Source: Saprospiraceae bacterium (GTDB taxonomy: Bacteria; Bacteroidota; Bacteroidia; Chitinophagales; Saprospiraceae). Taken from it: 64,000 nt of DNA. The stretch lies in NCBI GenBank assembly GCA_028284395.1, contig JANQRV010000415.1:1-64000 (forward strand), in the 5' to 3' direction. This document shows, in pieces, positions 1 to 64,000 of the stretch. Made by a program: the position numbers and the translations under genes. The notes under the pieces are model-generated. The model searched no databases and had not been told where the DNA came from. It saw only the letters and a program-made list of their open reading frames with translations. Numbering within the stretch: position 1 is the first letter of the stretch; each line of letters begins with the position of its first letter.

Positions 1-1325
1 TGCGCAAAAAGGTCAATGTAAAGGAAGCAATAGATGAGCCTGTACTCAAAGTGATGCACGATGAAGATTATGAAGTTTATGTTAATGGGACTTTACTCTT
101 TAAGCAAAGTGGTTGGAACCGAAAATACAAATACATCAAATTAGAAAAGGAGAAAGGTGCCCTTTTCAAAAAGGGAATGAATACTATAGCGGTGTCTTGT
201 CGTAATGAAAATGGCCGACAATTCATTGATGTAGGAATTGGTAAGGTAGGTACCTTCAAAGCGGACAAAACTATTGTATTGAATACTGTGCCGCAAAAGA
301 TGGCTTATGATAAAACAACACTGAGCGCCATGGCCGGGCAGAACTTAGAGATACTGCTGAACAATACGGATGAAATGCCGCATAACCTGGTTTTGATTGA
401 AGAGGGTAGTTTGGAAGATTTTGGAAAACTGGTGGACAAATTCTTGGAAAGCCCCAATGCTGCCGTCATGGAATACGTACCGAAGTCCAGATATGTACTG
501 GCTGCAACCGAAATGTTAGACCCGGGTGAAAAAGGTGTTATTCGACTAAAAGTTCCAGATAAGGCAGGTATTTACCCTTTCATCTGTACCTTTCCGGGGC
601 ACTGGCGGATGATGCAGGGGGTGTTAAAAGTGAGCCCACGAGGAAGTTATGTTTCTGAAGATCCGGCAGCTTACAAAATTGCAGCGATGGGTGGGGGAGG
701 ATCGCATGAGTTCCTGAAGTATTTTGGTGTGGTGGATGGCGGTGTGCTTAGTGAGGGAGGGGATGTGACCTTTAATTATACTGAAAGTTCCCTGCAACTG
801 GAAAAATGGCTGGTCAGTTCAGATCTTCTTGTGATTTCTAACAATAAACCCTTTGAAGAATCGACTCGTAAAGCCATTTTCAAACGTGTTAATGAAGGGA
901 TGCCCATGCTCATTTACCATCCGAGCACTTGGTATAATTGGAAAGATTGGCCAGAATACAATCAAGAACTCGTAGGTGGGGGATCAAGGTCTCATGAGAA
1001 ACTTCAAACCTTTGAAGTACGAGTAGTAAAGCCTGGTCATCCGATCATGCATGGTGTACCGAGGCAGTTTAAAATCTTTGATGAGCTCTACCGATGGGAA
1101 AAGGATGAGAATGGACCGGAAATCGAAGTGTTGGCAATCGGTAAAGGAATTGAATCGGGCGCAGAATTCCCCGTAGTTTGGACCGTAAAGCACGAGAAGG
1201 CCACCATCATATGTAACACGCTGGGGCATGATGATAAAGCTCATGGACTCGAAGCCTATCAGAGGATTCTCCGCAATAGTTTAGAGTGGATCCGGAGAAA
1301 TACAAAAAGTGAATTAACGCAATAA
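1..1325 (+). CDS. Azurin-like copper domain fused to ThuA-like domain (5' truncated)
   Basis: The frame is already open at base 3, so the N-terminus lies outside the window. The visible part begins with a beta-rich segment resembling a carbohydrate-binding jelly roll (to about nt 260). An azurin/plastocyanin-type domain follows (about nt 285-640): a His in the motif MPHNLV (codon at 381) and the block CTFPGHWRMM (Cys codon 585-587) give the Cys-x4-His-x3-Met arrangement of type 1 copper ligands. The rest, from about nt 670, resembles ThuA/glutamine-amidotransferase-like domains (MGGGGSHEF, later a LGHDDKAHG segment). Such combinations occur in Bacteroidota secreted proteins acting on sugars or as electron carriers. 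Function as a redox partner for a dehydrogenase domain in the missing part is inference. Confidence 0.8.
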   Translation, partial: RKKVNVKEAIDEPVLKVMHDEDYEVYVNGTLLFKQSGWNRKYKYIKLEKEKGALFKKGMNTIAVSCRNENGRQFIDVGIGKVGTFKADKTIVLNTVPQKMAYDKTTLSAMAGQNLEILLNNTDEMPHNLVLIEEGSLEDFGKLVDKFLESPNAAVMEYVPKSRYVLAATEMLDPGEKGVIRLKVPDKAGIYPFICTFPGHWRMMQGVLKVSPRGSYVSEDPAAYKIAAMGGGGSHEFLKYFGVVDGGVLSEGGDVTFNYTESSLQLEKWLVSSDLLVISNNKPFEESTRKAIFKRVNEGMPMLIYHPSTWYNWKDWPEYNQELVGGGSRSHEKLQTFEVRVVKPGHPIMHGVPRQFKIFDELYRWEKDENGPEIEVLAIGKGIESGAEFPVVWTVKHEKATIICNTLGHDDKAHGLEAYQRILRNSLEWIRRNTKSELTQ

Positions 1326-1345
1326 TGCCAATGGTATGTCCCTAT

Positions 1346-1384
1346 AAAAAAGATGGCGATTAGAATCCAATCTAATCGCCATCT
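1346..1384 (-). terminator. Intrinsic terminator of the T9SS-substrate gene
   Basis: A perfect 14-bp inverted repeat (1351-1364 with 1371-1384) has a 6-nt loop. On the minus strand it is followed by a T-run (complement of the A-run 1346-1352), so it is oriented to stop transcription of the leftward gene ending at 1402. It also lies 25 bp past the stop of the rightward gene and may serve both. Confidence 0.8.
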
Positions 1385-1401
1385 CTTGGTGGGTTCTGGT
1401 C

Positions 1402-4218
1402 TTAATTACCACGGGCCAAGAAGATCCAGCCTGATGGGTTTTTATCATCATCGGATAAGGGCTCAATACCATTCACCCCACGAGCAAAAACCTGGCAGGT
1501 ATAATAATAAGTGCCCTCTGCCAGATCCTGACCATTTAAATTCTTTCCATCCCAATTGATATTAGGGTCACTCGTTTCAAATACCAGTTGCCCCCATCGA
1601 TTGAAGACCTTAAAATTGACGTTATCGATGAAACAGAATGGATAGGGTTTGAAAATATCATTTTGGCCATCTCCATTCGGTGTAAAGGTATTTGGCAATT
1701 GATAAGATGGGCAGTTATCAACCCGGAAAATATTGCTGAATTCACTTTCATTTCCTGCAGTATCGATGGCAGTCACTGCATAAAATCCTGCAATGCCAGA
1801 CTCGGGTTGATGCTCAAAGGTAAGCGTGTTGGGACCTTCAATGCGAACAACAAAGGAAAGGTCACTGTCCTCAAAAGGAGCATAATAAATATTGTAACCA
1901 ATGACATCCTCAACATTTTCGCATAAATCACGGGGATGAACCCAATTCAGCGTATTGAAGAGATCGTTTTCGTCGGTACAATTGAGGTTTTGGTCACAGA
2001 TGTTTGTGACCGTTAATTCTGGCGGACAAGGTGGTACGTCGTCCATCGGCACCGCACAGTCTTCTTGAGAATTATTCAACAGTGGACTTGCAATTCCAGA
2101 AATGCCGTATGAACCGATACTGAGTACTTTGTAGCAGTATTCTACGCCGTTTTCAAGCCCCGTATCGGAATAGGATGGATCGAACACGGTTGCCAGCGAA
2201 TCAAAGTCTCCTTGGGCATTCTGTCTAAAGATAACGTATTGGAAGTTGTCCCATGGCACATTTTCAACCCAACTTAAATTATTGACTTGATCCGTTGGTT
2301 GGACAGATAGATAAACCGAGGACGCAATATTGGTTTCCCCCAACGGTGTCGTTTCATTGTCTACATAAAAGGCGACCTTATAAAAGTACATGTTGCCACT
2401 GGTATTCAATTCGGTATCGACAAAGCAAGTGTCATTAGCATTGGCAAAGGTCTCGCTTTCAAAAGATACACCAATCGGCGCTACCGGTACATCATTAATA
2501 TCTCCCCCAGCTGGAATTTCACCTCTCAACACTTCATAACGATATGGTCCGGGATTGATTACAGTATCTAGGTCTGCAGCCAAGGGTTTCGTCCAACAAA
2601 CCTGAATTTGACCATCGGTAGTACTCGTGCTCAAAACATCGACATGCGTAATTAGCGGAATGTCGCGACCAAGCTGTAGGCATACCTCTTCGCTTGCCAA
2701 ACTTTCTACCGTATTGTAGGTATATGACCCCCCCGGAGTGGTCAAGGCAAATTCGGCTAAAATCCGGTAACAGTAGGTACGACCTCTCTCTACGTCGGTG
2801 TCCTCAAAGACATATCTTCCATCCGACATATCGGTTATGACCACTGGTGTTATCTTAGTATACCCCTTGCCTTCGAGTCCAGGCATACAGGTATCGATTG
2901 GAAAGGCATTACTGCCGAATCGCCTCCAAACTGTGAACCCTCGGAAGTAATTGTCAGCTGCATTTTCGCAAACATAAGGTTTCTGCCAGGTAACGGTAAT
3001 CTTTTCTTTTTCGGCATTTGCTTGCACGTCAAGTGGAGGTGGTCCTACTACCTTGATTCGAACGGTTTTCAAAGTAGCGAGTCCGGTGGTATCTCCGAAT
3101 GAATTGTCCACCGCTCTGAAGACCACTGAATAAAACTGGTCGGCTATGTGTTCGCATGTCGTTTCCCATCTGAATAATTTTCCAACTGGATCGTCGAGAA
3201 ACCGATTATCGTCGGGTTCGAAAGTAGCAGGGTTGATCGGGACTTCAAAAGGACCACCTAGTGCTGTCAATCTCACCTTTTGATTGATGTCAAAAATAGG
3301 CGCTCCAGCCAGAACTTCAATTTCCACAACCTCGCCAGCGATGACGCAGATCTCATCTACGGAGGTCTCTACAGTAGGCGGTTCATTTTCACAATCATCG
3401 ACAATTAGAATCTGCATATCCCGAATAATTGTATCGATTGGTATGCCTTCTCGGTACTCTACTATTATAATCGCATAATTGTACTCGCCCGCTTTCTGTG
3501 GCGAATTCCAGACGATATCACCCGTGATCTCGTCAATGGTCATGTTGTTGTCTGGTCCCGCAGTACCACAACATTCAGATGGAAATTTATAATTGGGCAC
3601 CTCGATTCCAACATCTGACAATGGTACTATTTCATGGTAAGACAGACTATCGCCATCAGCATCATAGGCATTGGGGTTATGGGTAAATACCCGGCCCACA
3701 CAACCAATGTCGATTGGTGGTTGTAGCAATACGGGGGTATTGTTACAGCCTTGGAACTGTGGATTAGGGAAAGTGTAAGTCGTTTGTATGTGAAACTTAA
3801 TTTGCTCGGAATTAGGGAAATTAACATTTAGTATACCTCCATTACGGTTCGGGTCAGTCATAGAAATAGCAAAAGTTCCCCTAGCTGGATAAGTATGAAA
3901 GGCGATGTAAAAGTTTTTCTTGGTGTCATTTTCGAGAATTTCACCTTGGGGAGGGAAACCTGGACCATTCGCTCTTAACACCGATTCGCATTGTCCATCC
4001 CCCCAGCAAATGGTCAGAGAGTCGCGATCCGCAGGACGACTACTTGCTTTTGTATAAGTTACGATCGTTGCTTTTATCGTAAGACTTTCTGTACAATCTC
4101 CAACTTGCTCGATACTGATTTCACCCGCCCGGTTATGGGTTGCCCAAAGGTTGATGGTCATTACCAAACAGCCTAGGATGAGAAATAGGTTTCTCAAAAC
4201 TTTCAAATTTAGAAGCAT
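1402..4218 (-). CDS. T9SS type B sorting-domain protein (gliding-motility-associated C-terminal domain)
   Basis: A 938-residue secreted protein. The N-terminus is a signal peptide (hydrophobic LFLILGCLVMTINLWA) followed by the THNRAGEI opening common to large Bacteroidota surface proteins. The middle contains several fibronectin-III/PKD-like beta-sandwich segments, with many cysteines and acidic residues suggesting calcium or disulfide stabilisation. The last ~95 residues (LPNTFTPNGDGQNDIFKP, FNRWGQLVFET, NGQDLAEGTYYY) are the CHU_C/type B sorting domain that directs export by the type IX secretion system and surface attachment. It is probably an adhesin or structural surface protein; the ligand cannot be read from the sequence. 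It sits 80 bp downstream of the rmlD-like gene on the same strand. Confidence 0.9.
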   Translation of the reverse strand: MLLNLKVLRNLFLILGCLVMTINLWATHNRAGEISIEQVGDCTESLTIKATIVTYTKASSRPADRDSLTICWGDGQCESVLRANGPGFPPQGEILENDTKKNFYIAFHTYPARGTFAISMTDPNRNGGILNVNFPNSEQIKFHIQTTYTFPNPQFQGCNNTPVLLQPPIDIGCVGRVFTHNPNAYDADGDSLSYHEIVPLSDVGIEVPNYKFPSECCGTAGPDNNMTIDEITGDIVWNSPQKAGEYNYAIIIVEYREGIPIDTIIRDMQILIVDDCENEPPTVETSVDEICVIAGEVVEIEVLAGAPIFDINQKVRLTALGGPFEVPINPATFEPDDNRFLDDPVGKLFRWETTCEHIADQFYSVVFRAVDNSFGDTTGLATLKTVRIKVVGPPPLDVQANAEKEKITVTWQKPYVCENAADNYFRGFTVWRRFGSNAFPIDTCMPGLEGKGYTKITPVVITDMSDGRYVFEDTDVERGRTYCYRILAEFALTTPGGSYTYNTVESLASEEVCLQLGRDIPLITHVDVLSTSTTDGQIQVCWTKPLAADLDTVINPGPYRYEVLRGEIPAGGDINDVPVAPIGVSFESETFANANDTCFVDTELNTSGNMYFYKVAFYVDNETTPLGETNIASSVYLSVQPTDQVNNLSWVENVPWDNFQYVIFRQNAQGDFDSLATVFDPSYSDTGLENGVEYCYKVLSIGSYGISGIASPLLNNSQEDCAVPMDDVPPCPPELTVTNICDQNLNCTDENDLFNTLNWVHPRDLCENVEDVIGYNIYYAPFEDSDLSFVVRIEGPNTLTFEHQPESGIAGFYAVTAIDTAGNESEFSNIFRVDNCPSYQLPNTFTPNGDGQNDIFKPYPFCFIDNVNFKVFNRWGQLVFETSDPNINWDGKNLNGQDLAEGTYYYTCQVFARGVNGIEPLSDDDKNPSGWIFLARGN

Positions 4219-4298
4219 AATTGGGTTTTTAGCTATTCTGTTTGTGCTAAACTGTCATAGCCTACAAATTACAAATAAATCAATAACCGTTTTGTAAG

Positions 4299-5165
4299 TT
4301 ATTTTGCCAAAAGGGCCAAACACTCCTTTAAACTATCTTTCCAGTACGGGATGTCTAGGCCGAATGTGTTTTTGATCTTATTCTTATTTAAAACACTGTA
4401 AGGGGGCCTTGGAGCCGGCAACGGATATTCCGAAGTGGTTATCGGAGTGACCCGGCAAGCAATATTTTGAAGTTCGAAAATGCTTTTAGCAAAATCATAC
4501 CAACTGGTTACCCCTTCATTGCTATAATGATAAATTCCTCCTGGTATCTTGGTATCTCCGTATTGATTTAGGATACGAAGGGCTGTTTGGGCTAGATCAA
4601 AAGCATACGTCGGAGTGCCGACTTGATCGAAGACAATTCCTAATTTTTTCCGGTCGTAGCCCAATTTCAACATGGTCTTGACAAAGTTTTTTCCAAAAGA
4701 TGAATAGACCCAGGATGTACGGATAACAAGCGTTTCAGAATGAATGTTCAATGCTTCCTTTTCCCCAGCGAGTTTTGTTTTGGCGTAGACACTTTTTGGC
4801 TCAGTAGGGTCGGTTTCAATAAAGGGGCGATTCTGTCGGGTGTGGTAGACATAATCGGTGGAGAAATGGATCAGGTTGGTTTGGTGGGCAGCACAAGCCG
4901 CCGCCAAATGACGTACTCCATGGATGTTTACCGCCGCTGCTTGGTCAGCTTCTGTTTCGGCTCGATCTACTGCTGTATAGGCAGCGCAATTGATACAGTC
5001 GGTAAATGGAGCACTTTCGAAGAAATGCTCCACCGCTCGCTCATCTGTAATGTCTAAATGAGAACGGCTCGTCAAATGTAACTGCAGATCGGGAAATGCA
5101 TGTTGCAGGCATTGCAACTCCCGACCAACTTGGCCATCGGCTCCTGTAACGAGTATTCTCCTCAT
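4299..5165 (-). CDS. rfbD: dTDP-4-dehydrorhamnose reductase (RmlD)
   Basis: A 288-residue short-chain dehydrogenase of normal length for RmlD. It starts with the NAD(P)-binding motif GADGQVGRELQ, has the NCAAYTAVDRAE segment typical of RmlD (sequence around residue 60), the catalytic YAKTKLAGE (Tyr-x3-Lys) and a C-terminal PRPPYSVLNKNKI block. It would reduce dTDP-4-keto-L-rhamnose to dTDP-L-rhamnose for surface polysaccharide synthesis. RmlA, RmlB and RmlC are not in the window, so the rest of the pathway must be elsewhere. It is co-directional with the OmpA-family gene 53 bp upstream. Confidence 0.88.
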   Translation of the reverse strand: MRRILVTGADGQVGRELQCLQHAFPDLQLHLTSRSHLDITDERAVEHFFESAPFTDCINCAAYTAVDRAETEADQAAAVNIHGVRHLAAACAAHQTNLIHFSTDYVYHTRQNRPFIETDPTEPKSVYAKTKLAGEKEALNIHSETLVIRTSWVYSSFGKNFVKTMLKLGYDRKKLGIVFDQVGTPTYAFDLAQTALRILNQYGDTKIPGGIYHYSNEGVTSWYDFAKSIFELQNIACRVTPITTSEYPLPAPRPPYSVLNKNKIKNTFGLDIPYWKDSLKECLALLAK

Positions 5166-5218
5166 AGCATAAATTGTGTTATTATTATTCGAAAGAAGGG
5201 GCCAACACTTAGTGTTAC

Positions 5219-7261
5219 CTATTCCTCCGTATAGATTTTTATGTCTACTTTCCTATTGAGGTCTTTGGGTTTGTCGTCTCGGATCTCTCCTCTTCCTTCC
5301 AGGTAGATCTGATCGACTTCGAGGTCTTTTTTCTCCATAAGAAACAGGGCCAGCCGTTTGGCCCTTTCTTCTGACAATTTTAGATTATAAGTATCGGGGC
5401 CGATATCATCGGCATAACCGATGATTTCGACTCGAGTAATATTTTTGGCCTCCAACTCGCTGATGAAGTCGCTAATTTTGCCGGATTCATTTGGCTTCAA
5501 TTCGTAGCTGTCAAATTTAAAATAGACCGTGTGGCTGTATTGCTCTGTTTTGGTCCTTTCGGTTCTAATGATGGTCTCCTTATCTTTTTCTTCTTTAACC
5601 TTCTCTTTTTTCTCTTCTATTACGGTTGTATCTCCACTTTCGTATTCTACTAGTGAATAAATTGGGTTAATTAGTAAGTCAACATTATAAAAGCCTTTAT
5701 TGTCCCATTCTGGAATGGCAAACACGTTTTCATAATGATCGTAATTTGCTAAGTCCAGTGTTACGTCAAGCGTAGAATTCGCTGGCAGGCAAAGGAAGAA
5801 GCGACCATTTTTGTCGGTGCGAATCGAATCGAGGCCTTTGACTCCAATAGTGGCTTCGACCGTTATTTCATATACCGAGTCTCTGACATAACCTTCCACA
5901 AAGGTAATGGGATCGCTAAAAAGTTGTTCGTCCAACTCGAATTTGTAGATGTCAAGATCTACTCCCAAACCGCCATTGGGGCGATCAGAGGCAAAATAAC
6001 CAGTTTTGCCATCGGCGCACAGAAAGAAGCCACTTTCATTGTGAGGTGAATTTAGCGGTTGGCCTACGTTGATTGGGTGACTCCAATCGCCGGTTTCTTC
6101 ATCTAACCAACTCATGAAAATATCACTGCCGCCAAACCCTACATGACTAGATGAAAAATAGAGGGTTTTACCGTCATTGGTCAGAAATGGAGCTTCTTCT
6201 GCTCCCGGTGTGTTAATGTGTGGACCTAATTTGACGGGGCTTCCCCAACTTCCATCAGGTTGTTTGGTGCTGTACCAGATATCCGAATTGTCTTTGTTGG
6301 CGTTACCGCGATTGCTCGCAAAAAAAAGCTGACTTCCATCGCAACTCACACTGACCTGAGATTCCCAATTGGCAGAGTTGACGGGGCGCCCCAAGCTTTG
6401 GATTTCGGAAATTTCGCCATCTTCAATGACTCCTTCCCATATGTCACAGATGCCAAGCAATCCTTCTTTCTCACAAATTGTAAAGAACATCTTTTTACCG
6501 TCTCTTACCATGGTGAATCGACCTTCCTGTGCGGGTGTGTTGAAAAACTTAAAAGGAGAGCGGTTGCGCCAGCGGCCGCTATTACTAGCCGTGCTGTAGA
6601 ACAAATTCTCATCTTCTCTGCTGTTTTTACGATGGGTAAAGAACAACATCTTTTGGTCATTTGATACAAAGGGGAAGTACTCATCTCCAACCGTATTTAC
6701 GGTAGAGCCCAGATTAGTGATATTGGTGATTTTGCCGAAGTTGAGAGAATCTAAAGATACTTGACAGGCACGCAAATTGTGCGATATTTTCTCGAGGTAC
6801 TCTTTCTCCCTTTCAATTTCCCTTTCTCCGTGAAGGCCGAAATCTTCGAGCTCTTCTTTCTGCAGATCTTGAAATTTTCGAAAGTAGACCAATGCCTTTT
6901 TAAACATTCCTGCCTTGTAATAAGTATCGCCTAATTCATAGTAGAGAGCTCTCGAAAGCATCGAGTCGGATTCTACGATGATTTCATAATGGAGCATAGC
7001 GTTGTCGAAGTCATTTAGCAGTGAGTAACTGATTCCCAAACCTCTGTGAGCAGCCGATAAGCCAGGTTGTACCTTGAGGCACCGATTGAATGAACGCAGT
7101 GCTTTTCTATAGTCCTTCTCCAGTAAATATTGTTCGCCATTGCGATAGTATTCTACAGCTTCAGGAAGCATTGCCTCCTGCATAGGTAGGATTTGAGCTA
7201 ATAGGCTGTTGTAGCAGACTAAAGAGGCAAAAAGTGAGAAAATTGTAATGGTACGGTACAT
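5219..7261 (-). CDS. OmpA-family outer-membrane protein with TPR and PD40 repeats
   Basis: An outer-membrane/periplasmic protein of 680 residues. The start at 7261 is preferred over an upstream in-frame ATG at 7312 because it places a clean signal peptide (MYRTITIFSLFASLVCYNSL) at the N-terminus. In order: TPR repeats (about residues 35-150), a WD40-like PD40 beta-propeller (about 190-440, with repeated LFFASNR/LYFSSSH-type strands), a CarboxypepD_reg-like beta-sandwich (about 455-540), a charged Glu/Lys linker, and an OmpA C-terminal peptidoglycan-binding domain (IIGYADDIG and LSEERAKRL). This architecture is shared with PorE-like proteins that link T9SS machinery to peptidoglycan and with many Bacteroidota homologues. 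A role in T9SS or gliding is inference. Confidence 0.88.
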   Translation of the reverse strand: MYRTITIFSLFASLVCYNSLLAQILPMQEAMLPEAVEYYRNGEQYLLEKDYRKALRSFNRCLKVQPGLSAAHRGLGISYSLLNDFDNAMLHYEIIVESDSMLSRALYYELGDTYYKAGMFKKALVYFRKFQDLQKEELEDFGLHGEREIEREKEYLEKISHNLRACQVSLDSLNFGKITNITNLGSTVNTVGDEYFPFVSNDQKMLFFTHRKNSREDENLFYSTASNSGRWRNRSPFKFFNTPAQEGRFTMVRDGKKMFFTICEKEGLLGICDIWEGVIEDGEISEIQSLGRPVNSANWESQVSVSCDGSQLFFASNRGNANKDNSDIWYSTKQPDGSWGSPVKLGPHINTPGAEEAPFLTNDGKTLYFSSSHVGFGGSDIFMSWLDEETGDWSHPINVGQPLNSPHNESGFFLCADGKTGYFASDRPNGGLGVDLDIYKFELDEQLFSDPITFVEGYVRDSVYEITVEATIGVKGLDSIRTDKNGRFFLCLPANSTLDVTLDLANYDHYENVFAIPEWDNKGFYNVDLLINPIYSLVEYESGDTTVIEEKKEKVKEEKDKETIIRTERTKTEQYSHTVYFKFDSYELKPNESGKISDFISELEAKNITRVEIIGYADDIGPDTYNLKLSEERAKRLALFLMEKKDLEVDQIYLEGRGEIRDDKPKDLNRKVDIKIYTEE

Positions 7262-7699
7262 AAATGGGTGTTTTATTGAATTAGGAGGTAATTTGCTGAA
7301 AAAAATCCACATAATAAAAATAAGTATATCTGCTAAAAATCAATATAATCGGATGAATTTAGCTTTGAATTTGCTCTCTTATGTATCTGGAATTCAGTTT
7401 TTTAAATTGAGTAAATAGTTCATTGATCTGGATATTGGAGTTCCGTGTTTTGTGTATTTCGCCTACGACCGTATTGATAAAGCCCATATATTTGTTATGT
7501 AATTAAGAGAGAGGTTATGTACATGCTCATGCAAATTAGGTGAATAGGAATTCCAAATTTTTGATTACATAAAATCGCGATTTTATTTTCTCTTATTTTG
7601 ATTCTAACCCGTTGAAATCAACATCTGCTGATAGATCATTCTCTTTAGATGTTTAACGGGATTTTAATAAAAATTCATTCACGCGAAGTTTCGACAAAG
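7262..7699. other. AT-rich intergenic region with a long inverted repeat
   Basis: No convincing coding frame is present. The clearest feature is a two-part inverted repeat: CCCGTT (7608-7613) pairs with AACGGG (7655-7660) and AACATCT (7620-7626) with AGATGTT (7647-7653), enclosing a loop of about 20 nt, then a short T-containing tract. It may be a terminator-like or regulatory structure. It lies immediately upstream of the small-RNA candidate at 7714. Confidence 0.4.
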
Positions 7700-7707
7700 T
7701 AACTTTG
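7700..7707 (+). promoter_or_regulatory. Bacteroidota -7 element (TAACTTTG) of a small-RNA candidate
   Basis: TAACTTTG matches the TAnnTTTG -7 consensus of the Bacteroidota housekeeping sigma factor. No good TTTG -33 box is seen 19-21 nt upstream, so the promoter call is weaker than others in this window. Transcription would begin near 7712-7715. Confidence 0.35.
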
Positions 7708-7711
7708 GAAT

Positions 7712-7864
7712 CAAAGATATCATTGTGCTCTTGTAAAGAAGACGACCTAACTATTTAACAAACAAGACGCATAGGCAGCTTTGCCTGCCGCTAAGAAAAA
7801 GTGAGATAGTTGTGAAATTTCCCTGATGTGAATCGGGTGGCAGTTTACTGTCACCCAATTTTTT
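7712..7864 (+). ncRNA. Candidate small RNA, about 150 nt
   Basis: A plus-strand interval with a -7 promoter element and an intrinsic terminator but no open reading frame. The terminator is a 9-bp stem (7835-7843 with 7848-7856, one G-U pair) followed by AATTTTTT (7857-7864); no plus-strand gene upstream could otherwise use it. Inside, nested complementary segments can fold: ATATCA (7717-7722) with TGATGT (7824-7829), AACTAT (7749-7754) with ATAGTT (7806-7811), and GGCAG with CTGCC (7774-7788). Its 3' end overlaps the stop codon of the leftward amidohydrolase gene. No known RNA family was recognised. Confidence 0.4.
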
Positions 7865-9425
7865 ATTCCTTCCTCAATACTTTTCCGAATCTTTTTCCTT
7901 TTAGTTGACCATTCGACATGGCAATACCGCCATTGACAATGATCCAGTCAAAGCCACTGGCCAGGGCGTGGGGCTCTATATAATTGGCGTTGGCCTGTAT
8001 TTGAGAAGGGTCAAAAATCAATAGATCTGCCATGTAGCCTGGCTCGATGCTACCCCGGTCTTTTAGGCCCAGTGTTGCTGCGGGCAAGCTGGTCATCTTA
8101 TGGACGGCCCGTTCCAAACTGAGCAGTTTCTTACGGTTCACATGATCCTGTATGATCTTTGCAAAACTTCCATAACCTCTAGGGTGGTACATAGTCGGAC
8201 TTCCATCGGAGCAGACCATGACCTTGGGGTCTAGGAATAAAGCATCCTGTACATCCTCATTCATAACAAAATATGCACCCGAAGCTCCAGTCGGACCAAT
8301 ATTTGCGACCACTTCCTCAAAAGGAAGGCCTTTTTCTTCACTAATTTGTGCCAGGGTTCTACCTTTGTAAGGAGCAGTTCCAAAAAGTGTGGCTTCCGGA
8401 CCGTTTCTGGCAATCACTTTATTTCTCAAAAAATCCAGTAACTCTTTTTTTCTCTTTTGGTAAACCGAGGCATAATTATTGGGCGGTTTAGCCCATTCCG
8501 GAAAAAGGATGCCGATACCGGTAAAACTGGCATTGTATGGATATATATCCGCGGTAATGCGATGTGAAATGTTTTCGGAACGAAGTAATTGAAGAATCTC
8601 TTGTGCTCGTTCAGAATTTTTACCGTAAACAATTTTGAGATGAGAAACATGAATATTGCAGAACGCCCCTTGACGAATTAGTTCTTCTAATGCACTTTGA
8701 ATCTCATTGTCATCTTCATTCCTTATGTGGCTCATGATCATTCCGTCGTATTGACCTACCGTCTGGGCTAGTGAAAGCAGTTCTGCATCTTCCGCATAAA
8801 CGCCTGGTGTATATTCTAATCCTGTAGTCATGCCAAAGGCCCCTGCTTCCAGAGCCGACTCCAGTAAGGTTTTCATATAATTTAGTGCATCTGTGCTTGG
8901 AACCCGTTGGTAACCTACGCCGCTTAACTTTCTCAGAGTTCCGTGACCTACGAAAGGGATGATGTTGACGGCCGGCTCATGCTCTTCGACCTGCTGCATC
9001 CAGATGCTTAGATCTCTGTAATTGGGGCTTGAACCATCCTGTCCTAGACAGATTGAGGTGACGCCCATGCTAAGGAAATTTCTAAAGTTGGGTGTTTTTA
9101 GCGGGTTGCCATGAGCATGAGTGTCGATAAAGCCAGGAGTAACTACCTTCTTATTTGCATCGATTTCTAGTTCGGCTTCAAAAAGTGAAGTGTCGACCTT
9201 ACCCACAAATTGAATGGTGGTCCCCTTTACCAATATATCCGCTATAAACCCAGGGCTGTCAAGACCGGATATGATGGTACCATCCTTGATCCAGATGTCG
9301 AATTGACTACCGGCAGATTCGACAAAAGTGCGGAATGCCTTATTGTCTTCCTGGTTCAGCACAGGTGTGCAGTTGCTTAAGCTAATCAGAACAACAGATA
9401 AGAGAGCAAAAAAATTAGCATTCAT
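7863..9425 (-). CDS. D-aminoacylase-like amidohydrolase lipoprotein
   Basis: A 520-residue metal-dependent amidohydrolase of the N-acyl-D-amino-acid deacylase group. A lipoprotein signal ends in the lipobox LSNC (Cys19), so it is probably anchored in the envelope. The first metal-binding motif THAH (His103, His105) follows VVTPGFID. Further conserved blocks are MTTGLEYTPG, SHIRNEDD, VSHLK, CSDGSP (late metal-binding Asp) and HPRGYGSF, and the C-terminal GLKDRGSIEPGYMADLLIFD is the usual end of the composite beta-sandwich. It would hydrolyse N-acyl-D-amino acids or similar amides. The exact substrate is not determined. Confidence 0.87.
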   Translation of the reverse strand: MNANFFALLSVVLISLSNCTPVLNQEDNKAFRTFVESAGSQFDIWIKDGTIISGLDSPGFIADILVKGTTIQFVGKVDTSLFEAELEIDANKKVVTPGFIDTHAHGNPLKTPNFRNFLSMGVTSICLGQDGSSPNYRDLSIWMQQVEEHEPAVNIIPFVGHGTLRKLSGVGYQRVPSTDALNYMKTLLESALEAGAFGMTTGLEYTPGVYAEDAELLSLAQTVGQYDGMIMSHIRNEDDNEIQSALEELIRQGAFCNIHVSHLKIVYGKNSERAQEILQLLRSENISHRITADIYPYNASFTGIGILFPEWAKPPNNYASVYQKRKKELLDFLRNKVIARNGPEATLFGTAPYKGRTLAQISEEKGLPFEEVVANIGPTGASGAYFVMNEDVQDALFLDPKVMVCSDGSPTMYHPRGYGSFAKIIQDHVNRKKLLSLERAVHKMTSLPAATLGLKDRGSIEPGYMADLLIFDPSQIQANANYIEPHALASGFDWIIVNGGIAMSNGQLKGKRFGKVLRKE

Positions 9426-9588
9426 AATGATCTATTTGAATCACTCAAATTAAACATCTGAAACCAATAAACTAGCATCATGGGGTGATTGTTCGACAAA
9501 TATCCGTCATCAGGTTTTGGATGTCTTTTGGAATCATTACATTAATGGAGTCGTAACATTTCATTATTGTCCCATACAAGATTAACAC

Positions 9589-10119
9589 ATGAATAGTTGG
9601 AAGAAATTAGGTGAAGAAACGGTTTATAACGGCTGGAGGAAAATCATTAAGAAACACTTTGAGTTTCCAAATGGAAGGCAGGAATACTTTGATATTATTG
9701 GTAATAATGATTTCGTCTCGGTTGCTGCCTTAACCAAAGCGCAGGAATTTATTCTGGTTCGGCAGTATCGTCCCGGACCTGAGGAATGTCTGGTTAGCTT
9801 TCCGGAAGGGTACATCGATCATGGGGAAACACCTGAACAGGCCGCAGCCCGAGAATTATTGGAAGAGACGGGTTATCTGGCTGGTGACCTTGTGAGTTTG
9901 AAGTGCCGGCGAAGTGCTTATACTACAGAGACTTGCTACTGGCTGTTGGCTACGGACTGCGAGAAGGTTGCCCAACAGCAACTCGATCCCAATGAATTTA
10001 TTGAAGTATTCAAAATGCCGCTGGAAACCTTTCGGCCGTTTTTGAGAGACCCGAAGGCTGAACCCTTTACTAATATTGACGGTGCTTACTTAGCGCTCGA
10101 CCACCTAGGGCTTTTATAA
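9589..10119 (+). CDS. Nudix hydrolase (ADP-ribose pyrophosphatase type)
   Basis: A 176-residue protein with a complete Nudix box: Gly74-x5-Glu80-x7-Arg88-Glu-Leu-x-Glu-Glu93-x-Gly95. The preceding QYRPGPEE block is typical of the ADP-sugar pyrophosphatase subgroup (NudF/YjhB-like). It would cleave nucleoside diphosphates linked to another moiety, most likely ADP-ribose, releasing AMP plus sugar phosphate. The start follows a 163-bp divergent spacer shared with the amidohydrolase. The 3' end overlaps the convergent TPR gene by 6 bp, the two stop codons being adjacent. Confidence 0.88.
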   Translation: MNSWKKLGEETVYNGWRKIIKKHFEFPNGRQEYFDIIGNNDFVSVAALTKAQEFILVRQYRPGPEECLVSFPEGYIDHGETPEQAAARELLEETGYLAGDLVSLKCRRSAYTTETCYWLLATDCEKVAQQQLDPNEFIEVFKMPLETFRPFLRDPKAEPFTNIDGAYLALDHLGLL

Positions 10120-10929
10120 CCGAACCATTTTAATGGCATCAAACATCAATCTTTGTAGTACTTCGCTAGCGGTCTTGGTATCGTAGCGGCCAATCGACAA
10201 ATCGGCAATGGTTTGTTTCAAAGGCTTCATTAGTTCTTCGATCGGTAAACTGAAATTCAGTAACAATGGTTTGGCTTTTGAAGAATAATAAAGTGCTTGA
10301 TCATAGCTATTCATTGCCAATGCAAGGCGGGTTTGTTGAAGATAGACCGGCCCTAATTTGTCATAATCTTCTCCAAATTCGATGCTCAGTATTTGAGCCG
10401 TAATATGGTAATAATCTTCTGCTTCAAAATGACGCCCCAATAGATGGAGTATCTGGGCGATATTGTAGTTGGTTTTGGCATAAATCTCAGGGTCTACAAA
10501 TGGAAGATCGGTCGCAGACATCAAGAAGTCCAAAGCTTCTTCATAGTTTCCCTTAAGAATTGCAATTTCGCCAAAGCGGACAAAATTGGTGATGATGTCT
10601 TCATCAGCTTGTATTTCATCACGTAGGTTCAGGGATTGCTCATTGGCCCAATAGGCGCCATCCAGTTCTTTGAGGTGCATAAAATTATTGCTCATCATAA
10701 AATAAGCATTGGACAGATCGTATTTTCTATTTGAAAACTTATCGGTAAATTCCTCAAGAATATCATTGGAAGCGGCGTATTCTTTTGCAGCAAGAAGGTT
10801 TTGAGCTTCTTGCAAAATGACCTGTGATTCGTGCATGGAGGCAGTTGCACCAAAAGAGAAAGACTCTTGAGCTGATAGCAAAATACCGAAGGAGAAAAAA
10901 GTCAATGGAATTAGATAGTATTGTCTCAT
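10114..10929 (-). CDS. Secreted TPR-repeat protein
   Basis: 271 residues from the preferred ATG at 10929, which gives a signal peptide (MRQYYLIPLTFFSFGILLSA) ending before QES. An upstream ATG at 10989 would add 20 residues ahead of the signal and is disfavoured. The body is helical with tetratricopeptide-like repeats (for example YEEALDFLMSATDL, FEAEDYYHITAQIL, YDQALYYSSKAKPL). It is probably a periplasmic or envelope scaffold; no catalytic motif is visible. It converges with the Nudix gene. Confidence 0.65.
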   Translation of the reverse strand: MRQYYLIPLTFFSFGILLSAQESFSFGATASMHESQVILQEAQNLLAAKEYAASNDILEEFTDKFSNRKYDLSNAYFMMSNNFMHLKELDGAYWANEQSLNLRDEIQADEDIITNFVRFGEIAILKGNYEEALDFLMSATDLPFVDPEIYAKTNYNIAQILHLLGRHFEAEDYYHITAQILSIEFGEDYDKLGPVYLQQTRLALAMNSYDQALYYSSKAKPLLLNFSLPIEELMKPLKQTIADLSIGRYDTKTASEVLQRLMFDAIKMVRL

Positions 10930-11356
10930 ATGTGTGGCTGTTAATTTTGTGTAATACGAAACTGGGTCAGTTAAAAGCAAAAATGCCAATAAGTATTTCG
11001 AATGACTTATAAATCAATGATTCAATGAAACCTTGAAGTTGGAATTTAGACTATTAGGAGTTCGAAAGCCGGTTTTTATCGGCAAATCAGGTATCAAAGG
11101 GGGCTCAGTAACTATTCTATTTGTTCAGCATACATTTTCCAATACTGTTCTCCCCCAATTTTTGTACCAAAGCTGCAATCATCGGAAAAATTATCGAACT
11201 TCACGCCCCTATTTTCCGTTAAAACAGGATATTAAATATATGTCAATACCCTTAGTTGTGTTATTGGAAAAAAATGCATTAACCACTATCTTTTCCTTGG
11301 AATTTCATCCATTCAGCTTTTATTCGGAATAATTCCGATTGTAAATTTACAATTTA
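10930..11356. other. Intergenic region upstream of the nitrilase
   Basis: No supported gene. A plus-strand frame of 99 codons (11033-11332) has no recognisable motif and is judged spurious. The notable element is a near-perfect palindrome TCGGAATAATTCCGA at 11324-11338 (7-bp arms, 1-nt centre), 18 bp before the nitrilase start, which could be a repressor operator. Confidence 0.4.
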
Positions 11357-12292
11357 ATGAGCAAAAGAACTAAAAATATTAAAGTTGGCATTGCTCAAGC
11401 AGAGCCAGCATTGTTTGATCTTGAAGCTGGACTGGCAAAGGTGGCCTCCTATACGAAAGAAATGGCAGGAAAAGGGGCGTCGCTAGCACTATTTCCGGAA
11501 GCCTACTTGCCAGGCTATCCATGGGGGATGGGTTTTGGAACGGTTGTTGGTAATCGGAGCCCTACGGGGCGAGATCAATGGCTTTTATATTGGGAAAATG
11601 CTGTCGAACTTCCTGGCCCGGCAGTAGATCAACTCGGAACGATTGCCCGATCTAACAATGTCTATTTGGTAATTGGGGTAATCGAGAAGGATCGTATGGG
11701 GGGAACTTTATTTTGTACCATTTTATATTTCTCGCCTACCGGAGCATTGATCGGAAAACACCGAAAGATCAAACCTACAGCTGCTGAACGTATCATTTGG
11801 GGGGAAGGCGCCGGAGACGACCTTACTGTTTATGACTTACCGATTGGTAGAATAGGAGGCCTTATATGTTGGGAAAACTATATGCCGCTAGCCAGATACG
11901 CACTTTACGAACAGGGAGTCCAAATTTACTTGGCTCCGACAGCCGACCAGCGTCCAAGCTGGCAAGCTACGATGAAGCACATTGCTTGTGAAGGGCGTTG
12001 CTTTGTTATCGGCTGTAATCAATATGTGACCAAGTCTATGTTTCCGGAAGCTTTCCGGGGCGAACTTCGTTTGCCCAATGAAGTTGTTTGCCGAGGCGGA
12101 AGCCTGGTAGTTTCTCCACTTGGAAATGTTGTTGCTGGTCCGTTGTACGATCAGGCCGGGGTATTAATTGCGGAATTGAATCTTGACGAAGTAGCAAAAG
12201 GAAAAATGGATTTTGATGTGATCGGGCACTATGCTAGACCGGATATCTTTCAATACAATTATAAAAAATATGACGGATCAGGAAAGGAGTGA
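11357..12292 (+). CDS. Nitrilase-family carbon-nitrogen hydrolase
   Basis: 311 residues with the full nitrilase catalytic triad: Glu48 in LALFPEAYLPGYPWG, Lys137 in KHRKIKPT and Cys171 in GGLICWENYMPL. The sequence around each residue is that of true nitrilases (branch 1: nitrilase, cyanide hydratase) rather than amidases or NAD synthetase domains. The family converts R-CN to carboxylate plus ammonia. The length fits a bacterial nitrilase. Its 3' end overlaps the following DksA/TraR-like gene by 23 bp, which implies co-transcription and perhaps translational coupling. Confidence 0.9.
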   Translation: MSKRTKNIKVGIAQAEPALFDLEAGLAKVASYTKEMAGKGASLALFPEAYLPGYPWGMGFGTVVGNRSPTGRDQWLLYWENAVELPGPAVDQLGTIARSNNVYLVIGVIEKDRMGGTLFCTILYFSPTGALIGKHRKIKPTAAERIIWGEGAGDDLTVYDLPIGRIGGLICWENYMPLARYALYEQGVQIYLAPTADQRPSWQATMKHIACEGRCFVIGCNQYVTKSMFPEAFRGELRLPNEVVCRGGSLVVSPLGNVVAGPLYDQAGVLIAELNLDEVAKGKMDFDVIGHYARPDIFQYNYKKYDGSGKE

Positions 12293-12608
12293 ATTGAAGA
12301 ATAAAATCGAAGAAGCCATCGCCAAAACAGAGGTCGAATTGGAAAAATTGGAAGAGATAGCAAAACCAATTGCACCTGAAAACTCGATCGGAAGGGTTAG
12401 TAGAATGGACGCTATCAACAATAAGAGCGTAGCGGAAGCTTCACTTAGGACTGCAAAAAGGAAAATTGGGAATCTAAAGCATGCGCTGACAAAGATCAAT
12501 GACCCAGACTTTGGCAATTGCGCTCGGTGTAAAAATAAGATCCCCATTGCTCGTCTAATGTACATGCCTCAAAGTCCTTATTGTGTTCACTGTGCAGACC
12601 GAAGGTGA
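12270..12608 (+). CDS. DksA/TraR-type zinc-finger protein
   Basis: 112 residues from ATG 12270. An alternative start at 12231 lies deeper in the nitrilase gene and adds unconserved residues. The N-terminal two-thirds is a charged helical coiled coil (EEAIAKTEVELEKLEEIAK). The C-terminus has the C4 zinc finger Cys-x2-Cys-x17-Cys-x2-Cys (CARC ... CVHC) of PF01258. DksA/TraR proteins bind RNA polymerase through the secondary channel with ppGpp. Bacteroidota have several short paralogues of this type, and its specific targets are unknown. It overlaps the nitrilase by 23 bp. Confidence 0.82.
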   Translation: MTDQERSELKNKIEEAIAKTEVELEKLEEIAKPIAPENSIGRVSRMDAINNKSVAEASLRTAKRKIGNLKHALTKINDPDFGNCARCKNKIPIARLMYMPQSPYCVHCADRR

Positions 12609-12656
12609 TAAAAAACAAAATTATCAAAGATGATTAGATAAGAAATTGATCGAGGC

Positions 12657-12701
12657 AAAAAAAACAGGGTAACTGCGGTTTGAGAATTCGCAGCACCCTG
12701 T
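12657..12701 (-). terminator. Strong intrinsic terminator on the minus strand
   Basis: ACAGGGT (12664-12670) pairs with ACCCTGT (12695-12701), and CTGCG (12673-12677) with CGCAG (12689-12693). On the minus strand the stem is followed by eight T residues (complement of 12657-12664). No minus-strand protein gene lies to its right before radA, so it points to a short untranslated transcript. Confidence 0.7.
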
Positions 12702-12828
12702 ATAACCCCAAAAAACCAAATGAAAACAATCTACATATGAATGCTCTTAATCGAGATAGATTTCAACTTTATTATATTTCACTCCAACAGAACTTTAATG
12801 GATAAAGTTCTCCCCTTCTAACCACATT
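12657..12828 (-). ncRNA. Candidate small RNA, about 170 nt, with promoter and terminator
   Basis: The unit runs leftward from a consensus promoter (12833-12864) to the strong terminator at 12657-12701. No protein gene lies in it. The 5' part contains a perfect 8-bp hairpin (12804-12811 with 12789-12796, 7-nt loop). Starting at or next to the predicted transcription start is a 10-codon leaderless frame (12827-12795, MWLEGENFIH) whose end falls in that hairpin; this may be chance. No known RNA family was recognised. The length would suit a 6S-like or trans-acting regulator, but this is only a size argument. Confidence 0.5.
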
Positions 12829-12832
12829 AACA

Positions 12833-12864
12833 CAAAGTTAACAGTATAGTGTAAAAATTACAAA
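12833..12864 (-). promoter_or_regulatory. Consensus Bacteroidota promoter for the minus-strand RNA
   Basis: Reading on the minus strand, TTTG (12864-12861), a 20-nt spacer and TAACTTTG (12840-12833) exactly match TTTG-N19-21-TAnnTTTG. The predicted start is around 12828. Confidence 0.65.
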
Positions 12865-13153
12865 AAACCTTTCACTTTTTTTCGTTAAAGTTCCAATTTA
12901 CCTTATCAATGATTCTCTTTTTTCTTATCAAGTTGGGAATCGTCTGTGTTGTAGCGATTTTTTATTTCCCTGAAAACCAAATAGTTGGATATTGTATTAG
13001 AAAACAGTCTTTATTAAGACGAGCTTAATTGTCAAAAGTCACAAGGGCCATGAAAAAATAAGCGGTCGGATTGTCACTTTGCTCTTATCTTTGTTTACCG
13101 GAAGGAGACACGTAATCAAACAAGTTTAAGACTATATCATATTCCAATAATTA
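12865..13153. other. Intergenic region upstream of radA
   Basis: AT-rich with no supported gene. TATCTTTG at 13086-13093 matches the Bacteroidota -7 element and could start radA transcription about 55 nt before its ATG; no clear -33 box is seen at the usual spacing. Confidence 0.35.
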
Positions 13154-14530
13154 ATGGCAAGGACGAAAAAAGTTTTCATCTGTTCTAATTGTGGTACCAC
13201 TTCCCCGAAATGGGTGGGTAAATGTCATAGTTGTGGTGAATGGAATACCTACGTAGAAGAGATTATCACCAGGCCTTCGGGTAGCGGCGGCAAATGGCAG
13301 GCTGGAATTGAAAAGGTACGTGGCCCTGTTCCTACCTTACTACCAGATATCAAAGTTGGGAATACGAGTCGAATGGAGACTTCTGACGCAGAATTAGATC
13401 GCGTTTTGGGAGGAGGTGTTGTCGGAGGATCTTTGGTATTGATCGGCGGTCAACCGGGTATTGGCAAATCCACCTTGCTTTTGCAAGTGGCCATTCAGGC
13501 TGGTGTCAAAGTCCTTTACGTTTCTGGTGAAGAAAGTGAAGAACAAATAAAAATGCGAGCCAGTAGGATCGGCCCGGATACTGACCGTTGCTATATCTAC
13601 ACGGAAACCAATGTAGAGCAGATCATTCAGCAAGCTAAGCAATTGCAACCTCAACTCATCGTCATCGATTCAATTCAGACGGTATTTTCGAGTCAGTTGG
13701 ATTCTGTACCGGGTAGTGTGTCGCAGGTACGGGAGAGTGCCTATCTGTTGCAGCGCTTTGCGAAAGCTTCCAATATACCAGTTGTAATCATCGGCCATAT
13801 TACCAAAGACGGGAATATTGCTGGCCCAAAGTTGCTCGAACATACGGTCGATGCTGTGTTGCAGTTTGAGGGCGATCGCAATTATATCTATCGACTGTTG
13901 CGCAGTACGAAGAACAGGTTTGGTGCAACCAATGAAATCGGAATTTATGAGATGCACGCCAATGGCCTTAGAGAAGTTAGCAATCCATCCGAGTTGTTGT
14001 TAACTCAAAAAGAAGAAGATTTGAGTGGAAGTGCGGTGGCGGCGACTCTGGAAGGCAGGAGACCCATGTTGATCGAAACACAAGCACTGGTCAGTACTGC
14101 AGTTTATGGAACACCGCAAAGGTCGGCGACTGGCTTTGACCTTAGAAGATTGAGTATGCTGTTGGCAGTATTGGAAAAGAGGGGTGGGTTCCCTTTTGCG
14201 CAGAATGACGTTTTCCTCAATATGGCAGGTGGCTTGAAGGTTGATGACCCCGCAATCGATCTAGCCATTGTGAGTGCGTTAATTTCTTCTTTGGAAGATA
14301 TAGCCGTTCCTAGCAATTATTGCTTTGCTGCGGAAGTTGGCTTGTCGGGTGAAATAAGAGCAGTCAATCAGATAGAACAAAGAATACAGGAAGCTGGTCG
14401 CCTAGGTTTTGAAAAAATATTTATTTCCAAGTTCAATACCAAAGGGTTGGATCTCCAACAATACGGCATTGAAATTGTTACTTTAGGTAAGATAGAAACG
14501 CTCTATCGCAAACTATTTGAGGAATTTTGA
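13154..14530 (+). CDS. radA: DNA repair protein RadA
   Basis: 458 residues, the normal RadA length. N-terminal C4 zinc finger CSNCGTTSPKWVGKCHSCG (residues about 10-28), RecA-like ATPase with Walker A GGQPGIGKST, Walker B LIVIDSIQT, the RadA-specific KNRFGATNEIG motif, and a C-terminal Lon-protease-like domain lacking protease residues. RadA drives branch migration and processing of recombination intermediates with RecA. It is followed at once by a DCC-family gene (10 bp from its stop to that gene's preferred start). Confidence 0.96.
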   Translation: MARTKKVFICSNCGTTSPKWVGKCHSCGEWNTYVEEIITRPSGSGGKWQAGIEKVRGPVPTLLPDIKVGNTSRMETSDAELDRVLGGGVVGGSLVLIGGQPGIGKSTLLLQVAIQAGVKVLYVSGEESEEQIKMRASRIGPDTDRCYIYTETNVEQIIQQAKQLQPQLIVIDSIQTVFSSQLDSVPGSVSQVRESAYLLQRFAKASNIPVVIIGHITKDGNIAGPKLLEHTVDAVLQFEGDRNYIYRLLRSTKNRFGATNEIGIYEMHANGLREVSNPSELLLTQKEEDLSGSAVAATLEGRRPMLIETQALVSTAVYGTPQRSATGFDLRRLSMLLAVLEKRGGFPFAQNDVFLNMAGGLKVDDPAIDLAIVSALISSLEDIAVPSNYCFAAEVGLSGEIRAVNQIEQRIQEAGRLGFEKIFISKFNTKGLDLQQYGIEIVTLGKIETLYRKLFEEF

Positions 14531-14540
14531 ATCCGTATCG

Positions 14541-14948
14541 ATGATGGGAAATAGGGATAAGTCCATTCTTCTTTTTGACGGTGTCTGTAATCTGTGTAAT
14601 GGTTTTGTACAATTTGTGATTAAGCGCGATCCTGCCGAACAGTTTGTATTTGGAGCTTTGCAATCTGAGATCGGGCAATCTTTGCTTGAACAACATCAAC
14701 TACCTAAGAACTTGAGTACGGTAGTTTTAATACATCAAGGTAAAGCCTACACCCAGTCTGATGTTGCATTAGAAACTGGTCGAATACTAGGTGGGGGATG
14801 GCAGGCGTTCTACGTTTTTAAATGGATATTACCGGCCTTCCTTCGTAATGCTATCTATGATTGGCTGGCAAGAAACCGTTATCGATTATTTGGAAAAAGT
14901 GAACAGTGTATGGTGCCTACTCCTGAGTTAAAGGCACGCTTTCTGTAG
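14541..14948 (+). CDS. DCC-family thiol-disulfide oxidoreductase (DUF393)
   Basis: 135 residues from ATG 14541; an ATG at 14517 would overlap radA by 14 bp and add residues before the conserved core. The family-defining DGVCNLCNG motif places a Cys-x2-Cys pair at residues 16 and 19. The later segments (FVIKRDPAEQFVFGALQS, DVALETGRILGG, IYDWLARNRYRLFGK) are typical of the family, which has a thioredoxin-like fold. The physiological partner is unknown. It probably shares the radA transcript. Confidence 0.83.
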   Translation: MMGNRDKSILLFDGVCNLCNGFVQFVIKRDPAEQFVFGALQSEIGQSLLEQHQLPKNLSTVVLIHQGKAYTQSDVALETGRILGGGWQAFYVFKWILPAFLRNAIYDWLARNRYRLFGKSEQCMVPTPELKARFL

Positions 14949-15006
14949 TTTTTCCTGGATCCGAAAATCTCATCGTCCGATTCACATTATACCAGTCACC
15001 CGTTAG

Positions 15007-16035
15007 CTAAGTCAGTTCGAGGAATTTTGGTTGCATGCCCTCATTTTGAGCTTCGAGGAATTGTAAGCTCGTTTGTCGAACCGTTTCTATGATCGGTGTA
15101 TATTCAAAGTCAAAAGTTCGCAAAGATTTGTTGTTGAGATAGTGAAATGAATTTGCGGCGGTGAGTGCAGTTTCCTTAGTGATGATGGGATGAGCTCCGG
15201 CGAAGGTTTGACGTAGCCATTCCAGTCGCCATGCCACTTGTTGAATGAATGGCGACACCTTTATCGTGGGAGGTCTTTTATTCATGAATTTTGAAATATT
15301 GGTCAGAAGATTCCGGTACGACCAGGTTTCACCACTAAGGATGAATCTTTCGCCGTGGATGTCGCTCTCCATTAGTAGAATCATAAATTGAGCTACATCC
15401 CTCACATCTACAAATCCATTGCTACCGGTAGGATAGAAAGGGAAAGCTTTACCTGCTAGCTTAAAAAATTCTTGTGGTCCACCTTTCCAAAACCCGCTTC
15501 CCAAAATGATGGCTGGGTTGACAACTGCCACATTGAGGCCTTCTACCATACCTCTCCATACTTCATTTTCGGCTAGGTATTTGGAAATCCCATAATAGGT
15601 ATTGAGTTTACTTCTTTCCCATTTTGTTGCTTCGCTAATGGTTTTTTGGTTCTTTGCCCGACCTATGGCTGCTACAGAACTGACATGGACCAACTTTTCG
15701 ATGCCGCAACTCAGACTGGCATCGACTATGTTGGCTGTTCCTTCGACATTGGTCCGGAACATCTGCTTGCGATCCCGCACGTAAAAGGAGACCATTGCTG
15801 CGCAATGGTAAACCTGATGGACGCCCTGGAGTGCATCGCATAGGTAGGCTGCATCCAGAAGATCGTATTCCAACCATTCAATTTGATGGGCAACTGGACG
15901 AACCAGGTCCATCGGACTATCTCTGCGTTTCAGTGCACGAATCTTTGTATGACCTTTTTGGATCAGTGATCGAAGTAAATAGGATCCGAGAAAGCCCGTT
16001 CCACCAGTCACGAGAATGTTTTTATCCCTTTCCAT
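15007..16035 (-). CDS. NAD-dependent epimerase/dehydratase (extended SDR)
   Basis: 342 residues, with N-terminal Rossmann motif GGTGFLGSYLL, the VYHCAAMVSF strand, HVSSVAAIG, and the catalytic Tyr-x3-Lys in YYGISKYLAE. Its overall pattern is that of dihydroflavonol-4-reductase/hopanoid-associated SDR homologues common in Bacteroidota. The substrate is unknown. It is the last gene of a leftward operon, 28 bp after anmK. Confidence 0.82.
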   Translation of the reverse strand: MERDKNILVTGGTGFLGSYLLRSLIQKGHTKIRALKRRDSPMDLVRPVAHQIEWLEYDLLDAAYLCDALQGVHQVYHCAAMVSFYVRDRKQMFRTNVEGTANIVDASLSCGIEKLVHVSSVAAIGRAKNQKTISEATKWERSKLNTYYGISKYLAENEVWRGMVEGLNVAVVNPAIILGSGFWKGGPQEFFKLAGKAFPFYPTGSNGFVDVRDVAQFMILLMESDIHGERFILSGETWSYRNLLTNISKFMNKRPPTIKVSPFIQQVAWRLEWLRQTFAGAHPIITKETALTAANSFHYLNNKSLRTFDFEYTPIIETVRQTSLQFLEAQNEGMQPKFLELT

Positions 16036-16063
16036 ATGCTACTATATCGTCTAAATTGATATT

Positions 16064-17176
16064 CTATGGCCAATGGATAATGCCACCTACTACATTTCTT
16101 GAAGCTCCGGTGACACTAGCCAGACAGTTAGGTTGTTTCTCTATTCGCAGGGCCCCCATCAATGCCATTAAGGCTGCTTCCTTATAAGCTATGATCTCCG
16201 GTTCCGGAATGTTCATTTTTACATCAATGATCTTGTTACACTCCCTTTGAATATTGTCTATTAAAAAGTGGTTGAAAGCGCCTCCACCAGTCACTAGCAC
16301 TTCTAAAGGTTGGTTTTCAATCTGCTCATGCGCCAGGATTTTTTCAAGGGCTTTTGCCGTTTGAATAGCAATCAACTTGCAGGCAGTGTATAATCGATCG
16401 GGAATCGAGCTGTCAGCGTTCGCAAATAAGCGAACCTGATTGTTCAATACCCAATCATTGCCCAGGGATTTGGGATAGGGACGTGTGAAGTATTCGGATC
16501 TCATGGCTTGATCAAACAGTTGTTGGTCCAATTTTCCGGTGGCGGCCAATTTGCCACCGTCGTCGTATTCCAATCCCACGACATTCGACAGCGCATTCAG
16601 GATTTGGTTGGCACCACCGATGTCAAAAGCAACGTACCGATCTCTTGTACGTGCAGAAATATTAATAATACCACCAATGTTAAGGCAGAGGTCTGCTTGC
16701 GCGAAAAGCAATTGGTCTGCAATCGGAGCTAACGGAGCTCCCTGTCCACCATAAGCCATATCTAATAAACGAAATTGATCAATTACCGGAATCTGGCAAA
16801 TAGTAGCAATGGCTGTTCCACTACCAATTTGCAAAGTAACTGCATCATCGGGGAAGTGGAAGATCGTGTGTCCATGAGATGCGATGTACTGCGGTGAGAT
16901 GCAATTTTTCTGGACAAAATTAAGCACCGACATTCCCAGATAATCGCCGAACTCCACATTAGCTTTTGTTAGTTCGAGACCGGAAGCATTGGGGAGGCTT
17001 CGGAGTCTTTCTTTCCATTCATCAGAGAAAACAACATTGCCAGCAACTTGTATTTGCCAATTCTCTAGATTGGATGATCCGGAGAAGGTGAAGTCACAGA
17101 GCGCCATGTCCAGACCATCCAGCGAACTCCCCGACATCAAGCCAAGAATTGAGTATGATCGGGGGGCTTGCATCAA
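16064..17176 (-). CDS. anmK: Anhydro-N-acetylmuramic acid kinase AnmK
   Basis: 370 residues, normal AnmK length. The N-terminal GLMSGSSLDGLDMAL phosphate-binding block, SHGHTIFHFP, LLDMAYGGQGAPLAPIAD, NIGGIINIS and the C-terminal VTGGGAFN motif are all characteristic. The enzyme phosphorylates and opens 1,6-anhydro-MurNAc to MurNAc-6-P in cell-wall recycling. Its start codon overlaps the stop of the cytochrome c gene by 4 bp (ATGA), so the two are translationally coupled. Confidence 0.93.
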   Translation of the reverse strand: MMQAPRSYSILGLMSGSSLDGLDMALCDFTFSGSSNLENWQIQVAGNVVFSDEWKERLRSLPNASGLELTKANVEFGDYLGMSVLNFVQKNCISPQYIASHGHTIFHFPDDAVTLQIGSGTAIATICQIPVIDQFRLLDMAYGGQGAPLAPIADQLLFAQADLCLNIGGIINISARTRDRYVAFDIGGANQILNALSNVVGLEYDDGGKLAATGKLDQQLFDQAMRSEYFTRPYPKSLGNDWVLNNQVRLFANADSSIPDRLYTACKLIAIQTAKALEKILAHEQIENQPLEVLVTGGGAFNHFLIDNIQRECNKIIDVKMNIPEPEIIAYKEAALMALMGALRIEKQPNCLASVTGASRNVVGGIIHWP

Positions 17177-17526
17177 TCTGCCTTCAGCTTGAGTGTATAT
17201 TCTGCTACTGCCTTAATCTTCTCTTCATCAAGTAAGGCACTAAATGCCGTCATCGTATTTCGGCCATTGGCAATGACGGTCATGCGTTCTTCAACGGTTA
17301 GCTCGGAAGTAGTCAGGTTGAATGCGCCGCTCGCTCCCATGTCTCCGGCGATACCGTGACAAACGACGCAATATTGTTTGTAAATTTTCTCCCCATCCGG
17401 ACCTTCAGATGCAACCTCACTATCGGCAGCAGTGGTAGAAGAAGTACTTTCTGCTTTTTTCTCAGGAGTCCCTCCACATGCCCACAAAAAGGCAATACAA
17501 GCACCAAAGAGGATTGTTTTTTTCAT
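17173..17526 (-). CDS. Small c-type cytochrome lipoprotein
   Basis: 117 residues. Lipoprotein signal with lipobox LWAC (Cys17), a Ser/Thr/Ala-rich linker, then one class I cytochrome c domain with heme motif CVVCH (Cys53, Cys56, His57) and a distal Met in the NTMTAFS segment as probable axial ligand. It should be a membrane-anchored periplasmic electron carrier. It is the first gene of the cytochrome c/anmK/SDR operon; a functional link to peptidoglycan recycling is not evident. Confidence 0.88.
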   Translation of the reverse strand: MKKTILFGACIAFLWACGGTPEKKAESTSSTTAADSEVASEGPDGEKIYKQYCVVCHGIAGDMGASGAFNLTTSELTVEERMTVIANGRNTMTAFSALLDEEKIKAVAEYTLKLKAD

Positions 17527-17774
17527 GTGTTAAGTTGTTTATTAGATCGCTTCCCAATATCAAAGCGTTCGAAATTAAGGTATATCATTTGGATTAAACT
17601 GGCAGGATCAAATTGGGTTTAAACCAGGTAGTCAAATCTAGTCGGAATCCCCGAATAAACAAAATTAGTACTCGATTTAAGGTATTCTTATCGAAAAAAT
17701 TACCAATTTGCAGAATAGCGACTTAACTTTATTAGAGGTTTGTTGTTATAGATTTCAAAAATAAACGATAAAAA

Positions 17775-18617
17775 ATGAGTCAAGCTAATAATCGGCCCAA
17801 TCAGGGCAAGATGGTCACAACAGGGATTTTTGTTTTTGTTGTTTTCCTGGTGATACTGGTATTTTCCAATGCAACTTTTCTGACCATTGATCCGGGTAAT
17901 AAAGGGGTGCTGTTCCGCAGATTCGGAGGTGGACTCGATAAAGACAAGATCTACAATCAGGGTTTTCACGTTGTCGCCCCATGGAATAATATGATCGTTT
18001 ACGATGTCCGTACACAAGAAGCCTTCGAGAAGATGTCTGTACTTTCTAAAAATGGTCTGACCATCGAGGTGGAATTATCTTATCGTTTTCAACCCAAACC
18101 GGATAAAATAGGATATCTCCACGATCAAATCGGTACACAATACCTCGAACGGATTATCAAGCCAGAGATCAGATCCGCTACCAGAGAGGTTATCGGTAAA
18201 TACTTGCCAGAAGAATTATACTCTACGAAAAGAGAAGCTATTCAGGATGAGATCTTCCAAAGTACATCCTCTTCGATTGATGCTAAATACATACTCCTTG
18301 ATGCCGTCCTGATTCGTGAGGTCGCCTTGCCGGACAAATTAAAAGCAGCGATCGAACAGAAATTGGAAGAAGAACAATTGGCGCTTCAGTTTGAATTTAA
18401 ACTGGATCGCGAACGAAAAGAGGCCGAACGGAAAATCATTGAAGCCCAGGCAAAAGCGGATGCTAACCGCATTCTGAATGCGAGTTTGACGGATAAAATC
18501 CTTCAGGACAAAGGTATCGAAGCTACTTTGGAGTTAGCCAATTCTACCAACTCCAAAGTGATCGTTGTCGGTGGTGGGGATAGTGGCGGATTGCCACTTA
18601 TTCTAGGTAATAATTGA
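17775..18617 (+). CDS. SPFH/prohibitin-family membrane protein
   Basis: 280 residues. One N-terminal transmembrane helix (about residues 16-36, IFVFVVFLVILVFSNA) is followed by the SPFH domain (FLTIDPGNKGVLFRRFGGG ... VQEAFEKMSVLSKNGLTI) and a long charged coiled coil (KLEEEQLALQFEFKLDRERKEAERK). This is the prohibitin layout: ring-shaped scaffolds on the membrane that organise proteases or lipid domains. No partner protease gene lies next to it. The gene ends at a strong intrinsic terminator. Confidence 0.88.
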   Translation: MSQANNRPNQGKMVTTGIFVFVVFLVILVFSNATFLTIDPGNKGVLFRRFGGGLDKDKIYNQGFHVVAPWNNMIVYDVRTQEAFEKMSVLSKNGLTIEVELSYRFQPKPDKIGYLHDQIGTQYLERIIKPEIRSATREVIGKYLPEELYSTKREAIQDEIFQSTSSSIDAKYILLDAVLIREVALPDKLKAAIEQKLEEEQLALQFEFKLDRERKEAERKIIEAQAKADANRILNASLTDKILQDKGIEATLELANSTNSKVIVVGGGDSGGLPLILGNN

Positions 18618-18660
18618 TCCATCGATTTTCCAGACCGGTGAATTTGGCCGGTAGGGATGT

Positions 18661-18720
18661 ATGGGCCATTTCGTTTTTTTACCTCAATAAGGGGGCAATC
18701 AACGAAATGGCCCATTTTTC
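18661..18720 (+). terminator. Intrinsic terminator of the SPFH gene
   Basis: A perfect 15-bp inverted repeat (18661-18675 with 18701-18715) with a 25-nt loop is followed by a T-rich run. It lies 44 bp past the SPFH stop. Confidence 0.85.
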
Positions 18721-18853
18721 TTTTAGCTTACCAATCTTCAAAGGGGACTTTACCCCCTTATTCTAATTCTTGTTTAATATTTTTTCTTAAACAGTTAAAC
18801 AAAAATTGAATTTGCTCGTTTCCTCTCCATTAATCAAATAAAACCTGTTTTAA

Positions 18854-19777
18854 ATGATCCGACTGTTAATTTTTGTCCCTGCCTTTTTATTGATGGCAGC
18901 TTCTAATTTATCGGCCAGTATCAATACCAACGGTGGCCCGGAACCTGGCACAATTGCTGAAATAGCTGCGGGAGATGCACAATTCAGCACTTTGGTAAGT
19001 GCACTCGAGACGACTGGGTTGACCTCAGTTCTAAACGGAAACGGCGCTTATACAGTTTTTGCACCGACCAACGCTGCGTTTGAAGCGCTGGGTATTGACC
19101 TCAGTGCACTGACCAAGGACCAGCTCTCTCAAATTCTTCTCTACCATGTTATCGGTGCTACTGTGAATGCTGCTGACATTGCAGAGGGTAGGTCTTATGC
19201 ACCTACTGCCGCCACTGGTGGACCAGGCGGAAAAGCACTGAGTGTAATGATTGAAAAGAATGAGGAAGGGGTTACATTGAATGGCAAAATTAAGGTTACT
19301 GCCGCTGATGTAAAAGCTTCCAATGGAGTTATTCATGTTGTGGATGCTGTGGTTTTGCCGATGAGCGTAGTTGATCATGCTGTGGCAAATCCGGAATTTA
19401 GCCAATTGGTTGGTGCGCTCGGAGCCGCAAAAGGTGATTTGGTGTCCGTACTATCTGGCGAAGGACCTTTTACCGTATTTGCCCCGGTAAATGCTGCATT
19501 TGAAGCTATTTCGGAAGTTGCTGCTACCTTGACTCCCGAACAGTTGGCTGGTGTCCTAACCTATCACGTAGTTGGTGGCGCTAACGTACGTTCAGAAGAC
19601 CTGACCGACAAGCAAGAAGTTGTAACTGTCAATGGCAGTAAGTTTACGGTACATTTGGGAGATAAAGTGACGATCAAAGATGCACAAGGTGATGCTGCTA
19701 CTGTTGTAATGACCGATGTGCAAGCAACGAATGGAGTGATTCACGTTATCGACAAAGTGATTCTTCCTAAAATGTAA
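18854..19777 (+). CDS. Secreted protein with two fasciclin (FAS1) domains
   Basis: 307 residues with a signal peptide (LLIFVPAFLLMAASNLSA). Two FAS1 domains follow, roughly residues 33-170 and 175-305. Each has the H1 box (YTVFAPTNAAFEAL; FTVFAPVNAAFEAI), the conserved YHV segment (LLYHVIGA; LTYHVVGG) and the H2-type ending (NGVIHVVDAVVLP; NGVIHVIDKVILP). FAS1 domains mediate weak surface or matrix adhesion. It is probably exported to the periplasm or cell surface. A single-gene unit with its own terminator. Confidence 0.92.
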   Translation: MIRLLIFVPAFLLMAASNLSASINTNGGPEPGTIAEIAAGDAQFSTLVSALETTGLTSVLNGNGAYTVFAPTNAAFEALGIDLSALTKDQLSQILLYHVIGATVNAADIAEGRSYAPTAATGGPGGKALSVMIEKNEEGVTLNGKIKVTAADVKASNGVIHVVDAVVLPMSVVDHAVANPEFSQLVGALGAAKGDLVSVLSGEGPFTVFAPVNAAFEAISEVAATLTPEQLAGVLTYHVVGGANVRSEDLTDKQEVVTVNGSKFTVHLGDKVTIKDAQGDAATVVMTDVQATNGVIHVIDKVILPKM

Positions 19778-20029
19778 ACGACTTTTCAATCTCTCAAATT
19801 ATCATTAGTAAGGTGCATTTGAGCTAGAAGAATAGGTTGTGCGGAGTAAAGAAATTGCACCATATGGAGTAGAGCAGTATGGCCTGAAGCCATACCGCTC
19901 TATTTTTTTTTACAACACCATGTACTTCTAAAGAAAATCTAACAACAAGGCGTAGACAGAATTCCCTCTGCTTTATCGGAACTTTAATGCGAGTTTATCG
20001 GTATATCTGAAAAAGATTCGAGAGCCATT
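19778..20029. other. Intergenic region between the fasciclin gene and asnS
   Basis: Holds the terminator at 19871-19911. No gene or other structure was recognised before the asnS promoter. Confidence 0.4.
19871..19911 (+). terminator. Intrinsic terminator downstream of the fasciclin gene
   Basis: A 13-bp stem with one mismatch (19871-19883 with 19889-19901), 5-nt loop, then a run of nine T residues. Confidence 0.85.
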
Positions 20030-20061
20030 TTTGGGCATTATTAATAATCTGACTAAATTCG
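20030..20061 (+). promoter_or_regulatory. asnS promoter
   Basis: TTTG (20030-20033), 20-nt spacer, TAAATTCG (20054-20061) match the Bacteroidota promoter with one change in the -7 box. Predicted start near 20067, about 32 nt before the ATG. Confidence 0.6.
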
Positions 20062-20098
20062 CAAACCTTTTTTCATCGCATAATAAATTTTTACATCC

Positions 20099-21568
20099 AT
20101 GGATTCGGAAACGCTGGTGCAATCACAGAGCACGGAAATCAGGAGGTCGGAAATAGGACCATTGCTGGAATCGGCAAAAATAGGATCAACGGTATTGATT
20201 AAAGGATGGGTTCGGGCATTCCGCGCCAATCGATTTATTGCGTTGAATGACGGTTCGTCGATCAATAACATCCAGGTTGTAGTGGATTTTGAGAATTTTG
20301 AAGAAGATTTGCTGAAGCAAATAAATTTCCACGCTTGCATCAGTGTGAAAGGTAAGGTAGTGGAATCAAAAGGTGCCGGTCAAAAATTCGAAATTTTGGC
20401 GGAGGAAATCACGATTCTTGGTGGTTCTGACCCCAATTTGTATCCACTTCAGCCGAAGAAACAAACGATGGAATTTCTTCGGGAGAAGGCTCATTTTAGA
20501 ATGCGAACCAATACTTTTAGTGCGGTTTTTCGGATTCGTCATGCGGTGGCCTTTGCTGTTCATAAGTTTTTCAATGACAATGGATATTATTATTTACATA
20601 CACCAATCATTACCGGTAGTGACGCAGAAGGAGCTGGGGAGATGTTTCATGTGACAACGCTAGAACCAGGAAACGCACCCAAAACGAAAGACGGAGTAGT
20701 GGATTGGAAACAGGACTTCTTTGGCAAAGCGACAAATCTAACTGTTTCCGGGCAGCTACAAGCTGAAATTGGTGCGCTAGCACTCGGCAAGGTCTACACC
20801 TTTGGGCCTACATTTCGGGCAGAGAATTCCAATACTTCCCGGCACCTAGCTGAATTTTGGATGATCGAACCGGAGGTAGCCTTCTTCGATATCTTCGACG
20901 ATATGGACTTGGCAGAATCATTTGTTAAATATTTAGTCAACTATGTCTTGGAACATTATCCTGAAGACTTGAAATTCCTGGATCAACGCATTGCTGATTT
21001 GGAAAAAAATATGAAAAAAGAGGAACGTCGGCCGATGGGCCTAGTGGATACTCTGCGGTTCGTTGTTGACAATGACTTTGAGCGGATTACCTATACGGAA
21101 GCCGTCAACCTCTTGAGAAACTCAAAACCTTACAAGAAAGGAAAGTTTGAATATCCGGTAGAGTGGGGAAGTGATCTCCAGGCTGAACACGAACGGTGGT
21201 TGGTAGAAAAAAAGTTCCAGAAACCAGTTATCGTACGTGACTATCCAAAAGACATCAAGGCCTTCTATATGAGGCTGAATGAGGATAATAAGACCGTGGC
21301 AGCAATGGATGTTCTTTTCCCGGGTATCGGAGAAGTCATCGGTGGCTCACAAAGGGAAGAGCGGTATGATGTGTTGATGGACCGAATTAAAGAAATGGAT
21401 ATTCCAGAAGAGGAACTGTGGTGGTACTTGGAATTGAGAAAGTTTGGTGGAGCACCCCATGCAGGATTTGGTTTGGGGTTTGAGCGGATGGTTCTTTTCA
21501 TTACCGGGATGGCAAATATTCGTGATGTGATTGCCTTTCCGCGAACTCCGGGAAGTGCCGAATTTTAA
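20099..21568 (+). CDS. asnS: Asparaginyl-tRNA synthetase
   Basis: 489 residues, slightly longer than the usual ~465. OB-fold anticodon-binding domain (residues about 28-120, [21 protein letters not shown]), then the class II catalytic core: motif 2 in [18 protein letters not shown] and motif 3 in [12 protein letters not shown]. The AENSNT and [11 protein letters not shown] sequences distinguish AsnRS from AspRS. It charges tRNA-Asn with asparagine. Monocistronic, with its own promoter and terminator. Confidence 0.96.
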
Positions 21569-21586
21569 TATTTAAAGTAAACGGAT

Positions 21587-21623
21587 AAATGGGAGATGAT
21601 CTATTAGAGGCCATCTCCCATTT
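21587..21623 (+). terminator. asnS terminator
   Basis: A perfect 12-bp inverted repeat (21587-21598 with 21612-21623) begins 18 bp after the asnS stop. The following T-tract is short. Confidence 0.7.
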
Positions 21624-21642
21624 CTGTTAATACAATAAAACC

Positions 21643-21650
21643 TATCTTTG
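21643..21650 (+). promoter_or_regulatory. -7 element (TATCTTTG) upstream of the acyltransferase/propeller gene
   Basis: TATCTTTG fits TAnnTTTG and lies 55 bp before the ATG at 21705. A partial TTTCTG sequence upstream overlaps the asnS terminator and may act as the -33 box. Confidence 0.4.
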
Positions 21651-21704
21651 TGTAATATGAACCTCCTGACACGCTTGGATTAACCTGCATTTGATAGGCC
21701 TATA

Positions 21705-24227
21705 ATGAGAAACTACACTACCGTTAAAAAAACGGAAGCTCGAGTGCATCACATCGATTCATTACGCGCTTACGCCATTCTAATGATGCTGCAGGGACAT
21801 TTTATTTATAGTCTCTTAGCGCCTGTATACCACCAACCCGAAAATCCTATTTTTCGCTTTTGGATGTATTGCAAAGGATTTACTGCTCCTATCTTTTTTA
21901 CCATCACCGGACTGGTATTGGTTTACCTCTTATTGAAGAACCCGGATCCCTCTTACCGTGTGCGGCGCATCAAAAAGGCACTGCGACGCGGCATTTATCT
22001 ATTATTCTGGGGGTATCTGCTTCGGATTAACCTTTGGGGGCTATTTTCCGGGATTCTATATCCCAATTTTTGGTGCGTTGACGTTCTGCATTGTATCGGT
22101 TTGGCCCTTATTATTTTGGCCTTTGGCTTTTGGATAACGGCGAACCGGTCTTTCAGAGCTTTCCAATGGCTTTTAATTACTTTTGGTGTCGCTATCTTTC
22201 TCTTGGAGCCCATTTATACTGATTTGCAGTTAAGTAACTGGCCACCGGCCCTCAGGAACTATCTGAATACTGATCAAGGCTCCGTTTTTACACCATTTCC
22301 TTGGATTGGCTACACTTTGCTCGGCGGCTTTCTCGGTACATTATATCATCAATCTAATGCAGGGAGGTTATTTGGTCTTCCCATCCTGGGGCTTGGATTG
22401 GCGATTTTTGGTTACTTGCTGGCTACTTTCTCTTCTCAGGTTTTCATGGATATTCATTACACCTTCGGAATTGAATTATTGAAGGAGGTGGCTTATAATA
22501 ATTATTTGTTCATTCGCTTTGGGCACATCCTGATCTTTATCGCGACCTTTTTGTTATTGGAACCCTTCCTGGCTAAACTCAAGACATTTAACCGAATTGG
22601 TCAGCAAACACTCAATATCTATATTATTCATTTCATAGTATTGTATGGAAGCTGGTTCGGGTGGGGGCTAACTCGTTGGTTTGAAGGCGTTTTGTCGCCA
22701 CTACCTGCCATTTTTGGAGCACTGTTATTTGTTTTGTCCATTTCTTATCTGTCTTTGCGTGTCCATGCAATCAGAGGTTTTTTCAAAGAAATACATTGGA
22801 GAAATAGTCTACAATCCGCATTTGCCGTTGGGAAGAGTTGCTGGTCAATCGCATTGCTCCACATGAGAAAAGCCAAGGCCTGGTTCCTCGAAGGGCGAGC
22901 CTATCTACTATTGTTGCCGGTATTATTACAGGGTTGCTCGTTGGTTGAACCGGTTTCACTGCGAGTCCAGTGGTTGAAGGGGATCAAACTTACAACTCGA
23001 ATTAGCAGTAATTCTTATTCTGATTTCGTAGTGGATGAGCAAGGGAATGCCTACATAGCTTGTTTCTATACGAATATTGATCGACAGGATTACATCTACC
23101 TTGTCAAAACAAGTCCTGATGGAACGAAACTATGGGAAAAGGATACAAATACTGGTCGTGCAACCGGCATTACCCTTGCACCTACCGGAGAAGTATGGGT
23201 GACAGGTCATTTTCAAGGGCAGATCGTCTTGGATGAACATAGAGCTGTAGCTGCTTCGAGTCCATCCCCTTTTTTAGCAAAGTTTCATCCTTCGGGTAAA
23301 TGCCTCGGCCTGTTTACGGGTAAAGGCGTTGGGACGGGCTATCATTGTCATGCTACGAACCATGGTACGGTGTTGTTGACCGGTAGCTCCGGCAAGCAAC
23401 TAGAATGGGATCAACAAGAATTAAATCGGACAGAAAAAACTGAAGAAACATTCATCGCTACATTTGATTCATTGGGTAATTGCCAATGGCTTCGTTCGAT
23501 GCCTGGCCATATCAACAAGGTGTCAAGTAATGCAAACGGTGAACTCTACTTGACGGGAGGTTTTCAATCGACATTTAGCTATGATTCGATCTCCCTACAA
23601 ACTACGGGAGATTTTGATCAAGATGCTTACCTATTGAAAATTGATCCGAATGGAAAAGGGCTTTGGGGCCGCCAATATGGTCAGGAAGGCATCACCCGCA
23701 ATGGCTACAGGACGACGGAAGTAGGTGGTGACCTCAATGTTCTGCCGTCAGGTGAGATCCTTTTAGCCATACGTACAGAAGGTTTCGAAATGGTGAACCC
23801 AAAACATTTGGGGCATGAACCAAAATCATGGATAAAAGCTCTATTAATTGACCCCAATGGAAAAATTAATCAATCAATAACGCTATTGGAAAGCGAACTT
23901 TCGGCCGCAATTTTAACACTTCGCACTACCACTAATTACCATTACCTGACAACTATCTTTCCCAGAAATTGTAAAATTAGAAATGTGAAATTCGATTTTG
24001 AATATCCAAAAATTGGTGTCGTTCGATTTGATCATCAATGGAATATACGGGACACCCTATTTAGTCAGAACGAGCATGCCGGTCAAGATGTACTGCTTCG
24101 AGTCAGCAACAAATATGGTGATCGACTTTATTGTTCTGGACATTTCAGGAACTTCTTTTCAATCGACCATTATGAATTATCGAATGCTGGCAATCATGAG
24201 CTATTTTTGATGGGATTGAGCAATTAA
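21705..24227 (+). CDS. Membrane acyltransferase-like domain fused to a lipoprotein-like beta-propeller
   Basis: 840 residues in one frame. Residues 1 to about 360 form a polytopic membrane protein starting with HHIDSLRAYAILMMLQGH and resembling the DUF1624/heparan-alpha-glucosaminide N-acetyltransferase and acyltransferase-3 group, with about ten hydrophobic helices. At residue 387 a Met-Arg-Lys start-like sequence is followed by a hydrophobic stretch and a lipobox LQGC (Cys411), exactly what a lipoprotein N-terminus looks like. Residues about 425-840 are SBBP/YncE-type beta-propeller repeats (DEQGNAYIACFYT, APTGEVWVTGHF, NANGELYLTGGF). Either one fused protein, or two former genes joined by loss of a stop, or a separate internal start at 22863. 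It leads an operon with the next two genes. Confidence 0.75.
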   Translation: MRNYTTVKKTEARVHHIDSLRAYAILMMLQGHFIYSLLAPVYHQPENPIFRFWMYCKGFTAPIFFTITGLVLVYLLLKNPDPSYRVRRIKKALRRGIYLLFWGYLLRINLWGLFSGILYPNFWCVDVLHCIGLALIILAFGFWITANRSFRAFQWLLITFGVAIFLLEPIYTDLQLSNWPPALRNYLNTDQGSVFTPFPWIGYTLLGGFLGTLYHQSNAGRLFGLPILGLGLAIFGYLLATFSSQVFMDIHYTFGIELLKEVAYNNYLFIRFGHILIFIATFLLLEPFLAKLKTFNRIGQQTLNIYIIHFIVLYGSWFGWGLTRWFEGVLSPLPAIFGALLFVLSISYLSLRVHAIRGFFKEIHWRNSLQSAFAVGKSCWSIALLHMRKAKAWFLEGRAYLLLLPVLLQGCSLVEPVSLRVQWLKGIKLTTRISSNSYSDFVVDEQGNAYIACFYTNIDRQDYIYLVKTSPDGTKLWEKDTNTGRATGITLAPTGEVWVTGHFQGQIVLDEHRAVAASSPSPFLAKFHPSGKCLGLFTGKGVGTGYHCHATNHGTVLLTGSSGKQLEWDQQELNRTEKTEETFIATFDSLGNCQWLRSMPGHINKVSSNANGELYLTGGFQSTFSYDSISLQTTGDFDQDAYLLKIDPNGKGLWGRQYGQEGITRNGYRTTEVGGDLNVLPSGEILLAIRTEGFEMVNPKHLGHEPKSWIKALLIDPNGKINQSITLLESELSAAILTLRTTTNYHYLTTIFPRNCKIRNVKFDFEYPKIGVVRFDHQWNIRDTLFSQNEHAGQDVLLRVSNKYGDRLYCSGHFRNFFSIDHYELSNAGNHELFLMGLSN

Positions 24228-24260
24228 GAATCTTTCAAATCACAAAATTTCAAAGTAACA

Positions 24261-24719
24261 ATGATGAGAATACCATTTCTATTTTGTCTTGCATTCATTG
24301 TGATGCAATCTTGTTCTAGTTCTAGCAATAGCGAAAGCCAAGATCCTGAATGGCAAGCTGCTGAACAATTGAGAGAAGGCATGATCACTATTCATGATGA
24401 GGTAATGCCGCTCATGGGAAAAATGAATAAGGTGAGCCGAGGGCTAGAAAAACAGCTTAAAAACATCGAAGATGAAACTGTTAAGGCCAATGCCGCTGCG
24501 GCAATCGATATGCTGGAAAAAGGCCACGAGGGGATGATGGATTGGATGAATAAGAATGGTCCACACTTCCGGTCTCTAAAGAAACTAAAGGGAACAATGA
24601 ATCGTGAAGAGGTGATAGCCTATCTCAAAAAAGAAACGGAAGAAATGAAAGCAATCGATGTAATGAGTCGGGAAGGAATTGAAAAAGGACAGGCTATCCT
24701 AGACCAATTAAGTAAGTAA
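24261..24719 (+). CDS. Small helical lipoprotein
   Basis: 152 residues. Lipoprotein signal with lipobox MQSC (Cys18), a Ser-rich linker, then a Met- and Lys/Glu-rich helical domain (LREGMITIHDEVMPLMGKMNKV, EKGHEGMMDWMNKNGP). Homologous Bacteroidota proteins are often mis-named viral A-type inclusion proteins. It is 12 bp upstream of the SCO1 gene and co-directional. The many Met and His residues could bind copper, but this is inference from composition and context. Confidence 0.7.
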   Translation: MMRIPFLFCLAFIVMQSCSSSSNSESQDPEWQAAEQLREGMITIHDEVMPLMGKMNKVSRGLEKQLKNIEDETVKANAAAAIDMLEKGHEGMMDWMNKNGPHFRSLKKLKGTMNREEVIAYLKKETEEMKAIDVMSREGIEKGQAILDQLSK

Positions 24720-24731
24720 AAAGATCGTATT

Positions 24732-25352
24732 ATGCGCCTATTAATACCGACTATACTGGGACTTCTAATCCTATCATTTTCCTGTCAACTTCAAAAAGTA
24801 GAAGAAATCGAAGCGTTGCCAATTTTGGGCAACCACTTGATCGACGGTGAGGATACGACGTATCATGTGATTCCCGACTTCACTTTTGTCAATCAGGACA
24901 GCACTTTGATTACGAATCAGGACTTCAAAGACAAAGCCTATATCAGCGATTTCTTCTTTACTTCATGTCCAACCATCTGCCCAAAAGTCAAAACACAAAT
25001 GTTGAGAATCTATGACCGTTATAAGGCTGACGAACGTTTGTTACTTCTTTCCCATAGTATTGATACCAAGTATGATACAGTAGGAAGACTTAATGAATAT
25101 GCACGTAACCTAGAGGTTTCGTCAGATAAGTGGCATTTCGTAACTGGTGATAAGGAAGCTATCTACAACATCGCCGAAGATTATATGAGTTTGGCCATAG
25201 AAGATCCGGAGGCACCTGGAGGTTTCGATCATACTGGTTGGTTGTTGTTGATCGACTCCGAGCGTCACATTAGGGCCTACTGCAATGGAACAGATGAGGC
25301 AGAAGTAGACGACTTTATGAAAAAGATTGATCAACTGTTGGCCCAAATGTAA
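24732..25352 (+). CDS. SCO1/SenC-family copper chaperone lipoprotein
   Basis: 206 residues with a lipobox (SFSC). Thioredoxin-fold SCO domain with the copper-binding SCPTICP motif (Cys-x3-Cys) and the distant His ligand in GGFDHTGWLLLID. These proteins deliver copper to the CuA centre of cytochrome c oxidase or act as thiol-disulfide reductants for it. It is the third gene of the rightward operon and the call is supported by all metal ligands being present. Confidence 0.92.
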   Translation: MRLLIPTILGLLILSFSCQLQKVEEIEALPILGNHLIDGEDTTYHVIPDFTFVNQDSTLITNQDFKDKAYISDFFFTSCPTICPKVKTQMLRIYDRYKADERLLLLSHSIDTKYDTVGRLNEYARNLEVSSDKWHFVTGDKEAIYNIAEDYMSLAIEDPEAPGGFDHTGWLLLIDSERHIRAYCNGTDEAEVDDFMKKIDQLLAQM

Positions 25353-25358
25353 CAATCG

Positions 25359-25390
25359 AAAAGCCGGCACCTGGATACCAGTGTGCCGGC
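25359..25390 (-). terminator. Hairpin between the SCO1 and porin genes
   Basis: GCCGGCAC (25363-25370) pairs with GTGCCGGC (25383-25390), with an inner CTGG/CCAG stem. A short T-run follows on the minus strand only. It probably ends the leftward barrel gene and may act in both directions. Confidence 0.65.
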
Positions 25391-25426
25391 AGCGAATTAT
25401 GTGTTGGTTGGAATTATGAACATTGA

Positions 25427-26119
25427 TTAGATGCCGCTGATTGGGATCAGGAAACCGGCATTGATACCGAACCCCCTATTCCTTAATTTTTCATTTACTA
25501 GAGGGATGTCATATAATTGAGTGAAACCAAGGTTGTATCTAGCATCTACAAAAAATTGCCCCATACTTGTATTGACGGCCAAGCCAGCTCCTGCAGTACC
25601 TCCAATCTCCAATCTCTGAAAATTGATAGCATCAAGATCTACTGGTACTCTAGCAATACTAAAATCAACTAGAATATTGGCTTTGGTATTGATTTGGCCC
25701 TTAGTGGCATATCCAATAGTTGGTCCAGCTGTGATATAAGCGCTAATCCCTTCTGTGCCAAATTTGTATTTTGCTAATAAGGGTACTTCGACGTAATCTA
25801 TTTGGGTTTCGGCAGTAACACCCAATGGTACTGGAACACCTAATAGATCAAGATCCAGTCCTTCTCTCAATCCAAATCCCTTACGGGTATATACTAATTC
25901 GGGTTGGAATGCAAATTGTTCGGAAATACCAATTTCTGCGACGGCACCAATACTAAAGGTAGTGATGTCGCTAAAGTTGGGCAGAACTTGATCCAGGGCT
26001 TGCGTTGCTTGAATATTGGAAAAATTTACTCCCCCTTTTAATCCAATGGATACCTGAGCATGCAAACTAAAAGAGAAAGCTAAGAATAGGGCTGCGGCAA
26101 AGATTGTTTTCAATTTCAT
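25427..26119 (-). CDS. Outer-membrane beta-barrel protein (porin family)
   Basis: 230 residues with a signal peptide (IFAAALFLAFSFSLHA). Begins QVSIGLKGGVNFSNIQ and continues with alternating amphipathic strands (FAFQPELVYTRKGFG, IDYVEVPLLAKYKFG, FFVDARYNLGFTQLYD), the pattern of the PF13568 eight-stranded barrel family in Bacteroidota. The C-terminal segment GFGINAGFLIPI closes the barrel. Such proteins sit in the outer membrane; substrate and role are unknown. Monocistronic. Confidence 0.85.
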   Translation of the reverse strand: MKLKTIFAAALFLAFSFSLHAQVSIGLKGGVNFSNIQATQALDQVLPNFSDITTFSIGAVAEIGISEQFAFQPELVYTRKGFGLREGLDLDLLGVPVPLGVTAETQIDYVEVPLLAKYKFGTEGISAYITAGPTIGYATKGQINTKANILVDFSIARVPVDLDAINFQRLEIGGTAGAGLAVNTSMGQFFVDARYNLGFTQLYDIPLVNEKLRNRGFGINAGFLIPISGI

Positions 26120-26290
26120 GATTAGTTAATTTAAAGTGTGTTTTATTGTTTGATGGTGGCAAGATGTAGGCTTTTCCTGTTAAGCACAGTTAAGTGGAGG
26201 TTATTGTCGTCTTAAAGAATTGGGAAGTTGGGAAGGAAATAGTGAAGAAGCCTTAAGAAAATGTCTTATATGTTAAAATTCGTAACGGCA

Positions 26291-26752
26291 TTAGTTGTCA
26301 ATTCCAAGGGCAATGCCCAATCTCCACTGGCGGAATGTCCACCACAAAAGACTGAAAACGATAGAAATACTGATGGCTAACCCTATTCCGATTGTAAACT
26401 TGTTCCAGTTCAGCAACGTACCGGAGATCATTACAAATAGGCCGGAGAAGAAAACTCCCGAATCCAGTAGACTGCGTTGTTTTATCTTTTTCATTTCTTT
26501 TTCTAGCTGTTCAGACCAGCTTTCCGAATCTTCGGGGAAGGAAAGAATGGATTGATAAATTCGAAACTCGATCGCTGCCGTGATTAGGTGTAAAATACCC
26601 AGTAGAAGGAGCGTATAGGCAATGCCTTGGAAAAAAAGATTGTCCGTAAGCAGTAATAGAAAGCCCGCAATGATGGTGGCTATGCCCCACAATGCTAAAT
26701 ATTGTGACCATTTACGTTCTTCCTTGCAATGCCGGATTACCTTTTCTTTCAT
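26291..26752 (-). CDS. Small membrane protein, four predicted helices
   Basis: 153 residues; no family recognised. Four hydrophobic segments (about residues 20-37, 42-60, 98-112 and 118-137) with a charged loop in the middle containing SWSEQLEKEMKKIKQRS. The N-terminus is charged (KEKVIRHCKEERKWS) and probably cytoplasmic. It lies 171 bp from the porin gene. Confidence 0.6.
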   Translation of the reverse strand: MKEKVIRHCKEERKWSQYLALWGIATIIAGFLLLLTDNLFFQGIAYTLLLLGILHLITAAIEFRIYQSILSFPEDSESWSEQLEKEMKKIKQRSLLDSGVFFSGLFVMISGTLLNWNKFTIGIGLAISISIVFSLLWWTFRQWRLGIALGIDN

Positions 26753-26852
26753 AACATGAATTTAGCAGTTTTATGCTATTTAACATTTTTCCAGTTATTT
26801 TAGACCGAACAGTTTTAAATTTATAGCCGAGTAGCTTTTAAATCTATGTAGC

Positions 26853-27218
26853 ATGAGTGGCAAGAAAAAATGTATGGAATGCGGTGATTCGTTCCTGGGG
26901 CGATCTGATAAGAAGTTTTGTTCGAGCCAATGCCGGAGTCAATACAACAACCGCCTCAATAGTGATGCTTCCAATTTTATGCGTAATATCAATAACATTC
27001 TACGCAAGAATCGTCGCATCTTGGCTGATCTTAACCCAAGGGGTAAGGCTCAAGTTCACCGCAATGATTTGATCGAACGTGGGTTCAAGTTTAGTTACTT
27101 TACCAATCAATACGTCACTAAGTCCGGTAACGTATACTGTTTTTGTTACGACCATGGTTACCTCGAACGTGACAATGACTACTTTACGCTGGTCATCAGA
27201 AAGGAATATGTAGAGTAG
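26853..27218 (+). CDS. Small zinc-ribbon protein conserved in Bacteroidota
   Basis: 121 residues. An N-terminal zinc finger with Cys-x2-Cys (CMECGDSF) and Cys-x3-Cys (FCSSQC) resembles MYM/FCS-type or DUF2116-like fingers. The rest (NNRLNSDASNFMRNINNILRKNRRIL ... RGFKFSYFTNQYVTKSGNVYCFCYDHGYL) is a pattern I recognise as widespread in Bacteroidota hypothetical proteins, with no assigned role. DNA or RNA binding is possible. The 3' end is 6 bp from the end of the leftward 592-residue protein. Confidence 0.78.
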   Translation: MSGKKKCMECGDSFLGRSDKKFCSSQCRSQYNNRLNSDASNFMRNINNILRKNRRILADLNPRGKAQVHRNDLIERGFKFSYFTNQYVTKSGNVYCFCYDHGYLERDNDYFTLVIRKEYVE

Positions 27219-27224
27219 GCATAA

Positions 27225-29003
27225 TCAATTATTGTTCCGGTCAATGTGTTCTGGTATCGACAATGGTTCAATCGGTTGGATTTGAATGGGCCGAATCGTA
27301 GGGAATAATACATTACTTTTTACCGGTCGAACCGATATGCCTCCCGATCTTTCACTTTGTAAGTGTATGTCAAAAGCCATATTGTAATTGATCATGTTGG
27401 AGTCATCGATTCTTTCCAGTGGATAAGAATCAAGGGTTTCCAGGGTGAGTAACATCCTGCGACGTTGGCGATCCAGCTCAATACCGCTAATGCGGACATT
27501 TAAGTTTTTATCGCTTTTTCTAACCGACAGGTTACTGATATAAGGTTCATTTCTAAAATCAACCGGGTTATAATGATCCTCTATTTCAATCTCAAATTTC
27601 CACTGCAGAGCAAATCGCCGATTTTCTTTCTTATTTAGATCAAATTCGCCATCGGTTATGGCGGCTATGGGATGCGAGCTGGTTTGTATTTCTTCATTAA
27701 CAATGAAGCGAATGTACTCACCATTGACCGGATACCTGCTGCGGATAACATAGGAAAGATCTAGTTTACTGGGACGACTAGAAAGCGGGCCTATAAAGTT
27801 TGAGGGATCTGGTCTGCCGGTAATGGTAAACTGACAGCCCCAGGTTCCTTTATTCCCATTTTGGAAGTAATTGGCATCCAAGCGGGGTGTACCGCGATAA
27901 ACACCAGAACCAATGTTCTCAATCTCCCAGAAATTAGTAGTCATGTTTTCCGGTACTCCTTCTACAATGAGATAGTGTGTATGCTCAAATCCTTCGGTCA
28001 TTAAAGGAAAGTCTTTAGTCTTTTGATAAACTGGTTTGATCTTTTCAAAATACTGGATGATGTCGTTGGTATTGGGAAGGGGCTCGAACAATTGATTACG
28101 GTCGTATTCATCACTATAATCCGAAAATATGATGGTTTCCCAGTCAGTTCCAGAAAAAGTGCTTTCTGATGCGCTGGCTAATCCAAGATCCGTTTTGAGG
28201 CGAATCCCCAATGGGCCGTTAAGATTCAGACCTCCCGCTCTTTCCAGTTTGAGGTTTTCTTCTGCCGACGCAATATGTTTGATCTGTACGCCTTCGAACT
28301 CGCTTAAGTAATATGCATGGCCATCAAAGTCAGGATTGTCTTCATAGAATTTCCACAGTTGCATCATGAATTCAATGGTACGGAAATCATTGGCATCCAA
28401 TACCACTTTCAAAGGAGAAACAAAGGATCCGGTCAGTGCAAAGACCGTGGATTCGCGTCTACTGTCAGTGTCAAAGCCTGCTTTGAAGGCTGCATAAGGG
28501 GGTTCTATTCCAGCATCAAGGGCCGCTTTCAAATATCCGCCACAGGTCTTCGTAAGAACGAATGAATCGAAGTTGTCGGCCGGGTTTACGACAAATTGGT
28601 TGGCAATACTATTCAGTTGGAGAATTCGAGAAGGAGAGTACTTTATATCGTTAAAGGAGTATTGTATTTCGCCATCGCCAAAAATGTAGTATAGTAGCCC
28701 CCCTCCACTGATGTCCGCGGTTTCGACCTTGGTCCTCATGGTTCTACGGCCGAGGAATTTACTAATGTCCTTGGGCACATAATCTCGGTTTTTACCGACG
28801 CCTTTAAAGCCACAGAACTGTGCATGTTGTTCGAATACGCGTTGTAGTGCATATCCCAACGAAACTCTCGAATAAGCTTTTTCGGGAGGCCAGTTTTCGT
28901 TGCGATATTTCGCGACTTTGTTTTTAAATTTTTCAATATTCTGACCGATTCCATTTGATGGAATAAGAAAAATGCAGAGGATGGGTATTAGAAATCGCAT
29001 CAT
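27225..29003 (-). CDS. Secreted protein of unknown function, 592 residues
   Basis: No family recognised. The N-terminus is a signal peptide (MRFLIPILCIFLIPSNGIG). The remainder is mixed alpha/beta, with a Cys-containing early region (FCGFKGVGKN, TCGGYLKAALDAG) and a C-terminal half of beta-rich segments. It is the last gene of the leftward operon, 21 bp after the M28 peptidase gene, so it is probably exported like it. An ATG one codon further in gives an equivalent start. Confidence 0.72.
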   Translation of the reverse strand: MMRFLIPILCIFLIPSNGIGQNIEKFKNKVAKYRNENWPPEKAYSRVSLGYALQRVFEQHAQFCGFKGVGKNRDYVPKDISKFLGRRTMRTKVETADISGGGLLYYIFGDGEIQYSFNDIKYSPSRILQLNSIANQFVVNPADNFDSFVLTKTCGGYLKAALDAGIEPPYAAFKAGFDTDSRRESTVFALTGSFVSPLKVVLDANDFRTIEFMMQLWKFYEDNPDFDGHAYYLSEFEGVQIKHIASAEENLKLERAGGLNLNGPLGIRLKTDLGLASASESTFSGTDWETIIFSDYSDEYDRNQLFEPLPNTNDIIQYFEKIKPVYQKTKDFPLMTEGFEHTHYLIVEGVPENMTTNFWEIENIGSGVYRGTPRLDANYFQNGNKGTWGCQFTITGRPDPSNFIGPLSSRPSKLDLSYVIRSRYPVNGEYIRFIVNEEIQTSSHPIAAITDGEFDLNKKENRRFALQWKFEIEIEDHYNPVDFRNEPYISNLSVRKSDKNLNVRISGIELDRQRRRMLLTLETLDSYPLERIDDSNMINYNMAFDIHLQSERSGGISVRPVKSNVLFPTIRPIQIQPIEPLSIPEHIDRNNN

Positions 29004-29024
29004 TTTTGTGAATGATTAATAGTT

Positions 29025-30536
29025 TCAATGATTGTAAAGGTTTTTTCCAGCCTTTTCGTATTTGTCGCCACTGATCCAAAAAGGCCTTTTGTCCATATCC
29101 GCCAATAATCTTGCCGTGTGTGCGAAGGATTGACAAAACTTAAGTAAATAGTCAAAATCAACGGTATCTGCTTCGTCGGAAACTTGGTGATAATGTTTGG
29201 CAATTTCAGCATCGAAACTTTTAAAGCCAGGGCTAAAACTTAAGCATGGAACTCCTTTGGCGGCAAAATTGACATTGTCGGATCGGTCGAAGAGGTTTTG
29301 CTCTGGTGCAGGGTCGGCAAAAACTTCCAATCCAACTGATTCTACGCCCTTCTTTATTTGGGCGTCGGTACCGGTTCTTCCAAATCCGATGACGGATATG
29401 ATGCCCTTATCGGAATAGCCCGCACCGTCGGTATTTAAATTGAATACGGTTTTATCCAGTGGAATCAAGGGGTGCTCAGCGTAATATCTGCTTCCCAATA
29501 GACCGATTTCCTCAGCCGTAACGGCGAGGAGTACAACCGAACGTCGCGGTGGATGAGCAGCCAATGATTTAGCAGCACTCAACAATGCTACTGTTCCCAT
29601 GGCATTATCGCGAGCGCCATTAAAGATGCTGTCTTTTGCTGAAAAGGCCCCATTGCCATTTTTTCCCGTTCCGACATGGTCGTAATGTGCGGTAAGTACT
29701 ATGTACTCGTTGCTCAGTTCCGGATCTGAACCTTCAATAACACCAATCACATTTTGGGAAGGTAGGTTGTTTTCGCGAAATCCGGTGTTGCTAAGGGTAG
29801 CCTTAAAACTCTTAGGGCTTTGGAGCCTAGCCATTTCAGCCTTAGTACCTTCTTTGAGCCAACCGTATACAATGCTGGGTTTTTGGACAGCAGATTTTTT
29901 AGGATCCATTAACTTGAGCGTCTCCTTACCAAAGTAGCTCTTGAAAAAATCCCAGGGGAAAGAGGCGAGCCGATACAGCTCTATAATGGCAACAGCCCCT
30001 TTTTCTGCAGCTAATTCCCGTTTCTTGTCCATCGATCTAAATACTGTTTGGTTGTCATCACCCTTCGGTGTGCCGGGCAAGACTAGTACTATTTTCCCTC
30101 TGACATCGAGATTTTCATAATCGTCATGACTATCATCGACCCAACCATGTCCGGCAAAAACAGTTTTTGTCTTGTTGATACTCGTCGGATCCCCAGTTAA
30201 GATCAAGAGGTTGTCCCCTTGTTCATAGGCGGTTTTACCAATCGTTAATCGCGCACTTTGAGGTGGATGAGTAGCTACAAAATTTAAAGTTTGGAAGTAG
30301 TTCTCCGTATTTGGGGCCTGGTCAACTCCGTATGCTTTAAAATACTCCGATAAGTATTGCGCAGCAAGATTATTACCCGGTTCACCCGTACGTCTTCCCT
30401 GGAGCGCATCAGAAGACAAGAAGCGCAAATGCCCTTCAACCTCCGATTTTTCGATTTGAAACTCGGGGAGATCCATTTGAGCGGAGGCATTTTGAAAAAA
30501 AGAGAAAAGAGCAATGATTGCCAGAACTTTCTTCAT
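29025..30536 (-). CDS. M28-family zinc aminopeptidase with PA domain
   Basis: 503 residues with a signal peptide (VLAIIALFSFFQNASA). A PA-type insertion (about residues 120-215, TVFAGHGWVDD) precedes the M28 catalytic domain. The two-zinc ligands are visible: His in LTAHYDHVG, Asp in ARDNAMGT, Glu-Glu in TAEEIGLLGS, Asp in SDNVNFAAKG and His in KHYHQVSDE. It should cleave N-terminal residues from peptides in the periplasm or outside the cell. 40 bp downstream of the MoxR gene. Confidence 0.92.
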   Translation of the reverse strand: MKKVLAIIALFSFFQNASAQMDLPEFQIEKSEVEGHLRFLSSDALQGRRTGEPGNNLAAQYLSEYFKAYGVDQAPNTENYFQTLNFVATHPPQSARLTIGKTAYEQGDNLLILTGDPTSINKTKTVFAGHGWVDDSHDDYENLDVRGKIVLVLPGTPKGDDNQTVFRSMDKKRELAAEKGAVAIIELYRLASFPWDFFKSYFGKETLKLMDPKKSAVQKPSIVYGWLKEGTKAEMARLQSPKSFKATLSNTGFRENNLPSQNVIGVIEGSDPELSNEYIVLTAHYDHVGTGKNGNGAFSAKDSIFNGARDNAMGTVALLSAAKSLAAHPPRRSVVLLAVTAEEIGLLGSRYYAEHPLIPLDKTVFNLNTDGAGYSDKGIISVIGFGRTGTDAQIKKGVESVGLEVFADPAPEQNLFDRSDNVNFAAKGVPCLSFSPGFKSFDAEIAKHYHQVSDEADTVDFDYLLKFCQSFAHTARLLADMDKRPFWISGDKYEKAGKNLYNH

Positions 30537-30576
30537 AATCGAATGACTGTTTTGAATTTGTGGTGAATTTTAGGGG

Positions 30577-31680
30577 CTATATCCCAAGCAGTAGTAAGTG
30601 TCCAATCTCCGGATCCTCCATGATCTTGTCCATTTGTTTCTTATTGGTCTTGACCAATTCCTGCACAAAAGAAAACTTGAGGTCTTCGGGAATCCAGGGG
30701 ATTTTTAGGTAGGATCTAAGATTATCCATTTCTAGAATGGATAATTTTTTCTCCCGATTTACCAAGCAATTTGCCAGGCGTATTTGGAGACCCGCCAGGA
30801 TATCGACTCTTAAACCTTCCTGCTTCACTAAACGTTCCAAAATCACCGCAACATCTGTTTGAAACGATTTTGTTTCCAAAATCTTTTCCGGAGTAGGTAA
30901 TTCATGCAGATTTTGATCGAAAAAACCAATGAAGGCCTCGGTTGCTTCTGGCCCTATTGTAGCATACCCTACCATTCGCAACAGGTCTGTCTTTTGCTTC
31001 GGTTGTGTCAGCGGTGCAATGCCTTCGTAAAACTGTATCAGCGTTCTCGCCGTACATCTTTTACCATCAATGAGGTCGGGGAAACTTAATACGAATTGGA
31101 TAAACTCTCCTTCGATCTTTTGGCTAAATGCCCAATTGGCCCAGGCCTTACTTTCAAAGTTGAGGGTAATGTGCATCATTCGTGAAAGCAATGCAGGATC
31201 CATTGGTGTGACACTGTAATCCCCATAATCTGGATTGGCAGTTAAAACGATGTGCCATTGGGCCGGAAGTTGCCAACTGACCATACGGTATTGCTGTAGT
31301 AGCTGCATAAGGCCACGCAATATTCTTTCATCTGCACGGTTGACGTCGTCAATCAGTAGAATGCCTGGGCCTTGAACGTTGGGAACCCAGGAGGGAGGAT
31401 TGAACATAGTTTGGCCATTTCGGATCTCTGGCATTCCAATCAAATCTCCCATTTCCTCAAACTGTGCAGGGGCTAGATATCGATAATGATACCCGCGATT
31501 TTGGGCATACGATTCAACGATTTCAGTTTTTCCAATGCCGTGATCCCCCCAAATGCATAAGGGAGTTTTTTTCCTGCCTTCCCTTTCAGCTCTGCCATTT
31601 AGATGAACGGCGTGATCTAGAAATCGAATCAAATCTTCGGCATCCACTTTTGCTCCATATGTCATCGCTACATGATCCAT
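30577..31680 (-). CDS. MoxR-type AAA ATPase
   Basis: 367 residues. Walker A GDHGIGKT (residues 45-52), Walker B LLIDDVNRADE, sensor LTANPDYGDYSV, and the arginine-finger region DPALLSRMMH place it in the MoxR/AAA_5 branch. MoxR ATPases act as chaperones with a VWA-domain partner, here the gene 1 bp upstream. The short gap implies translational coupling. The AAA lid and C-terminal region (about residues 260-367) are less conserved. Confidence 0.9.
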   Translation of the reverse strand: MDHVAMTYGAKVDAEDLIRFLDHAVHLNGRAEREGRKKTPLCIWGDHGIGKTEIVESYAQNRGYHYRYLAPAQFEEMGDLIGMPEIRNGQTMFNPPSWVPNVQGPGILLIDDVNRADERILRGLMQLLQQYRMVSWQLPAQWHIVLTANPDYGDYSVTPMDPALLSRMMHITLNFESKAWANWAFSQKIEGEFIQFVLSFPDLIDGKRCTARTLIQFYEGIAPLTQPKQKTDLLRMVGYATIGPEATEAFIGFFDQNLHELPTPEKILETKSFQTDVAVILERLVKQEGLRVDILAGLQIRLANCLVNREKKLSILEMDNLRSYLKIPWIPEDLKFSFVQELVKTNKKQMDKIMEDPEIGHLLLLGI

Positions 31681-31681
31681 G

Positions 31682-32842
31682 TCAACCAGTCATTTTGATT
31701 TTTGTGCCAGGTAATTGATTCCAAACGCCCGTGTGTTGGTCGATGCCGCCGGGAGAAATCAGCCAAAGGATTGGATAGAGCGGCCGGATTATTGGAGCTC
31801 CTGCAAAGCCGTCCGTAAAATAGATCATAGCATCTGGGTGATAATGTTTATTGGCCCATTCGATGGCTTTATTGTAACTAGTGCTGCCTCTGCCTTTTAC
31901 CGCACTGGGCTGGTGTCCTCGGTAAATATAGCGTTGCCGGATTTTGTAATCGGTTTCTAAAATATAAACTTCAGCACCATTTTTCCAAATCTTCTGGATT
32001 TCATGGAAAAATAATGCCAATGCCGATCTTGGGATACTTCCAGAGGTATCGAGACAGACCAATATCTTTTGATTGTTTCGAACGGTGATGCCGGGCACCG
32101 TTTTATAACGCTTAGAAGGTCGTTTAAAAGTCTGCTGGATAAAAGTAGCTCGTGACCTGGAAAGAAATCGCCGTAATAGGTGTTTCCAGTCTATCCACTC
32201 CGGAAATTCCTTCTTTATCAAAGCCAGTTCGAGTTGCTGCCTTAAAGACATGTTGGAAAGCATACCATCGGAAGGTGGATAATGAACATAGATTCTTCGA
32301 ATCAGGGATTGACATCGGTGATGGAAGGATTGTTGTTTCTGGGTATCCAATTGCTGTACTGATCTCCAGTAGGTATGTCTTTGCCGGGATTCCGACGTTT
32401 GAGAAAAAAGACGTTCTCGTTCGTTGCGTTCCAGATTGCTCAGTAACTCATAGTAAAAAGCTGCGGACCGGTAGGGGGGCAAATCTGGAACGAGATCTTG
32501 TTTGATATTTAGGAAAGATTGGACGCAAAGGTCAGCTGCTATATCGAAAAGGTCAGCATTAGAAAACCGAAGGGCACGCACCGGGTGAGCAAAAATAAGA
32601 TGCAGCAGTTCGTGCTTTATCATGGTCACCTTTTGGTCTCTAGTATAAGATCCATTCAGCCAAATTGCTTCATTGAGTAAGAGGTCCGGTCCGGTTGATG
32701 AGACCAAATCAAGTGCAATAGGTAAATGATTGGTCAGTTTTCTTTTAACCATTGCGACCAGCAGTTGACCAAAGAATGGTTCTTCCAACAAAAGGTCGAT
32801 GGCGAGTTTGGAGATTTGTCCTTGTAGCTTGGAAGAAATCAT
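31682..32842 (-). CDS. DUF2201-type putative metallopeptidase with VWA domain
   Basis: 386 residues. The N-terminal half carries a HExxH zinc motif (HELLH, residues 77-81, in MIKHELLHLIFAHPV) as in the DUF2201 N-terminal domain. The C-terminal half is a VWA-like domain with an intact MIDAS: DTSGS in ILVCLDTSGSIPRS, a Thr in GRGSTSYN, and Asp in IYFTDGFAGAP. This pairing with a MoxR ATPase is a recurring two-gene module; the ATPase is thought to remodel proteins held by the VWA domain. The target and whether the protease site is active are unknown. Confidence 0.88.
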   Translation of the reverse strand: MISSKLQGQISKLAIDLLLEEPFFGQLLVAMVKRKLTNHLPIALDLVSSTGPDLLLNEAIWLNGSYTRDQKVTMIKHELLHLIFAHPVRALRFSNADLFDIAADLCVQSFLNIKQDLVPDLPPYRSAAFYYELLSNLERNERERLFSQTSESRQRHTYWRSVQQLDTQKQQSFHHRCQSLIRRIYVHYPPSDGMLSNMSLRQQLELALIKKEFPEWIDWKHLLRRFLSRSRATFIQQTFKRPSKRYKTVPGITVRNNQKILVCLDTSGSIPRSALALFFHEIQKIWKNGAEVYILETDYKIRQRYIYRGHQPSAVKGRGSTSYNKAIEWANKHYHPDAMIYFTDGFAGAPIIRPLYPILWLISPGGIDQHTGVWNQLPGTKIKMTG

Positions 32843-32852
32843 ATATTATTGA

Positions 32853-33323
32853 TCATTGCTCCAGTATTTTTTTCAGGTCGGCTGGAGAGTAGTTGATCGA
32901 TTTCAGCGTTTTGTTATCTGATTTACGGTAGACCAGGTACTTTCCGTCTTCTTCAACCACATAACTATCAAAGCCTCGGTTATCCTGATAATGCTTCATC
33001 GTCGCTTCTGCTTCTTCTTTGGTTTTGCATACTTTGCTCATATTGGAACGTTGGACTTCTTCAAATAATGTCTTGAACTTGCCACCCAATCCAAACTCCA
33101 ACACGGCACCTGATAAGACATATTGAATATCACACAAGGCATCTGCTACCTCGACCAGATCTTTTTGTGCAATGGCATCCTGCAGCTCTTTCAGCTCTTC
33201 GACAATGAGATTTACACGCAAGTTGCAGCGTTCTTCAGAAGGAATGATGGGCTTTTCTTCAATCGGGTGCTTAAAGGTTCGATGGAATTCGGCCACCATG
33301 TTCAAAGGATCTATCTTTTCCAT
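32853..33323 (-). CDS. MazG-like nucleoside triphosphate pyrophosphohydrolase
   Basis: 156 residues of the all-alpha NTP pyrophosphatase superfamily (MazG/PRA-PH). The metal-binding helices carry EELKELQDAI and the EVADALCDIQYV Glu/Asp pair, giving the ExxE-x12-ExxD pattern. It hydrolyses (d)NTPs to NMP and pyrophosphate, or acts as a house-cleaning enzyme. The first gene of the leftward operon, 10 bp before the VWA gene, so it is co-expressed with the MoxR/VWA module. Confidence 0.85.
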   Translation of the reverse strand: MEKIDPLNMVAEFHRTFKHPIEEKPIIPSEERCNLRVNLIVEELKELQDAIAQKDLVEVADALCDIQYVLSGAVLEFGLGGKFKTLFEEVQRSNMSKVCKTKEEAEATMKHYQDNRGFDSYVVEEDGKYLVYRKSDNKTLKSINYSPADLKKILEQ

Positions 33324-33539
33324 AGTTGGATCTGTGTTTCTTATTAAAAAATCGAAATCATTGCCTTTATCTTCGGGTCCTAAAATTAAATAATAATTTC
33401 TCTTCTAGCAGGTAGGTTTTGCTGCGAAACACCAAAATTCAGCAGGTCTGCATCTTCTTTTTGAAATCCGAATGTATTTTAATGCCGGCCTATTATTAAT
33501 TCGGAATTACCGCTTATTTGATTTACAAAAAAAATTGAC

Positions 33540-34097
33540 ATGAACCGTAGTTCCAAACGTCGCGATGTAGCGAGCGTAAACGCTGGCAGTATGGCCGACA
33601 TCGCTTTTCTTCTTTTGATCTTTTTTTTGGTAACTGCCGTAATTTTAGAAGATAAGGGAATCCTCGTCAAGTTGCCCATTTGGGTAGATGAACCGGTTGC
33701 CGATCAATTGAACGATAATAATGTCTTATCCATTAAGGTAAATGGAAGTAATCAACTGCTCATTGAAGGAGTCTCAGCGCAGATTAGTAGTGTCAAAGAA
33801 AGAACTAAAGTTTTCATTACTAATCCCAATCAATCGGACGACCTTCCTTCGAGCCCGAAAAATGCAATAATTTCATTGCAACATGATCGGGGAACGAATT
33901 ATGACACTTACCTCCGGGTTTACAACGAGCTGAAGGCAGCTTACAATGAGTTGCGAAATGAATTGTCAGAGCGATTGTACGGCATGGATTATGAATCCCT
34001 AACCAGCCCACACCAAAGAGAGGTTCGGGACCGGATTCCAATGACGATTTCAGAGGCAGAACCAACACAATTCTTTGAAGCCGGACCGGACATTTAG
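33540..34097 (+). CDS. exbD: ExbD/TolR-family protein
   Basis: 185 residues. One N-terminal transmembrane helix (MADIAFLLLIFFLVTAVIL) preceded by charged NRSSKRRDV, with the conserved Asp of ExbD at the helix start (SMADIAF), and a periplasmic domain. ExbD and ExbB form the proton-driven motor that powers TonB-dependent transport. No ExbB or TonB gene is adjacent here, so the partner is elsewhere. Divergent from the MazG gene, 216 bp away. The C-terminal part (about residues 95-185) is not recognisably conserved. Confidence 0.85.
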   Translation: MNRSSKRRDVASVNAGSMADIAFLLLIFFLVTAVILEDKGILVKLPIWVDEPVADQLNDNNVLSIKVNGSNQLLIEGVSAQISSVKERTKVFITNPNQSDDLPSSPKNAIISLQHDRGTNYDTYLRVYNELKAAYNELRNELSERLYGMDYESLTSPHQREVRDRIPMTISEAEPTQFFEAGPDI

Positions 34098-34128
34098 ATT
34101 CCGAAGACTCAATCATTGATTTTTCATT

Positions 34129-34161
34129 AACTTTAGTGGCTTTCTTTTGGCCACTAAAGTT
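34129..34161. terminator. Hairpin between exbD and the HAD gene
   Basis: A perfect 12-bp inverted repeat (34129-34140 with 34150-34161) lies 31 bp past the exbD stop. There is no clear T-run on either strand, so terminator function is tentative. It covers a GTG (34136) that would otherwise be read as the start of the next gene. Confidence 0.55.
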
Positions 34162-34168
34162 AGTCCAA

Positions 34169-34783
34169 GTGAATTTCTGTTTTTTATTTGACTATGATGG
34201 CGTTCTCGTCAAAAAGTTGGATTTTGCCGGTTCCTTGTCTAATCGATATGGGACGGATAGTGCCGCCTTGGCGTCTTTCTTTCGCAATCATCTAAAGAAA
34301 TGCCTGGAAGGAAAGGCGGATATGATCGAATTGTTAACCAATTACCTTGAAGCAATTCGATGGGACGGTAGTTCAATGGCACTTTTCAAAGCAATTTATC
34401 TGGAGGTGGAGGAATACGATGCTGAATTGATGAGTTGGATAGTGGAAGAGCTGAGCGGACGGCTTCCCTGTTACATTGCAACTAATCAAGACTGGCATCG
34501 CTTTCGTGCTATCTCGTCAAATGAAAAGATCAAACCTGTCTTTGATCAGGTTTTCTGTTCTTGTCAACTCGGTGTTGCCAAACCTCAGATATCTTATTTC
34601 AAGAGGATATACGAAAAGTTGATCGCAAAGCACCCCAACTTACCAATAGAAAACGTCATTTTTGTAGATGATCTTCAAGAAAATGTGGAATCTGCAGCGG
34701 AATTTGGTTTTCGATCCCATCGGTATTCCAACTTTCTTTCCTTTAAAAGTTTTGTTGATGAAACTCTTCCTGGGTTTCAATAA
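34169..34783 (+). CDS. HAD-superfamily hydrolase
   Basis: 204 residues from the GTG at 34169. The longer frame from GTG 34136 is rejected because that codon lies in the stem of a hairpin. The first HAD motif is DYDGVLV; motif 2 is IATNQDW; motif 3 is KPQISYFKRIYE; and VIFVDDLQENVESA carries the acidic motif 4. A phosphatase or phosphoglycolate-phosphatase-like enzyme is likely; substrate unknown. No ATG precedes the conserved region. Confidence 0.82.
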   Translation: MNFCFLFDYDGVLVKKLDFAGSLSNRYGTDSAALASFFRNHLKKCLEGKADMIELLTNYLEAIRWDGSSMALFKAIYLEVEEYDAELMSWIVEELSGRLPCYIATNQDWHRFRAISSNEKIKPVFDQVFCSCQLGVAKPQISYFKRIYEKLIAKHPNLPIENVIFVDDLQENVESAAEFGFRSHRYSNFLSFKSFVDETLPGFQ

Positions 34784-35027
34784 TTTCTAAAAACACGACT
34801 GTCATTCATATGGTACCATTTTTTCGTTTCCATCGCTGACTTTTTTAAAGTTCATCAAAAAAATTGTCTCTGGGTCATGCCAGAGTGTAAAACGCGCAAA
34901 AGAAAAAATCATACAGAAGATTTAATAAATTTGTTTAAACCTATCGAAAATAATTTTGACTGCATTATCGGTTTTGAAAACATCGTTTTCGTCTGGCGGT
35001 CAGTTGAAGCCCACTAAAAAATATTTC

Positions 35028-36182
35028 ATGCGTGTCATCTTAACCATTTTAACACTTACAAGTCTTTTAGCAGATTCTTTTGGCCAGAAGTACTATGCCT
35101 ATGTTGCCGCTGAGTCGGAGGATGAAGTAGCAGTCGTTAGCTTTGTTGGAATTTCCGCCACTGTTGAAGAAAAGATTACAGTGGGATACATTCCCAAAGA
35201 GATCGAAGGCCCCCACGGTCTGGCTGTTGACCCTTCCGGAGCGTATTGGTATGTTTCTATGGCGCATGGCAATCCCTATGGTTTTTTGTACAAATATTCT
35301 ACCGACACCAATGAATTGTTGGGAAGAACAACTTTGGGACTTTTTCCAGCAACGATGGAAGTTTCGAAGATGTCAGGATTTTTATACATTGTCAATTTTA
35401 ACCTCCATGGTACCATGGAGCCCAGCACGGTATCAATTGTAGATCCGGAAAGCATGGTAGAATTGAAAAAAGTAAAAACGGGTACCATGCCCCATGGATC
35501 CCGAATCACACCGGATGGACGGTGGCATTACTCTTTGGCAATGATGAGCGGTGAACTTTTTGAGATCGATGCTCTTTCATTGGAACTATCCCGTACGCTT
35601 AACCTTGATCGAGCTGTGGCTGATTATTATCAAAAACATCCGGAAGAAAACAAATTGCGTGAGCAAAAAATGCCATCGGATATGGCGAAAATGGGTAGCG
35701 AACAAATGAGTGGTATGGGAAAAATGAATGGGGCCAATCACTCCAAAGTGAAACCTACTTGGGTGATCCCGCATCCGAATGATCGAAAGGTCTATGTAGC
35801 AGCTAATGGGGCTGATTTTATTTTGGAGATCGATCTGGAGAAGTGGGCGATTAGTCGAAAGTTCAATACGGGAAAGGGACCTTACAATGTGGAAGTATCA
35901 CCCGATGGGAAAAAGTTACTGTCGACCTATAAGTCAGAGGCCAAGCTGGGGATTTGGGACTTGGAGACTGGAAAAGAGTTAGCCCGTGTCGAAAACACGC
36001 GTAAAATCTGTCATGGGATCGCCATTACGCCAGATAGCAAGTATGCCTTTGTAACGGTAGAAGGCATTGGTGGAGAACCCGGAACGGTGGATATCATAGA
36101 TTTGGAGAAGTTGGCAAAGGTAGCACACGTGGAGATCGGAAAGCAAGCGGGAGGAATTGCCTTTTGGAAAATGATCGACTAA
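35028..36182 (+). CDS. YncE-like secreted beta-propeller with a Met-rich insert
   Basis: 384 residues from ATG 35028, which gives a signal peptide (RVILTILTLTSLLADSFG); a longer frame starts only at a TTG and is not supported. Propeller repeats include GPHGLAVDPSGAYWYVS, MPHGSRITPDGRW, GPYNVEVSPDGKKLL and CHGIAITPDSKYAFVTV. An insert near residues 214-232 holds six Met in 19 residues (MPSDMAKMGSEQMSGMGKM), followed by His. Such Met-rich stretches are seen in copper-handling proteins; that role here is inference. A Bacteroidota -7-like TAAATTTG lies about 95 bp upstream. Confidence 0.85.
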   Translation: MRVILTILTLTSLLADSFGQKYYAYVAAESEDEVAVVSFVGISATVEEKITVGYIPKEIEGPHGLAVDPSGAYWYVSMAHGNPYGFLYKYSTDTNELLGRTTLGLFPATMEVSKMSGFLYIVNFNLHGTMEPSTVSIVDPESMVELKKVKTGTMPHGSRITPDGRWHYSLAMMSGELFEIDALSLELSRTLNLDRAVADYYQKHPEENKLREQKMPSDMAKMGSEQMSGMGKMNGANHSKVKPTWVIPHPNDRKVYVAANGADFILEIDLEKWAISRKFNTGKGPYNVEVSPDGKKLLSTYKSEAKLGIWDLETGKELARVENTRKICHGIAITPDSKYAFVTVEGIGGEPGTVDIIDLEKLAKVAHVEIGKQAGGIAFWKMID

Positions 36183-36223
36183 CTTGAAAGCCTATCTGCA
36201 TTCGTGCGGGCAAGCTTTCAAGT
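36182..36223. terminator. Bidirectional hairpin between convergent genes
   Basis: A 10-bp inverted repeat (36182-36191 with 36214-36223) begins inside the stop codon of the propeller gene and ends 9 bp before the stop of the leftward bacilliredoxin gene. The T-run is poor. Confidence 0.5.
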
Positions 36224-36232
36224 AATGGTCAA

Positions 36233-36646
36233 TTAGCAGAAGCGATCAAAAGCCATTTTTAAATTTTCTGCAATGATTTCAGCCGAACGGCCTTCGATGT
36301 GATGTCTTTCCAGAAAATGAACCAACTTACCATCTTTGAACAAAGCAATCGATGGAGAAGAAGGAGGATATGGCAGCAAGAAATTTCTTGCGGTGGCAGT
36401 TGCTTCCATGTCTACCCCTGCAAAAACGGTTGTTAATTTATCTGGTTTGGAACTGTGTTGAATCGCCATTTTGGCACCTGGTCTGGCGTTGGCTGCCGCA
36501 CAGCCACAAACTGAATTCACAACCAGCAATAAAGTGCCTTCACTATTTTCTATGGTTTGAGTGACTTGTTCTGATGTCGTAAGCGATTCAAATCCGTAAT
36601 CCGTTAGATCTTTCGCCATTGGGGCGGTCAGTTGCGGTGGATACAT
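36233..36646 (-). CDS. BrxA/BrxB-family bacilliredoxin
   Basis: 137 residues of the YphP/YqiW family. The redox motif is Cys-Gly-Cys in VNSVCGCAAANARPG, with the conserved C-terminal half TVFAGVDMEATATAR and LPYPPSSPSIALFKDGKLVH. In Firmicutes these enzymes remove bacillithiol from proteins; in Bacteroidota the thiol partner may differ. It is a cytoplasmic protein by its lack of a signal. The M36 peptidase gene ends upstream, separated by a terminator. Confidence 0.9.
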   Translation of the reverse strand: MYPPQLTAPMAKDLTDYGFESLTTSEQVTQTIENSEGTLLLVVNSVCGCAAANARPGAKMAIQHSSKPDKLTTVFAGVDMEATATARNFLLPYPPSSPSIALFKDGKLVHFLERHHIEGRSAEIIAENLKMAFDRFC

Positions 36647-36705
36647 TGTTTCCTTTTTTTAGTATAAAAATACTGTTGTGTTAGTTCATTATACAACTTT
36701 TGTGC

Positions 36706-36769
36706 GAAAAAGTTCTATCACGGTTTTTCTTAGAAAGGTTTTTCGAAGGCATGAACCAGTGATAGAACT
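36706..36769 (-). terminator. Terminator of the M36 peptidase gene
   Basis: An 11-bp perfect stem (36711-36721 with 36759-36769) with a long loop. On the minus strand the stem is followed by five T residues, so it ends the leftward gene that stops at 36805. Confidence 0.7.
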
Positions 36770-36804
36770 CTTGCGCCACTTAAACATTAGTAGAATCTGG
36801 AAAT

Positions 36805-39800
36805 TTAATTCTTAATGAATTTCTGAACGAGATTCAATTGCTGTGAAGTGATTTTTACTAAGTAAATACCTTCGGGCCAACGACTCGTATCCAGGACATG
36901 GTCCAATTGTGCACTACTAACACCGTCCAACTGATTGTTGGAAATCATTCGACCATCCATGGTGAATACCCCAAGGTTGAATCTTTCATTGGGCATTCCG
37001 GATAAACGAACATTGATATGATCCTGAGTTGGATTTGGATAAAGGTCCATCTTTGGTTGTGCCACCAAGTTGTCCTCAACATCCGTGGTCATCAATGAAG
37101 ATGGATCTACAATAGTACCACGTCCTTCGGCAAAAGTACAAGCCATTGCAGCGGCATTTCCAGAAACACAGGCTTCGGTGTTGTAATTTTGCATGTCGAA
37201 TATCAAGAAATCATCAATATTCCATCCCCGACCCGGGTCCACGTTTTCATCGGTTTCCGTGTCGGTGCCAAAACGAAACCGGACTTGTATCTCCTCACCG
37301 ATGTAGTCGCTTAGATCGGCATAGGTATCTTCAAATCCATTGGTCTGGCCCCAATAAGCCCGGAGAAATGGAATGGAAAATGCACTATAGTTCAGTCTTC
37401 CGGTATAACCATTCCGGAATATTTTCTCATTGGACAAGTAGACCCAGTCGAAACCGCCATCCGTCGAAATCTCTACGATGCCACCATCGTTACCCGCCTC
37501 GATACGGTAACTTTGCTTGAAGTGCAAAGTTGGTTGATTTCCAGTGACCCGAAATGGGGCAAGCATAACCAGAGCTTGGTCATTGTCTCGGGTGGTGCTG
37601 GGTACAAACCAAGAACGTTGCCCGCTGGCTCCAACTGAATCGACTAGCTCCCAAATGTCGATGCCTTCATCCAGGACAGCAGGGATGAAATTGTCGCCGG
37701 AAGTCTCAAAATCATCAAAGAATTGTTCGGTGGATACTAAATCTGGTGATGTTTGAAGAGTATAACTAATTTTTCTGGTCTGTCCGCTGCTCAGAGCGCC
37801 TAGGTCAACTCTGATTTCATTCCCGGAAACTTCAAATTCGAGATCTTGGCCATCAGAAAGCCCAACAAACTGTGTCCCTGCGGGTATTTCATCGATCACG
37901 ACTGTGTTTTCAACTGTTTCATCTTTGTGGTTAATAACGGTCAGGAGAACTCCAATATCTTCGCCTGGACGGATGTTGGGTGTAACCGTCTTTGCAATTT
38001 TCAACTCCTTAACGCACTCAGGCATGGTTTCGAAACCCTGGATGGCATCATCCCGATTGCGATTGCTGTTTTGATCCGCATCCCATCCAAGCCCGCGAGC
38101 GGCAAAAACTTCCCAGATCAAGCATTGATTCTGACCATCATTGTTGATCACATCGGCAGCCAATAGAGAGTTTCGTCCATCCAGGAAGCCGGGCTGACAA
38201 TCCTGTAGTTTCATCCCGTCCATAACCAATTGTACAGCTATGTTATTACCACCGGTTCCACCGTATATGTCGTCATCCCAGCCGTATACTTCCACAAATT
38301 TCCAGTATAAATCCCAGAGTACAGAAGTCCAAACTTCTCCCAGCGAATGAGGAGTGCCAGTACCCATGATGTCTTCATAGGTCTGGTTATTTACATTCTT
38401 GTCGGTAGAATATGGGAATCGGCGTATTCCAACGCCATCTACATCGTCTCGGACCAAGTAGTTTCCAATTCCATGAGGATTTCTACCTGCATCTTCGGGA
38501 CTCGCCGACATAACCAGTGTGAAAAAATCACTCCACCCTTCTCCCATTTGCTCATCATTGCCCAGACACCCTGATTGCGACGGACCACCGGTTAACCTCA
38601 GGGAAATACCATGGCCAAACTCATGAGCAACTACCCCATTATCGAAGGCAGCGTCTAAAAATTCCGGACCAGTAGTTGATGGGATCTGCAATCTAATTTT
38701 AACGCCTTCGCGGAGCGCTAAGCGGATGGTAGCGCAGTCGGAACTTCTAAGGCTGACCGTAGGAATTTGAGGGTTTGTGATGTTGTCTACTCCGGCCATG
38801 CCAATGGTATTGTCTTCAAAATTACAAATGATTAATCCGATCGCGCCAGCGGCTTCGACGTTGGCTGTCTTCTGTTCGAAGAAACACAAACCTCGATTCA
38901 CCATCGCAATTTTGCCGGCAACTTCATCCTCGTTAACGATTTCGTCACACCCTTTGTCGGCGTCTCGACTACCGTCAAAAGCTTCTGCGACAAAACCCTC
39001 AAAAGCTTCCTCTTCGGTAATGGCAGGACCGTAGTCAGCCGTGCCTGCCTCAAATTTACCTTGTATTGCAGCGGGTTCGAGAACTTCCAGGATTTTGCTC
39101 TGGCCCGCATCCCATAAATAGATCTGCATTCTACCATTCGTACCATCCGGAGGAGTTGAGAAGGAGGCATTGTTGGTGTCCGATCCATCTCTGACTTCTA
39201 CCAGGACGTGGTCGCCAGCTCTACCACCTTTGCCGCGATTATTGGCTTGGAAGTTCCCTGCTGCTTCGTCAAAACCATATCGGTACGCAAAATCATGCAT
39301 GACGTTTACCATGTAAAAGGCCTGTACCAATGCTGCATCTGTACTCGAATCCGGCGCAGCATCTTCAATAAATGGGAAATCGAAGGCTAAGGATTCACCG
39401 CCATCTGGCAATGAGGTGGTATCAACTATGTTATTTCCATCTTCATCCAGGTAGGCAAATGCATTATTACCTCGAGTTACCGTGTAATCGGCCACTTCAT
39501 CACCATCTATGTCATGCCACCCCGTTGGGGAGGCAATGGGGTCTGCCGGGCTCGCCACTTTTTGACGCTCACCGTGGATGGGGCTTTCAACCGGAATAGG
39601 AAATACATTGTAAAAGGATTCCTCACCCTGACTTGGCAATGCTGCGGTAGCAATGCTCGATCTTTTGGATTTTGATGGCAACGTAGTATGGTAGCATGAA
39701 GCATCATGAGCATGGAGACCCTTTGCAGGAAAATGACAACTAATCTTCAAATTATTCTTGTCGATGACGCGGGCATCAATGGCATCAACTCGAAGCTTCC

Positions 39801-40380
39801 AATGGTCACTGGTGTTGTTAGGAGCAATCGTGACTTCCCATACCAACTTGATATCTTGTTGCCCGACTATCGGGTAATATTTCAAAGAGGCGGTGATTTC
39901 CTGTTTAGATACCTTATCGCAGGCATATTTCCAGGAGTGGTTTCCTTGTTTTTCGACCAATTCAAGAGTAGCACTTGATTCAATTCCCAAGTTTTTCATG
40001 GCCATATTTATGGCGAATTCCGCATCAATAGCTGGTTCAGTATCCCTAATTCTGTTGACCAAATTGGCTTCAAAACCATTGGTGGCGTAGAAGACCTTAC
40101 CCTCGGAAGTAACATGAACGCCGCTAACAGCGTTTATAACATCGATGTCACTAAAAGTCTGATTGTAATAGAGGTGCGTGACACCATTGTGTTTAGTTTT
40201 GTATTGATCACTAAGCCGAAGACTTGCTATGTCACTTTCCTGTAGGTCCCACTTTTCAACTTGGGATTTGAGGTGTTCTTCTCCCAATCGCTGAAAAGCT
40301 TTTTGCCCAAGGGCATATTGGAAAAGTAAGCATAAAGGAACGGTTACTAAAAACCTTTTAACGTGTAATAATTGTACCAT
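36805..40380 (-). CDS. Secreted M36 (fungalysin-type) metallopeptidase with T9SS type A tail
   Basis: 1191 residues from ATG 40380, which leaves a signal peptide (FLVTVPLCLLFQYALG); an ATG at 40446 adds a poor leader. In order: FTP/PepSY-type propeptide (about residues 30-215), catalytic domain with zinc motif HEFGH (nt 38611-38625, near residue 586) and downstream MGEGWSDFF glutamate ligand, a PA insertion between (GAIGLIICNFEDN), a DUF11-like domain (VTPNIRPGEDIGVLLTVIN), a beta-sandwich, and a C-terminal T9SS type A sorting tail (DLYPNPTQDHINVRLSG ... GIYLVKITSQQ). It should be exported, cleaved and anchored or released to digest proteins. Confidence 0.93.
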   Translation of the reverse strand: MVQLLHVKRFLVTVPLCLLFQYALGQKAFQRLGEEHLKSQVEKWDLQESDIASLRLSDQYKTKHNGVTHLYYNQTFSDIDVINAVSGVHVTSEGKVFYATNGFEANLVNRIRDTEPAIDAEFAINMAMKNLGIESSATLELVEKQGNHSWKYACDKVSKQEITASLKYYPIVGQQDIKLVWEVTIAPNNTSDHWKLRVDAIDARVIDKNNLKISCHFPAKGLHAHDASCYHTTLPSKSKRSSIATAALPSQGEESFYNVFPIPVESPIHGERQKVASPADPIASPTGWHDIDGDEVADYTVTRGNNAFAYLDEDGNNIVDTTSLPDGGESLAFDFPFIEDAAPDSSTDAALVQAFYMVNVMHDFAYRYGFDEAAGNFQANNRGKGGRAGDHVLVEVRDGSDTNNASFSTPPDGTNGRMQIYLWDAGQSKILEVLEPAAIQGKFEAGTADYGPAITEEEAFEGFVAEAFDGSRDADKGCDEIVNEDEVAGKIAMVNRGLCFFEQKTANVEAAGAIGLIICNFEDNTIGMAGVDNITNPQIPTVSLRSSDCATIRLALREGVKIRLQIPSTTGPEFLDAAFDNGVVAHEFGHGISLRLTGGPSQSGCLGNDEQMGEGWSDFFTLVMSASPEDAGRNPHGIGNYLVRDDVDGVGIRRFPYSTDKNVNNQTYEDIMGTGTPHSLGEVWTSVLWDLYWKFVEVYGWDDDIYGGTGGNNIAVQLVMDGMKLQDCQPGFLDGRNSLLAADVINNDGQNQCLIWEVFAARGLGWDADQNSNRNRDDAIQGFETMPECVKELKIAKTVTPNIRPGEDIGVLLTVINHKDETVENTVVIDEIPAGTQFVGLSDGQDLEFEVSGNEIRVDLGALSSGQTRKISYTLQTSPDLVSTEQFFDDFETSGDNFIPAVLDEGIDIWELVDSVGASGQRSWFVPSTTRDNDQALVMLAPFRVTGNQPTLHFKQSYRIEAGNDGGIVEISTDGGFDWVYLSNEKIFRNGYTGRLNYSAFSIPFLRAYWGQTNGFEDTYADLSDYIGEEIQVRFRFGTDTETDENVDPGRGWNIDDFLIFDMQNYNTEACVSGNAAAMACTFAEGRGTIVDPSSLMTTDVEDNLVAQPKMDLYPNPTQDHINVRLSGMPNERFNLGVFTMDGRMISNNQLDGVSSAQLDHVLDTSRWPEGIYLVKITSQQLNLVQKFIKN

Positions 40381-40722
40381 TAGTGAAATTTGATTTTGGT
40401 CTGTCAAATGGCCACCAAGCTCTGGGTGGAAGATTTTAAGCATCAACTACTGGTTCGATAAAAAATAAAGCAAGGAATGCTAATAGGGCCAATTGGTAAA
40501 ATAATTTAATGCCGCGTGTTTTAACAAAAAATTACAATAATCAACATAAATTTGACCAAATGATGATTTTGTAAATGGTCTGGAACAGCAAATATAACGA
40601 TACTTTTTTCAAACATTAGTATTTCCCATATATCGAATTGTGTCGTTAAACATGCGATTTAATGAATAGTTGAAGCCACCAGTTAAAAAAATTTAAATCT
40701 GCAAATTGTGATCCTTAAAAAA
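40381..40722. other. AT-rich divergent intergenic region
   Basis: Between the leftward peptidase and the rightward PepSY gene. No coding frame or recognisable promoter pair was found. Confidence 0.3.
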
Positions 40723-41247
40723 ATGATAAGGCGCTTACGTGCTTACAGGGTTTATCATAGGCTTTTGGGGGTGAGCCTATCTGTGATTCTTTTGATAAGT
40801 GCAGTAACGGGGGTGGCCCTGGCCTTAAAGAAGAATATTGATGTTTTGCAGCCCCCGACCCAGAAAGGAAGTAGTAAGGACCTTGCTGACTGGCTGCCGG
40901 TTGAACAGTTGGCCCTGATAGCAACCCAAGCCTTTCAACAACAATTTCCGGACAAACTGGAGAATGAAATTGACCGGATGGATATAAGGCCTTCCAAGGG
41001 CATCGTCAAAGTTCTTTTAAAAAAGGGATGGTGGGAAGTTCAGGTCGATGGGACTTCCGGCGAAGTGTTATCGATTGCCAGAAGGCATTCCGATTGGATT
41101 GAAGCGCTACACGATGGATCCATCGTCAGCGATTGGTTCAAGCTCGGGATAATGAATATTTTAGGAATTGGGCTTATCGCCATGATTATCTCCGGATTGT
41201 GGTTATGGTATGGCCCCAAGAAAATTCGAAGAATGAAAAGAAGATGA
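40723..41247 (+). CDS. PepSY-domain membrane protein
   Basis: 174 residues from ATG 40723; a GTG at 40708 would add five residues. Two transmembrane helices (about residues 17-36 and 146-163) flank a periplasmic PepSY-type domain (AFQQQFPDKLENEIDRMDIRP, WWEVQVDGTSGEVLSI). The layout is the short PepSY-associated TM form found in iron- or heme-related reductases, but no such partner gene is adjacent. The His of YHRLLGV and the HDG near the second helix resemble heme ligands of that family. Confidence 0.82.
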   Translation: MIRRLRAYRVYHRLLGVSLSVILLISAVTGVALALKKNIDVLQPPTQKGSSKDLADWLPVEQLALIATQAFQQQFPDKLENEIDRMDIRPSKGIVKVLLKKGWWEVQVDGTSGEVLSIARRHSDWIEALHDGSIVSDWFKLGIMNILGIGLIAMIISGLWLWYGPKKIRRMKRR

Positions 41248-41252
41248 ATCGG

Positions 41253-41285
41253 TTGACCGGCAGTAATAGCTTAACTGCCGGTCAA
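41253..41285. terminator. Bidirectional terminator hairpin
   Basis: A perfect 12-bp repeat (41253-41264 with 41274-41285), 9-nt loop, between the convergent PepSY and DUF4197 genes. The T-run is weak on both sides. Confidence 0.65.
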
Positions 41286-41296
41286 GGTGGTTTGTT

Positions 41297-42019
41297 CTAT
41301 TTGTCCTGTTTGGAGAATACTTTTTGTAAAAGATCCGAAGTTCTTGCCGCTGGGTTCTCACGAATATCCTTCTCTTTTTCTTCCACTAGGCTGAACATTC
41401 CTGCCAATGCTCTTTGTGTAACGTAATCATCCAACTCCGTATTCACTTTTTTGGCAAAGGGGATTTTATTGTATTGAGTCGTCGCTTCCTTCCAATAGGT
41501 TCTGGCGTTTACTTTATCCAGTGATGTCACAATGACTGGCTTGAATTCGTCGTACAATTGCTGAAAGGTTGTTTTTTCCAAGTACCTTGTAGCTGCATCC
41601 TTTTCGCCTAGCAGTAAGTTCATGGCATCTTTGAAGGTCATTTGTTTGATTGCACTGACAAAAATTGGTTTGGCTTTTTCGGCCGCATCCTCCGCCGCAC
41701 GATTCAGGCGTTCTACAAGATCTTCCTCAACATTGGCAAACCCTGGGACTACCTTCAATTTGTTCGTTACTTTTTGTGCTTCCTCGGGCAACAGAATTTT
41801 ATAAGCACTTTTAAAATAACCATCTTCCACCGATAGAAAATCAACTGCCTCTCCGACTCCCTTGTTCAGGGCCTCTTTTAATCCCAATCCCACTTCATCT
41901 TCCGAAGGGCCGAGGACCGTGGATTTAGCTTTGTTTAAAAGTCCTTTTAAGCCTTGCGCCTGATTGGAATTAAGCACCAATAGCGAAAAGAGAAACAGAG
42001 AAAATATTCGTTTGATCAT
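41297..42019 (-). CDS. DUF4197-domain secreted protein
   Basis: 240 residues with a signal peptide (IFSLFLFSLLVLNSNQAQ). The rest is almost entirely one DUF4197 domain: GLKEALNKGVGEAVDFLS near the N-terminus, ILLPEEAQKV, LVERLNRAAEDAAEKAKPIF, MTFKDAMNLLLG, DDYVTQRALAGMFSLVEEKE and IRENPAARTSDLLQKVF. The family is widespread in proteobacteria and Bacteroidota and has no known function. Length fits. Transcribed alone. Confidence 0.93.
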   Translation of the reverse strand: MIKRIFSLFLFSLLVLNSNQAQGLKGLLNKAKSTVLGPSEDEVGLGLKEALNKGVGEAVDFLSVEDGYFKSAYKILLPEEAQKVTNKLKVVPGFANVEEDLVERLNRAAEDAAEKAKPIFVSAIKQMTFKDAMNLLLGEKDAATRYLEKTTFQQLYDEFKPVIVTSLDKVNARTYWKEATTQYNKIPFAKKVNTELDDYVTQRALAGMFSLVEEKEKDIRENPAARTSDLLQKVFSKQDK

Positions 42020-42479
42020 ATCATTTTTTTTAGTTCGTGATTATAAACGTCCAACCTAATATAATGATGATGAAATAGCAAACATTTAACGAAAGACTAA
42101 CATTCTATCAGGGGACCGAGCAAGCATCTGAAGTGCTGCTGACTTTAGATTCAATATCTAAATAAATATTTATGTTTATCTTTATTTTTCAGCGAAATAG
42201 CAAGAATCGATGTTACAAAATTTGTTTTTTTTGTTTGGCGGAGAATTTTAGAAAACTTACATTTACGTCCAGAATTCGGTCACTCCCCATCTGAATTCAA
42301 TAAAACGACTTTCCCGCTGTTTTCACGTCAACTATTTTCGGACTGCAGCAAATTGGAGGTTTCCAATACCAATCTTTCATCGATCAAATTTTCCAGATAC
42401 CTACGGAGCATTAGCATTCATTGGACACAGGCATTATTGTAACTACACTAAGGGGATAAGATTTACCTGGACCAAAATA
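42020..42479. other. Divergent intergenic region with a probable promoter
   Basis: Very AT-rich with no coding frame. TTTG (42234-42237), 20-nt spacer, TACATTTA (42258-42265) match the Bacteroidota pattern except the last base. If used, it gives the alpha/beta hydrolase gene a ~210-nt 5' leader, in which no known riboswitch was recognised. Confidence 0.35.
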
Positions 42480-43379
42480 ATGCATCTCATGAAAACCCTA
42501 GTTACAATACTAGTATCAGTATTCATTTTACAAGTAAGCTACGCACAACAAAAACTAAAAGAAGATATTTATTTTGAAAATGACAATATTCTGTTGTCGG
42601 GCACACTCTATCTTCCCAACAAAAAGACTGGCCCATTTCCTACTTTCATCCTGGTTCACGGGCCCGGTGCATATCCTCGATCGTTTTACGAGTACTACGC
42701 AAGAACCTTCAATAAAAAAGGTTATGCCGTCATGATTTATGACAAACGTGGGACCGGACGTTCGCAGGGAAATTATCGATACATTAGCCGACGGACGAGC
42801 GAGAAAAGATTCAGCGAGCTATCTGGTGATGTACAGTCCGCGTACAACCATTTATTGAAGAACCCCAAAGTAGATGGCGACCGGATTGGCCTGTTAGGCT
42901 TTAGCCAGGGGGGATGGATCGTTCCGATTGTTGCGGGTAAAAATGAAGATCTTTATTGCTCTATCATTGTTTCTGGACCAGTGGTATCAGTAGGGGAGGA
43001 AATATTCTACAGCAGATTAACTGGTGATGGTTTTCCTAGAAAATACGACAAGATTAATTTTGATAAAATCTATGAAAGAGTTTTTAACTACAAGGGAAAG
43101 AGTGGTTTTACACCAGTACCTCACATTTCCAGAATTAATTCTCCGACACTTTGGATCTACGGAGAAAAAGACCGCTGCGTCCCATCCAAAGTGTCGATCG
43201 ATAAACTGAATTACATCGCATCTGCTTACGCAAAAGAGAATTTCTCAACGCGCATTTATCCAAACGGGGACCATAAACTTAGAGATATCAAGACTCGCCA
43301 ATATATCGACTACTTCGATGATGTATTTAATTGGCTGACCAAATTGGAAAACAAACCCGGAAGTGTTAGGACAGACTAA
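42480..43379 (+). CDS. Secreted alpha/beta-hydrolase
   Basis: 299 residues with a signal peptide (LVTILVSVFILQVSYA). The nucleophile Ser142 is in GFSQGGW, the oxyanion region is LVHGPGAYP, and Asp and His of the triad lie in YGEKDRCVP and GDHKL. The pattern is that of dienelactone-hydrolase/acetyl-xylan-esterase-like peptidase S9-related proteins. Esterase or peptidase activity is likely; substrate unknown. An ATG three codons in is an alternative start. Confidence 0.85.
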   Translation: MHLMKTLVTILVSVFILQVSYAQQKLKEDIYFENDNILLSGTLYLPNKKTGPFPTFILVHGPGAYPRSFYEYYARTFNKKGYAVMIYDKRGTGRSQGNYRYISRRTSEKRFSELSGDVQSAYNHLLKNPKVDGDRIGLLGFSQGGWIVPIVAGKNEDLYCSIIVSGPVVSVGEEIFYSRLTGDGFPRKYDKINFDKIYERVFNYKGKSGFTPVPHISRINSPTLWIYGEKDRCVPSKVSIDKLNYIASAYAKENFSTRIYPNGDHKLRDIKTRQYIDYFDDVFNWLTKLENKPGSVRTD

Positions 43380-43438
43380 GTAATAGAGGCATCCACGGGA
43401 TGAATTCAAAAACTATGAAAATCTTGTAGTCGGGAAAG

Positions 43439-43470
43439 CGCGAAAATTATTTTAATTTTCGTGTCTTTCT
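43439..43470 (+). terminator. Terminator after the alpha/beta-hydrolase gene
   Basis: An 11-bp stem with one G-U pair (43439-43449 with 43453-43463), 3-nt loop, then a T-rich tract, 60 bp past the stop. Confidence 0.7.
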
Positions 43471-43514
43471 CTGCTGTTAATTGCTCATACAAACCTACCA
43501 ACTGCTCAAGTACT

Positions 43515-43546
43515 TTTGTCAGATCCGTATTCCTTCTTTATTTTTG
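43515..43546 (+). promoter_or_regulatory. Promoter of the LytTR regulator gene
   Basis: TTTG (43515-43518), exact 20-nt spacer, TATTTTTG (43539-43546), a full consensus Bacteroidota promoter. Predicted start near 43551, about 20 nt before the ATG at 43571. Confidence 0.65.
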
Positions 43547-43570
43547 GATTAAATCCTTCAAGCTGAACGT

Positions 43571-44332
43571 ATGGGGAGTACAAAGATCAAGGCAGTAATC
43601 ATTGATGACGAAAAGCATGCTGTAGCAACCTTAGCGTGGAAATTAGAGCGGTTTTGCCCGGAAGTTGAAGTGGTCAATCAATTTACAGATCCCATACATG
43701 CCCTGGAGTATTTGCGCAGCAATCCGGTCCAGTTACTATTCTTGGATATTGAAATGCCACGTCTAAATGGATTTGAAATTCTCGAAGAATTGGGAGACCA
43801 AGTACTTTTCGATGTTGTTTTTACGACAGCTTATGACGAATTCGGTATTAGAGCAATCAAAGTAAGTGCTTTGGATTATTTGCTAAAGCCGATCCAAGTT
43901 CAGGAATTGAAAAATGCTATTGAAAAATTCAAGCGAAGAAGTATTCCCGAATCTACTAAAAAGGAACAGTTCAGAATCCTTTTTTCCAATGTAAAAGAAA
44001 CACCATCTGTATCTACTGGCAAGATTGCCCTGGCCACTAAAGAGGACATTGAATTTGTCGCTCCCGAGCATATCCTATTTTGCTCTTCCGAAAGTAACTA
44101 TACTTTCGTCTATTTACAAGATGGTCGCAAAAAGCTAATTTCCAGGACACTGAAGGATTTTGAAGAGTTGCTGAAATCACATAATTTTTTCCGGGTCCAT
44201 CATTCTCACCTGGTCAACTTAAATCACATTAAAAAATTCATCCGTTCCGGAGGTGGCTACCTGCTGATGAGCAATGATGCAAAGTTATCTGTCAGCAGAA
44301 GTAAAAAAGAAGAATTACTCCAGCTATTCTAA
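43571..44332 (+). CDS. LytTR-family response regulator
   Basis: 253 residues. Receiver domain with phosphoacceptor Asp59 (LLFLDIEMPRLNG), acidic pair Asp12-Asp13, Thr in FTTAYDEF and Lys in LLKPIQ. The C-terminal LytTR DNA-binding domain starts near residue 155 (IEFVAPEHILFCSSESNYTFVYL ... LSVSRSKKEELLQLF). It is the expected partner of a LytS-type kinase; such a kinase lies 2 kb downstream. Confidence 0.92.
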   Translation: MGSTKIKAVIIDDEKHAVATLAWKLERFCPEVEVVNQFTDPIHALEYLRSNPVQLLFLDIEMPRLNGFEILEELGDQVLFDVVFTTAYDEFGIRAIKVSALDYLLKPIQVQELKNAIEKFKRRSIPESTKKEQFRILFSNVKETPSVSTGKIALATKEDIEFVAPEHILFCSSESNYTFVYLQDGRKKLISRTLKDFEELLKSHNFFRVHHSHLVNLNHIKKFIRSGGGYLLMSNDAKLSVSRSKKEELLQLF

Positions 44333-44392
44333 AAGCACCTTTTTGTCCCTTACGGAAGCAATAACCACATTTCAAATTGAAAACAGACTATT

Positions 44393-46120
44393 ATGAAAAA
44401 ACTAAGCTTCTTTTTAGTTTTTGCGGTACTCTTTGCCTGCCAACCAAAAAAACAGTTGACGGAAGAGCCCACCAATACCACTAATGCTGCAAGTGTACTC
44501 TGTGTCCCGTCTCCCCCAGACCTGAATACTCCCCCGGGCAAAGATGGCCGGCTAACGACCCTGTTTGACGGGTTGGATGTTTATCACTACCCGGTTTCGA
44601 CCGAATCCGAACTTGCGCAGAAATATTTTGACCAAGGCTTTATTTTGAACTATGGTTTCAATCATGCGGAGGCTGCGAGATCTTTTCAGGAAGCCATCCG
44701 CCAAGATCCTGAATGTGCCATGTGTTATTGGGGATTGGCTTATGTATTGGGGCCGAACTATAATGCTGGTATGGAGGAAGATGTTTTGACGCCGGCCAAC
44801 GCAGCGCTGAACCAGGCTCAAATTTGGGCTAACAAAGCAACTTTAAGAGAGCGAGCTTTGATCGATGCGCTATCAGCAAGGTATCCAAAGCAAAAAGGTA
44901 TCGATCCCAATCCCTATTATCAGCGTTATGCCGAAAAAATGAAAGAAGTGATGACAAAATTCCCGGAAGATGTCGACATCGCGGTGATGACAGCAGAAGC
45001 TCTCATGGATTTACACCCCTGGGATCTTTTTTTGAAAGATGGAGAAGCTCAACCCTGGACGGGTGAGATTTTGGAGATTTTGGAGAAAGCACTTCAGACG
45101 GATCCTGATCATCCACAGGCCATGCACCTCTATATTCACGCTCAAGAAGCTGGCGGGCAACCCGAAAAAGCGCTGGCGGCAGCCGATAACCTCAGAGATC
45201 GAGTTCCCGGAGCCGGCCACCTTCTACACATGCCATCACATTTGTACATTCACGTGGGACAATATCACAAAGGGGTATTGGCCAACGAAAAAGCAGTTGT
45301 TGTAGATAGTGCCTACGTCGAAATGTGTCATGCCGCCGGGTTATATCCCCTGGCCCTTTATCCTCATAACTGGCATTTCTTGGCAGCATGCGCTGCCTTG
45401 GAAGGAAGTGGCGATCGCGCACTCGAAGCCAGTCGCTACATGGCTGATTACGTAGTTGACAAGGAACTGATGTACGATCCTGAAATGGGTACGTTACAAC
45501 ACTATTACAGTATTCCCTGGTATATTATGGTAAAATTTGCAAAATGGGAGGAGATTTTGAGCGAACCAAAACCAGATGAGAGCCTTGCCTATCCAATGGC
45601 CATTTGGAGTTATGCTCGTGGAATGGCTTTTGCTGCTCAAGGGAGGTTAAGTCAAGCAATGGACATGTTGGCTGATTTGGAAAAATTCGAAAGGGATGAG
45701 ACCTTAAAAAAGTTGACAATTTGGGAAATTAATAAAATGGAAGATCTGGTCTTTATTGCGAAACACGTTCTTAAAGGAGAAATTGCTCAACGTAAGGGTA
45801 ATTTTGAAGAATCCATTCGGCTGTTGAATGTGGCCATTGCCAAGGAAGACCAATTGAATTACAATGAACCGCCCGATTGGTTCTTTTCGGTTCGTCATCT
45901 ACTTGGATATGTACTGATGCAGGCTGGCAAATACGAAGCCGCAACTGGTGTTTTCGAAACAGATCTCAAAGAATTTAAAGAGAATGGCTGGGCATTAATG
46001 GGGTTGTATCAAAGCTTAAAGAAACTAGGCAAAAACGTTGAGGCCCATAATGTAAAAGAACGTTTTGACCGTGCTTGGCAGTGGGCCGATGTAGAATTAA
46101 AGTCTTCGGTAATTTTTTGA
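44393..46120 (+). CDS. TPR-repeat lipoprotein
   Basis: 575 residues, lipobox LFAC (Cys16). TPR-like repeats run through most of the length (for example FNHAEAARSFQEAIRQDPECAMCYWGLAYVLGP, LQTDPDHPQAMHLYIHAQEAGGQPEKALA, YEAATGVFETDL). The DPECAMCYWGLA motif, with a Cys-x2-Cys, is typical of a widespread but uncharacterised TPR family. It sits between the regulator and the kinase (60 bp after the regulator), so it may be an accessory sensor or its target. Confidence 0.82.
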   Translation: MKKLSFFLVFAVLFACQPKKQLTEEPTNTTNAASVLCVPSPPDLNTPPGKDGRLTTLFDGLDVYHYPVSTESELAQKYFDQGFILNYGFNHAEAARSFQEAIRQDPECAMCYWGLAYVLGPNYNAGMEEDVLTPANAALNQAQIWANKATLRERALIDALSARYPKQKGIDPNPYYQRYAEKMKEVMTKFPEDVDIAVMTAEALMDLHPWDLFLKDGEAQPWTGEILEILEKALQTDPDHPQAMHLYIHAQEAGGQPEKALAAADNLRDRVPGAGHLLHMPSHLYIHVGQYHKGVLANEKAVVVDSAYVEMCHAAGLYPLALYPHNWHFLAACAALEGSGDRALEASRYMADYVVDKELMYDPEMGTLQHYYSIPWYIMVKFAKWEEILSEPKPDESLAYPMAIWSYARGMAFAAQGRLSQAMDMLADLEKFERDETLKKLTIWEINKMEDLVFIAKHVLKGEIAQRKGNFEESIRLLNVAIAKEDQLNYNEPPDWFFSVRHLLGYVLMQAGKYEAATGVFETDLKEFKENGWALMGLYQSLKKLGKNVEAHNVKERFDRAWQWADVELKSSVIF

Positions 46121-46128
46121 TTGACTTG

Positions 46129-46200
46129 AGTTGTGATGAAGGTTTTTCTTAAGCTTTGGTAATACTGCGCCACAACTGGAGAAAAACCTGTCTCACAACT
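46129..46200. terminator. Long interrupted inverted repeat after the TPR lipoprotein gene
   Basis: Arms 46129-46149 and 46180-46200 pair as 8 bp, a 3-nt internal mismatch, then 10 bp, with a 30-nt loop. It starts 8 bp after the TPR stop. No strong T-run follows, so it may be a transcript-stabilising structure rather than a terminator. Confidence 0.55.
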
Positions 46201-46430
46201 TGAATTATTGATCTACTCCGTTAACTTCTGGGATTCTTATTGCTATTGCTTTGACAATGATTGTGTTTACTCAAGCGACCCCTGTAATAGAAATAACATC
46301 TGTAACGGAATCTCAGCAACCTGTCAGGTAGCATTCTCAAATAGGATTAAAAGTTTAAATTAGTTTATTCTATCTCAAAGACGATGTTCAGAAATAGAAC
46401 ATTTGCTGCTTGAAATTTTTGCACAAATCA
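46201..46430. other. Intergenic region upstream of the sensor kinase
   Basis: No coding frame. Contains no full consensus promoter; an ACATTTG near 46399-46405 is only a weak -7-like match. Confidence 0.3.
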
Positions 46431-49400
46431 ATGAAGACCATTCACGGAAAGGCATTATTGATCATTTATTATTTGACGCCATTTTGGGTATTGGGGCAGT
46501 ATCATTTTGAAAAACCACTGGTCATCGATTACAAATCGGGGTTACCGAGTAATCACGTGACGGATATTGTAGAGGACCAGATCGGCTTTATTTGGATCGG
46601 AACCGATCGAGGGGTAATGAGATACGATGGCACCACAATACATAGCTTACAGTCTCTGACTTTGGATTCGCTTCCTTATCCACGAGCTCGAGTAAATGAC
46701 CTGATGGTAGAGCGTGAAAGTGGCCACATTTGGATCTCTACGAATTTTGGCCTTTACGTTTATGAACCCGTTACCAAGAAATGTCGGACTTACTTAGCTA
46801 AAGCCGATGATCCATATTCTCTTCCTCACCCGCACATAAGTTATGCTTTCCAGGATAACAATGGTACAATTTGGCTTGCTGCCTTCGATCAAGGATTGGC
46901 TGCATACCAGCCGGATTTAGACAATTTCCACCGCTTCTCTCCCCGCAACTATTTCCGAGAGCATACAGAGGATAAAGCTGAAGCGCTTAACCAAGTACAA
47001 GGGTTTCTGCAGGATGTGCATAATGATGATATTTATTGGTTATCAACACCTTATGGTCTTGTTAGATGGGACCGTGAGCAAGACCTCATGCGTAGATATG
47101 CCTTCGCAGGTGAGAACCTTGACAAAGCAAACGGGGCCAGATGCATTTATCAACATAGCAATGGTTGGGTACTGCAAGGGCTTTGGTCGGGTGGGTTCTC
47201 CGTTTTTGACCCCTATCAAGAGCGCTTCCACCATTCTTCGGAGTGGAGTGGTGAGCAATATCAGGTTTCCGTTTACAGTATAATTCAAAAATCAGATTCG
47301 GAATTGTGGATTTCTTATTCGGATCAAAGCCTCTCCACGGTGGATCTATTTCAGAGGCGATTTCTGCGAAGATGGGCAGGAGATCGAATGAACAATACCT
47401 TTTTTGGAGTGCGTTACCGAGATCGCCAGGGACGGATATGGGGCGGGTTTGGACAGGGAGTCCATTGTTACGATCCACTCGCCCAACAACTCGATCATTT
47501 TTTACTTCCGATTGAAGGCCAACCGAGTAACTATGAACCAACGCAGGCACTGCAATTAGAAGATGGAAACTATTTGTTTTGTTTATATGGAGTACCTGGC
47601 TTGTATTTGTTCGATAGCAATACTGGTGAGCACCGTATTCTATCCAATTATAACCGGTGGAGTAACCCATCATTTGGCCTCCGCGGGACAGATATGATCC
47701 AGATGAAGGATGGTAATATCCTGGTATCTGATCTCACACAAGTACTAAAAGTTGATAAGGCGAAAAGACGGCTTGAACCCTTTTTTAACGACCCTCCTTG
47801 GTCTAAACCTATATTGACGGATATGTTGCAGGATGAAAAAGGTCGATTGTGGTTTGCGACAAAAAATGAAGGACTGTTTAGATATACTCCGGCTGCCAAA
47901 CTTTGGGAGGTATTTAAGGATGCATTGGAGCCAGAAGGGTTTCCCCAGCATAGTGGTTGGCTCAATGCGCTTTATGAAGGCCCAAAGGGAAACATATGGC
48001 TAAGGGCGAGCCAAGGATACAGTGTTTATCGGTCGGAATATGATACCATTTTGAATTTTCCGTATCAATTGGGCCAACTCAATAATTTTGTCAATGTCAC
48101 TGATTTTGAAGCCGATGATCGGGGTTTATTATGGGTGGGTGGGGGAGAACAGGGAGTCGGGCTCATCGATCCCGAACACCCTGAACGCGGCATCTTTAAG
48201 ATCATTGGTCCCAAGCAGGGGTTGCACGTAAATCCAGTACGTGATCTTCAAAAAGACAAGGCAGGTTATATTTGGATGTTGGATTCTGAAAATATCGCTC
48301 GGATGGATCCGGAAACCTTTGAAGTATATCAACTGGATCAAAACTATGGGATTCCCGAATACGACGAAATCTTGCGGGTAAAAGCCTTAGAAGGCAGCCG
48401 ATTAGTTGGGTTTAGCGATGGACAACTGGGGTTACTATATCGACGCGGATTTGCGGTGTTTGATCCCATTAATTTTAAAAAAAATGACCAGCTACCCAAG
48501 CCATTTATCTCCAATTTCCGGGTTTTTGACCGCGAATTACAATTGGACACTACTTTATTCCACAAAAAGGCAATCCAATTAGCACACCGGGAAAACTTTT
48601 TCTCTTTTGAGCTTGCGGCCTTAAATTATTTTGCTCCTGAAAAGACCAGATTCCACTACAAATTAGAGGGAGTTGATGAAGATTGGGTAGATGCGGGCAC
48701 CAGGAGATATGTTGCCTACACCAATGTGCCGGGAGGCCATCATGTTCTCAAAGTAATTGCTGAAAATAATGAAGGAGTGCAGAATTTGAATCCCTATACA
48801 CTTTCGATATTTGTTGCTACCCCTTGGTGGGAAACCTCCTGGTTCTACGGGATGGTAGGACTGCTGGCAGTCTCAGCTTTGTACGTTGTTTATCGGGCCC
48901 GAATCAGACAGTTTCGCATCAAGGAGAAGCTTAAAATGGAGTTTGAGCGAAAACTGGCATCGGTAGAAATGCGAGCCTTGAGAGCCCAGATGAACCCTCA
49001 TTTTATTTTCAATTGCCTCAACTCGATCGACTACTTCATCATCCAAAATGAAACGGAAAATGCCTCCGATTACCTCAATCGCTTTTCCCGACTTATCCGA
49101 TTGATTTTGCAGAACAGTCGATCCCCGAAAATCAATTTAAGAGATGAATTAGAAGCGCTGAAATTGTACATTGAAATGGAAAGCCTACGTTTCGAACAAC
49201 GTTTTGACTATATTGTAAAAGTAGAAGGGGAAATGGATTTAAATCAGTTGGAGGTTCCACCCATGTTATTACAACCCTATGTAGAAAATGCCATTTGGCA
49301 CGGTTTGTTGCACAAGGAGGGTAAAGGACGCTTAGAGTTGATACTCCGCCAGGATCGAGAGAGTATTAACTGCATCATTCAAGACAATGGCATTGGTCGA

Positions 49401-49589
49401 TCGGCTGCCGCAAAGCTCCGGTCAAAGACAGCAACCCGTAGAAAGTCTTTTGGAATGCAGATTTCCAAAGACCGGCTTCATGTACTCAATCAATTGAATG
49501 AAGGAAAAGCCAGCGTCACCGTAAAGGACCTCCATGATCATAGGGGGATAGCGTCAGGTACGCTAGTGGAGTTGACGATACCAACCTAA
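46431..49589 (+). CDS. Hybrid-type sensor histidine kinase (beta-propeller, Y_Y_Y, LytS kinase)
   Basis: 1052 residues from ATG 46431; a longer frame starts only at TTG 46410. Signal peptide (ALLIIYYLTPFWVLG), two-component-regulator propeller repeats (about residues 25-690, for example GFIWIGTDRGVMRYDG, GTIWLAAFDQGLAAY), a Y_Y_Y domain (FHYKLEGVDEDWVDAGTRR), a transmembrane helix (about 805-825), then a LytS-type kinase: phospho-acceptor His857 in RAQMNPHFIFNCLNS and the N-box PYVENAIWHGL with IIQDNGIGRSA. The periplasmic propeller should sense a ligand, perhaps a polysaccharide as in related Bacteroidota systems. Likely partner: the LytTR regulator at 43571. Confidence 0.93.
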   Translation: MKTIHGKALLIIYYLTPFWVLGQYHFEKPLVIDYKSGLPSNHVTDIVEDQIGFIWIGTDRGVMRYDGTTIHSLQSLTLDSLPYPRARVNDLMVERESGHIWISTNFGLYVYEPVTKKCRTYLAKADDPYSLPHPHISYAFQDNNGTIWLAAFDQGLAAYQPDLDNFHRFSPRNYFREHTEDKAEALNQVQGFLQDVHNDDIYWLSTPYGLVRWDREQDLMRRYAFAGENLDKANGARCIYQHSNGWVLQGLWSGGFSVFDPYQERFHHSSEWSGEQYQVSVYSIIQKSDSELWISYSDQSLSTVDLFQRRFLRRWAGDRMNNTFFGVRYRDRQGRIWGGFGQGVHCYDPLAQQLDHFLLPIEGQPSNYEPTQALQLEDGNYLFCLYGVPGLYLFDSNTGEHRILSNYNRWSNPSFGLRGTDMIQMKDGNILVSDLTQVLKVDKAKRRLEPFFNDPPWSKPILTDMLQDEKGRLWFATKNEGLFRYTPAAKLWEVFKDALEPEGFPQHSGWLNALYEGPKGNIWLRASQGYSVYRSEYDTILNFPYQLGQLNNFVNVTDFEADDRGLLWVGGGEQGVGLIDPEHPERGIFKIIGPKQGLHVNPVRDLQKDKAGYIWMLDSENIARMDPETFEVYQLDQNYGIPEYDEILRVKALEGSRLVGFSDGQLGLLYRRGFAVFDPINFKKNDQLPKPFISNFRVFDRELQLDTTLFHKKAIQLAHRENFFSFELAALNYFAPEKTRFHYKLEGVDEDWVDAGTRRYVAYTNVPGGHHVLKVIAENNEGVQNLNPYTLSIFVATPWWETSWFYGMVGLLAVSALYVVYRARIRQFRIKEKLKMEFERKLASVEMRALRAQMNPHFIFNCLNSIDYFIIQNETENASDYLNRFSRLIRLILQNSRSPKINLRDELEALKLYIEMESLRFEQRFDYIVKVEGEMDLNQLEVPPMLLQPYVENAIWHGLLHKEGKGRLELILRQDRESINCIIQDNGIGRSAAAKLRSKTATRRKSFGMQISKDRLHVLNQLNEGKASVTVKDLHDHRGIASGTLVELTIPT

Positions 49590-49603
49590 TATTTATCGAT
49601 AGA

Positions 49604-50224
49604 TTAAAGTTTTACTACAACACCATACTTTGATAGTTCTGTCGCTAACTGTTCTGGTGAGAGAAATTGAAAGGCGTTCATCCCATATTCCTTCGCTGCA
49701 ATTATATTCTTCAAACTATCATCGAAAAATAGGCATTTCTCCTTTTCAAGCCCGAATCGTTGGCAGGTAAGATCATAGATACGCTGATCTGGTTTTTTCA
49801 TACCTTCCTGGCCGGATACGAGCACACCATCGAACGATAGAAAAAAAGGAAATAATTCACAAGCAGTAGACCACTTTTCAGCAGACCAATTGGTTAAGGC
49901 ATATACTCCGTATTTAGGGTCATCGATCAGTTGTCCTAAAATTTTGACAGAACCTTCAAAAGTACCGGCAAACATTTCGATCCATCGGTCGTAATACATT
50001 TTGATTTTATCTTCGTAATCAGGATATTGATTAACCAGAAGTTCTGTCGCCTCGGCAATTGTCCGGCCGGCATCCTGTTCCGCATTCCATTCCATCGTGC
50101 AGATTTCAGTCAAAAAGGCTTCCATTTCTTCTTCTCGAGCGAAGATTTTCCGGTAGAGGTTGCGGGGATTCCAGTCTACCAGCACACCTCCCAGGTCAAA
50201 GATGATCGTATCAATTTTTTGCAT
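49604..50224 (-). CDS. HAD-superfamily hydrolase (YihX-like)
   Basis: 206 residues with HAD motif 1 FDLGGVLVDWNP, motif 2 ALTNWSAEKW, motif 3 Lys in KKPDQRIYD and motif 4 CLFFDDSLKN. This is the HAD-IA subfamily containing the alpha-D-glucose-1-phosphatase YihX, which is the likeliest activity. 73 bp downstream of the OsmC gene on the same strand. Confidence 0.86.
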   Translation of the reverse strand: MQKIDTIIFDLGGVLVDWNPRNLYRKIFAREEEMEAFLTEICTMEWNAEQDAGRTIAEATELLVNQYPDYEDKIKMYYDRWIEMFAGTFEGSVKILGQLIDDPKYGVYALTNWSAEKWSTACELFPFFLSFDGVLVSGQEGMKKPDQRIYDLTCQRFGLEKEKCLFFDDSLKNIIAAKEYGMNAFQFLSPEQLATELSKYGVVVKL

Positions 50225-50297
50225 GTCAATTGTAAAGTGAAGATTGCTTAATGTAAAACCTAAGATACGTGAAGGCTAGGCGAAAGTTATGGCCGTA

Positions 50298-50714
50298 TTA
50301 CCGAATAACCTTGTAGGTCCAGGTGATTTCAGCGGCCTTTTGCAGCATCAGGGCTACGGAACAGTACTTTTCCATTGAAAGTCGAACTGCCTTTTCAGCT
50401 TTGGATTCCTCCAGATCACCGTAAAGGTCATAATGCACATGAATAGCGGTAAAAAGAGAAGGTACTTGATCGGGAACGCGATCTCCCTTTACGGTAATCT
50501 GAATATCGCTCAAAGGTTGCCGTTGTTTTTTGAGCAAACTAATGATGTCAATGGAGCTACAACTGCCAATGGCCACCAGCAAAAGCTGCATGGGACGCAT
50601 GGCGCTTTCACTGCCGCCAATCTTTTTAGAACCATCAGTCAGTGTTGTCTGACCAGATTCATTAACTGCTTCCATTTTATAAGCGTCGTCAATTCTTCTA
50701 AGTTTGATTTCCAT
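50298..50714 (-). CDS. OsmC-family protein
   Basis: 138 residues of the OsmC/YhfA-like redox family. A catalytic Cys lies in AIGSCSSIDI and a second in MEKYCSVALMLQKAAEI, the usual two-cysteine pattern of organic-hydroperoxide reductases. The GSESAMRPMQLLLV segment is the family hallmark. Its start is 580 bp from metY, diverging from that gene's leader. Confidence 0.87.
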   Translation of the reverse strand: MEIKLRRIDDAYKMEAVNESGQTTLTDGSKKIGGSESAMRPMQLLLVAIGSCSSIDIISLLKKQRQPLSDIQITVKGDRVPDQVPSLFTAIHVHYDLYGDLEESKAEKAVRLSMEKYCSVALMLQKAAEITWTYKVIR

Positions 50715-50844
50715 TTCTTTAGATTGTGATCAGGAGACTTCATTTTCGGTTCGCAAAGGTAAACTCTTAATTCAATTTTATCTAATCATCAAATAGGGAT
50801 AACCACTCAAAATATCGGCTGCAAACTAGGTTGACCAATATTTA
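50715..50844. other. Intergenic region between OsmC gene and metY promoter
   Basis: No gene or structure recognised in this part. Confidence 0.3.
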
Positions 50845-50876
50845 TTTGATTTTTATACAATTACATTTTACATTTG
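50845..50876 (+). promoter_or_regulatory. metY leader promoter
   Basis: TTTG (50845-50848), exact 20-nt spacer, TACATTTG (50869-50876): a full consensus promoter placing the start near 50881, about 24 nt before the riboswitch. Confidence 0.75.
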
Positions 50877-50904
50877 CTTCACAATCACATCTTCAAGAAG
50901 ATTT

Positions 50905-51039
50905 GATTTTATATCGAAGGGTGAAGAGAACGGGCTCAATGAAACCCTGGCAACCATACTTCGAAGTTGTAACTTCCGTATAAGGTGCCAAATCCCGCCA
51001 AATTGCCTCCAGTGGCAATCTTTTTGGAAATATAAAATC
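50905..51039 (+). promoter_or_regulatory. SAM-I (S-box) riboswitch controlling metYX
   Basis: The whole S-box is readable. P1: a perfect 10-bp stem (50905-50914 with 51030-51039). The core motifs GGGTGAAGAGAACGGGCTC, GAAACCCTGGCAACC and TAAGGTGCCAAATCCCGCC match the conserved S-box in order. P3 is an arm around 50955-50980, with inner GAAGTT/AACTTC; P4 is ATTGCC/GGCAAT (51002-51007 with 51014-51019). It should bind S-adenosylmethionine and repress methionine synthesis when SAM is abundant. No clear terminator or anti-terminator follows immediately. Confidence 0.9.
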
Positions 51040-52596
<1,557 letters not shown>

Positions 52597-52639
52597 TAGC
52601 TTGTAAGAAATCCAAATAAATACGGGTAAAAGTTTAATT

Positions 52640-53731
52640 GTGGAGTATTTAAGAACTGATGAACCCTTCCTTTTAGAAAGTGGCGTGACATTAAAAGAAA
52701 TTACCATTGCCTACGAGACTTATGGGAAACTGTCGTCGCAAAAGGACAATGTGATCTGGATTTGTCACGCCCTTACTGCCAATTCCGATGCTTCGGATTG
52801 GTGGAGCGGACTGGTCGGGTCGGGGCGATTGATCGACCCTGAAAAGTACTATATTGTTTGTGCTAACATGTTGGGGTCTTGTTATGGGTCTACTGGTCCG
52901 TCTAGTATCAATCCTCAAAATGGTAAAGTTTACGGTCAAGAATTTCCGTTAATTACTGTCCGGGATATGGTTCGGGCGCATCGGATTTTGCAGAATCATT
53001 TGGACATCGACAAGATTTTGTTGGCGATGGGTGGATCTATGGGAGGGCAACAAGTCCTCGAATGGTCAATAACCGATCCTGAATTATTCGAATGTGTTTG
53101 CCTGATCGCCACAAACGCTCAACATTCTCCTTGGGGAATTGCCTTCAACGAAGCACAACGGATGGCCATGGAGGCCGATCAATCATTTCGCAGCGGAGAT
53201 CCAAATGGCGGCCAAGCAGGTCTGGAAGCCGCTCGGGCGATTGGAATGCTGTCTTATCGCAGTTATGCCACATATCAGAATACCCAAAGTGAAGATACCG
53301 ATGAAAAGTTGGATGATTTCAGAGCCAGTTCCTATCAGCGTTATCAGGGGTTGAAACTTCGCAAGCGTTTCCATCCCTATTCTTATTACGTGCTGAGCAA
53401 GGCGATGGACAGTCATAATGTTGGTCGTGGTCGATTGAGTGTCGAAAAAGCTTTGAAACAAATCAAGGCAAAAACGGCCATCATCGGCATCGAAACCGAT
53501 ATTCTTTTCCCGGTTCAGGAACAGCGTTTTTTGGCTCAAAATATTGAGGATGCTTTCCTAGAAATCATCGAGAGCCCATTTGGTCATGATGGTTTTTTGG
53601 TGGAGTATGAGAAAATTTCTAAAGTCATTAAAACTTTTCTGGAAGGGGGAGCATTAAAAAAGGTGAAAGACTATCCAACAAACAATCTTCCCTTCGACGA
53701 AGATAGTTTGCCGGGAAGTGAGTCGTTTTAA
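52640..53731 (+). CDS. metX: Homoserine O-acetyltransferase (MetX)
   Basis: 363 residues from a GTG start, with no ATG available just upstream. Alpha/beta-hydrolase fold with nucleophile Ser in AMGGSMGGQQVLEW, Asp in IGIETDILFPV and His in PFGHDGFLVE, the MetX triad. VCANMLGSCYGSTGPSS is the family signature. It acetylates homoserine from acetyl-CoA for direct sulfhydrylation by MetY. 43 bp after metY. Confidence 0.94.
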   Translation: MEYLRTDEPFLLESGVTLKEITIAYETYGKLSSQKDNVIWICHALTANSDASDWWSGLVGSGRLIDPEKYYIVCANMLGSCYGSTGPSSINPQNGKVYGQEFPLITVRDMVRAHRILQNHLDIDKILLAMGGSMGGQQVLEWSITDPELFECVCLIATNAQHSPWGIAFNEAQRMAMEADQSFRSGDPNGGQAGLEAARAIGMLSYRSYATYQNTQSEDTDEKLDDFRASSYQRYQGLKLRKRFHPYSYYVLSKAMDSHNVGRGRLSVEKALKQIKAKTAIIGIETDILFPVQEQRFLAQNIEDAFLEIIESPFGHDGFLVEYEKISKVIKTFLEGGALKKVKDYPTNNLPFDEDSLPGSESF

Positions 53732-53763
53732 TCCATATTTATTCAATAATTATAGCCAAAATT

Positions 53764-54402
53764 ATGCCTTTAAGACTAGGAGATGTAGCTCCAAATTTCG
53801 CAGCAAAAACCACTGAAGGAAATATTGATTTTTATGAGTGGGCCGCAGACGGTTGGGTCGTATTGTATTCCCATCCGGCTGATTTTACACCAGTATGTAC
53901 CACTGAACTCGGACGCACTGCCGCTTTAAAACAGGAGTTTGCCAAGCGAGGTGCTAAGGTGATTGCTTTAAGTGTTGACCCACTCGATAGTCATCACGCC
54001 TGGATCAAGGACATTGAGAGTACACAGAATGTAACCATGAATTTTCCGATCATCGCCGATGAAGACCGGAAGATTGCGGAAGCCTATGATATGATTCATC
54101 CCAATGCAACGGAAAAATTTACCGTTCGCTCGGTCTTTATCATTGATCCCAATAAGAAAGTGAGACTGACGCTTACTTATCCACCAGCTACTGGCCGGAA
54201 TTTCTCGGAGATCCTACGTGTTCTTGACTCTCTGCAATTAACGGATAATTATAGCGTAGCTACCCCCGTTGATTGGGAGCACGGTCAGGATGTAGTGGTT
54301 TCACCCAAGATCAGTACGGCAGATGCGAAGGATCGATTCACCAAAGGAGTGACAGAGATCAAGCCATATTTGCGTATGACACCGCAACCAAATGTTGATT
54401 GA
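53764..54402 (+). CDS. 1-Cys peroxiredoxin (Prx6 type)
   Basis: 212 residues. The peroxidatic Cys45 is in HPADFTPVCTTE, and no resolving Cys is visible, as in Prx6. The Prx6-specific C-terminal extension (DNYSVATPVDWEHGQDVVV) is complete. It reduces hydroperoxides with an external thiol donor. 32 bp after metX, so it may be on the same transcript. Confidence 0.95.
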   Translation: MPLRLGDVAPNFAAKTTEGNIDFYEWAADGWVVLYSHPADFTPVCTTELGRTAALKQEFAKRGAKVIALSVDPLDSHHAWIKDIESTQNVTMNFPIIADEDRKIAEAYDMIHPNATEKFTVRSVFIIDPNKKVRLTLTYPPATGRNFSEILRVLDSLQLTDNYSVATPVDWEHGQDVVVSPKISTADAKDRFTKGVTEIKPYLRMTPQPNVD

Positions 54403-54443
54403 GCATCTTCATAGATGGTCGAATGAACGATCGTTTCTTTCAA

Positions 54444-54482
54444 ATTGCCGGGCATTAGCGAATGTCGGGCAATTTGTATTTT
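54444..54482 (+). terminator. Terminator of the peroxiredoxin gene
   Basis: 6 bp, one G-G mismatch, then 6 bp (54444-54456 with 54461-54473), a 4-nt loop and a T-rich tail. The ATG at 54462 lies inside it. Confidence 0.65.
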
Positions 54483-54503
54483 GAACAATTATTCAACCCA
54501 GAT

Positions 54504-55478
54504 ATGCTACAAAAAGGCAAGGTATTATTTATTGATGAATCCCATCCAATTTTGCCGAATCGTCTTTTGGAATTGGGGTTCGAATGTGATTTTCGAACCG
54601 ACGCTTCCCGATTAGAACTCATGGATATTGTCGACGAATACGATGGTATTGTGGTGCGAAGCCGCATCCAATTAGATCGTTCCTTTCTTGAAAAGGCAAT
54701 AAAGCTGAAGTTTATCGCCCGTTATGGTGTCGGACTGGAGCATATTGATACTCAATATGCTGCTGAACGGCAGATACCTGTCTTTAATTCGCCGGAAGGA
54801 AGCAAAGACACGGTGGCAGAACATGCAATTGGAATGTTGCTTAGTTTGATGCACCACATCAGTAGAGCTGATCGGGAGATCAGGTCGGGAAAATGGAGGC
54901 GAGAAATGAATCGCGGAACCGAACTGATGGGAAAGACCGTTGGAATTCTCGGTTACGGTAATCTTGGGCAGGCATTTGCTAAGAGATTGACGGGTTTTGG
55001 TGTCCATGTCATTACTTATGACAAATACCGGCAGCATTATGGTGATTCCTTCGCCAAGGAGGTTTCACTAGCCCAATTTTTTGCATCCACTGATATTCTC
55101 AGTATTCATATTCCTTACGAAGCAGCTAATCATTATTTTATAGACCGGGCTTTTATTCGCTCTTTCCACAAGTCGATTTATTTGATTAATACGGCACGTG
55201 GTCTAGTGCTAAACACCGTCGAGCTACTTGAAAGTCTACGAGAAGGGGAGGTAGTCGGAGCGGCCTTGGATGTCCTAGAATACGAAGAAGGATCCTTTGC
55301 GAAATTGTCGATCGAAGAGTTACCAGGAACATTTCAAGAATTGCGCAGAGCCGATAATGTCTTGTTAACTCCCCACATTGCTGGTTGGTCTCATATGTCC
55401 AAACGTAGGCATGCGGAAGTCCTGGCTGGAAAAGTTCAGCAATTGGTTCAGAGCGGTGGCGTTTCTCTAGTTTATTGA
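54504..55478 (+). CDS. D-2-hydroxyacid dehydrogenase
   Basis: 324 residues from ATG 54504. An ATG at 54462 falls in the terminator of the previous gene and adds residues not needed by the fold. Rossmann motif GILGYGNLGQAFAKRL with Asp (TYDKYR) favouring NAD, catalytic Arg in INTARGLVLN, Glu in ALDVLEYEEGS and His in LTPHIAGWS. It resembles D-3-phosphoglycerate dehydrogenase without the ACT regulatory domain. The substrate is uncertain. Confidence 0.87.
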   Translation: MLQKGKVLFIDESHPILPNRLLELGFECDFRTDASRLELMDIVDEYDGIVVRSRIQLDRSFLEKAIKLKFIARYGVGLEHIDTQYAAERQIPVFNSPEGSKDTVAEHAIGMLLSLMHHISRADREIRSGKWRREMNRGTELMGKTVGILGYGNLGQAFAKRLTGFGVHVITYDKYRQHYGDSFAKEVSLAQFFASTDILSIHIPYEAANHYFIDRAFIRSFHKSIYLINTARGLVLNTVELLESLREGEVVGAALDVLEYEEGSFAKLSIEELPGTFQELRRADNVLLTPHIAGWSHMSKRRHAEVLAGKVQQLVQSGGVSLVY

Positions 55479-55492
55479 TTAAAAAGATAATA

Positions 55493-56632
55493 ATGCAAAA
55501 GTGGTTTATTTTACTGACGGCACTCCTTTCCGTATTGACCCTGTCTTCAATTGGCCAGACAACAGAACGGCCAAGGGATCTCGGGATCCGAATAGGAGTC
55601 CTGCAACCAGGCAGTTACAACGCCATTACCGATGTCGAAGGTATTGTAGTTGGCCAGACGACAATCCAGCGTGGGGATTCGGTCAATACCGGTGTCACAG
55701 CCATCTTACCCCACCGTCACAATATTTTCCAAAACAAAGTTCCCGCTGCCATGTACATTGGTAATGGATTCGGAAAAATGACCGGATACAGCCAAGTCGA
55801 GGAACTAGGAAATATCGAAACGCCAATTGTTCTGACCAATACTTTAAGTGTACCTACTGCAGCTAACGCAGTGATTACCTATACGCTATCTCTTGAAGAA
55901 AATAAAGAGGTACGGTCGGTTAATCCAATTATCGGAGAGACCAACGACGGATATTTGAATGATATTCGAGGACGACATGTGCTAGAAAAAGATGTGATTG
56001 CTGCAATTAAGGCGGCCAAGTCCGGACCGGTGGAAGAAGGCAATGTCGGTGCTGGAACCGGTACCATTTGTTTTGGTTTTAAGGGGGGCATCGGGACCGC
56101 TTCCAGAGTATTGCCGAAGGAAATAGGGGGATATACGATTGGCGTATTGGTCCAAACAAACTTTGGTGGCGTACTACAGATTGATGGCGTGCCGGTGGGA
56201 GAGGAATTGGAACAGTTTTATCTGAGAAGACAGTTGGATGCTTCACCCGACGGCTCTTGCATGATCGTGATTGCTACCGATGCGCCTTGTAATGCCAGGA
56301 ATTTAAAACGAATGGCAAAGAGAGCTTTTTTAGGTTTGGGGAAGACTGGAGGAATTGCTTCCAACGGTAGTGGAGACTACGTCATTGCTTTTAGTACAGC
56401 CTCGAATTTGCGAATTCCTTATCAATCCGACGGAGCGATGCTGGAAAACAAGGTGCTTAGAAACGAAAAGATGTCCCCGATCTTTATGGCAGCGATCGAG
56501 GCGACGGAAGAAGCCATTATAAATTCACTATTTGCAGCCGAAAGTATCACAGCGGGCAATCGTAGGATCAATGCGTTGCCCGTTGATAAGGTCCTTGAGA
56601 TTATGTCGAAGTTCGGAAGAAAAACTAACTAA
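55493..56632 (+). CDS. Secreted P1-family (DmpA/BapA-type) aminopeptidase
   Basis: 379 residues from ATG 55493 with signal peptide WFILLTALLSVLTLSSIG; a TTG 6 codons earlier is not used. The P1/DmpA core is clear: GVLQPGSYNAITDVEGI, GNVGAGTGTICFGFKGG and the autoprocessing region IASNGSGDYVIAFSTA, where the family cleaves itself at a Ser. It hydrolyses N-terminal amino acids, in BapA-type enzymes including beta-amino acids. 14 bp after the dehydrogenase gene. Confidence 0.92.
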   Translation: MQKWFILLTALLSVLTLSSIGQTTERPRDLGIRIGVLQPGSYNAITDVEGIVVGQTTIQRGDSVNTGVTAILPHRHNIFQNKVPAAMYIGNGFGKMTGYSQVEELGNIETPIVLTNTLSVPTAANAVITYTLSLEENKEVRSVNPIIGETNDGYLNDIRGRHVLEKDVIAAIKAAKSGPVEEGNVGAGTGTICFGFKGGIGTASRVLPKEIGGYTIGVLVQTNFGGVLQIDGVPVGEELEQFYLRRQLDASPDGSCMIVIATDAPCNARNLKRMAKRAFLGLGKTGGIASNGSGDYVIAFSTASNLRIPYQSDGAMLENKVLRNEKMSPIFMAAIEATEEAIINSLFAAESITAGNRRINALPVDKVLEIMSKFGRKTN

Positions 56633-56635
56633 CCA

Positions 56636-57259
56636 ATGAATATTTTTCCATCACTAGGTATCGTTATTCTAGCCGCCGGGGCGTCTCGGCGTATGGGGCG
56701 TCCGAAGCAAACACTGGTTGTAAATGGTACTACACTTCTTAATCGCAGCATTGCGGTTGCCAAATCCATTGGTTCAAACCCCTTAGTAGTAGTATTGGGA
56801 GCTAATTACAAGAAAATTCGCCCAACAATAGTTGATCCAGGAGCACTCACCGTGGAGAACAAAGATTGGGATACTGGCATGGGCAGTACTATTCGGGAAG
56901 GAGTACAAACGATGTTGAAAGACCATCCGGATCTAGACGCAGTGCTACTTCTGCTGGTTGATCAACCTTTCGTTACGACGGATCTACTCCAGCAAATGGT
57001 TCGGAAATACGTAGCCGATCGCCCGCCCATTGTAGCGGCCAAATATGCGGAGACCTTTGGTGTGCCAGCTTTATTTGATCGAACTATGTTTGGGGATTTA
57101 TTGAATTTGGAAGGACCGACAGGAGCTCGATTTATAATTCGCAATTTTGTTGAAAAAGTAGCAGGTATTCCTTTCCCAGAAGGAGCCATCGATTTGGATA
57201 CTCCTGAAGACTGGCTTTGCTACCAATCCAGCATTGCAAATAAAACGGCAAAAAAGTGA
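56636..57259 (+). CDS. MobA/MocA-like nucleotidyltransferase
   Basis: 207 residues with the N-terminal nucleotide-binding motif ILAAGASRRMGRPKQTL and metal-binding LLLLVDQPFVT, as in molybdenum-cofactor cytidylyltransferases and related NTP transferases. No molybdoenzyme or Moco gene is adjacent, so the substrate is open. 3 bp after the peptidase gene. Its 3' end overlaps the convergent hemolysin III gene by 40 bp. Confidence 0.82.
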   Translation: MNIFPSLGIVILAAGASRRMGRPKQTLVVNGTTLLNRSIAVAKSIGSNPLVVVLGANYKKIRPTIVDPGALTVENKDWDTGMGSTIREGVQTMLKDHPDLDAVLLLLVDQPFVTTDLLQQMVRKYVADRPPIVAAKYAETFGVPALFDRTMFGDLLNLEGPTGARFIIRNFVEKVAGIPFPEGAIDLDTPEDWLCYQSSIANKTAKK

Positions 57260-57852
57260 CAAATACTTGCCCCCAAAACGAAAATATGCCAGATGAGATG
57301 ATGCCACACCCATTTTTCCCGCACATAAAAGAAAACACCGACGGTATACAAAATGCCCCCGGCTACAATTAGAGACCAGGTATAGGTCGGTAGACTGGTG
57401 AAAAAGGACCTGGGCAATACAACCAATGACCACCCCATGGCAATGTAAATGATCAAGGAGAGATATCGAAATCTGCCGATGTAAAATATTTTAAAGAAAA
57501 TTCCGAGAAAGGCTAAAGACCACAACGTTGCAAGCAACAATAATCCACGCTGATCCAAAGCAAAAAAAATGATGAATGGGGTATAACTTCCGGCAATTAG
57601 AAAGTATATGCTAATGTGATCTAAAATCTGTGCTACTCGCTTGATAGACGGCTCTATCAGACTGTGATATAGGGTAGAAGTAACAAATACAGTTAAGAAA
57701 GAGAAACCGTAGATAGAGACACCAATGGTTGCACTCCAACCATTTTGATCCATTGCTACGACTACCAAAATCGGAATGGCAACGATTCCAAAGAGAATCC
57801 CCAGACCGTGAGAAATGCTATTGGCCAGTTCCTGCTTCAGGGCTGTTTCCAT
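57220..57852 (-). CDS. Hemolysin III-family membrane protein
   Basis: 210 residues, seven hydrophobic helices. The family motifs are visible: NSISHGLGILFG in helix 1, STLYHSL and, near the C-terminus, WHHLIWHIFVLGASICHFFAV with its His cluster that binds a zinc ion in AdipoR/hemolysin III proteins. Function in bacteria is unclear. Its C-terminal coding end overlaps the convergent MobA-like gene. Confidence 0.9.
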   Translation of the reverse strand: METALKQELANSISHGLGILFGIVAIPILVVVAMDQNGWSATIGVSIYGFSFLTVFVTSTLYHSLIEPSIKRVAQILDHISIYFLIAGSYTPFIIFFALDQRGLLLLATLWSLAFLGIFFKIFYIGRFRYLSLIIYIAMGWSLVVLPRSFFTSLPTYTWSLIVAGGILYTVGVFFYVREKWVWHHLIWHIFVLGASICHFFAVLFAMLDW

Positions 57853-57882
57853 ATTACTAAGTCAGTTGTATAGTCCAGTAAA

Positions 57883-58983
57883 TTACTTGCCCGCTTTCAT
57901 GAATTCAGCCCCTATCTTATAGGCCAGATTATCCATTTTAGCGCTGCTCAAGTTAACCAAGGTAATCACAATGAGACCTTCCTCTGGGTAAATCAGCATC
58001 ATACTGGTACCGCCGACCGAACCTCCACTGTGTCCATACCACATTTTACCCAATTCGTCTTTGCCTGACCTCCATCCAATACCGTAGTTCGTCAGCTTTC
58101 CATCTGTGGTGCGTTGCGATGAAGTCCATTTCTCAAGCGTGGAAGCCGTTAAAAAACCAGGTTTTGAAAAGGCATGGGCAAATTTTACCACATCTCCTGC
58201 GGAGGATAGAAAGCCTCCTCCAGCCCATTTATAGCTATTGTCTACATTTGGGCAAGCAATAATCTTTTGTTCTTCGTCCAATTGATAATAACTTACTTTA
58301 TTGGAGATGTTCTTGTTAGAGTGTTCAGCAACGGTATTTTTCATTTTTAACGGACCGAAAACGGCTTTATCCATATAGGTCAAGAATTCCTGTCCGGAAG
58401 CTCCTTCGATGGCGGCACTAATTAAGTTCCATCCATAACTGCTGTAGGCGTATTTGCTTCCTGGCTTGAAAATCAAGGGATCATTCTTGAAGATTTCCAG
58501 GCCTTCGCTAACAGTTGCATAGTATTCGTTACTAAGGAATTCACTGCCCTTGTAGTGTCGGATACCCGAGGTGTGTCCGGCCAAGAATTTGAGGGTGATT
58601 GGGTACTTTTTGACCGGAAAATCAGGCACGTATCTTTGTACCGGAACATTCAGGTCGATTTTTTGCAAATCATAAAGTTTGCCCAGTGCTGCAGAAGTAA
58701 AAGATTTTGATATGCTTCCGATGCGGAATTTTGTGCTTAAAGGATCAATCTTACTCTCATTTTCAAGATCGGAGAAGCCAAAGCCTTCCGACCAGACGAT
58801 CTTACCCTTTACTGCGACAGCTACGGCAAGACCGGGGAAGTGGTTTTCGGTGAAGGTTTTTTGAGCAATGGTTCGGGACTGATTAGTAGCTTCCAGGTAC
58901 AGCGGATTATCAATAACTCGGGCCTGGTTGCAACTTGATAGAATCAACAAGTAAATGAGAGGTAGAATAGCAATCTTCTTCAT
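57883..58983 (-). CDS. Class C-type serine beta-lactamase-like lipoprotein
   Basis: 366 residues with lipobox LSSC (Cys18). The Ser-x2-Lys motif is SISK (Ser90, Lys93), the Tyr motif YSSYGWN, and the third motif HSGG replaces KTG, as in many D,D-carboxypeptidase- or esterase-like members of the family. It probably acts on peptidoglycan peptides or esters in the envelope rather than on antibiotics. 30 bp upstream of the hemolysin III gene. Confidence 0.88.
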   Translation of the reverse strand: MKKIAILPLIYLLILSSCNQARVIDNPLYLEATNQSRTIAQKTFTENHFPGLAVAVAVKGKIVWSEGFGFSDLENESKIDPLSTKFRIGSISKSFTSAALGKLYDLQKIDLNVPVQRYVPDFPVKKYPITLKFLAGHTSGIRHYKGSEFLSNEYYATVSEGLEIFKNDPLIFKPGSKYAYSSYGWNLISAAIEGASGQEFLTYMDKAVFGPLKMKNTVAEHSNKNISNKVSYYQLDEEQKIIACPNVDNSYKWAGGGFLSSAGDVVKFAHAFSKPGFLTASTLEKWTSSQRTTDGKLTNYGIGWRSGKDELGKMWYGHSGGSVGGTSMMLIYPEEGLIVITLVNLSSAKMDNLAYKIGAEFMKAGK

Positions 58984-59150
58984 GGTTTTTCGTACTTGGA
59001 CTGGTTGAGAGTAGTGAAATGGGTTTATTCGCTAAATAACAAATATATACACGATCCCCGATAAATTTCGGAATCTACTTGTAAATTGTCCCGTAACGAC
59101 TCATTGCAGGCGGTAGAAAGGTCTTTTTTCTCCCAAAGGCGAGAAATTTT

Positions 59151-59831
59151 TCAATCCTTTAATAAACTACCGTTGTTTAATAACATCCAGTTGCCGTCTA
59201 CGTCCAAATAAGTAGCTTCTGAAAAAACATGCTGAAACGTAAGTTCAAAAAAAGATTGCGTCTGGATTTTATCGGCTTCTTGCCGATAGAGTTTGTTGAA
59301 CAACAGAACACCTTTCGGATGTAGGATCTCTTGAAGTTGGTAGAGGAATTGAATGTTTTCAAATTGTTCCGGAACCTGATCATCCAGGTAAACATCCATA
59401 CAGATCATAGCGTATTGTCTGGTAGTTTGACGGACAAATGAGGCTGCGTCCGTACAGATCATTTCAATGCTAGATTTAATTTCTGGCAATGTGTATTTGT
59501 TGGCCAAATGAATGACCGTTTCATCCTTTTCGATACCTGTAAATTGATATCTGCGATCAAAAACCTTCTCTAAAATCAGAGGTATACTGCCCAAACCGAA
59601 ACCCAGTATGAGTATTTCCTGAGAAGGAAGTCGATCTAGGTCGAGTTGACGAAAGCTTTTGGTGTAATTATCGTATAAGTCACCGAAGGAATAAATAGCA
59701 TTTTCGGTACAAAGCTGGTATCTTCCCCGGCTCAAATGAATGTGCATCTCCTCATTGATTTCGCTGTAAACGGTTTCGATGGGAAAATCAATGAAGTAGC
59801 TGGCGATCATTTTCCAAATTGGCTGCTTCAT
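59151..59831 (-). CDS. Spermidine-synthase-like SAM-fold protein
   Basis: 226 residues. The SAM-binding strand ILILGFGLGSIPLIL and Asp/Glu in GIEKDETVI are conserved, as in the polyamine aminopropyltransferase superfamily. The aminopropyltransferase Asp pair is not fully evident (MICMDVYLDDQVPE may be the region), so activity is uncertain. Its start codon is 23 bp from that of the divergent LOG gene. Confidence 0.75.
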   Translation of the reverse strand: MKQPIWKMIASYFIDFPIETVYSEINEEMHIHLSRGRYQLCTENAIYSFGDLYDNYTKSFRQLDLDRLPSQEILILGFGLGSIPLILEKVFDRRYQFTGIEKDETVIHLANKYTLPEIKSSIEMICTDAASFVRQTTRQYAMICMDVYLDDQVPEQFENIQFLYQLQEILHPKGVLLFNKLYRQEADKIQTQSFFELTFQHVFSEATYLDVDGNWMLLNNGSLLKD

Positions 59832-59854
59832 AGAAAATTTTAAAACTTGAATTT

Positions 59855-60427
59855 ATGAAATCCATACTGGTTTTTTGTGGATCCAAAATGGGGAATGATT
59901 CAATGTACAAAGAAACTGCTTATTTGGCAGGTAAGATCATTGCCGAAAAGGGCGCAGAGTTGGTTTATGGTGGCGGTGGAGTGGGACTGATGGGAGTTAC
60001 TGCTCGTGCTGCCCTTGAACACAATGGTGAGGTAGTTGGCATAATTCCCGATTTTCTAAAGGACATTGAAGGCATCAACCTGGAAATTAAAGCGCTCCAT
60101 TTAGTAAAAAGTATGCATGAGCGTAAACAGAAAATGGCTCAAATGTCAAATGCTGTGCTGGTCCTGCCAGGAGGTTTTGGGACACTCGACGAACTGTTTG
60201 AAATACTGACACTCATTCAACTGAAACAGGGCAGTTGGCCAATTGGTATCCTCAATGTTGGCGGGTATTACGATCACCTGATAGCTCATATGCAGCAGAT
60301 GCGCGAAGCGGGTTTTTTATTCATTCAACCAGATAAACTCTTACACATCAGCGAAGATGTGGAGCAACTAATCTCATTTTTAATGGAGCAACCCGATTTC
60401 GTAAAACGGAACCTCGAGCGATTGTAA
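59855..60427 (+). CDS. LOG-family nucleotide 5'-monophosphate phosphoribohydrolase
   Basis: 190 residues of the TIGR00730/LOG family: GGGGVGLMGVTARAAL and the active-site PGGFGTLDELFE, preceded by MHERKQKM. In plants and some bacteria the enzyme releases cytokinin bases; in most bacteria it acts as a purine nucleotide phosphoribohydrolase. It starts 23 bp from the divergent spermidine-synthase-like gene. Confidence 0.92.
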   Translation: MKSILVFCGSKMGNDSMYKETAYLAGKIIAEKGAELVYGGGGVGLMGVTARAALEHNGEVVGIIPDFLKDIEGINLEIKALHLVKSMHERKQKMAQMSNAVLVLPGGFGTLDELFEILTLIQLKQGSWPIGILNVGGYYDHLIAHMQQMREAGFLFIQPDKLLHISEDVEQLISFLMEQPDFVKRNLERL

Positions 60428-60480
60428 CCGGTGGCCTTAATGATACAAAAAATTTTATTCTGTTTTTTTTGAAATTTATA

Positions 60481-60510
60481 TTGGTGGATTCAATTAAAAA
60501 CCTTAGTTTG
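60481..60510 (+). promoter_or_regulatory. Probable uvrA promoter
   Basis: TTG (60481-60483), 19-nt spacer and TTAGTTTG (60503-60510) resemble the Bacteroidota promoter with a changed first base in the -7 box. Predicted start near 60516, about 50 nt before the ATG. Confidence 0.35.
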
Positions 60511-60564
60511 CCTCTCTTGTTTTGTTAGAAAATGTAGAGGATTCAAAAATTTCTAAGTAAATCC

Positions 60565-63411
60565 ATGGCGAAGAAAAAAGAAGCTGCAGTTCTGGAATTG
60601 GAAGAAAAAGAGCGCTTCAGAAATTCGATTCAAATCAAAGGCGCAAAGTCTAACAATCTAAACAACATTAGTCTTGTTATTCCTAAGAATCAATTGGTTG
60701 TCGTGACGGGAGTTTCTGGTTCCGGAAAATCCTCTTTAACAATGGACACTTTGTTCGCAGAAGGTCAAAGACGATATGTCGAGAGTCTTTCCTCTTATGC
60801 CCGTCAATTCTTGATGCGGATGAAAAAACCGGAGGTTGATTTCATCAAGGGAATTTGTCCCGCTATTGCCATCGAGCAAAAGGTTAGTACGAGAAATGCA
60901 CGCTCCACAGTGGGAACCTTAACTGAAGTATACGATTTTTTGAGGTTGCTATTTTCCCGAATTGGAAAGACAATTTCGCCTATTTCCGGAGAAATTGTGC
61001 GCCGGCACACAGTTACCGATGTTACTGATTTCATCCATGCTTTGCCCGAAGGGACTAAAGTGCAGTTATTTATTCCCCTTCCGCAAAAATACAAGGACCG
61101 AGTGCTGGAGCAGGAGTTTCAGTTGCTGCTCCAGAAGGGGTATACGCGGTTCGTGATGAACAAAGAAGTAACTGATATTGAAGATTTTCTCGGCAGCGGA
61201 AATCCTCTCTTGAAAAAGACGATTAAGGAAGCTGAGAAACAATCCTTACGAATTCTCATCGACCGATTCCTGGTAAAGTATTCGGATGAAGAGAACATCA
61301 AAAGAATCTCCGATTCGGTTCAGACAGCCTTTTTTGAAAGCTGGGGCGAATGTATTGTCAAAGCTGAAGGTGTGGAGCAGGCTAGTTTCAACAATCGATT
61401 CGAACTCGATGGAATGGCCTTTTTAGATCCAACTCCTCAGTTGTTTAACTTCAATAACCCTTATGGTGCCTGCCCGAATTGTGAGGGGTTTAGTAAAGTA
61501 ATGGGAATTGACGAAAAAAAAGTGATTCCTAATCCATCTAAGTCCGTATATGAAGAAGCAATCGCCTGTTGGAAAGGTGAGAAGTATGGACAATGGTTGA
61601 AGGATTTTCTACAAGTAGCTCATCGGTTCAATTTCCCGGTTCATGAGCCCTATCAAAATCTAAGTGACGAGCATAAAAAACTACTGTGGCGGGGCAATGA
61701 TGAATTCTACGGTATTCAGGCTTTTTTTGAGGAACTAGAAGAAAAAACCTATAAAATCCAAAACCGAGTGATGCTGGCTCGTTACCGGGGCAAAACAGAT
61801 TGTCCTGAATGTGAAGGCGGCCGCCTTCGGAAAGAAGCTACCTACGTCAAGGTTGGCGGTAAGAGCCTCCCTGAATTGGTTAAAATGCCGATTGATGAGT
61901 TACTCAGTTTTTTTCAGGGCATTGAATTAACTGAATTTGATCAAAAGGTAGGTAAGCGTTTGCTATTAGAAATTGTCAATCGCCTGGAATTCATGTGCGA
62001 TGTCGGGTTGAGCTATTTGTCTCTTGGGAGGATCTCGGCCACGCTGAGCGGAGGAGAGACCCAACGAATTAACCTAACCCGTACCTTGGGAAGCAATTTG
62101 ACAAACTCCATGTACATTCTCGACGAACCGAGTATTGGACTCCATCCCAGAGATACTAGCCGTCTCGTTAGAGTACTTAAATCTTTGCGCGATCTTGGTA
62201 ATACGGTTATCGTTGTAGAACACGAAGAAGATGTAATCAGCAATGCAGACTTTCTGGTGGATGTAGGACCTCATGCCGGTGTCCATGGTGGAAATATAGT
62301 ATATGCAGGCCCGTATGAAGATATTGATAAAGATGCCGGTGACAGTCTGACCGCTCAATACATGAATGGTGGAATGTCGATCCCAATACCGGCCAAGCGC
62401 AGACCTGCTCGCAAATTCATAGAGGTTATTGGTGCTAAACAGAATAATCTCAAGAACATTGATGTAAGGATTCCGTTGCGAGCACTGACGGTAGTGACCG
62501 GTGTATCGGGCTCGGGTAAGACTACATTGGTAAAACAGATACTTTACCCCGCATTGCTCAAGCATTTAGGAGAGAGTTCCACCCGGAGCCTAGGGCTGCA
62601 TCTGAAATTAGATGGTGCTTTGGATGGTGTTACTCAGGTTGAGATGGTAAATCAAAATCCGATCGGGCGATCCTCTCGCTCCAACCCCGTGACCTACGTC
62701 AAGGCCTATGACCATATTCGCAACTTGATGACCAAGCAGCAACTGGCAAAGATCCGGGGATTTAAACCGAAGCACTTTTCCTTTAATGTCGACGGCGGGC
62801 GTTGCGATACGTGTAAAGGAGAAGGGGAGCAGGTAATCGAAATGCAGTTTTTAGCAGATGTACGCTTGGAATGTGAAGAATGTAAAGGGCAGCGTTTCAA
62901 ACAAGAAGTGCTCGATGTGTTGTATAAGGGGTTAAATATCCATCAAATTCTAAACCTTAGTATTGATGAGGCTTTAGAGTTCTTTTCCGATGCGAAAGAA
63001 GTGGTTGCAAAACTGAAACCGCTTGCCGATGTAGGTTTAGGTTATGTCAAATTGGGGCAATCATCCAGTACTCTTTCCGGAGGAGAAGCTCAAAGAGTCA
63101 AATTAGCTTCTTTTTTGAATAAAGAACAAAAAGGCGAATCTATCCTTTTTATTTTTGATGAGCCGACTACCGGTTTGCATTTTCACGATATCCTCAAACT
63201 ATTGGCAGCGCTGAATGCCCTGGTGGATAAAGGACACTCGGTTCTTGTAGTTGAACACAATATGGAGATTATTAAGTCTGCAGATTGGATCGTCGATTTA
63301 GGTCCCGAAGGAGGAAAACAAGGAGGGCATCTTGTTTTCGAAGGTTTGCCGGAAGATCTAGTGAAAGTCAAGGGGTCTTATACAGGGCAATTCCTTAAAG
63401 ACAAATTGTGA
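60565..63411 (+). CDS. uvrA: Excinuclease ABC subunit A
   Basis: 948 residues, the normal length. Two ABC ATPase halves: Walker A GVSGSGKSSLTMDTL and GVSGSGKTTLVKQ; signature motifs LSGGETQRINL and LSGGEAQRVKL; Walker B YILDEPSIGL and IFDEPTTGL. Zinc modules CPNCEG and CPECEGG in the first half, and CDTCKGEGEQVIEM with CEECKG in the second. UvrA recognises bulky lesions with UvrB in nucleotide excision repair. No uvrB or uvrC here. Confidence 0.98.
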   Translation: MAKKKEAAVLELEEKERFRNSIQIKGAKSNNLNNISLVIPKNQLVVVTGVSGSGKSSLTMDTLFAEGQRRYVESLSSYARQFLMRMKKPEVDFIKGICPAIAIEQKVSTRNARSTVGTLTEVYDFLRLLFSRIGKTISPISGEIVRRHTVTDVTDFIHALPEGTKVQLFIPLPQKYKDRVLEQEFQLLLQKGYTRFVMNKEVTDIEDFLGSGNPLLKKTIKEAEKQSLRILIDRFLVKYSDEENIKRISDSVQTAFFESWGECIVKAEGVEQASFNNRFELDGMAFLDPTPQLFNFNNPYGACPNCEGFSKVMGIDEKKVIPNPSKSVYEEAIACWKGEKYGQWLKDFLQVAHRFNFPVHEPYQNLSDEHKKLLWRGNDEFYGIQAFFEELEEKTYKIQNRVMLARYRGKTDCPECEGGRLRKEATYVKVGGKSLPELVKMPIDELLSFFQGIELTEFDQKVGKRLLLEIVNRLEFMCDVGLSYLSLGRISATLSGGETQRINLTRTLGSNLTNSMYILDEPSIGLHPRDTSRLVRVLKSLRDLGNTVIVVEHEEDVISNADFLVDVGPHAGVHGGNIVYAGPYEDIDKDAGDSLTAQYMNGGMSIPIPAKRRPARKFIEVIGAKQNNLKNIDVRIPLRALTVVTGVSGSGKTTLVKQILYPALLKHLGESSTRSLGLHLKLDGALDGVTQVEMVNQNPIGRSSRSNPVTYVKAYDHIRNLMTKQQLAKIRGFKPKHFSFNVDGGRCDTCKGEGEQVIEMQFLADVRLECEECKGQRFKQEVLDVLYKGLNIHQILNLSIDEALEFFSDAKEVVAKLKPLADVGLGYVKLGQSSSTLSGGEAQRVKLASFLNKEQKGESILFIFDEPTTGLHFHDILKLLAALNALVDKGHSVLVVEHNMEIIKSADWIVDLGPEGGKQGGHLVFEGLPEDLVKVKGSYTGQFLKDKL

Positions 63412-63623
63412 TAGACCCTGATCGACCGATGGCATTGATTGACGGTGCTCATTCAGAACTTGGTTGGAATCCCCTTGCCGGGCTATAAAACACGTACTTC
63501 ATGCCCATTTTTTGCCAATTTTAACATCGTAGGTCTTGCTTACTTATGAAAAATTGACTGCAGCTGGACTTAGATTCCTGGTTTTTCGCCTTCAGCTGAA
63601 AGTCCCAAACAAGTTCTCCGTGA
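63412..63623. other. Intergenic region between uvrA and fabG
   Basis: No coding frame. A loose GACT/AGTC-flanked CAGCTG repeat occurs near 63558-63604; no clear terminator for uvrA was found. Confidence 0.3.
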
Positions 63624-63654
63624 TTTGATTTGTCCCCTGACTTAATTACCTTCG
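63624..63654 (+). promoter_or_regulatory. Probable fabG-like gene promoter
   Basis: TTTG (63624-63627), 19-nt spacer, TACCTTCG (63647-63654) match the Bacteroidota pattern with one change. Predicted start near 63660. Confidence 0.45.
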
Positions 63655-63713
63655 CTCCCTAATTGTAAAATAATGGTCGACCCATTGGGACAATCTTAAT
63701 AAACCAACTCGAT

Positions 63714-64000
63714 ATGAAATTGCTGGAAAATAAAACTGCCCTGGTTACTGGAGGCTCCAGAGGAATTGGGGAAGCAATTGTACGCAAATTTGCAGAACAT
63801 GGTGCCAATGTCGCCTTTACTTATCGTTCTTCCGATGAAAAGGCGAAAAAGATTGTAGCTGATCTCAGTTCAACCGGAGTAGAAATAAGGGCGCTTCAAT
63901 CCGATGCCAGCTCCTATGAGGCAGCGGAGCAGCTGATCAAAGAGGTGTTAGACGTGTTTGGACGAATTGACATTTTAGTCAACAATGCCGGGATAACCAA
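63714..64000 (+). CDS. fabG: 3-oxoacyl-ACP reductase FabG-like (3' truncated)
   Basis: The first 95 codons are inside the window and the frame is open at the right edge. From ATG 63714 it begins MKLLENKTALVTGGSRGIGE: the TGGSRGIG motif is the classical short-chain dehydrogenase NADPH site, and DILVNNAGI follows. FabG reduces 3-oxoacyl-ACP in fatty-acid synthesis; other SDRs share these motifs, and the Tyr-x3-Lys residues are outside the window. Confidence 0.85.
   Translation, partial: MKLLENKTALVTGGSRGIGEAIVRKFAEHGANVAFTYRSSDEKAKKIVADLSSTGVEIRALQSDASSYEAAEQLIKEVLDVFGRIDILVNNAGIT

Follow-up and report, generated by a model that had tools for sequence, protein, structure and literature searches.

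The segment lies on the minus strand of the window, that is, the whole 64,000-nucleotide stretch of DNA analysed here. Two plus-strand genes, encoding a carbon-nitrogen hydrolase and a DksA/TraR-type zinc-finger protein, are convergent with it and point at its terminator. The other neighbour, radA, is divergent from its promoter. The proximal promoter (12833..12864, minus strand) is of the Bacteroidota housekeeping type, TTTG-N20-TAACTTTG, with TTTG at 12864-12861, a 20-nt spacer and TAACTTTG at 12840-12833. A 10-codon frame, ATG...TAA, is read from the minus-strand sequence at 12827-12795. A 21-nt 5' hairpin, GAACTTTATCCATTAAAGTTC, predicted to fold, is located at 12790..12810 of the same strand. 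A minus-strand linker joins it to the conserved core, or putative seed, AGATTGTTTTCATTTGGTTTTTTGGGGTTAT (12702..12732, minus strand). The intrinsic terminator (12657..12701, minus strand) follows, with stem ACAGGGTGCTGCG..CGCAGTTACCCTG at 12701-12665 and T8 at 12664-12657. Upstream of all these elements, a putative distal promoter of the small RNA, TTGTGACTTTTGACAATTAAGCTCGTCTTAA, resembles ECF-sigma promoters (13014..13044, minus strand). A first-pass annotation of the DNA had described the proximal promoter, the hairpin, the terminator and the 10-codon frame, and each of them is present base for base at its minus-strand position. As it had also noted, the terminator is used by no minus-strand protein gene, the neighbours being the convergent DksA/TraR-type gene and the divergent radA.

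The folding energy of the segment is unremarkable (z -1.5). Because folding alone is weak evidence, it is conservation that decides that the locus exceeds chance. The conservation in sister genomes on which the annotation had staked its reading was found for the core, for the terminator, with compensatory stem changes, and, in close relatives, for TAACTTTG at the same distance, but not for the 5' hairpin. With a mean z of -0.8 over 12 copies the hairpin is not generally conserved, and it was rejected as the functional core. A leaderless 10-codon peptide was likewise rejected, since the frame is not kept in relatives. The proposal of a small RNA gene of an unrecognised family gains support from a core and terminator found throughout Saprospiraceae and from the lack of an Rfam match: searched against Rfam 15 at gathering score, the segment and 13 related loci gave nothing credible. 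The sole Rfam match in the window is a SAM riboswitch (RF00162, 50906-51038, plus strand, 76 bits). Judged by its sequence, the minus-strand segment is very probably a true small-RNA gene, belonging to a family that had not been described, and we infer a regulatory role for its RNA.

The most conserved element of the locus (window 12732-12702) was absent from the first-pass description. The defining part of the family is not the 5' hairpin. It is a core of about 28 nt, AUUGUUUUCAWUUGGUUUUUUGGGGUUAU, directly abutting the intrinsic terminator. A run of 29 nt, from position -9 to +19, hardly varies among 169 host copies and reads ATTGTTTTCA(A/T)TTGGTTTTTTGGGGTTAT, one core position being A or T (30/69%). 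Core positions -1 to +17 were largely set by the search pattern, which left the flanks (-9 to -2 and +18 to +25) free. The region upstream of the core varies in length and sequence among copies, and paralogues share only the core and the terminator, the remainder being different. Comparison of the copies shows strong constraint on the predicted RNA gene, concentrated in one 28-nt segment. This core is predicted to be unpaired in a 76-nt minimal RNA and to be paired about half the time or more once upstream sequence is included. A pairing of its GGGG with a terminator arm, proposed by RNAalifold from alignment A1, was rejected as the product of misaligned arms.

The terminator starts directly after the core, and from copy to copy its stem consists of different sequences that still pair. 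In a MAFFT alignment of the host copies, 83% of the stem cells pair and 40 cells carry double changes, and none of 500 shuffles scored as high. The corresponding values are 95% and 82 cells in the phage set described below, again with 0/500 shuffles, this set having been aligned to the model and hence biased toward it. Compensatory changes in both sets thus back the intrinsic terminator.

Used as a DNA query, the segment matches 28 of 61 genomes, its own and 27 relatives, all of them Saprospiraceae; the best-kept part shows 95-100% identity over 40-57 nt. The core pattern, exact or with at most one mismatch, is found in 175 of 248 Saprospiraceae genomes, and the reversed pattern gives a handful of matches. 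A covariance model finds the family in 42 of the 47 Saprospiraceae genomes of an order-level sample. In a phylum-level sample, it was found in 6/6 Saprospiraceae and in 0/251 other Bacteroidota. In the GTDB collection a scan found at least 117 stretches; of the records that have a title, almost all are Saprospiraceae or Lewinella-like. One good match lies outside the family (G353, E 1.3e-6), at a contig edge and with TGTGAC...GTCTTAA upstream; it may reflect contamination of a metagenome-assembled genome, or transfer. The plasmid collection, searched for the family, gave no match. The genome of the window contains three exact cores, C174 (the window), C7 and C496. A further match, C450 (E 0.008), without a good terminator, was rejected as a chance hit.

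Genomes carry 1-7 copies, some in tandem arrays. Where an upstream ORF is present, radA is divergent from 107 of 152 copies, that of the window included. The adjacency to a DksA/TraR-like gene put forward in the annotation is real in the window, where this gene is the convergent neighbour, but only 35 copies have it downstream and the usual positional link is with radA. Copies also recur on the 3' side of an outer-membrane beta-barrel gene and next to ileS, from which they diverge.

Two types of promoter precede the copies. Conservation of the housekeeping-type TAACTTTG promoter does not extend beyond near relatives, in which CTGTTAACTTTGcGTTAA lies about 100-120 nt upstream of the core. Among 167 copies, GTTAANTTTNNGTTAA occurs 6 times in the sense direction, 0 times in antisense and 0 times in shuffled sequences. 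The second type, TGTGAC-N15..19-CGTC, is present upstream in the sense direction in 55/167 copies and in antisense in 0/167, where shuffles lead one to expect 0.15. Of these distinct sites, 54/55 have 15 or 16 nt between the halves, TGTGAC-N15/16-CGTCWWAA. The consensus of this distal promoter is TTGTGACY-N13/16-CGTCWWAA, with a YGNA stretch downstream, and TTGTGACY..CGTCWWAA has the form of a putative ECF-sigma promoter. Two thirds of the copies are without a recognisable ECF promoter. In the 11.15 Mb genome of the window, the strict form TGTGAC..CGTCTTAA occurs once, at the window locus. With this ECF-like motif and a conserved housekeeping-type motif, the locus probably has two promoters.

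The ECF-like motif is not confined to the RNA. Across 120 Saprospiraceae genomes, it also precedes genes for MscS-type channels, an aquaporin, a Zn-metallopeptidase and an AI-2E-type transporter (L226, L237, L238, L242, L229, L233), and in the window's own genome an OmpA-family gene lies 252 nt downstream of such a motif. The motif-bearing genes suggest a candidate envelope or osmotic stress ECF regulon of Saprospiraceae. The motif was also observed before short terminator-ended stretches that have no core (L220, L223 with two copies, L231, L232, L233, L236 and L246), which are possibly further small RNAs of the same regulon. At locus L228 (G066), CAATTGGATTTGGGGTTATTTTT lies downstream of the motif and is a possible divergent core.

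The core is also present in phages. Scanning IMG/VR with TTTCAWTTGGTTTTTTGGGG identified at least 22 stretches of phage contigs, against 0 for the reversed control. By terminator sequence they fall, in our count, into roughly 15 distinct groups. After the core, every one of them runs on T-rich (GTT.. or the like), and in nearly all a strong hairpin comes next. Beside them lie, among others, genes for the large subunit of terminase, for portal proteins, for a resolvase and for an amidase. In seven phage loci, two of which have a slightly different core or were found by a second pattern, TAnnTTTG is located 8-38 nt before the core, so that the phage RNA would begin almost at the core. A tRNA, often degenerate, lies at most 260 nt upstream in 7 of 24 phage loci, some of these seven being near-identical phages, as compared with 0/162 host copies and 0/120 shuffles. 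Processing of this tRNA could release the RNA. One may tentatively imagine that Saprospiraceae and their phages share one 28-nt regulatory core, little altered between chromosomes, tandem arrays and a variety of phages, and that some phages use degenerate-tRNA processing to release it and so hijack the host ECF stress circuit. The INPHARED phage collection was also searched and gave no match.

On balance, we lean towards the view that the core acts as a trans-acting base-pairing seed of a stress-inducible small RNA, directed against the start regions of envelope-protein mRNAs. Transcription would start at the housekeeping-type promoter (RNA of about 170 nt), at the ECF-type stress promoter (about 350 nt), or at both, and would end at the intrinsic terminator. 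Induction by envelope or osmotic stress would pass through the ECF promoter. The unpaired 28-nt core beside the terminator would then be the seed that pairs in trans. Its complement, AUAACCCCAAAAAACCAAAUGAAAACAAUCU, resembles a Bacteroidota translation start, with an A-rich leader followed by AUG AAA ACA AUC, which would encode M-K-T-I. This peptide is a common start of exported proteins. By virtue of this resemblance, the RNA would cover the start codons of several envelope-protein mRNAs and translation would be blocked. A minimal phage copy would impose the same repression during infection. Because one core position is either A or T, in the proportions given above, the AUG complement is not always retained.

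Target searches gave the following picture. In 2 Mb of one complete genome (G085), the mean binding of the core to 1406 start regions is -13.43, slightly stronger than the -12.8 +/- 0.29 of shuffled cores. The core has 17 start regions with dG <= -22; shuffled cores average 8.4 +/- 3.6, and the highest count in 40 shuffles is 20. The start-region values and the tail counts of this analysis were used, the means of its internal-CDS control being invalid because some windows yielded no usable duplex. Several of the best sites belong to TonB-receptor-like or other exported proteins, and export is not clearly enriched. A duplex-energy search of 697 genes near the loci revealed no excess of targets. 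Within the window's own genome, sequences complementary to the core, exactly or nearly so, are scattered and follow no pattern, three or four lying at the starts of exported proteins. Perfect 13-nt complements before ATG, searched in 248 genomes, are mostly variant copies of the small RNA or isolated genes, and no single conserved target emerged from them. Antisense action is favoured and unproven, protein binding being its main rival.

According to that rival, which we regard as rather unlikely, the core would be a decoy: the RNA would sequester an RNA-binding protein, for example an RRM protein like RbpB, or be stabilised by it, and arrays would multiply the sites. A nearly invariant, G/U-rich core is compatible with this, but an invariance of 28 nt is longer than a typical RRM site. 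Also in keeping with a decoy are the tandem arrays, in which 3-5 core-plus-hairpin units follow one another, many at a spacing of about 90 nt (L096, L125, L138 and G136:C93, with five in G136); most genomes, however, have 1-3 single copies, few for titration. An RRM RNA-binding protein gene lies on the same strand 385 nt upstream of one copy (L013 in G028), yet this adjacency was met only once. Some of the inner array units have weak T-tails, which suggests that an array yields one long multi-seed RNA.

It is improbable that the core is a generic 3'-end or stability module carried by unrelated transcripts such as tRNAs and short RNAs, and not a regulator. Its position behind tRNA-like genes in phages and the differing 5' parts of the host copies would be explained in this way. 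However, the number of copies per genome is too low for a general terminator element, and phage copies that can begin almost at the core leave little to stabilise. Less probable still is an attachment site for phages or mobile elements, to which the RNA gene would be incidental. Small RNA and tRNA genes are frequent attachment sites, and the core does occur in phage contigs and in a mobile-element-like region (L463). Against this, the phage copies come with covarying terminators, and often promoters, of their own, and adjoin terminase, portal or lysis genes; a crude motif scan near them found no integrase. Moreover, the core persists in chromosomal paralogues and in tandem copies, and no inserted elements were seen where these were examined. 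Finally, a conserved element followed by an intrinsic terminator looks like a leader or attenuator acting in cis on the gene behind it. This reading is hardly credible: of 151 copies, 104 have their first downstream ORF (100 aa or longer) on the opposite strand and 47 on the same strand, this ORF is convergent in the window, and neighbour genes vary.

Among described systems, FopS/GibS of Bacteroides comes closest. These multicopy small RNAs bind RbpB, repress susC mRNAs by acting at the start codon, and have been reported in a phage (PMC11697453). The Saprospiraceae RNA would act in a similar way. Like them, the Saprospiraceae RNAs are multicopy and intergenic in a Bacteroidota family, and have one conserved segment containing a start antisense, UGUUUUUCAU in FopS/GibS and UGUUUUCAU here. 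Housekeeping promoters, one 3'-UTR-derived member (here a possible one) and presence in phages are further common points. In contrast, the R1/R1' seed of FopS/GibS, GTGTTTTTCATAGTATTAGATTTAAGG, is not found, the Saprospiraceae core being different outside the TGTTTTCAT stretch, and the seed is at the 5' end in FopS but beside the terminator here. Because the seed is otherwise different and next to the terminator, we do not class the RNA as FopS. The host family is also another one, the ECF-type promoter and the tandem arrays belong to the Saprospiraceae RNA, and the targets are demonstrated for FopS but predicted here.

Two other groups are comparable in part. MicA, RybB and MicL are SigmaE-dependent envelope-stress small RNAs of enterobacteria. 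They share with the present RNA an ECF-type promoter, a terminator-ended small RNA and envelope targets, the latter being proposed here, and have no sequence relation to it. LhrC designates tandem multicopy small RNAs of Listeria, which also have several copies, some adjacent, and repeated single-stranded motifs. LhrC is, however, C/U-rich, unlike the G/U-rich Saprospiraceae core, and the single Rfam match to LhrC scores far under the threshold and falls on the opposite strand, beyond the limits of the RNA itself.

To our knowledge, very few small RNAs are known in Bacteroidota outside gut Bacteroides, and in the literature we found no small RNA reported from Saprospiraceae and no paper containing the core sequence. 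Saprospiraceae are common in activated sludge. A family-wide small RNA with a near-invariant core, an ECF-type promoter and minimal phage copies is a directly testable system. For bacteria whose translation initiation is unusual, it could show which mRNAs a start-codon-mimicking seed controls, and it could show why phages carry the core. A last observation concerns the mobile-element-like region mentioned above (L463:7032-7421, G014:C191). There, the frame of a small HTH gene continues at its 3' end across the right half of the core (..RFGFLGLYNG..) and on into a terminator; this copy is possibly 3'-end-derived.
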